Virus record (IMG/VR): IMGVR_UViG_3300045135_000660 | Location: 1-20,428 of that record | DNA: 20,428 bases | Strand: one strand, 5' to 3' | Source: a virus | Notes under the pieces: model-generated | Databases searched by the model: none | What the model was told of the DNA's origin: nothing | Seen by the model: the letters and a program-made list of their open reading frames with translations, nothing else | Shown: in pieces, positions 1 to 20,428 of the stretch | Layout of the letters: every line of letters begins with the position of its first letter | Position numbering within the stretch: the stretch's first letter is position 1 | Made by a program: the position numbers and the translations under genes

Positions 1-259
1 CCATACCTGACCGCTCAGATACAGATTGCAGGCACGGGAACACACCAATCTTAGTTGGTAGGCCAGACTGAGGCCGTGTGAACGTGTATGTGAGCGACCC
101 TAGATCGTAATTGTCCTGATCTTGGCAGGTCTTGTACGTGTTGTAACACTTACGGACGCCAGACGTCCCTAGAACGGCGGTGCACGGCGCACTACCATAC
201 GTTAGCTGACATTGGTCAACGTCAATCTCAACCCACTCAATAGGCTCAAGCTGCGACAT
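1..259 (-). CDS. Distal tail protein, N-terminal part (runs off the window)
   Basis: The reading frame starts with ATG at 259 and stays open to base 1, giving 86 residues of a longer protein whose C-terminus lies outside the window. It overlaps the end of the preceding gene by 14 nt, so it is probably translated by coupling; I see no strong SD. The N-terminal segment is cysteine-rich: a QCQLTYGSAPCTA stretch (about residues 16-28) is followed by KCYNTYKTCQD (about 39-49). This spacing resembles the N-terminus of large tail proteins that follow the tape measure in several phages of marine alphaproteobacteria; that is recollection, not a search. The location after tape measure and a second tail gene supports a tail-tip, hub or fibre role. 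The molecular function cannot be read from this fragment. Confidence 0.75.
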   Translation of the reverse strand, partial: MSQLEPIEWVEIDVDQCQLTYGSAPCTAVLGTSGVRKCYNTYKTCQDQDNYDLGSLTYTFTRPQSGLPTKIGVFPCLQSVSERSGM

Positions 260-1043
260 AGTAAGACACCCGCATATTCATTGACATGGCCCGCCCGTTC
301 TGTTGATACGATGGACGCAATTCACTGCCCCCATCTGGACGCCAGCAGTAAGCAACCTCGTTAGCATCGTAACCCGGCCTAAGAGCCATTCCGAACGCCT
401 TACCATCGTTGTAGTGTGCCTCAAACGGCTCCATAGTGGTGTTGACCCACGACGATGTTAGCCACGGGAAACTGAAGCTTGTCTCTCCGCCACGGCGCAC
501 AACCATTGACGGGTTATGATGCCCACCCAGAGTATCTCCGCCAAGCACCTCGACCCGCACGCCATGACGGAAAGAAGTAGGGTCTTCAATGCCATATTCA
601 AATGCGAGTTTCTCGCCCAGCATGATAACCCCAATCGTGGCGGGACCGTTGCGCTGCCCGATGCGCCATGCGTTACCCGCTGCACTATCAAACAGCACCA
701 TGATAGGGCTGTTATCGGCAGGCGTGATCCAATCTGTAACGGGAATCCATATAGTCCCGCCATCTGTACTGCGCTCAATACGGAAGTCTGCCCCAACTGT
801 CGCCATGTCGTGGGCATCAATGAAGCAACAATCCGCAGTGGTTTGAGATGCCAACGTCGCCACAAGATAGCCCGCCGTTGCAGACGGTGTTTTCCAGAAG
901 TCCCATGTTGACACACTGATAGCGTTTACAAGCGGGTATGCGGCATCAGCGTCACCTGTCAGCGTGCCGTCTTTCAGGATATTGCTATACAGCACTGTTG
1001 GCTTATCAGTATCCGTAACTGACACACCTTCAATATAAATCAT
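246..1043 (-). CDS. Putative distal tail / tail-tip protein
   Basis: A 265-residue protein starting with ATG that overlaps the tape-measure stop as ATGA, so the two are translationally coupled. No signal peptide or membrane segment is visible. The sequence is rich in beta-strand-like stretches, aromatic residues and Gly/Asn turns, as expected of a virion beta-sandwich protein, and contains two adjacent cysteines near residue 72. I do not recognise a named family. Position directly after the tape measure is where siphoviruses encode the distal tail protein or tail-tip components, which is the basis for the call. A DUF2460-like or gpM/gpL-type role is possible but no motif decides it. Confidence 0.65.
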   Translation of the reverse strand: MIYIEGVSVTDTDKPTVLYSNILKDGTLTGDADAAYPLVNAISVSTWDFWKTPSATAGYLVATLASQTTADCCFIDAHDMATVGADFRIERSTDGGTIWIPVTDWITPADNSPIMVLFDSAAGNAWRIGQRNGPATIGVIMLGEKLAFEYGIEDPTSFRHGVRVEVLGGDTLGGHHNPSMVVRRGGETSFSFPWLTSSWVNTTMEPFEAHYNDGKAFGMALRPGYDANEVAYCWRPDGGSELRPSYQQNGRAMSMNMRVSYYVAA

Positions 1044-3001
1044 GCCCGACTAAACCCCTCAATGATAACGCCATCGTCGCTCTTGTCCTGAATTTGCTGA
1101 ACAATATCATCTAGTTCCTCGACAGTAAAACGACTGCGACCGCCCTTTAGGCTAATGATTGCTCTGGTTTGTTGCGTCTGCTGTGCGCCTGTAGCAGTGA
1201 TGCCCGCGCTAGATCCTGAGCCGGAGCCACCTAACTTACCAACAGCCTGAATTGCACCGCCAGCCGCAATCAACGCCGCTTGCGCTTTACCATACGCCGC
1301 GATCTTAGCCGCCGCAGGTGGACCTGCAATAGGACCAAGTTCTGCCAGCGCACGAACAGATGCCGCCGCCGTGTTTTGCAGCGTCTCACGAACACGAAGG
1401 ACAGTATTGATAGCAATCGCAGCAGCAGCGGCAGCTTTGGACTTCTGCCCAAACATACCTAGAAGGGATGAAAGCTCGCCATACATCGCAGATTGTGCGC
1501 TAATGATGTGCTGGGCTTCTTGCTGCTTAATTGCCACCAGACGCTCTTGGTACTCTTGCTCCAAACGCAGCTTAGCTTCGTTCTTACCTCCAATGATAGC
1601 AAGCTCTTGATCTGAAGCCATTTGGAGGGCCATTTGTTGCTCAAAATACCAGCTATCCAACACCTCGCGCTCAGTCTGTAATGACTGGACCAACCGTGTC
1701 AGTTCGGCATCGGACGCACCACCTCCGCCGCCACCTGCACCGCCACCTGCACGACCCTGCAACTCCTTGCGGCGCTTTAGCAACTCTTCCTGACGACCAA
1801 TCGCAGCAATGTCGATGGCATATTGAGCATCCGCAACAATCCTATCCTGACCCGCAGCAACCTGCTTCTGTCGCTGCTCTTCAGCGCGCAGCTTCATGCT
1901 TTCAATCGTGCGAGCAATAGAGGCATCTGCACCACGTTCAAGAGCGCCGATCTCAGCCTCGAGGACACGAATTCCGCTATCAAGGTTGGCGCTAAACCCA
2001 GCCGCAGCAGCAATTGCACTTGCTAGATCACGCGCCGCATTAGCTGCGTTTGTTAGCCCGCCAGCCGCCCCATTAGTTAGTGATACAACATTACTAAGGG
2101 AAGCCTCGGTATCAAGTAGCTTTTGATAGAACTCGCGTTGCTCGCCGTTCATCCTATCAATACCGCCAGTAGCAGTAAGGAACTCTTGACTTAGCGCCCG
2201 GACCTTCTCTAGCTGTTCCTCTGGACCCTTTGCCATACGGACTTCGTTAAGAGCCTCAGCAAGAGCCTTAGCACCTTCAGCCTCATCATCGAACCAATCG
2301 CGGCCCAGTAGGTCGTCAATACGAGCCAACTCAGACCGCAACCCACCAGAGAACTCACTAGCCAGTTGCCTTGTCGCATCGGCGGCATCCAGCATGATTT
2401 CGCGCAGACGCAACTCCTGCATGCGTTCGCCAAGCCGAATGGTTTCCTCGTTCACCATTCCGAACTGCTTACGGACATACTCAGTGGCATCCGCGCCTGT
2501 TAGTGACGCCTCTCGATAATCCTTAATGGTGCTAGCAAGATCACCCAAAACATCGTCAAGAGATCTGGCGTCATCTTCAGCCCCAGCCGCGCTAAACGCC
2601 CATTGTGTCAGAGCAGCTGTGCCAGCAATAACACCAAGCGTCATCAACGACATGGGGTTAATCATGGAAGTGAAGCTGCTCGCTAGCATCTTCACTGCAT
2701 CCCGCCCAGAAAGCCCCATACGCTGGAACCCCTCAGAAACCTGAGAACCTCGCTGCAATGCAAGCTGCAACGGGTTCTGCCCCGCCGCCATCATCATTCC
2801 AATGTCGTTTAGCTGTGATGTGAAGTAAGCCGTTTGCGCGCCCGCACCTCGGACATACCCACCGGCTTGCTTGGACGCAGCCCCCACCTTGTTAGCAGCA
2901 ACCTCAGCCCGCTTAGCCGCCGCCGACATATCGTCAAGATCACCAGCCGCCTTAACCGCGCCAGAACTATCAATCTCATATCCCAGCCTAGCTACGGTCA
3001 T
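1040..3001 (-). CDS. Tail tape measure protein
   Basis: A 653-residue protein, the largest tail gene visible, lying after the tail chaperone pair and before the distal tail genes, the usual tape-measure position. Tape measures set tail length, sit inside the tail tube, and leave with the DNA. The N-terminal region (about 1-110) is alanine-rich and helical and resembles the prophage tail length tape-measure family (TMP_2 type). A hydrophobic segment at about 113-140 is the candidate membrane-active part. Long heptad-like helices follow, then a Gly-rich linker near residues 414-428, and an Ala-rich helical stretch at about 520-590. The start ATG at 3001 lies inside the end of the T reading frame (stop 2990-2988). 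For a siphovirus 653 residues predicts a fairly short tail. Confidence 0.93.
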   Translation of the reverse strand: MTVARLGYEIDSSGAVKAAGDLDDMSAAAKRAEVAANKVGAASKQAGGYVRGAGAQTAYFTSQLNDIGMMMAAGQNPLQLALQRGSQVSEGFQRMGLSGRDAVKMLASSFTSMINPMSLMTLGVIAGTAALTQWAFSAAGAEDDARSLDDVLGDLASTIKDYREASLTGADATEYVRKQFGMVNEETIRLGERMQELRLREIMLDAADATRQLASEFSGGLRSELARIDDLLGRDWFDDEAEGAKALAEALNEVRMAKGPEEQLEKVRALSQEFLTATGGIDRMNGEQREFYQKLLDTEASLSNVVSLTNGAAGGLTNAANAARDLASAIAAAAGFSANLDSGIRVLEAEIGALERGADASIARTIESMKLRAEEQRQKQVAAGQDRIVADAQYAIDIAAIGRQEELLKRRKELQGRAGGGAGGGGGGASDAELTRLVQSLQTEREVLDSWYFEQQMALQMASDQELAIIGGKNEAKLRLEQEYQERLVAIKQQEAQHIISAQSAMYGELSSLLGMFGQKSKAAAAAAIAINTVLRVRETLQNTAAASVRALAELGPIAGPPAAAKIAAYGKAQAALIAAGGAIQAVGKLGGSGSGSSAGITATGAQQTQQTRAIISLKGGRSRFTVEELDDIVQQIQDKSDDGVIIEGFSRA

Positions 3002-3344
3002 CTATCTTCCTTTTAGTCTCTCTGCGTTCCTCGTGCTTTGCAATCGCTTTTGGCATTTCACTTCTAAACGCGGCATCCATCGCGTAAATTATACCCTCTT
3101 CACGCCTTGACAGCGAAACACCGGACCAATCTTGCCACTCCCTTACAAGTGAAGGCGTTATTGCATCCTCATTACCGCTTATGAACCGACGAATGCCCCA
3201 GAACCACCCGACATAGTGTGAGCCATAGTCGGGCGGATACTTATCGGGGATAGGGACACCTAGAGGTTCTACACGATCACGAATAGTCTGACCGTCCCAG
3301 CCGGGAATATCGAAGTAAACGTGATCGCGTATGTGCTGGGTTAG
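2988..3344 (-). CDS. Tail assembly chaperone T part, expressed as G-T fusion by -1 frameshift
   Basis: No independent start with an SD is seen for this open frame, which is entered by a -1 slip at the end of the upstream chaperone gene. After AAG GGC the shifted frame reads CTA ACC CAG and runs 118 codons to TAG at 2990-2988, giving a 266-residue G-T fusion. The frame includes HVYFDIPGWDGQ, then a Trp- and Tyr-rich middle (YPPDYGSHYVGWFWGIRRF) and a charged helical C-terminus with many Lys/Glu/Arg. Its position between G and tape measure, its length and its stop overlapping the tape-measure ATG by 14 nt match lambda gpT-type extensions. In that family the fusion binds tape measure and recruits tail tube subunits. 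The chain would be missed by a simple ATG-to-stop gene caller. Confidence 0.85.
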   Translation of the reverse strand, partial: LTQHIRDHVYFDIPGWDGQTIRDRVEPLGVPIPDKYPPDYGSHYVGWFWGIRRFISGNEDAITPSLVREWQDWSGVSLSRREEGIIYAMDAAFRSEMPKAIAKHEERRETKRKIDDRS

Positions 3345-3787
3345 CCCTTTTTCAAGGGCAGAGTAAAACCCGAGATTTCATCAATCTTGGCAATGACCTG
3401 ATTGTTAATTCCCGGAATACCCATGAATTTCAGCTTGTTTTCGTAACTGCATTCTGGGTCAGGCTCGTCATCCGAGAACAACCCTTCGCCATTGAAGTCC
3501 CACCGACTAATACACGCAATGTACTTGTCACGTGCGCGACTTTGGAACAACTCGCCACGCTCACCTTCGGGGATATCGCTAACGACATCATCGCCATCAA
3601 TGCGCACGTACCGCAAGTTTAGGTCAGTTGTCTTAGCCGCATATTCGTTTTCAACAGCAATAGCCGCGTCACACTCAAGATCCCGAACCCAAACTTTCAG
3701 ACCAGACGGATTACCGTCCTTATCCTTCAGTTCAAGTTCGAATTCTTGCTCATACCCATTCCGATAGAAACGATCTGCAATCGCCAT
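3341..3787 (-). CDS. Tail assembly chaperone G
   Basis: A 148-residue acidic protein with ATG at 3787 preceded by the strong SD AAGGAGGG. It lies between tail tube (3814-4284) and tape measure, the canonical place for the lambda gpG-type chaperone. The N-terminus (RFYRNGYEQEFELELKDKDG) looks like a small beta domain; the C-terminus ends LPLKKG followed by TAA. The last two codons, with the base before them, form the slippery heptamer AAAGGGC, so a minority of ribosomes should continue into the T frame. The protein is not a virion component in the lambda model; it coats the tape measure during tail assembly. The call rests on position, size and the frameshift signal, not on detected sequence similarity. 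Confidence 0.88.
   Translation of the reverse strand: MAIADRFYRNGYEQEFELELKDKDGNPSGLKVWVRDLECDAAIAVENEYAAKTTDLNLRYVRIDGDDVVSDIPEGERGELFQSRARDKYIACISRWDFNGEGLFSDDEPDPECSYENKLKFMGIPGINNQVIAKIDEISGFTLPLKKG
3344..3350 (-). promoter_or_regulatory. -1 ribosomal frameshift site AAAGGGC
   Basis: On the minus strand the 0-frame reads AAA AAG GGC TAA, so the heptamer A AAG GGC fits the canonical X XXY YYZ rule with X=A, Y=G and Z=C. The stop codon is immediately 3' of it. Downstream, CCCAGC (3340-3335) can pair with GCTGGG (3301-3296), a 6-bp stem 3 nt after the heptamer with a 33-nt loop. Upstream bases also form a hairpin: GCCCTT-GAAA-AAGGGC spans 3359-3344 and includes the slip site. Efficiency cannot be judged from sequence. 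Confidence 0.85.
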
Positions 3788-3813
3788 GAAAAGCCCTCCT
3801 TATTTCAGTTTAG

Positions 3814-4284
3814 TTAAGTTGCGTCTACAGTGATTTGCGTCTGCACAAGACCCAGCGTGAAGGTTTGGTTATTCCAGCCCTCAACATCGCCGTTGCTATC
3901 AATCGGACCCAGCACCAGACCACGGTTATAGCGCGTCACAGGGGTAGTTTCACCCGGCAGAAGCTTGTCTTCGATCTTGAATGCGTAATAGCCGCCGTTG
4001 TTAGCTACGTTACGCATAGCAGTCTGCCCAGCGTCCGAAAGGTCTTGCCCCACCTCAATAGTCGGGTCGCCCGCGTTAGTAATGCCGGTTTGCTTCTGGG
4101 TTACATCAGTCCCCCAATAGTCTTGCGATACGACATTGGTATTAGCGCCGGTTTCGCCGGTGGTTACTACGTTGCCAACTTCAACCCAATCAACGATAGC
4201 CTCGAAGCCCGCTTGATTAAGATCAGAAGCTTGTGCCGTGGGGGAAAAGTATACCTTACGTCCCTTGTTAATCTTTCCGCTCAT
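3814..4284 (-). CDS. Major tail tube protein
   Basis: A 156-residue protein with ATG at 4284 and an SD-like GAGGT 7 nt upstream. It is encoded between the tail terminator and the chaperone genes, the usual place of the siphovirus tail tube subunit. The sequence is consistent with a tube beta-sandwich: a basic N-terminus (SGKINKGRKVYFSPTA), then a strand with VDWVEVGNVVTTGE, a long polar loop with many Asn/Thr/Gln, the segment YYAFKIEDKLLPGE, and a C-terminal strand ending FTLGLVQTQITVDAT. It contains no Cys. The size fits lambda gpV-type N-terminal tube domains without an added Ig-like domain. Tube subunits stack as hexameric rings around the tape measure. Confidence comes from order and size; direct family similarity is moderate. 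Confidence 0.85.
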   Translation of the reverse strand: MSGKINKGRKVYFSPTAQASDLNQAGFEAIVDWVEVGNVVTTGETGANTNVVSQDYWGTDVTQKQTGITNAGDPTIEVGQDLSDAGQTAMRNVANNGGYYAFKIEDKLLPGETTPVTRYNRGLVLGPIDSNGDVEGWNNQTFTLGLVQTQITVDAT

Positions 4285-4311
4285 GTGCGAACCTCATGTG
4301 TTATAAACCTG

Positions 4312-4340
4312 TTGACATGATACCTGAGTTGGCGTATACG
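4312..4340 (+). promoter_or_regulatory. Sigma70-type promoter, plus strand
   Basis: A perfect -35 TTGACA (4312-4317) is separated by 17 nt from TATACG (4335-4340, 4 of 6 to consensus). It points to the 25-codon ORF at 4373, whose SD AAGGAGAG follows about 20 nt downstream. It would transcribe antisense to any minus-strand message reading from the tail terminator into the tail tube gene. Confidence 0.5.
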
Positions 4341-4372
4341 GCGCAAAGAAGCGACATTAAGGAGAGAAACAC

Positions 4373-4450
4373 ATGTCAAACGGGGAATACGTACGCGCGG
4401 TGAAGTGGGCGCAACTGCTGGAAATGGTGGAGGGCTTGGAAGATGAGTGA
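4373..4450 (+). CDS. 25-aa ORF antisense to the tail operon
   Basis: This small plus-strand ORF lies in the only large gap (about 195 nt) between minus-strand tail genes. It starts with ATG preceded by TTAAGGAGAGAAACAC, a strong SD with good spacing, and a promoter-like TTGACA-N17-TATACG lies upstream. The product begins MSNGEYVRAVKW and ends in an acidic GLEDE tail. It is probably one amphipathic helix with no signal peptide and no evident membrane segment. I do not recognise it. The complete promoter-SD-ATG layout argues it is expressed, either for the peptide itself or to produce an RNA antisense to the tail leader. The small size means chance cannot be excluded. Confidence 0.45.
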   Translation: MSNGEYVRAVKWAQLLEMVEGLEDE

Positions 4451-4480
4451 ATGGCAACCCAACCCACTGGATGCCCCTAC

Positions 4481-4897
4481 CTAACCCACCGAACCTTCCC
4501 AACGAATATCCATCGGAACCCTAAAGTGAGAACCGTCACGATAGCCCGCGCCTGACAAGCCGGGCTGTTGTGATACATGCAACGACACACTTCCGAACGT
4601 CATTACAGCGTCTTGTGCGAAATAGTCCGCAATCTTACCGGCATATTCAACGCGCTGGGCATAGGTCCACTGCATAGGCGCCATGACCATGATCATAAGC
4701 GAACCCGTGCGCCAATTCGACCCAGAGTAATAGCGCCTCAATGGATCGTATCGGATGTCGTCAATAATCAGGTATGGCACGGTTGGATCTGGGTTATCGA
4801 AACTCTCGCCCGGATACACCACATCGGCAGGTAGGTCGGGATATGCCTCAAGATAATTCCGAACCGCCGCCCAGATTTCTGCGTCTTTACTCGCCAT
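4481..4897 (-). CDS. Tail terminator protein
   Basis: A 138-residue protein with ATG at 4897 overlapping the end of the upstream gene by 11 nt. The sequence has an N-terminal helix (AEIWAAVRNYLEAYPDLP), then VPYLIIDDIRYDPLRRYYSG and GSLMIMVMAP, a beta strand pattern typical of gpU/DUF4128-like tail terminators, followed by a helix with YAGKIADYF. A tail terminator caps the growing tail tube and joins it to the head. Its place between the head-tail joining block and tail tube fits exactly. No catalytic residues are expected. The assignment is from fold-like pattern and order; I cannot exclude that the neighbour at 4887-5324 is the terminator and this one the completion protein. Confidence 0.78.
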   Translation of the reverse strand: MASKDAEIWAAVRNYLEAYPDLPADVVYPGESFDNPDPTVPYLIIDDIRYDPLRRYYSGSNWRTGSLMIMVMAPMQWTYAQRVEYAGKIADYFAQDAVMTFGSVSLHVSQQPGLSGAGYRDGSHFRVPMDIRWEGSVG

Positions 4898-5324
4898 GTA
4901 GTGCCTCCGCTTCCCTTACTAGACCCGGCCACATATTGCCACCTCTTTCAACAAAGTAGTTTCCCGCCTGATTGTAGTTTCGCCCCAAACTATCCTCACC
5001 AACAAAGCCGTAGTTCATGCGAGGTCCATAAACAGCCCTAACCCCAATGTATACCGGATCGCCATAATCAATACTGTTGATCATAAACGAAACATCGGGT
5101 GCAGTGTATTCACGCAATTCACGATCAACTTCAGGAAAAGCGACCGTGCTAACCTCAATAGACCGGCCAAGATTGCCTGTATCAAACGGAAGGCTACCAC
5201 CGCTAGACTTTGGCCGCGCAATCTCTTTGTGAAGCTTAGCAACAGCGTCACGTAGTATCAAAGCCGTGTTTTCCTTAGCTTCCGTATTGAACTCGAGCAC
5301 CTGCGAGCTAAATGAAACCGTCAC
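4887..5324 (-). CDS. Head-tail joining / tail completion protein (HK97 gp10-like)
   Basis: A 145-residue protein starting with ATG at 5324, 17 nt inside the end of the MuF-like gene, so coupled to it. The N-terminus is helical and charged (EAKENTALILRDAVAKLHKEI). A central LPFDTGNLGRSIEVS segment recalls the DTGNL.RS motif of HK97 gp10-like and minor capsid proteins. The C-terminus has YGPRMNYGFVGEDS and ends in a helix with WPGLVREAEAL, again as in that family. In HK97-type phages such proteins complete the tail end that docks on the head. Position between MuF/connector genes and the tail terminator supports this. Motif memory was used, not a search. Confidence 0.78.
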   Translation of the reverse strand: MTVSFSSQVLEFNTEAKENTALILRDAVAKLHKEIARPKSSGGSLPFDTGNLGRSIEVSTVAFPEVDRELREYTAPDVSFMINSIDYGDPVYIGVRAVYGPRMNYGFVGEDSLGRNYNQAGNYFVERGGNMWPGLVREAEALHGE

Positions 5325-6339
5325 GCCTAAGCCCCTTCCAATCCATTCTGATCAGCAACGAACAAGTGCAGTTAATCACGTGTTTAGCCGGTGCTTCTGG
5401 AGCGTGGGGATACTGTATCAGCGTTCCGTCCGGCATCTGAAACGGGGTGTTAAGGCCATTAACTTCTGTTGCATCCTCGGCCACGTGCTGCACGCGAGGC
5501 TTCATACCGCCGCCACCATGACGCCATTCCTTGATAGCGTACTGTTCCGGGTATCCCTTAGCAGCCATACCTTGCCTGAATGCGTCAAACCGGCCCTGCT
5601 CCACCGCTGCGGCTGTTTCTGTGCGGCTGATCGTGTCGCCCCTGAGCTTTAGAAGTCGGTCTGCATATCTCCCAGTCCATGTCTCAATCTGTTTGGCAGT
5701 AGGTTGCTTTCCCTCGCGTATGAGCTTCAATATCGACCGGTCAAACCGACGATCCCGCTTAGACATACGCAGCACGCGCTCTAGGTCGCCATCTTGTAGG
5801 TACTGGCGCATATTCGACACCCAGCGCTCTTGCTGCGCACTAAGCCCCAGCACACCGCCAACCCGACGCCCATTAGGACCAACCCGGCCTACCACGTCTA
5901 GAGCGATCTGGCGCGGACCTTGCCCCCTAGCGAACCCCTCAGACAGCGCCACACGAGCCGCCTCACGTGTGTCTTCCGCGATCTGTGTGATCTTAGCCCC
6001 AAGCCACTCTGAAAGCGCCCTCTCGGCCTCTGGATTGCCCACGTTCCATCTGAGAACCCCCCGTGTCTCGCCGGGTGGGTCAAGCTTAACACCCGCCAAA
6101 ACAGCCGTGCCGCTTTCCGCAAATGCCGCCGCTAGTTGCTGCCTAACACCGGAAAACACGGCGTCGTCAATATTCAAAGCACGTAATGCGCCTTCGATAT
6201 CACCGCGCCCAATAGCATCGGTCACACGCTTCAGGATAACGTCGTTTCGCAGACCGTCAATAGCATCGGCAAAAGCGCGGGCCACTTTCGACCCGTACTT
6301 GCTTTCGATTTCTGCCAGTGTCCGATCAATGGAAGCCAT
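5308..6339 (-). CDS. SPP1 gp7/MuF-like head morphogenesis protein
   Basis: A 343-residue protein whose ATG at 6339 overlaps the upstream stop as TAATG. The first 230 residues are mostly helical and charged. The C-terminal third carries the phage Mu F module: SRTETAAAVEQGRFDAFRQ at about 238-256, a conserved-looking WRH (272-274) and H285, and a terminal HVINCTCSLL at about 320-329 with the Cys pair. In SPP1, gp7 binds the portal, enters the head in a few copies and affects DNA exit. It is unusual that the gene is far from the portal (15893) and sits after the connector genes, within the head-tail block. No toxin domain is fused, unlike some MuF polymorphic toxins. Confidence 0.9.
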   Translation of the reverse strand: MASIDRTLAEIESKYGSKVARAFADAIDGLRNDVILKRVTDAIGRGDIEGALRALNIDDAVFSGVRQQLAAAFAESGTAVLAGVKLDPPGETRGVLRWNVGNPEAERALSEWLGAKITQIAEDTREAARVALSEGFARGQGPRQIALDVVGRVGPNGRRVGGVLGLSAQQERWVSNMRQYLQDGDLERVLRMSKRDRRFDRSILKLIREGKQPTAKQIETWTGRYADRLLKLRGDTISRTETAAAVEQGRFDAFRQGMAAKGYPEQYAIKEWRHGGGGMKPRVQHVAEDATEVNGLNTPFQMPDGTLIQYPHAPEAPAKHVINCTCSLLIRMDWKGLRRDGFI

Positions 6340-6692
6340 TAACCCCGCCTTACAGTATACTTAACCGCTGATGCATAACCCGCCGCCAACATCTTGCGGG
6401 CCTGAATTACTGTGTGGTTGTCGCCGTCGATCTTGATAACCCCACCTACGGCAACACTCGGGGCTTCACCTGAAACCAACACATGCAGATCAGACGCCAT
6501 AACGGTTTCCGACACTTCCCATTGCCTTACGCCCGTCACAACAGCCTTAACGTCTGTGGTAGTCTCTGCAATAGATGGCGCGTCAAACTCAGTAGCGCCC
6601 GGCGTAGTAACGAGAGCAACGATCTGCTGGGTATCGCCATATTTAGATATCAGACGGTCGCTAACAGACGCCATTCGGTTGCGTAGGCTCAT
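6339..6692 (-). CDS. Head-tail joining protein (neck/stopper type)
   Basis: I take ATG at 6692, which overlaps the previous stop as ATGA, rather than an in-frame start 30 nt upstream inside that gene; this gives 117 residues. The N-terminus is helical (MSLRNRMASVSDRLISKYG), followed by beta strands with VTGVRQWEVSETV, a loop VSGEAPSVAVGGVIKIDGD and a C-terminal strand ending VKYTVRRG. Small beta-barrel proteins with this layout close the portal channel after DNA packaging (SPP1 gp16 / HK97 gp7-like stopper family). Position after the adaptor-like gene and before MuF supports it. No direct family hit can be claimed. Confidence 0.72.
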   Translation of the reverse strand: MSLRNRMASVSDRLISKYGDTQQIVALVTTPGATEFDAPSIAETTTDVKAVVTGVRQWEVSETVMASDLHVLVSGEAPSVAVGGVIKIDGDNHTVIQARKMLAAGYASAVKYTVRRG

Positions 6693-7162
6693 ACGACGAA
6701 GGCAGCAACGCTGCTCCCCCATTGATTGCGAAGCAGAGGCGCAAGAATGCCCTCAATCACGCTATAGCGGGGGGCATTATCAATGACAGCGTTTTCTGCC
6801 ATACTATCATCCGACATTGGCGCATGATACGAAACAGAAATAGTATCTACCTTCTCTTGCGCGATAGCACCTGAGCCGTTGTTAGACACCGATCCACTAG
6901 ACAGAGCGCTAGGGTCCGCATCGTAAAGCAATGCTGCCTCATATGTGGCATTCTCGACCAGCAGGGGAACGCCCGTCATGACATCCCTAGGCCAAGCCTC
7001 ACCTGAATACGGGTCATCAGCGCTACCAATCCACCTATCCCAGAACAAGGCGCTGTTGATGTACTGTGAGGCCACGTATCGCAAAACATCAGGATCGCCA
7101 GTCACCGTGCGCCCTGTGCTGGTAGCATATGCAATCAATCCAGAATTGTCGCCATAAGACAT
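6689..7162 (-). CDS. Head-tail adaptor-like protein (DnaT_2-type family)
   Basis: A 157-residue protein starting with ATG at 7162. A helix-rich N-terminal half includes SQYINSALFWDRWIGSADD and GEAWPRDVMTGVP, then VENATYEAALLYD, a pattern I associate with phage proteins annotated DnaT-like (PF20557 type) and with HK97 gp6-like connectors. The family label about ssDNA binding probably misleads; here a neck adaptor role fits better, since a stopper-like gene, MuF, completion and terminator genes follow at 1-17 nt overlaps. An extended -10 box (7186-7194) lies just upstream, so the head-tail block may start its own transcript after the homing endonuclease gene. Confidence 0.75.
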   Translation of the reverse strand: MSYGDNSGLIAYATSTGRTVTGDPDVLRYVASQYINSALFWDRWIGSADDPYSGEAWPRDVMTGVPLLVENATYEAALLYDADPSALSSGSVSNNGSGAIAQEKVDTISVSYHAPMSDDSMAENAVIDNAPRYSVIEGILAPLLRNQWGSSVAAFVV

Positions 7163-7185
7163 GTTAGCACCTATCCTTTAAAGAC

Positions 7186-7194
7186 ACTATACCA
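7186..7194 (-). promoter_or_regulatory. Extended -10 promoter for head-tail block
   Basis: On the minus strand TGGTATAGT gives a TGn-extended -10 with TATAGT (5 of 6). No good -35 is present (TTCGCG at 17 nt). It lies about 24 nt before the ATG at 7162 and downstream of the endonuclease stop. Confidence 0.45.
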
Positions 7195-7209
7195 CATCAA
7201 CAGATTTAC

Positions 7210-7219
7210 GCGAATTAGG
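7210..7219. repeat. Direct repeat GCGAATTAGG, copy 1
   Basis: This 10-bp sequence recurs in the same orientation at 8240-8249. The two copies bracket the homing endonuclease gene; this copy includes its stop codon (minus TAA at 7217-7215). Both copies are followed by NGT. It may be a trace of insertion or chance. Confidence 0.4.
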
Positions 7220-8123
7220 CGTATTCCCAAGAATATCCGTATGCCGTTTTAGCCTTGCCTCTTGCGCAATTTGATATACCTATCCTACGTGCTCTAGTGT
7301 GGCCATTTTTTTGTAACCACTCTACCGCTTCTCCTAGTGACTTAAAGGTCATGCCATTTGAACACGCCACCTCTTTTGACAAAAAGTCAGACTTAGACCC
7401 GGCATACTGCGGTATGCCATCTCTACTCCAAGCATATCCGTATGCAGACCGGCATCTACCCTTGCAGCAGCTTATTATGTTTGCTGATACTGCCCTTGCA
7501 TGGCCTACGGACTTTAGCCAATGCACTGCGGCGGTAGTGCTATCAAAAACCATCCCATTTGAGCAATAAACAGCTACACCTAGGGTTGATGCTATTCTCT
7601 CCCTGTAATCTGGCAGCGCCTTCGGGGTGCATTCATAACTCCACGTATATCCATACGCACTAGCCCCATCTCTGGTACATGCGGATGATATACTAGATGG
7701 ATAAGCCACACTTATTCCAGAGGCTATTAGCCAATCTTGCGCCTCGCAGCACCCATCAAAAACCATGCCATTTGAGCAGTAAACCCTTTTCCGCGTTCTA
7801 GATACTAATCCAGAAGTCCCATCCCCTCCGTTTGTCATATTTACTAACGCAACACCTTCAGAGCTAAGGCTTGATATTACGTCAACCTCCATATCAAAAG
7901 CATCTGCCTCAGCCAATCCGTCCTGTAATATTTCAACCTCGACGCCGTTCTTTGCTGCGATAGATTTCCAATAATCACTCCTTCCGCACTTATTCCAAGC
8001 TCTATCACCCTTCCCCTTACCCACATAGAACACGGTGCTATCTGTGAAGCGGCGGTGAATATAAACATAGAAGCCCTCCGGCTTGACTTCACTCCACTTA
8101 GATGTCATATGTATCTTAGTCAT
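7215..8123 (-). CDS. GIY-YIG homing endonuclease with three C-terminal DNA-binding repeats
   Basis: A 302-residue protein with ATG at 8123 and SD AGGAGAT 9 nt upstream. The N-terminal GIY-YIG module is visible as FYVYIHRR (18-25) and FYVGKGKGDRAW (32-43), the acidic DMEVDVI region with E79, and LVNMTNGGDGTSG (93-105). The rest holds three copies of a roughly 52-residue unit with the pattern CSNGM.F....A..WL...G...IS.C..G....AYGY.W, at about 114-163, 185-235 and 251-302; these resemble NUMOD1/IENR1 repeats of homing endonucleases. The gene is free-standing, not inside an obvious intron, and is flanked by a 10-bp direct repeat. Such enzymes nick or cut a target allele and spread their own gene; the target is not shown by the sequence. 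Confidence 0.9.
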   Translation of the reverse strand: MTKIHMTSKWSEVKPEGFYVYIHRRFTDSTVFYVGKGKGDRAWNKCGRSDYWKSIAAKNGVEVEILQDGLAEADAFDMEVDVISSLSSEGVALVNMTNGGDGTSGLVSRTRKRVYCSNGMVFDGCCEAQDWLIASGISVAYPSSISSACTRDGASAYGYTWSYECTPKALPDYRERIASTLGVAVYCSNGMVFDSTTAAVHWLKSVGHARAVSANIISCCKGRCRSAYGYAWSRDGIPQYAGSKSDFLSKEVACSNGMTFKSLGEAVEWLQKNGHTRARRIGISNCARGKAKTAYGYSWEYA

Positions 8124-8153
8124 AGCGATATATCTCCTGTCTCGCTGTGGTTA

Positions 8154-8190
8154 GGGCTAGGTCGCAGGCGCTCCAACGCCTCCCTAGCCC
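8154..8190 (-). repeat. Long inverted repeat in the 5' leader of the endonuclease gene
   Basis: GGGCTAGG (8154-8161) is complementary to CCTAGCCC (8183-8190), and inside it GGCG (8167-8170) pairs with CGCC (8177-8180). No T-run follows on either strand, so it is not a simple terminator. On the minus strand it starts within a few nt of the predicted transcription start and ends about 30 nt before the ATG. Confidence 0.7.
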
Positions 8191-8194
8191 GTTC

Positions 8195-8223
8195 TATATA
8201 GGGTTTAGTGTAGCACATTTCAA
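8195..8223 (-). promoter_or_regulatory. Promoter for the homing endonuclease gene
   Basis: On the minus strand TTGAAA (8223-8218, 5 of 6) is spaced 17 nt from TATATA (8200-8195). The predicted start near 8188 puts the inverted repeat of 8154-8190 at the very 5' end of the mRNA. Confidence 0.5.
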
Positions 8224-8232
8224 GATTAGGTG

Positions 8233-8261
8233 TTGACAGGCGAATTAGGGGTGTGTAGGGT
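8233..8261 (+). promoter_or_regulatory. Possible promoter for the cell-wall hydrolase gene
   Basis: A perfect TTGACA (8233-8238) lies 17 nt before TAGGGT (8256-8261), a poor -10. It precedes SD GGAGG and the ATG at 8286. The TTGACA belongs to a GTGTTGACA motif shared with other intergenic gaps, so it may be a binding site rather than a -35 box. Confidence 0.35.
8240..8249. repeat. Direct repeat GCGAATTAGG, copy 2
   Basis: Second copy of the 10-bp repeat at 7210-7219, on the upstream side of the homing endonuclease gene and inside the spacer of the plus-strand promoter candidate. Confidence 0.4.
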
Positions 8262-8285
8262 GTGGGTAAACGGAGGATACACCAA

Positions 8286-8681
8286 ATGACCATCACCCTA
8301 ACCTGCCTAGCCCTTGCAGCATGGCACGAAGCACGAGAGCACTACACACAGCCAGACGCAATGGCCGCTGTTGTCGCTGTTGTGCAGAACCGTGTGGATG
8401 ATCCGCGATACCCTAACACGGCTTGCGAGGTTATTGCGCAACCTGGTCAATTCCCGTGGTATACATCAGCAAAAGCACCTGCTACCAATGGCGCACCCGA
8501 CGAATGGGCTTGGGATATGGCACAGGCCGTTGCGCTGCATGAAATGTCAGGCTATGGGCTGGATATCACTAGCACGCACTTTCACACTGTAGGGAAGCCG
8601 CAATATTGGGTTGATGCGTATCAGCTTGATGGTGCAATAGGTGGGAACGTGTTCTACACGAATGATACCCGCTACCCGTAG
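8286..8681 (+). CDS. SleB-type cell-wall hydrolase (endolysin)
   Basis: A 131-residue protein. I choose ATG at 8286, preceded by GGAGG with good spacing, over an in-frame GTG at 8262 that lies upstream of that SD. The sequence matches the SleB/cell wall hydrolase_2 pattern: LAAWHEAREH with the likely catalytic Glu15, AAVVAVVQNRVDDPRYPNTA (27-46), ACEVIAQPGQFPWY and a late STHFHT with aromatic residues after it. The family cleaves peptidoglycan as a lytic transglycosylase or amidase-like enzyme; late in infection it would release progeny. No signal peptide is seen, so a holin should deliver it, but none is evident nearby. It is the only structural-region gene of this size on the plus strand apart from the terminase-portal island. 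Confidence 0.88.
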   Translation: MTITLTCLALAAWHEAREHYTQPDAMAAVVAVVQNRVDDPRYPNTACEVIAQPGQFPWYTSAKAPATNGAPDEWAWDMAQAVALHEMSGYGLDITSTHFHTVGKPQYWVDAYQLDGAIGGNVFYTNDTRYP

Positions 8682-8787
8682 CTTGACCACCCCACCTAAC
8701 CGCGCTAACCTACCTATATAGCGGCAACAACAGAGGGCAAGATGACCACCTTTAGTAATTGATAGGAGGTGTTCCCGTATCTGCCTT

Positions 8788-8807
8788 GGGCCGCTATTAA
8801 GCGGCCC
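8788..8807. terminator. Hairpin between convergent genes, possible bidirectional terminator
   Basis: GGGCCGC-TATTAA-GCGGCCC is a perfect 7-bp GC-rich stem with a 6-nt loop. It separates the convergent hydrolase gene and the beta-helix gene ending at 8815. On the plus strand TTGTGCTTT follows, only a weak T-run; on the minus strand there is none. Just before it is an SD-like TAGGAGGTG with no ORF worth calling. Confidence 0.5.
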
Positions 8808-8814
8808 TTGTGCT

Positions 8815-9981
8815 TTATCGCTCAGACACCCCGACAAGACCACCTAACTCGGCTGTCACGTCCCTATTGGCTGATGTGTTCTCAATCCAGATTTCGATCC
8901 GGTCGTTTTCTTCCAATTGTCCGAAAGCGAATATCTCGATACCTTCAGCGCGCCCAGCAGCGTTAAGGGTTCGCACCCCAGATGTTGCAAGGTCAATATA
9001 CCCAGCCGCACTATCATCCCATTGGCGCACGATCAACGAAACCTGATCACCGTTACTGCCAGAAATCGTCAGCAATGCCAGTACTTGAACCTCGACATCT
9101 TGCGTCGATATGTACACGAACTCGTTATCGTTAGCGCCCGTGAACCATTGGAGGTCGCTGTAGGTCGTTACCCCGGCAAGCTTGTTTGGGTTAGCGCCCC
9201 CACTCAGGACTGTTACCGCTGGCGTTGTTACCGACCATTGCCCGCCTACATAAGTGTTGCGTACGCCTTGACAGTTCCTAAACCGCGCCTTAACGCTTTC
9301 AGATGGCATATTTGGGAACGCATCATACCCACCCGGCACACGCACGCCCTCCATAGAGAACGCAGCGTCGTTGGTGATATCAGCAGCGGCAATGTCAGTA
9401 AACACAGCACCGCCCAGTTGAAGCGCGTTGAAGTCTGAGCGGAATGACCCGTTGATAACAAGCGCCGTGCCTTCTTTAAATACAGGACCAGTCATTGCAC
9501 CAATGATAATAGCCGTGGTCGAGAAGAACCCGCCTGCCCATGTTCCAGACAGTGTTAGACCCGCAGTGCAGAAGATGAGCGCCAAATTTGTCCACAGCCC
9601 TTGCCTGTACGCCGTTAGCTCGCCCAAAGACGCACAGTTAGTGAAGTTTGTATCTATGCACTCGACAGCGCCCAGATTGCCCGCGTTATTGAGGTTGAAT
9701 ACGGAAGGCGATGTAAACGTAAGACCCCTTACGAACAAGTCGCCGCTGTAAGGCTCGGTCCCTGTTACGAAGATCGACCCCGTTGACGTCAAGCTAGAGA
9801 TCGTGACGCCGTGACCTTCTATCTGCAAGCCACCTTGAGGGACTGTAATGCTACCCGCCCCTAGATCAATAGCGCCATCGATCTTGTACAGAGTGTCGCT
9901 GCGCAGGTCGCCAGTTAGCTCGGATGCCGACTTTACGATGCGTTCATATACTGCAACATTGCCACTTCCGTAGCTGAACAT
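8815..9981 (-). CDS. Virion-associated beta-helix-like protein
   Basis: A 388-residue protein with ATG at 9981 overlapping the previous stop as TAATG. Residues about 30-200 contain regularly spaced short strands and turns (SITVPQGGLQIEGHGVTI, then FVRGLTF, CIDTNFTNC), as in right-handed parallel beta-helix folds of pectate lyase type used in tailspikes and fibres. The C-terminal part (about 270-388) looks like a separate beta-sandwich with DGDQVSLIVRQWDD-like spacing. No catalytic motif is evident, so enzyme activity is not claimed. It closes a three-gene unit that starts after the capsid terminator, which suggests a head or neck surface fibre, or an appendage. Low similarity to anything I can name. 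Confidence 0.65.
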   Translation of the reverse strand: MFSYGSGNVAVYERIVKSASELTGDLRSDTLYKIDGAIDLGAGSITVPQGGLQIEGHGVTISSLTSTGSIFVTGTEPYSGDLFVRGLTFTSPSVFNLNNAGNLGAVECIDTNFTNCASLGELTAYRQGLWTNLALIFCTAGLTLSGTWAGGFFSTTAIIIGAMTGPVFKEGTALVINGSFRSDFNALQLGGAVFTDIAAADITNDAAFSMEGVRVPGGYDAFPNMPSESVKARFRNCQGVRNTYVGGQWSVTTPAVTVLSGGANPNKLAGVTTYSDLQWFTGANDNEFVYISTQDVEVQVLALLTISGSNGDQVSLIVRQWDDSAAGYIDLATSGVRTLNAAGRAEGIEIFAFGQLEENDRIEIWIENTSANRDVTAELGGLVGVSER

Positions 9982-10253
9982 TACTCGGCCTCACCATATA
10001 CCGTGGTAGACGACACTACAGCAGCACTAGGAATAATCATCCAAATGTCGCGCGCAGCACCCTCGCGTCGATATAGTTCATTAAACGGAATGTATTGTGT
10101 TTCACCCGGAGCCGGGGTAGCGTCACCAACATCTGTTACCACAACATTGATTTCACCAACTAGCCGCTCGGTTGCAGCAAACACAGTCGTATTACTGCCA
10201 ACCTTTGTATAGGCGGATTTATTAATCGCCGTAGCAAACGAACGAATAGCCAT
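9981..10253 (-). CDS. Small virion-like protein, unknown function
   Basis: A 90-residue protein with ATG at 10253, two nt after the preceding stop; its SD GGAGG lies in the last codons of that gene. The N-terminus is basic and helical (MAIRSFATAINKSAYTKVG), followed by beta strands (LVGEINVVVTDVGD) and an IWMIIPSAAVVSSTTVYG segment. No signal peptide or cysteine. The gene lies between another small beta-rich protein and the beta-helix protein. A role as trimeric adaptor or attachment base for the beta-helix protein would fit, but this is inference from gene order only. Confidence 0.6.
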   Translation of the reverse strand: MAIRSFATAINKSAYTKVGSNTTVFAATERLVGEINVVVTDVGDATPAPGETQYIPFNELYRREGAARDIWMIIPSAAVVSSTTVYGEAE

Positions 10254-10255
10254 AA

Positions 10256-10603
10256 TTACACCTCCAACAGTGACGCGGTAAGTCCCGTGCCACCAGTCAT
10301 TGCGATAGTTCCGGCAAGGTATGCCTTGATATCCGCCAGATCCACAATAACAGTGTCTCCAATGCCGATAGACGCGAACGTATATCCGCCGGTCAGGTCA
10401 ACGTCACCAATACCCGCGACGTATTGAGTGGTTGCGCCGTCACCGTCGATGTTCGGGGTAAGCGCGCCCGCAGTGTCGTTACGCAGCACTAGGTATTGCG
10501 TCTTGCTGGCGTTGTAGGTGAATGTGTCAGTCCCGTCCAGCGTGGTTTCGGTGACGGTTACGGGATCAATGGAAGTAAGGGAGGTTGCAGCGATAGTAGC
10601 CAT
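10256..10603 (-). CDS. Small beta-rich protein, possible second decoration protein
   Basis: I choose ATG at 10603, preceded by GAGG about 10 nt upstream; an open frame extends 78 nt further through the promoter region and is not used. The 115-residue product MATIAATSLTSIDPVTVTETTL... is rich in Thr, Gly and Asp and built of beta-strand-like segments (TQYLVLRNDTAG, DTVIVDLADIKAYL). The size, lack of Cys and acidic composition resemble phage decoration or capsid-surface proteins, but I recognise no family. It begins a transcription unit after the strong terminator at 10682-10708, with a TGCTACAAT extended -10 just upstream. Confidence 0.65.
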   Translation of the reverse strand: MATIAATSLTSIDPVTVTETTLDGTDTFTYNASKTQYLVLRNDTAGALTPNIDGDGATTQYVAGIGDVDLTGGYTFASIGIGDTVIVDLADIKAYLAGTIAMTGGTGLTASLLEV

Positions 10604-10633
10604 TAGGTATGCCTCATGTGTGATTTGTTGTTG

Positions 10634-10642
10634 ATTGTAGCA
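10634..10642 (-). promoter_or_regulatory. Extended -10 promoter after the capsid operon
   Basis: On the minus strand TGCTACAAT has the TGn extension and TACAAT (5 of 6). It lies about 30 nt before the ATG at 10603 and downstream of the capsid terminator. A TGTCAACAC motif (10656-10648) sits just upstream, in the -35/spacer zone. Confidence 0.55.
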
Positions 10643-10681
10643 GAAAAGTGTTGACAGCGCACATGGTGGGCGACACCACAT

Positions 10682-10708
10682 AAAAAAACGGGGCCATAAC
10701 AGCCCCGT
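10682..10708 (-). terminator. Rho-independent terminator after the major capsid gene
   Basis: On the minus strand ACGGGGC-TGTTATG-GCCCCGT forms a 7-bp stem and is followed by a run of seven T. It lies 24 nt after the capsid stop codon and separates the capsid operon from the unit starting at 10603. Confidence 0.92.
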
Positions 10709-10732
10709 CTAATCTCATCCAAAGCCTAACGG

Positions 10733-11764
10733 TTAGGTCAGGGTGCCGCGACGAAGCGTGTTAGGCTTCTGGCAGTAGTACAATGGATAGGCATGCACAT
10801 GGTACTTAGCAAAGCGCGGAGTGGTCGGGAATGCAGCGTCAAGTTCCTGCACGGCATAGACCGACTGGCCGGGAGTGTTGACATAAGGCATCCACTCATC
10901 AGCAGGGGCCATTGCCTTGACAAAGATACCGTCACCACCAACCACGAAGAACTTAGCTTCGTTTACAGCGATTGCGATTTCCGAATTATCATCAGAACCA
11001 CGGTAGTTGTGGAAGGTGATGCCGCCGAACTCAAACTCCGAGAACGGGTCAACGCCACGAAGCTCAGCAGCCGATTGCCAGTTGATCCAGAACTTCTCAA
11101 CATTCGGGTGGGTTACCAGAGCGTCAAAGAAGTCGTCACCTACCAGAGCGTGAACCTTGGACTGACCGATAACCCAAGCACCTTTGGCTGAGCGCATGAT
11201 CGAACGGGTCAGGTCACGGCAGATGCCAGCTACGTCAGTAGTGGTTACATCAAGCTCGAACGAGGTTGCAGTGTCCTGAGTTACGCCAAACTCGGTATAG
11301 TAGCTGTAGTAAGTCGAGCCGTCAGCAGGGTCCAGAGCCAGACCTTGAATAGCAGCAAGACGCAGATACTCTTCGGTGTATTCGACCTTCTGGCGCATCT
11401 TAGCAAGACGGTCAGCAACTTCACGCTGCACAGTCATAAGTTCGCTTTCGGTGCCAAACTCACGCAGACCGGAAACCTCCGATGCCCAAACGGTGTCCTG
11501 AATTGCAAGACGCGGGATGGTCAGCGACAGGGTGTTACGGTCATAACGCTGGTTTTGATCCGGTGCAGATCCGCGCTCAGAGAACCCGATCAGCGACAGA
11601 GTGTCTTCCTTGCGGTCGATCATAACAGTTTTCTGACGAACCGGCTTAGGTTCAAACAGGTTCATGGAACCCAGCATCTGCGGGTTATAGTCCATGTTTT
11701 CGACGGTGCTCGAAAGCTCCATCATGGTAAAGGCGTCTGCCTTAAAAACGTCCATGGTTGCCAT
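10733..11764 (-). CDS. Major capsid protein (lambda gpE family)
   Basis: A 343-residue protein with ATG at 11764 and SD AGGAAGGA. Features of the phage major capsid protein E family are visible: an N-terminal helix after MDVFKADAFTMMELSSTVE, MDYNPQMLGSMNLFEPKPV with the following KTVMIDRKED strand, IPRLAIQDTVWASEVSG, and late GDGIFVKAMAPADEW plus a C-terminal VHAYPLYYCQKP. It forms the HK97-fold shell with the decoration protein encoded just upstream (11784-12143). It follows protease/scaffold and decoration genes as in lambda (C-Nu3-D-E). Only one cysteine pair region is near the C-terminus and no crosslinking motif is seen. It ends at a strong terminator, matching the high dosage needed. 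Confidence 0.95.
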   Translation of the reverse strand: MATMDVFKADAFTMMELSSTVENMDYNPQMLGSMNLFEPKPVRQKTVMIDRKEDTLSLIGFSERGSAPDQNQRYDRNTLSLTIPRLAIQDTVWASEVSGLREFGTESELMTVQREVADRLAKMRQKVEYTEEYLRLAAIQGLALDPADGSTYYSYYTEFGVTQDTATSFELDVTTTDVAGICRDLTRSIMRSAKGAWVIGQSKVHALVGDDFFDALVTHPNVEKFWINWQSAAELRGVDPFSEFEFGGITFHNYRGSDDNSEIAIAVNEAKFFVVGGDGIFVKAMAPADEWMPYVNTPGQSVYAVQELDAAFPTTPRFAKYHVHAYPLYYCQKPNTLRRGTLT

Positions 11765-11783
11765 GGTTAATTATCCTTCCTAA

Positions 11784-12143
11784 TTAGTCTCGAACAATGA
11801 TGCCAAGCGCCAACAGCGCGGCGTCAACTTCGGAGTTGGTGCCATCGGCGGTCAGTTTGTAGCGCTTGACTTCTGCGTCACGAACGACAACAGTGCGATC
11901 AACAACACCACCAGCTTCAACAGCCTCAAACAGGATGCCAGCAGCAACCTCCGAACCGTCAATCGCGTTACCATCAAACGCCACAGCAACACCGCCAACG
12001 ATAGCGTAAACCTGACCGGCGGGGATGGCAGCGCCAGCCCAGTTAGTCGTGCTATCGAAAGCCTGAACTTCACGCGAACGATAGCCGTTCGCCTCAGATT
12101 GCAGGAACTCGGCGGTGCGGTTGGCTTCAGTTAGAATAGCCAT
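11784..12143 (-). CDS. Head decoration protein (gpD-like)
   Basis: A 119-residue protein whose ATG overlaps the upstream stop as TAATG. The sequence begins MAILTEANRTAEFLQSEANG and then has the YRSREVQAFDST segment, a beta-rich core with IPAGQVYAIVGGVAVAFDG, AAGILFEAVEAGG and VVVRDAEVKRYKL, typical of lambda gpD / SHP decoration proteins. Such proteins trimerise on the expanded capsid and stabilise it against DNA pressure. The position between protease/scaffold and major capsid gene matches lambda. No extra domain is fused. Confidence 0.92.
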   Translation of the reverse strand: MAILTEANRTAEFLQSEANGYRSREVQAFDSTTNWAGAAIPAGQVYAIVGGVAVAFDGNAIDGSEVAAGILFEAVEAGGVVDRTVVVRDAEVKRYKLTADGTNSEVDAALLALGIIVRD

Positions 12144-12643
12144 TATTTATCACCTTTCTTTTCTTTATAGATGCCGTCCCAGTTACCTTTGGGCTTGGCT
12201 TTTTCCTTACCTTCTTTCATGGCCTCACGAGCCGCGTCATTCACCTTTGCGGGCTTCATAACTCGGAAGATACCATTAATCTCTGCGTCCGATACCTCAG
12301 ATGCAGCGGCCTCGTCGCCATACATCGCCTTAACCGCATCGCGCTTGATGTCAGCCAGAGCCTGACCTTCATCCTTGAACTCTGCGATGAACTCAGCAGC
12401 CTTATCAGTCACCAGCTTCCGGGCAACAACAGCTTTAGCGATTTCAGCGTCGCCAATTACCTTTTTAGCGGTTTCGGCGTTCTCTGCCTTCAACTCACCA
12501 ATCTGAGTGTCTTTAGCCTCGATTTCAGCGTCCTTAGCCTCAATCACAGCCTTAGCCGCATCCAGTGCGGCAGTAATCTTGTCAGCAACATCAGCCGGGA
12601 CTTGCACGGCCTCATCACCCACAACGATTGCCTTCATGGTCAT
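12143..12643 (-). CDS. Probable nested scaffold protein (internal in-frame start)
   Basis: Within the protease/scaffold gene an in-frame ATG (12643, codon 189, ATGACCATGAAG) is preceded by AAAGG with an 8-nt spacer. Starting here would give a 166-residue protein with exactly the coiled-coil region (AAKAVIEAKDAEIEAKDTQI and onward) and the basic C-terminal tail KEKAKPKGNWDGIYKEKKGDK, but without the protease domain. Lambda makes its scaffold Nu3 in just this way from inside gene C. The internal signal could also be fortuitous, since the DNA also codes for the linker of the longer protein. Confidence 0.5.
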   Translation of the reverse strand: MTMKAIVVGDEAVQVPADVADKITAALDAAKAVIEAKDAEIEAKDTQIGELKAENAETAKKVIGDAEIAKAVVARKLVTDKAAEFIAEFKDEGQALADIKRDAVKAMYGDEAAASEVSDAEINGIFRVMKPAKVNDAAREAMKEGKEKAKPKGNWDGIYKEKKGDK

Positions 12644-13207
12644 ATCATTAACCTTTCGTTGTTGCGGGGCCGCGCCCCATTTATCCGCACTGTCACCAAT
12701 ACGGGCTTCAGACCCAGCACGACCACGCGACACAAGCGCCAAGTGGTTGAACCGAATATTCGTCATTTCAAGATCGTAATCAGCGCCTTCCGGTGCGTCA
12801 CGTAGCTCAGCGGTGTAACCCATGCTGATTTCTTTATGAGTGCCGTTAGCCGCCTCGATACCCTTAGCATCTTTCACGATCAAAGGCACCGCGATCCACT
12901 CGCCGTCACGCAAGACACCTTCACCAACCTCACCTACCGCAAGGTCGGACCAGTTGGTCGCGTCCACCATCTCGGAAGGATGATTGATCGTAACAGGCGC
13001 GTGGGTAAGGCTGGACATAGCATCCTTGCTAAACACCTCTTGCTCAGGGCGATTAACCCGAACCACATGATTACCCACCATACCCAATTCAGTCGCTAGG
13101 TAGTCCTGCACGCCTGTACGGGCAACACGCGACATAGCGACTAGGTAGCCGTCTTGTGTCTGCTTCGTATCGCCAATCGTGGCCTTGTCTGTGAATTTAA
13201 TACTCAT
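12143..13207 (-). CDS. Head maturation protease fused to scaffold (DUF2213 type)
   Basis: A 354-residue protein with ATG at 13207, overlapping the preceding 45-codon ORF as ATGA. The N-terminal part (1-175) has the DUF2213 look: VFSKDAMSSLTHAPVTINHP with His76, then EISMGYTAEL with Ser128, and RFNHLALVSRGRAG with His155; a Ser-His arrangement like this is typical of prohead proteases. A linker near 176-190 is followed by a predicted coiled coil (about 205-265) and a Lys-rich tail, the scaffold part that should bind capsid protein. The protease would degrade the scaffold after shell assembly. Catalytic residue identity is inferred from spacing, not from structure. Confidence 0.9.
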   Translation of the reverse strand: MSIKFTDKATIGDTKQTQDGYLVAMSRVARTGVQDYLATELGMVGNHVVRVNRPEQEVFSKDAMSSLTHAPVTINHPSEMVDATNWSDLAVGEVGEGVLRDGEWIAVPLIVKDAKGIEAANGTHKEISMGYTAELRDAPEGADYDLEMTNIRFNHLALVSRGRAGSEARIGDSADKWGAAPQQRKVNDMTMKAIVVGDEAVQVPADVADKITAALDAAKAVIEAKDAEIEAKDTQIGELKAENAETAKKVIGDAEIAKAVVARKLVTDKAAEFIAEFKDEGQALADIKRDAVKAMYGDEAAASEVSDAEINGIFRVMKPAKVNDAAREAMKEGKEKAKPKGNWDGIYKEKKGDK

Positions 13208-13341
13208 GCTGTCATTATATCCATTGGGGGTGTGCTAACCAAATCACCGGGCCTCACGGTGCGCTCCCTCCAAAAAAACCATGACCGGGAACACCCTATT
13301 TCCACGCCGTGGAAGTCATTTCTTACGATTGTTTCATCCAT
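13204..13341 (-). CDS. 45-aa protein, unknown, in head operon
   Basis: ATG at 13341 is preceded by AAAGGGG at 6 nt spacing and overlaps the stop of the lipoprotein gene by 8 nt; its own stop overlaps the protease ATG as ATGA. An in-frame ATG 48 nt upstream exists without such context. The product begins MDETIVRNDFHG, has SRSWFFWRERT in the middle and ends PPMDIMTA. No signal peptide, no complete membrane segment. I do not recognise it. Tight coupling on both sides and a good SD support that it is real; it may mainly couple translation between neighbours. Confidence 0.55.
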   Translation of the reverse strand: MDETIVRNDFHGVEIGCSRSWFFWRERTVRPGDLVSTPPMDIMTA

Positions 13342-13585
13342 GACGATCCCCTTTGAGTAGCGGGATGATGCAGTAGGTAGACGTTGCAATCACGTCAGGG
13401 AGAGAAAAGATCGGGTCAATCAGTTCCTTGGTTATACCAGCAACGATGGCTAATTCACATCCATGCCCATCAAGAACCTCATCACCGACAAAGCCAATGC
13501 CCAGACCAGCCCCAGCGTGTAGCACCTTATCGGCACCACAGGCTGAGAGAAGGATTAGGAAGGCAAAAGGGAGTAGACGGGTCAT
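13334..13585 (-). CDS. Small lipoprotein (YfiM/DUF2279-like)
   Basis: An 83-residue protein whose ATG overlaps the fibre gene stop as ATGA. The N-terminus MTRLLPFAFLILLSACG is a lipoprotein signal with lipobox LSAC and Cys16 as the lipidated residue. The mature part starts GADKVLHAGAGLGIG; D19-K20 with H23 and later GITKELIDP (K53, E54, D57) and D64 recall the pattern D-K-x-x-H ... K-E-x-x-D of YfiM/DUF2279-type proteins. It would be anchored in a membrane of the infected cell, most likely the outer membrane periplasmic leaflet. Being co-translated with a head fibre protein is odd for a lipoprotein; superinfection exclusion or lysis (spanin-like) roles are possible but unproven. It is too long and not proline-rich enough for a typical Rz1. 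Confidence 0.7.
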   Translation of the reverse strand: MTRLLPFAFLILLSACGADKVLHAGAGLGIGFVGDEVLDGHGCELAIVAGITKELIDPIFSLPDVIATSTYCIIPLLKGDRHG

Positions 13586-15900
13586 GCACTCGCCTCCGCA
13601 ATGCCAGCGTCACCAAGATCATCTGCCCAGATACGGAACAAGCTGATCGTTCCCATGTAATCATAGCCAAGCTGTAGGTCAGTGCTGGACAGATCAGGCA
13701 AAGCTACAGGCGTCGTGTCAGCAGTCAGTGCAGTGCCATCGACAGCGCCGTTGATGAACGTAGAGCCGTGGCGGGACGCGATGTTGAACGGGACGTTGAC
13801 GCCGGGGCTGTAGGTGTTTGCACCAGACCCAACCTCATCGTTTGTCCCAGAGTTTGTTTGTTGGAAAATAAACTGCCCCGTATCACTTCCCGAAACAACC
13901 GAAAGCCTGTCAATTATGCGGTTATTGTTATCAATATGCCAACGGAATGGGACGACATTGTTCCCGTCAGTGACTTCCGCATACGTCATTTCCCCCTGCA
14001 TCTGGATGCTCACAGATAGCGGGTTGATCTCTTTGACGGAGATGTTGTCTATATAAAACACAGAAGTGCCAATGCCAGTAATAGAGATACCTGACCTATT
14101 AACAGTAGGGACAACAAAAGCTGTATGTGTGGCCGTGCCATTAAAAGCGCCAAAAGTATCAATACCCCCACCAACATTTATACCAACCGTGCAACCAGCA
14201 CCTGACGTGTAATTCATATCAAAAGTGAGCATATAGACACGACCAGCAAACATTGTTGGCAACCCTGTCTGGTCAAGGGATGTTCCAGTTGGATTGCTAA
14301 ATGAAGCCACACCACCACTAATCGTCCAGCCAGCCCCCTTCGTCCAATCCGTATCACTATCAAACGTGCCATTCGTCACCAGTTCATCACCAATGACAAC
14401 AGGCGAAGGCCACGGCAGGTTAGCCGCAGGCACAGTCAGGGTTTCAGCGGCACGGGTGACTGTTGCGCCACTGGTCGGAATGTAAGACGAAGGGGTGGAG
14501 CCTGCTTCAATCTGTGCGCCGTAAATCAAGATGGATGACGTTCCGTCACGAGTGATTGAGGCACCGCCATCAGTGTTGCCCAGATAGATACGCAGTTGCC
14601 CAGATGTGTCAGCGGCGTCTGTCGTAAATGTTATACTGCAACGATACCAACCATCGCCAAAATCTTTGATTGTTCCAGATAGCCCTGTGTCGGATGTTCC
14701 AACAGACCCATTAACCAAGTCAAACCACACATTACCGTTTGCTGGGGTTGTTAGAGACACAACACCGAGAGCCAAGAAGTCTGATTGATCCGCCTTTGCA
14801 AAGACACTCGCTGTATAGGCTGTTGACGTGGACACCGTGATTGCCTTTGCCACGCCTACAGTGCCTGTGGCTCCACCAACAGAGTCAACGGATAGTGTCT
14901 CGGCATTTGTATTGCCATCTGGTGATATTGAGGTATTGGAAGAAACTACAGAGTTAAGTCCTCCCGTAAGCCAACTCGCATTCGTAAAGTCCTCCGAATA
15001 CGTCAGCAGATTAGTCCTCGCCTCACTCTCCACGAGCAGACCTTTGTTGACCCACGCCGAGCCATTATAGACGTGATGCCCACGGCGAGGCAGGTAAACA
15101 GCAGAAGAAGTCGTAGGAACATAGCTGTCGCCACGGTCAGGGTTGTTGACCATGCCGCCAAGGTCCGAGCGGTAGACGTGTGCGCCCCAAGCATAGACGG
15201 AGGAAGGCAGAGAGGGGAGAGTGCCAAGTGCACCAAAAGAACCCCTGTAAGACTTACCTGCAAGCCCCTCATACGTCAACTCGACCAGCCACCAACCGTC
15301 TGAAAACCCAGTTACTGTAGCTCCACTAGAACCAGTCAGGTAAGTAAAGGAACCATCCGTCAGATTAACATCAATTGACAGTGGGTTAATGGCGTCAGTC
15401 AGATTTCTAATCGCAACTTGGTTCGCAAGTCCATCACCCTCATTTGACTTTAGCCATACAGAAAACGTAATCTTATCGTTCTGATTGATAGCCCCACCAA
15501 GAGTTATGCCCCTGATTTCTGGGGCTGAAACGGAGGTCGCTTGGATTAAATTAGCCGTCTGCGTACCATCAGGAGCAACAGCAGCGTTAGCCGTGACAGA
15601 AGTGTTAAACTTAGTCCAAGCCGCGTTATCAAACTGCTCACTATACGTCAGCAGGTTATGCGGCCCCCACTTCAGCAGCCCGTCGCTGTCCACCATCGTG
15701 GCGTTGCCGTTGCGGGTGTGGGTAAAGAGGTCGTCGGAGGTTGTTGTCGCCCCACCGCTGCGGTAGTAGTCCTTGGACATATCCGCGACCAGCTCGGGGT
15801 TAAAACCGTTCACTGAGTAATCAAAACCCGGCACACCCAACCCGCCAAAATAAAACCCCTCGCCTATAGCTACAGACGAACCAAATACAAACTCACTCAT
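13582..15900 (-). CDS. Head fibre / spike-like protein with carbohydrate-binding-type modules
   Basis: I choose ATG at 15900, 9 nt after AGGGG, giving 772 residues; an in-frame ATG at 15909 lies directly at the SD. Four beta-rich parts are visible. Two related modules begin NLLTYSEQFDNAAW (about 82-95) and NLLTYSEDFTNASW (about 297-310), each with a later APDGT/SPDGN and a GWW/GWYRCSI strand and ending near YVPTTSS or YIPTSGATVTRA. A third module (about 504-622) begins LVTNGTFDSDTDW, a carbohydrate-binding pattern. A C-terminal LamG-like region spans about 625-772. Similar modules occur in proteins annotated as phage head spike fibre. The gene overlaps portal by 8 nt, so it is expressed with the head genes. 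It may bind host-surface or environmental glycans. Confidence 0.82.
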   Translation of the reverse strand: MSEFVFGSSVAIGEGFYFGGLGVPGFDYSVNGFNPELVADMSKDYYRSGGATTTSDDLFTHTRNGNATMVDSDGLLKWGPHNLLTYSEQFDNAAWTKFNTSVTANAAVAPDGTQTANLIQATSVSAPEIRGITLGGAINQNDKITFSVWLKSNEGDGLANQVAIRNLTDAINPLSIDVNLTDGSFTYLTGSSGATVTGFSDGWWLVELTYEGLAGKSYRGSFGALGTLPSLPSSVYAWGAHVYRSDLGGMVNNPDRGDSYVPTTSSAVYLPRRGHHVYNGSAWVNKGLLVESEARTNLLTYSEDFTNASWLTGGLNSVVSSNTSISPDGNTNAETLSVDSVGGATGTVGVAKAITVSTSTAYTASVFAKADQSDFLALGVVSLTTPANGNVWFDLVNGSVGTSDTGLSGTIKDFGDGWYRCSITFTTDAADTSGQLRIYLGNTDGGASITRDGTSSILIYGAQIEAGSTPSSYIPTSGATVTRAAETLTVPAANLPWPSPVVIGDELVTNGTFDSDTDWTKGAGWTISGGVASFSNPTGTSLDQTGLPTMFAGRVYMLTFDMNYTSGAGCTVGINVGGGIDTFGAFNGTATHTAFVVPTVNRSGISITGIGTSVFYIDNISVKEINPLSVSIQMQGEMTYAEVTDGNNVVPFRWHIDNNNRIIDRLSVVSGSDTGQFIFQQTNSGTNDEVGSGANTYSPGVNVPFNIASRHGSTFINGAVDGTALTADTTPVALPDLSSTDLQLGYDYMGTISLFRIWADDLGDAGIAEASA

Positions 15901-17176
15901 CTTCGTCATCCCCTAGTGCGTTGCGCCAATCGTTTGCCGCAGTCTCCAATCCCGGCGAAACACCCGCCTCCGTTAGCTCGTTTACAACCTGATCAAACGC
16001 CAACTCCACAGGGAACACCTGCGCGTTAACAAGGTCAACATATCGCTTAGTAATAGCAGTCCCGATATCTTGCAGCGTCTTGCCGTCCTGCTGCCACAGA
16101 GAGCGCCAGTTATAATGTACTTCGTCTGGGATGTTGCCCAGAGCGGTCTTAACGATCATATCGTCCAGCACTCGCATAGCCGGGGTGATTTCGTTCTCTT
16201 GATTTGACTTGATGCGGTCATAGTAGTCGATATCGTCGGACTTACCCGCATCACCTAGACCACCTGTCTGCACACCAAACAGCCGTGAACGCGGGATCTG
16301 AGCCGCGCCAGACGCCGCCATTTGGAAGCGGTCGATGATGTCTGGAAGAGTGGCGAACTGGATTGTTTTCTGTTGCCAATCCTCGTCTTCCATATCAAGG
16401 ATCAAAGCGCCGTTAGTACCCTTGGTGTACATCGCAAGCTGCAACTTAGCTTGAAGCGCCGCAAGCTCGTTAGGGTCTGTGACTTTCTGCATCAGACCTT
16501 GAATTTTCATAACGTCAACTTTGGCTTCCATCGTCATATCCGCGACGTTAGCCATTACCGCATCAAAAGCCTTCAGGTCGTCCATCATGGTAGCCACGAC
16601 AGACTGACCCAATCGCCCACTGTTAGCATATGACTTGCGCTTACGGCCAACGAAATGCACAACCCTACTAGGGTGGATACGTAAAATAGAAGCACCAGCC
16701 CCCATCAAGTCGTACCATTTCGGCTTATTGTACTGCGGCGACATTGGATCGTATTCGTATTCGCCCTCACTGATCTGCCATCGGTCCACCTTGGCGAGGA
16801 ACCGTAGCTCGCGCGATGCAGCTGGAATGAGTGGATCTCCGTGGTTGCCCCCATCGTCGATATACAGATAACCGTCACCGAACAACCGAGCGTCCTGACG
16901 CGCTTCTAGTACCTTCTGGCGAACCTCGTGAGTGGCTTCTACGGCCTCGATCTTCGTGATCTGATCAGCTTCCGCTTGCCATTCACGCCACATGCGCGTT
17001 TCGTCTTGCGCTGGCATATCAACAACACGACTAATGAGCGCCGATCCGTTATAGGCGTTCAATAGCTGTTCGTCCGAGTATTCAACACGGGTGTAGGTCG
17101 AAGCCTTGAACTTGCTTCGTGTGGATGTCATACCACCAGCTAGCGCGGTAAACGTGTCTGTGAATGTATGCGTCAT
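15893..17176 (-). CDS. Portal protein (DUF1073 type)
   Basis: A 427-residue protein encoded after terminase and before the head genes. It shows the DUF1073 portal pattern: an N-terminal segment with YSDEQLLNAYNGSALISRVVD (32-52), PAQDETRMWREW, FGDGYLYIDDGG, and the late block RLFGVQTGGLGDAGKSDD (about 296-313) followed by YYDRIKSNQENEITP. Twelve copies form the channel for DNA packaging. Some members of this family are fused to the anti-CBASS phosphodiesterase Acb1; here the chain ends in an acidic DDEDE tail and no paired HxT motifs are seen, so no such activity is claimed. ATG at 17176 has no SD; a promoter whose start should fall at the ATG lies directly upstream. Confidence 0.93.
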   Translation of the reverse strand: MTHTFTDTFTALAGGMTSTRSKFKASTYTRVEYSDEQLLNAYNGSALISRVVDMPAQDETRMWREWQAEADQITKIEAVEATHEVRQKVLEARQDARLFGDGYLYIDDGGNHGDPLIPAASRELRFLAKVDRWQISEGEYEYDPMSPQYNKPKWYDLMGAGASILRIHPSRVVHFVGRKRKSYANSGRLGQSVVATMMDDLKAFDAVMANVADMTMEAKVDVMKIQGLMQKVTDPNELAALQAKLQLAMYTKGTNGALILDMEDEDWQQKTIQFATLPDIIDRFQMAASGAAQIPRSRLFGVQTGGLGDAGKSDDIDYYDRIKSNQENEITPAMRVLDDMIVKTALGNIPDEVHYNWRSLWQQDGKTLQDIGTAITKRYVDLVNAQVFPVELAFDQVVNELTEAGVSPGLETAANDWRNALGDDEDE

Positions 17177-17182
17177 GGGGTG

Positions 17183-17211
17183 ATTGTAAATGGGGTGTTG
17201 ACACGCCGCAA
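17183..17211 (-). promoter_or_regulatory. Portal promoter, probably leaderless
   Basis: On the minus strand TTGCGG (17211-17206) is spaced 17 nt from TACAAT (17188-17183). Only CACCCC separates the -10 from the portal ATG, so transcription should begin at or next to the A of ATG, and no SD exists. Confidence 0.5.
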
Positions 17212-17225
17212 ATAGGCGGTTGACA
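17197..17225. repeat. Paired GTTGACA direct repeats, candidate operator
   Basis: GTTGACA occurs at 17197-17203 and again at 17219-17225, a 22-bp period (about two helical turns). Between them CGCC-GCAAATA-GGCG forms an inverted repeat (17204-17218). The array lies between divergent portal and collagen-like genes and overlaps both promoter candidates. Confidence 0.55.
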
Positions 17226-17249
17226 TAGGCTTGATAGTCGTGCTAAGAA
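17220..17249 (+). promoter_or_regulatory. Promoter for the collagen-like gene
   Basis: TTGACA (17220-17225) lies 18 nt before TAAGAA (17244-17249), which has a TGC extension but is only a 3 of 6 match. It is about 60 nt upstream of the ATG at 17308. Confidence 0.4.
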
Positions 17250-17307
17250 ATTCTCAATCGCCAGTGACCATTGGCAAGAAAATAAAGACTACACAAGGAC
17301 TATATTC

Positions 17308-17880
17308 ATGAAAACTATCATTACAGCAACGGTAACTGCCCTCCTAATGACCACAGCAACGACAGCAACGGCAGCTCAAAGCTGCACAGTTAAGACAGAT
17401 ACAGCTGGTAATCAGATTAAGAACAATAAGTGTGATCTGTTTGTAGGTGCCACTGGTACTAAAGGGGACAAAGGGGACAAAGGTGACACAGGTGCTACTG
17501 GAGCAACGGGTGCTCAAGGTATCCAAGGTCCTAAAGGTGACACAGGTGCTACTGGTGCTAAAGGAGATAAAGGTGATAAAGGTGCCCAAGGTATCCAAGG
17601 CGTACAAGGTGAGAAAGGAGATAAAGGTGATAAAGGTAATGATGGAAAGGATGGGAAAGACGCTGTTGCACCTCTAGGCTCCCTCTCCTTTGCAGCGGCA
17701 ACTGCCTCATTCTCTGGGGACGGTATCGGCTTCGGTCTCTCAGACTCAAACTATGGTGGTCTTGAGGGTTCTATCGCCTTGGGTTTCGACTTAGATTATA
17801 ACTGGCGTATAGTCGCAGGAGTTACAACAGACTTTAAGAAAAGACACGCTGCATCAGTAGGTGTTGGTTACAGCTTCTAA
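17308..17880 (+). CDS. Secreted collagen-like protein with outer-membrane-anchor-like C-terminus
   Basis: A 190-residue protein with ATG at 17308 and SD AAGGA 8 nt upstream. Residues 1-23 form a signal peptide ([16 protein letters not shown]..., cleavage likely near TATAA/QSC). A short head with Cys26 and Cys42 follows. Residues 47-118 are 24 uninterrupted Gly-X-Y triplets (GDK, GAT, GIQ types), only one with proline. The last 72 residues ([19 protein letters not shown]... ending VGVGYSF) have alternating hydrophobic strands and a terminal Phe, as in outer-membrane barrels and YadA-type trimeric anchors. I infer a trimeric surface protein displayed by the infected cell. It is on the opposite strand to the structural genes with its own promoter, so it is cargo rather than a tail fibre. 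A secreted rather than anchored product is the main alternative. Confidence 0.78.
17446..17661 (+). repeat. Gly-X-Y coding repeat
   Basis: Twenty-four tandem 9-nt units of GGN-NNN-NNN, with near-identical runs such as GGGGACAAA and GGTGACACAGGTGCTACT. Close identity between units makes copy-number change by slippage or recombination likely. Confidence 0.9.
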
Positions 17881-17891
17881 AGGAGACGAGA

Positions 17892-17933
17892 ATGACACAG
17901 ATTACAGCAACTGAACGTAGAGATATCGAATAA
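17892..17933 (+). CDS. 13-codon ORF after the collagen-like gene
   Basis: ATG at 17892 follows AAAGGAGACGAGA, whose SD begins right at the collagen stop. The peptide is MTQITATERRDIE and then TAA. It is either a translated micropeptide, a coupling leader or the remaining start of a decayed gene. The SD is better than many in the window, but the length is too short to judge coding content. Confidence 0.25.
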   Translation: MTQITATERRDIE

Positions 17934-17963
17934 GTATATCTCACACACCTCTCTGCCCTCACA

Positions 17964-17980
17964 GCGGTCTTCTAAACCGT
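17964..17980 (+). other. tRNA-Arg(TCT)-like anticodon arm fragment
   Basis: GCGGT-CTTCTAA-ACCGT folds as a 5-bp stem (one G-U pair) with a 7-nt loop carrying TCT with T33 and purine 37, as in tRNA-Arg(TCT). No D-arm precedes and no T-arm directly follows, so it is a fragment at most. Confidence 0.35.
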
Positions 17981-17984
17981 TGGC

Positions 17985-18060
17985 GTAATAATAGTGAGAT
18001 GGTTGCACAAATCGCTCATAACGGGTTAGGTCGCAGGTTCGATCCCTGCCGCTTCCACCA
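17985..18060 (+). pseudogene. tRNA-Met(CAT)-like sequence with encoded CCA and degenerate 5' acceptor strand
   Basis: The 3' part is tRNA-like: T-arm GCAGG-TTCGATC-CCTGC (18033-18049), acceptor strand CGCTTCC, then A and CCA (18050-18060). Upstream, loop CTCATAA (18015-18021) has anticodon CAT with T33, flanked by a stem with one A-G mismatch, and a 3-bp D-stem GTG/CAC with GG in the loop plus T8-A9 is visible. However, the bases at the 5' acceptor position (GTAATAA) do not pair with CGCTTCC; GGAAGCG is expected and not found nearby. It is therefore a decayed tRNA, or a host tRNA 3' end carried as an attachment site. It overlaps no good ORF. Confidence 0.5.
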
Positions 18061-18076
18061 GATTGGGATATATATA

Positions 18077-18093
18077 GCCTCACGGCGTTTTTT
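18077..18093 (+). terminator. Weak hairpin with T-run after the tRNA-like sequence
   Basis: GCC-TCAC-GGC makes a 3-bp stem, followed by G and six T (18088-18093). The stem is short, so termination would be weak. Confidence 0.35.
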
Positions 18094-18096
18094 ATA

Positions 18097-18123
18097 TTGA
18101 CGTCGTTATGAAGAGTGTATAGT
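18097..18123 (+). promoter_or_regulatory. Possible promoter for the 77-aa gene
   Basis: TTGACG (18097-18102) is 15 nt before TATAGT (18118-18123, 5 of 6). The spacing is short; the -10 alone with TG upstream (18116-18117) is the better part. Confidence 0.35.
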
Positions 18124-18148
18124 GTATACCTAACAAAGGAGATACACA

Positions 18149-18382
18149 ATGGCCCATACGATCCAAGCTTGCGACACCTACCCCAACCGCTACATGTATA
18201 CAGTCTGGAGCGATTGCGGCGACATTGAGATCGGGCGCAACTACCCTACGGCGGCGGATGCACGGATGTCAGCAGAGTTTGGGTTTCGCCAATTCGTCAA
18301 TAATGGTTTTAAACATATTGGGCCTGCCGCTGAAAACGACTACGTGGATATTGACGATATTATGCTGGAGTTGGGGCTTTAA
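18149..18382 (+). CDS. 77-aa protein, unknown function
   Basis: ATG at 18149 is preceded by the strong SD AAAGGAG. The product starts MAHTIQACDTYPNRYMYTV, has aromatic and acidic residues throughout and ends in an acidic helix DDIMLELGL. No signal peptide or membrane segment. I do not recognise a family. It is convergent with the large terminase gene and overlaps it by 4 nt through the shared TTAA, so both genes end there. Being on the strand opposite the structural operon with its own signals, it is probably a cargo or early-expressed gene of the same island as the collagen-like protein. Confidence 0.7.
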   Translation: MAHTIQACDTYPNRYMYTVWSDCGDIEIGRNYPTAADARMSAEFGFRQFVNNGFKHIGPAAENDYVDIDDIMLELGL

Positions 18383-19803
18383 ACGGCGCCAACCCAGCTA
18401 CGGCCCGCTGCAACGTCAGTAACGGCATCAAACATCGGATCCAATTGGTCGTCGTGCTTACCATTGGGAAACGCGCTAGCCTCTGACAGGAAATCACTTA
18501 GCCAATCCGCATTGATGGGCAGGAACACGTTGCCAGTTTCGACCATAGGGGCAGCATCTAGCCCGCGCGTTACCTTGTCGATATTGCGTTTGATCCCCTT
18601 AACCGGGATGCCTTCGCGGGATAGCGTTTGGATCAAGCCCGTTCCGCTTACCTTATCTTCCACGTTCATAGACCGCAGATAGCCTAGTTCCTTGCTGGGC
18701 ATTGCCTTGTGCTTCTTCCAAAACGCCCTAGCCTGTGTCAGTAGGTCAGGCGCTTCCCACTTGCCCCTGATTTGGTCTATCAGATACTTACGGCCCTCTT
18801 GATCAGATCCCCAGCACTGGAACACTGAATAGTCGTTTTCCTCTTTGGTCTTTTGCGCCGTGTCCGCATAGATCGTGCGATTAACTAGCTTAGGCAACAC
18901 AACAGCGCCTGACGTTGGAGTGTCTGACCAGTAACGCCACCATGCATCTTTCAGAATACCACCCCCGATAGGCGCTGGGCGTTGCATATACTGACCAGCA
19001 AAAACGTAGCTGTTAGCTTTCTCCTTGCGGCGTAGGGTGTCTAGTGTGAAGTTTGAGTTATCAGGCCAGAACGAAGCCCCGTCAGGCTTGATAGCCTCAA
19101 TGCAAAGGTGCTCCCATTCCTCCCCGTTGCCACCGTCTAATAACCACCCACTCAGATCTTCTTCGTGTAGTCGCTGCATGATAACGATGATAGGGGCGGA
19201 TTGGTTGTTTAGGCGGCTTTCCATTGTGACCGAGAACCAATCTAGAACATTGCGCCGCATGGTGTCAGAAGTTGCCTCAGAAGCTTTATGCGGGTCGTCA
19301 ATAATGATTGCCCCGCCAAATGTTTCCCGCAGCTTGCCAGCCCCGAACCCAGTGATAGTGCCTTCTGCACCTGTTGCGTATACCACGCCGCCTTGTTTGG
19401 TCTGGAAGTGGTCTTTTGCGTTACTGTCCGTTCTCAGGGTGGGCGCACCGAATACATCCGCCCATGCTTCGTGCTGCATGATAGCGCGTGTTTCACTGGT
19501 GTTGGATGCGGCAAGGGTCTTAGAGTAACTGGCGTGGATGAATTCGCTATCCGGCCAATTCCCCATGCACCACGCCATAAACGTCTTAACCGCCAGTTCC
19601 GTCTTGCCGGATCTAGGCGGGATATTGATTATCAAACGGGTGGTTTGCCCGGTTACGCATCGCTCTAGCGCATTACACAGATCGACGTGGAAATCGGCCT
19701 GCACCATATCAGACCCACGACGAGCCTTGAACATGTATTTTGCAAAGGCCAGAAAATCCGCCCGTAGAGTGGCTATTTCATCCGGTTGTAGGGGTTCGGT
19801 CAT
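18379..19803 (-). CDS. terL: Terminase large subunit
   Basis: A 474-residue DNA-packaging motor. The ATPase domain shows Walker A PPRSGKTE at 62-69, Walker B AIIIDDP at 165-171 and a coupling block IVIMQRLHEEDLSGW at 206-220. The C-terminal nuclease domain has Asp313 in YADTA, Asp324 in ENDYS, and the HDDQLD cluster at 450-455. The protein docks on the portal, hydrolyses ATP to pump DNA and cuts the concatemer. ATG at 19803 follows the small subunit stop by 19 nt. The packaging strategy (cos or headful) is not deducible without phylogeny; no obvious cos site was recognised in the window. Confidence 0.96.
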   Translation of the reverse strand: MTEPLQPDEIATLRADFLAFAKYMFKARRGSDMVQADFHVDLCNALERCVTGQTTRLIINIPPRSGKTELAVKTFMAWCMGNWPDSEFIHASYSKTLAASNTSETRAIMQHEAWADVFGAPTLRTDSNAKDHFQTKQGGVVYATGAEGTITGFGAGKLRETFGGAIIIDDPHKASEATSDTMRRNVLDWFSVTMESRLNNQSAPIIVIMQRLHEEDLSGWLLDGGNGEEWEHLCIEAIKPDGASFWPDNSNFTLDTLRRKEKANSYVFAGQYMQRPAPIGGGILKDAWWRYWSDTPTSGAVVLPKLVNRTIYADTAQKTKEENDYSVFQCWGSDQEGRKYLIDQIRGKWEAPDLLTQARAFWKKHKAMPSKELGYLRSMNVEDKVSGTGLIQTLSREGIPVKGIKRNIDKVTRGLDAAPMVETGNVFLPINADWLSDFLSEASAFPNGKHDDQLDPMFDAVTDVAAGRSWVGAV

Positions 19804-19822
19804 AAAAACACGTTAAGACCCT

Positions 19823-20218
19823 CTAGCGGGCCTCTCCGTCGCTCTCAGGGGTATCCTTTGCGTGTTTCCTGCTTAGCGCGTCAAGAACGGCGTCACCCGT
19901 CTGTGAAGCGGGCGTCATACTGCCATCGCTTGAGACCGTATCAACCTGCTGCGTCGGCTTTCCATCATAACGCTCAATTGCAGTGTGGATCAGGCGTAAA
20001 ACATCAGAGCGCACATGCTGTAGCGCATCTACCTCATTATCGGTTAGGTCAGTCTCAATGGCAGCTAGTAGCTTTTCCTCAATCGCAAACGCCCTATCAC
20101 GATTGGCGCGGCGTTTCTCGATCTGTTCAGCCGTAAGCCCTCCTGCGTTACCACTGGTTCCCGGCTTGAACTGGTGGTCGCGTGGAGGTTTACCATATCC
20201 TACTTCGTAATCAGTCAT
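19823..20218 (-). CDS. Terminase small subunit-like protein (DUF5681-type N-terminus)
   Basis: I choose ATG at 20218 because the recognisable motif YEVGYGKPPRDHQFKPGTSGN starts right after it; a GTG at 20227 would add three residues. Neither has a strong SD. The motif is the DUF5681 signature seen in small proteins next to phage terminases. Residues 30-90 are helical and charged (LTAEQIEKRRANRDRAFAIEE and more), consistent with oligomerisation, and the C-terminus is a disordered Ser/Asp/Thr tail. Position directly upstream of the large subunit supports a small-terminase role in DNA recognition. Confidence 0.82.
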   Translation of the reverse strand: MTDYEVGYGKPPRDHQFKPGTSGNAGGLTAEQIEKRRANRDRAFAIEEKLLAAIETDLTDNEVDALQHVRSDVLRLIHTAIERYDGKPTQQVDTVSSDGSMTPASQTGDAVLDALSRKHAKDTPESDGEAR

Positions 20219-20285
20219 TCCCTGCACTCAGTGTAATTAAACCATCCGTAAATATACATAACGCGACGGCGATTTATATGCAAAT

Positions 20286-20311
20286 AACCCCGCCGGTTAG
20301 AGCGGGGTTTT
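20286..20311. terminator. Bidirectional-type hairpin before the packaging genes
   Basis: AACCCCGC-CGGTTAGA-GCGGGGTT is an 8-bp stem with an 8-nt loop. On the plus strand TT follows directly, making GGGGTTTTATT; on the minus strand TTATTTG follows the stem. It lies right after the stop of the upstream minus-strand gene and about 70 nt before the terminase genes. Confidence 0.75.
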
Positions 20312-20312
20312 A

Positions 20313-20428
20313 TTAACACAAGGTGAAATCCTTGCTAGTATAGCATGACCCGTACCACCTAGGCATTGGGTTATTGCTCAATAGATCATCAAGATCCGCC
20401 CACTCTGCGTGGCCGTCAATAAACCGCC
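20313..20428 (-). CDS. C-terminal end of an unidentified gene (starts outside the window)
   Basis: The minus strand is open from base 20428 to TAA at 20315-20313, encoding 37 residues: RFIDGHAEWADLDDLL, then SNNPMPRWYGSC and the end YTSKDFTLC. The terminator at 20286-20311 follows directly. Composition is rich in Asp, Trp and Leu and looks like a real protein end, but no family can be named. Confidence 0.55.
   Translation of the reverse strand, partial: RFIDGHAEWADLDDLLSNNPMPRWYGSCYTSKDFTLC

Follow-up and report, generated by a model that had tools for sequence, protein, structure and literature searches.

The gene at positions 17308-17880 of the analysed DNA appears to encode a collagen-stalked surface protein with a divergent trimeric-autotransporter anchor, and it moves alone between unrelated phages as a mobile accessory cassette. 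We place the probability that its product forms a surface-anchored collagen trimer at about 0.8. The window, as we call the whole stretch of DNA that was analysed, is an entire linear IMG/VR virus record of 20,428 bases; it is probably a fragment, from which lifestyle and host cannot be read. Its relevant features are:

15893-17176, - strand: portal gene, flanking the collagen gene
17198-17225, + strand: two TTGACA hexamers (at 17198 and 17220), weak candidates for a promoter of the gene's own
17295-17299, + strand: Shine-Dalgarno-like AAGGA, 8 nt upstream of the ATG (direct reading)
17308-17880, + strand: entire gene for the protein with collagen stalk and YadA-anchor-like end (190 aa plus stop), ATG start (reading of the open frame, dN/dS)
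17308-17373, + strand: signal-peptide-like N-terminus, residues 1-22, with K2, a hydrophobic core and ATA/A (rule-based heuristic)
17374-17445, + strand: mini-head, residues 23-46, with the Cys pair C26 and C42 (direct reading)
17446-17661, + strand: collagen-like stalk, residues 47-118, 24 G-X-Y triplets with eight KGD steps
17662-17877, + strand: YadA-anchor-like C-terminal domain, residues 119-190, with a terminal Y-x-F (profile and fold evidence)
17985-18060, + strand: tRNA-like 3' half with a CTCATAA loop, T-arm and CCA (sequence reading)
18379-19803, - strand: terL gene, flanking the collagen gene on the other side

Organization of the collagen gene and its product

The frame at 17308-17880 is a genuine gene and not a chance frame, because dN/dS across five related C-termini ranges from 0.08 to 0.19, which denotes strong purifying selection on the C-terminus. 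It stands alone on the + strand, with both the portal and terL neighbours on the - strand. The first-pass annotation had described a signal peptide-like start, 24 triplets and 72 C-terminal residues of which the last is Phe, all in one frame opposite to the structural operon, and these elements are indeed present. A promoter scanner found no acceptable -10 upstream of the gene in the window.

Two scans of viral contigs revealed eight further loci of six genotypes (L082, L083, L084-L086, L087, L088 and L096), L084-L086 being one genotype on three contigs. They come from several samples and represent different phages, all uncultured. The 72-residue C-terminus is kept in these relatives with 66-95% identity to the window, that of L082 being identical, and the L087 copy carries an in-frame stop within the anchor. 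A scan of viral sequences based on the collagen repeat returned mostly unrelated repeat proteins, and the canonical anchors varied too much for their alignment to be of use in scanning contigs.

The proposed signal peptide was positive in a rule-based test, a heuristic and not a trained predictor, for the window and four relatives. The rule gave no cleavage site for the L083 N-terminus, where AKA/G fits by eye, such that an export-type N-terminus is found in every distinct readable member (the window, L083 by eye, L084, L087, L088 and L096). The N-terminus alone, used as a query, found no relatives. The Cys-pair pattern of the mini-head is also seen in L084, L087 and L088. In the stalk, the G-X-Y run is uninterrupted and exactly 24 units long; the repeat is not due to chance, because 2000 shuffles of the protein reached at most 7 consecutive G-X-X units. 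The Pfam Collagen model matches the window protein with E=6e-17, and Asp/Ala and Lys/Thr/Gln abound at the X and Y positions. Such a composition, rich in KGD, is typical of bacterial collagens, which lack hydroxyproline. The relatives differ in stalk length, L083 having as few as 13 triplets and L096 roughly 77.

The stalk resembles those of the surface proteins Lcl of Legionella (NF046116) and Scl1/Scl2 of streptococci, which are also collagen-like and KGD-rich; however, it is essentially the repeats that match, and Lcl and Scl have no YadA-type anchor, the Scl proteins being LPXTG-anchored in Gram-positive bacteria. The NF046116 model gave the window protein 53.6 bits against a cut-off of 500, which leaves it outside that family.

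Fold of the C-terminal domain

The likeness of the C-terminus to a YadA anchor, proposed from the sequence alone, was borne out by both profile and fold comparisons. The PF03895 (YadA_anchor) model matched the window protein to its last residue with 15.0 bits (E=0.026), short of the cut-off of 22.7 bits, so that we do not count the protein as a formal member of PF03895. When eight records were searched one by one, six had a match at the gene, with E-values between 4e-4 and 0.014, none of them over the cut-off; L096 matched in addition (6e-4), whereas none of 48 other collagen-bearing viral records had such a match. The same search at permissive E-values also matches 7 of 14 named control genomes, so that these E-values are weak when taken alone. 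A profile of the five C-termini was then aligned with hhalign to one of eight canonical phage YadA anchors; the alignment reached the final residue with a score of 30.4 (P=1.7e-5), whereas the best scores were 17.5 among 300 column shuffles, 21.2 among 300 shuffles preserving odd and even positions, and 11.3 for the reversed profile.

An AlphaFold monomer built with the five-sequence alignment (pLDDT 76.5) is predicted to have a helix at 8-15 and strands at 22-29, 35-45, 49-58 and 63-71 in domain numbering; in the whole protein, the helix lies at about 125-132 and the strands at about 139-146, 152-162, 166-175 and 180-188. The same elements were predicted for L096, the most divergent member (pLDDT 71.9). 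The model thus has the short helix, the four-stranded meander running to the C-terminus and the terminal aromatic residue that characterize trimeric autotransporters. In the predicted strands, lipid-type residues alternate with small or polar ones (permutation P 0.003-0.016). With both models, ranks 1-5 of Foldseek against the PDB were taken by Hia (3emo, 2gr8, 2gr7), AtaA (9vnj) and YadA (2lme) with probabilities of 0.93-1.00; the E-values of 0.013-0.46 are weak, the domain being short. Against viral models (BFVD), the matches near the top included the "agglutinating adhesin" of phiEco32 and further YadA-like proteins from phages. Searches of PDB sequences by phmmer and hmmsearch with the C-terminal domain gave nothing relevant, so that Hia and YadA were reached by fold comparison alone.

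A divergent form of the trimeric-autotransporter anchor is therefore a well-supported prediction for this C-terminus, since hhalign, AlphaFold, Foldseek and the strand alternation are all independent of the PF03895 model. YadA, Hia and AtaA share with the window protein the signal peptide, the C-terminal anchor of one helix and four strands and the aromatic end, and are its best fold matches in the PDB, but they carry heads on a coiled-coil stalk, whereas the passenger of the window protein is a short collagen helix, its anchor scores below the PF03895 cut-off and the gene is phage-borne.

Mobility and genetic context of the relatives

By blastn, the collagen gene is the sole DNA common to the window and each of L083, L084, L087 and L096. 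As it is often the only DNA that the window and its relatives share, the gene moves alone between unrelated phages. Different heads and stalks also become joined to the anchor by recombination, because in L083 (7713-8219) the similarity to the window starts at the end of the collagen, with DNA 94% identical over the C-terminal domain and an unrelated N-terminus. Window positions 17470-18060 are identical to positions 1-591 of L082 over 591 bp, L082 starting inside the collagen repeat, and the identity stops exactly at the CCA, the last base of the tRNA-like 3' half. After the CCA, L082 goes straight into a terminase of another family, and the window has first a 319-bp stretch with a 77-aa ORF. 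No tRNA was accepted by ARAGORN in this half, and Rfam gave only sub-threshold matches to tmRNA and plastid tRNA-derived families. The breakpoint at the CCA looks like an attachment or recombination junction.

The junction of terL and portal had been suggested as the place to search for homologues, but it is not a conserved site: its terL side is common to L082 only, and most relatives lie elsewhere. In six of the eight related contigs the collagen gene is found among replication or nucleotide genes, not tail genes, a setting which fits the view that the product is not a virion protein. In L096 and L087, both with a T7-type RNA polymerase, it is downstream of the DNA polymerase and directly before a gene for a 136-aa protein, the two 136-aa proteins being 44% identical to each other. 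That of L087 matches the Pfam S-adenosylmethionine lyase model with E=9e-6 and 26.1 bits, just under the cut-off of 28, and L084 has a related SAM-lyase-like gene about 3.9 kb from the collagen gene, likewise under the cut-off (E=1e-4). These SAM-lyase-like genes, of the anti-restriction type, are located at 8244-8651 in L087, 9925-10332 in L096 and 3284-3682 in L084. The L083 collagen gene lies between the ribonucleotide reductase and ThyX genes, and in L084-L086 it is two small genes upstream of ThyX.

L088 has a head-tail operon akin to that of the window, and its collagen gene, again on the opposite strand, has a head-completion-like gene on one side and a fibre-like gene of 388 aa on the other, in the slot which the window gives to a cell-wall hydrolase. 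Upstream of both slots lie 70 bp that are 90% identical and contain a TTGACA...TAGGGT element. The promoter-like form TTGAC[AG]-17-TAG[GT]GT is present at 8225-8294 and at 18097 in the window and at 7543-7611 in L088, upstream of different + strand accessory genes (the cell-wall hydrolase, the 77-aa ORF and the L088 collagen gene, respectively), and it is possibly a common moron promoter. A 2.5-kb block from the 388-aa fibre-like gene to part of the capsid gene (window 8739-11243, L088 8340-10844) is 97.7% identical, compared with about 73-90% in the remaining DNA common to both, which points to a recent recombination of the fibre/capsid block.

Searches beyond these contigs covered several sources. 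In MR14, the phage with the closest terL, no collagen-stalk gene is annotated in the stretch examined. Searches of annotated phages by tblastn with the whole protein and the C-terminus gave no match, the canonical anchors being too distant and the collagen filtered. Scans of bacterial genomes found no chromosomal relative and therefore no host or donor can be named; a search of plasmids for relatives gave nothing credible.

Related phage proteins and proposed function

The combination of parts had been considered unusual for a phage, a view that did not hold. A hand-written consensus of the YadA anchor, used only to reach real records, led to 100 annotated phage records, and four of the eight records sampled encode a protein that combines a signal peptide, collagen, a coiled coil and a YadA anchor: phi32_119 of phiEco32 (22 triplets), SP058_00135 of Salmonella phage FSL SP-058 (44), CPT_Munch_428 of Salmonella phage Munch (21) and that of Erwinia phage RF1 (17). 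In phiEco32 and SP-058, both Pfam Collagen and YadA_anchor score above their cut-offs. Like phi32_119, the window gene joins a signal peptide, a G-X-Y run and a YadA-type anchor, sub-threshold in its case, in one gene. In proteins of the phi32_119 type, however, a coiled coil separates the collagen from the anchor, and they score well over the PF03895 cut-off where tested, whereas the window family has a divergent anchor and a Cys-paired mini-head and occurs in uncultured phages. The coiled coil with its segment of the "AMANIPQ" kind is absent from all aligned members of the window family, in which the collagen runs directly into DAVxPLGSLSF, and this places them as a variant beside, and not within, the phi32_119 subgroup. 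The window family is a divergent, coiled-coil-free variant of an overlooked class of phage proteins already in databases. We found no description of the collagen and YadA-anchor combination in phages in the open-access literature. The YadA-type genes of SP-058 and SP-076 adjoin the dUTPase, away from tail genes, in phages reported to be virulent (PMC3728262), and PF03895 occurs in 19 N4-like genomes, where it was discussed as a virulence gene (PMC10654107).

We propose that the mobile accessory gene is a "moron" whose product would be a minimal surface protein similar to trimeric autotransporters. The signal peptide would direct Sec export, three C-termini would form with BAM a 12-stranded (3 x 4) barrel in the outer membrane, and the collagen segment would pass outward and fold into a triple helix about 20 nm long, given roughly 0.29 nm for each of its 72 residues, with the Cys-bridged mini-head at its outer tip. 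Infected (or lysogenised) cells would make the protein, which would not be a component of the virion. The export signal and the anchor fold are supported by prediction; we infer the trimer, its insertion in the outer membrane, the timing of its expression and its function. The most likely benefit would be an altered surface of the infected cell to which other phages, or the progeny on debris, adsorb less, with cell-cell sticking as an alternative benefit; blocking of adsorption is nevertheless a tentative assignment, at odds somewhat short of even.

The same surface protein could instead serve in host adhesion or aggregation, as an adhesin of lysogenic conversion comparable to the bacterial trimeric autotransporters, a role that we regard as rather unlikely. 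It would agree with the annotation or discussion of phage YadA-anchor proteins as adhesins or virulence genes (PMC3728262, PMC10654107), and with the fact that Scl and Lcl are adhesins, a profile similarity that concerns the stalk only. However, relatives occur in phages that have replication genes together with a T7-type RNA polymerase, no lysogeny gene was seen in the stretches examined, the canonical carriers SP-058 and SP-076 are reported to be virulent, and durable adhesion of the host would be of little gain to a lytic phage. An effect during infection is favoured over long-term adhesion of a lysogen because of the lytic-looking phages, the replication genes and the SAM-lyase-like neighbour.

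It is improbable that the protein is a tail fibre of the collagen type or a decoration of the virion, with a hydrophobic N-terminal stretch that would not work as a signal peptide. Phage collagen repeats are mostly in tail fibres, the PHROG matches of the stalk are tail fibres (phrog_6320, phrog_366) and in the window, L082 and L088 the gene has structural genes as neighbours. A larger and different cyanophage protein with a "YadA domain" was detected in virions (PMC9146016), which illustrates that YadA-like domains can be structural. The PHROG matches, however, centre on the Gly-X-Y repeat that both kinds of protein share, and the window protein has in addition a signal peptide and an end whose fold matches membrane anchors, not fibre tips. 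The export-type N-termini of all readable members, the strand opposite to the structural operon and the relatives among replication or nucleotide genes do not correspond to a tail module without a signal peptide; virion proteins lacking the signal peptide were looked for among the readable distinct homologues and none was seen.

It is still less probable that the C-terminus represents part of an ordinary monomeric beta-barrel of the OmpX/OMP_b-brl type, or a domain related to one. PF13505 (OMP_b-brl) does score as well as YadA_anchor on the single window sequence (E=0.025), but across five members it matches one and YadA_anchor three, the four strands in 72 residues are too few for a closed monomeric barrel, and none of the best fold matches is an OmpX-type structure. 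That the gene is a relic without function or an artefact of assembly, as the in-frame stop of L087 might suggest, is hardly credible given the low dN/dS between diverged copies and the intact state of the gene in the other contigs, which stem from several samples and belong to different phages.

A broader and rather doubtful possibility is that phages exchange a single-gene, self-exporting collagen "cloak", which would trimerise in the host outer membrane during infection and shield receptors or glue cells, and which in lytic phages would belong with the SAM-lyase-like gene to a takeover and counter-defence locus. Such a role, if true, would be one for which neither collagen nor trimeric autotransporters have a description. 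Until now, YadA-anchor genes of phages have appeared in lists as isolated "virulence" or "adhesin" genes; the lone mobility between phages of different types, the purifying selection and the setting of replication and SAM-lyase-like genes in lytic-looking phages make a role during infection, be it surface shielding, superinfection exclusion or aggregation, likelier than a benefit to a pathogen. A canonical example is borne by phiEco32, which infects E. coli.

Two other genes of the window deserve mention. A 302-aa protein encoded within the head-gene operon (7215-8123, - strand) may be a homing endonuclease of the GIY-YIG/NUMOD type; its Pfam matches are weak and sub-threshold, and L088 has no equivalent at the same place. 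Just downstream of the gene for the 775-aa tail protein, an 83-aa protein (13334-13585, - strand) with a lipobox-like N-terminus (LLSAC) is probably a second exported protein of this phage.
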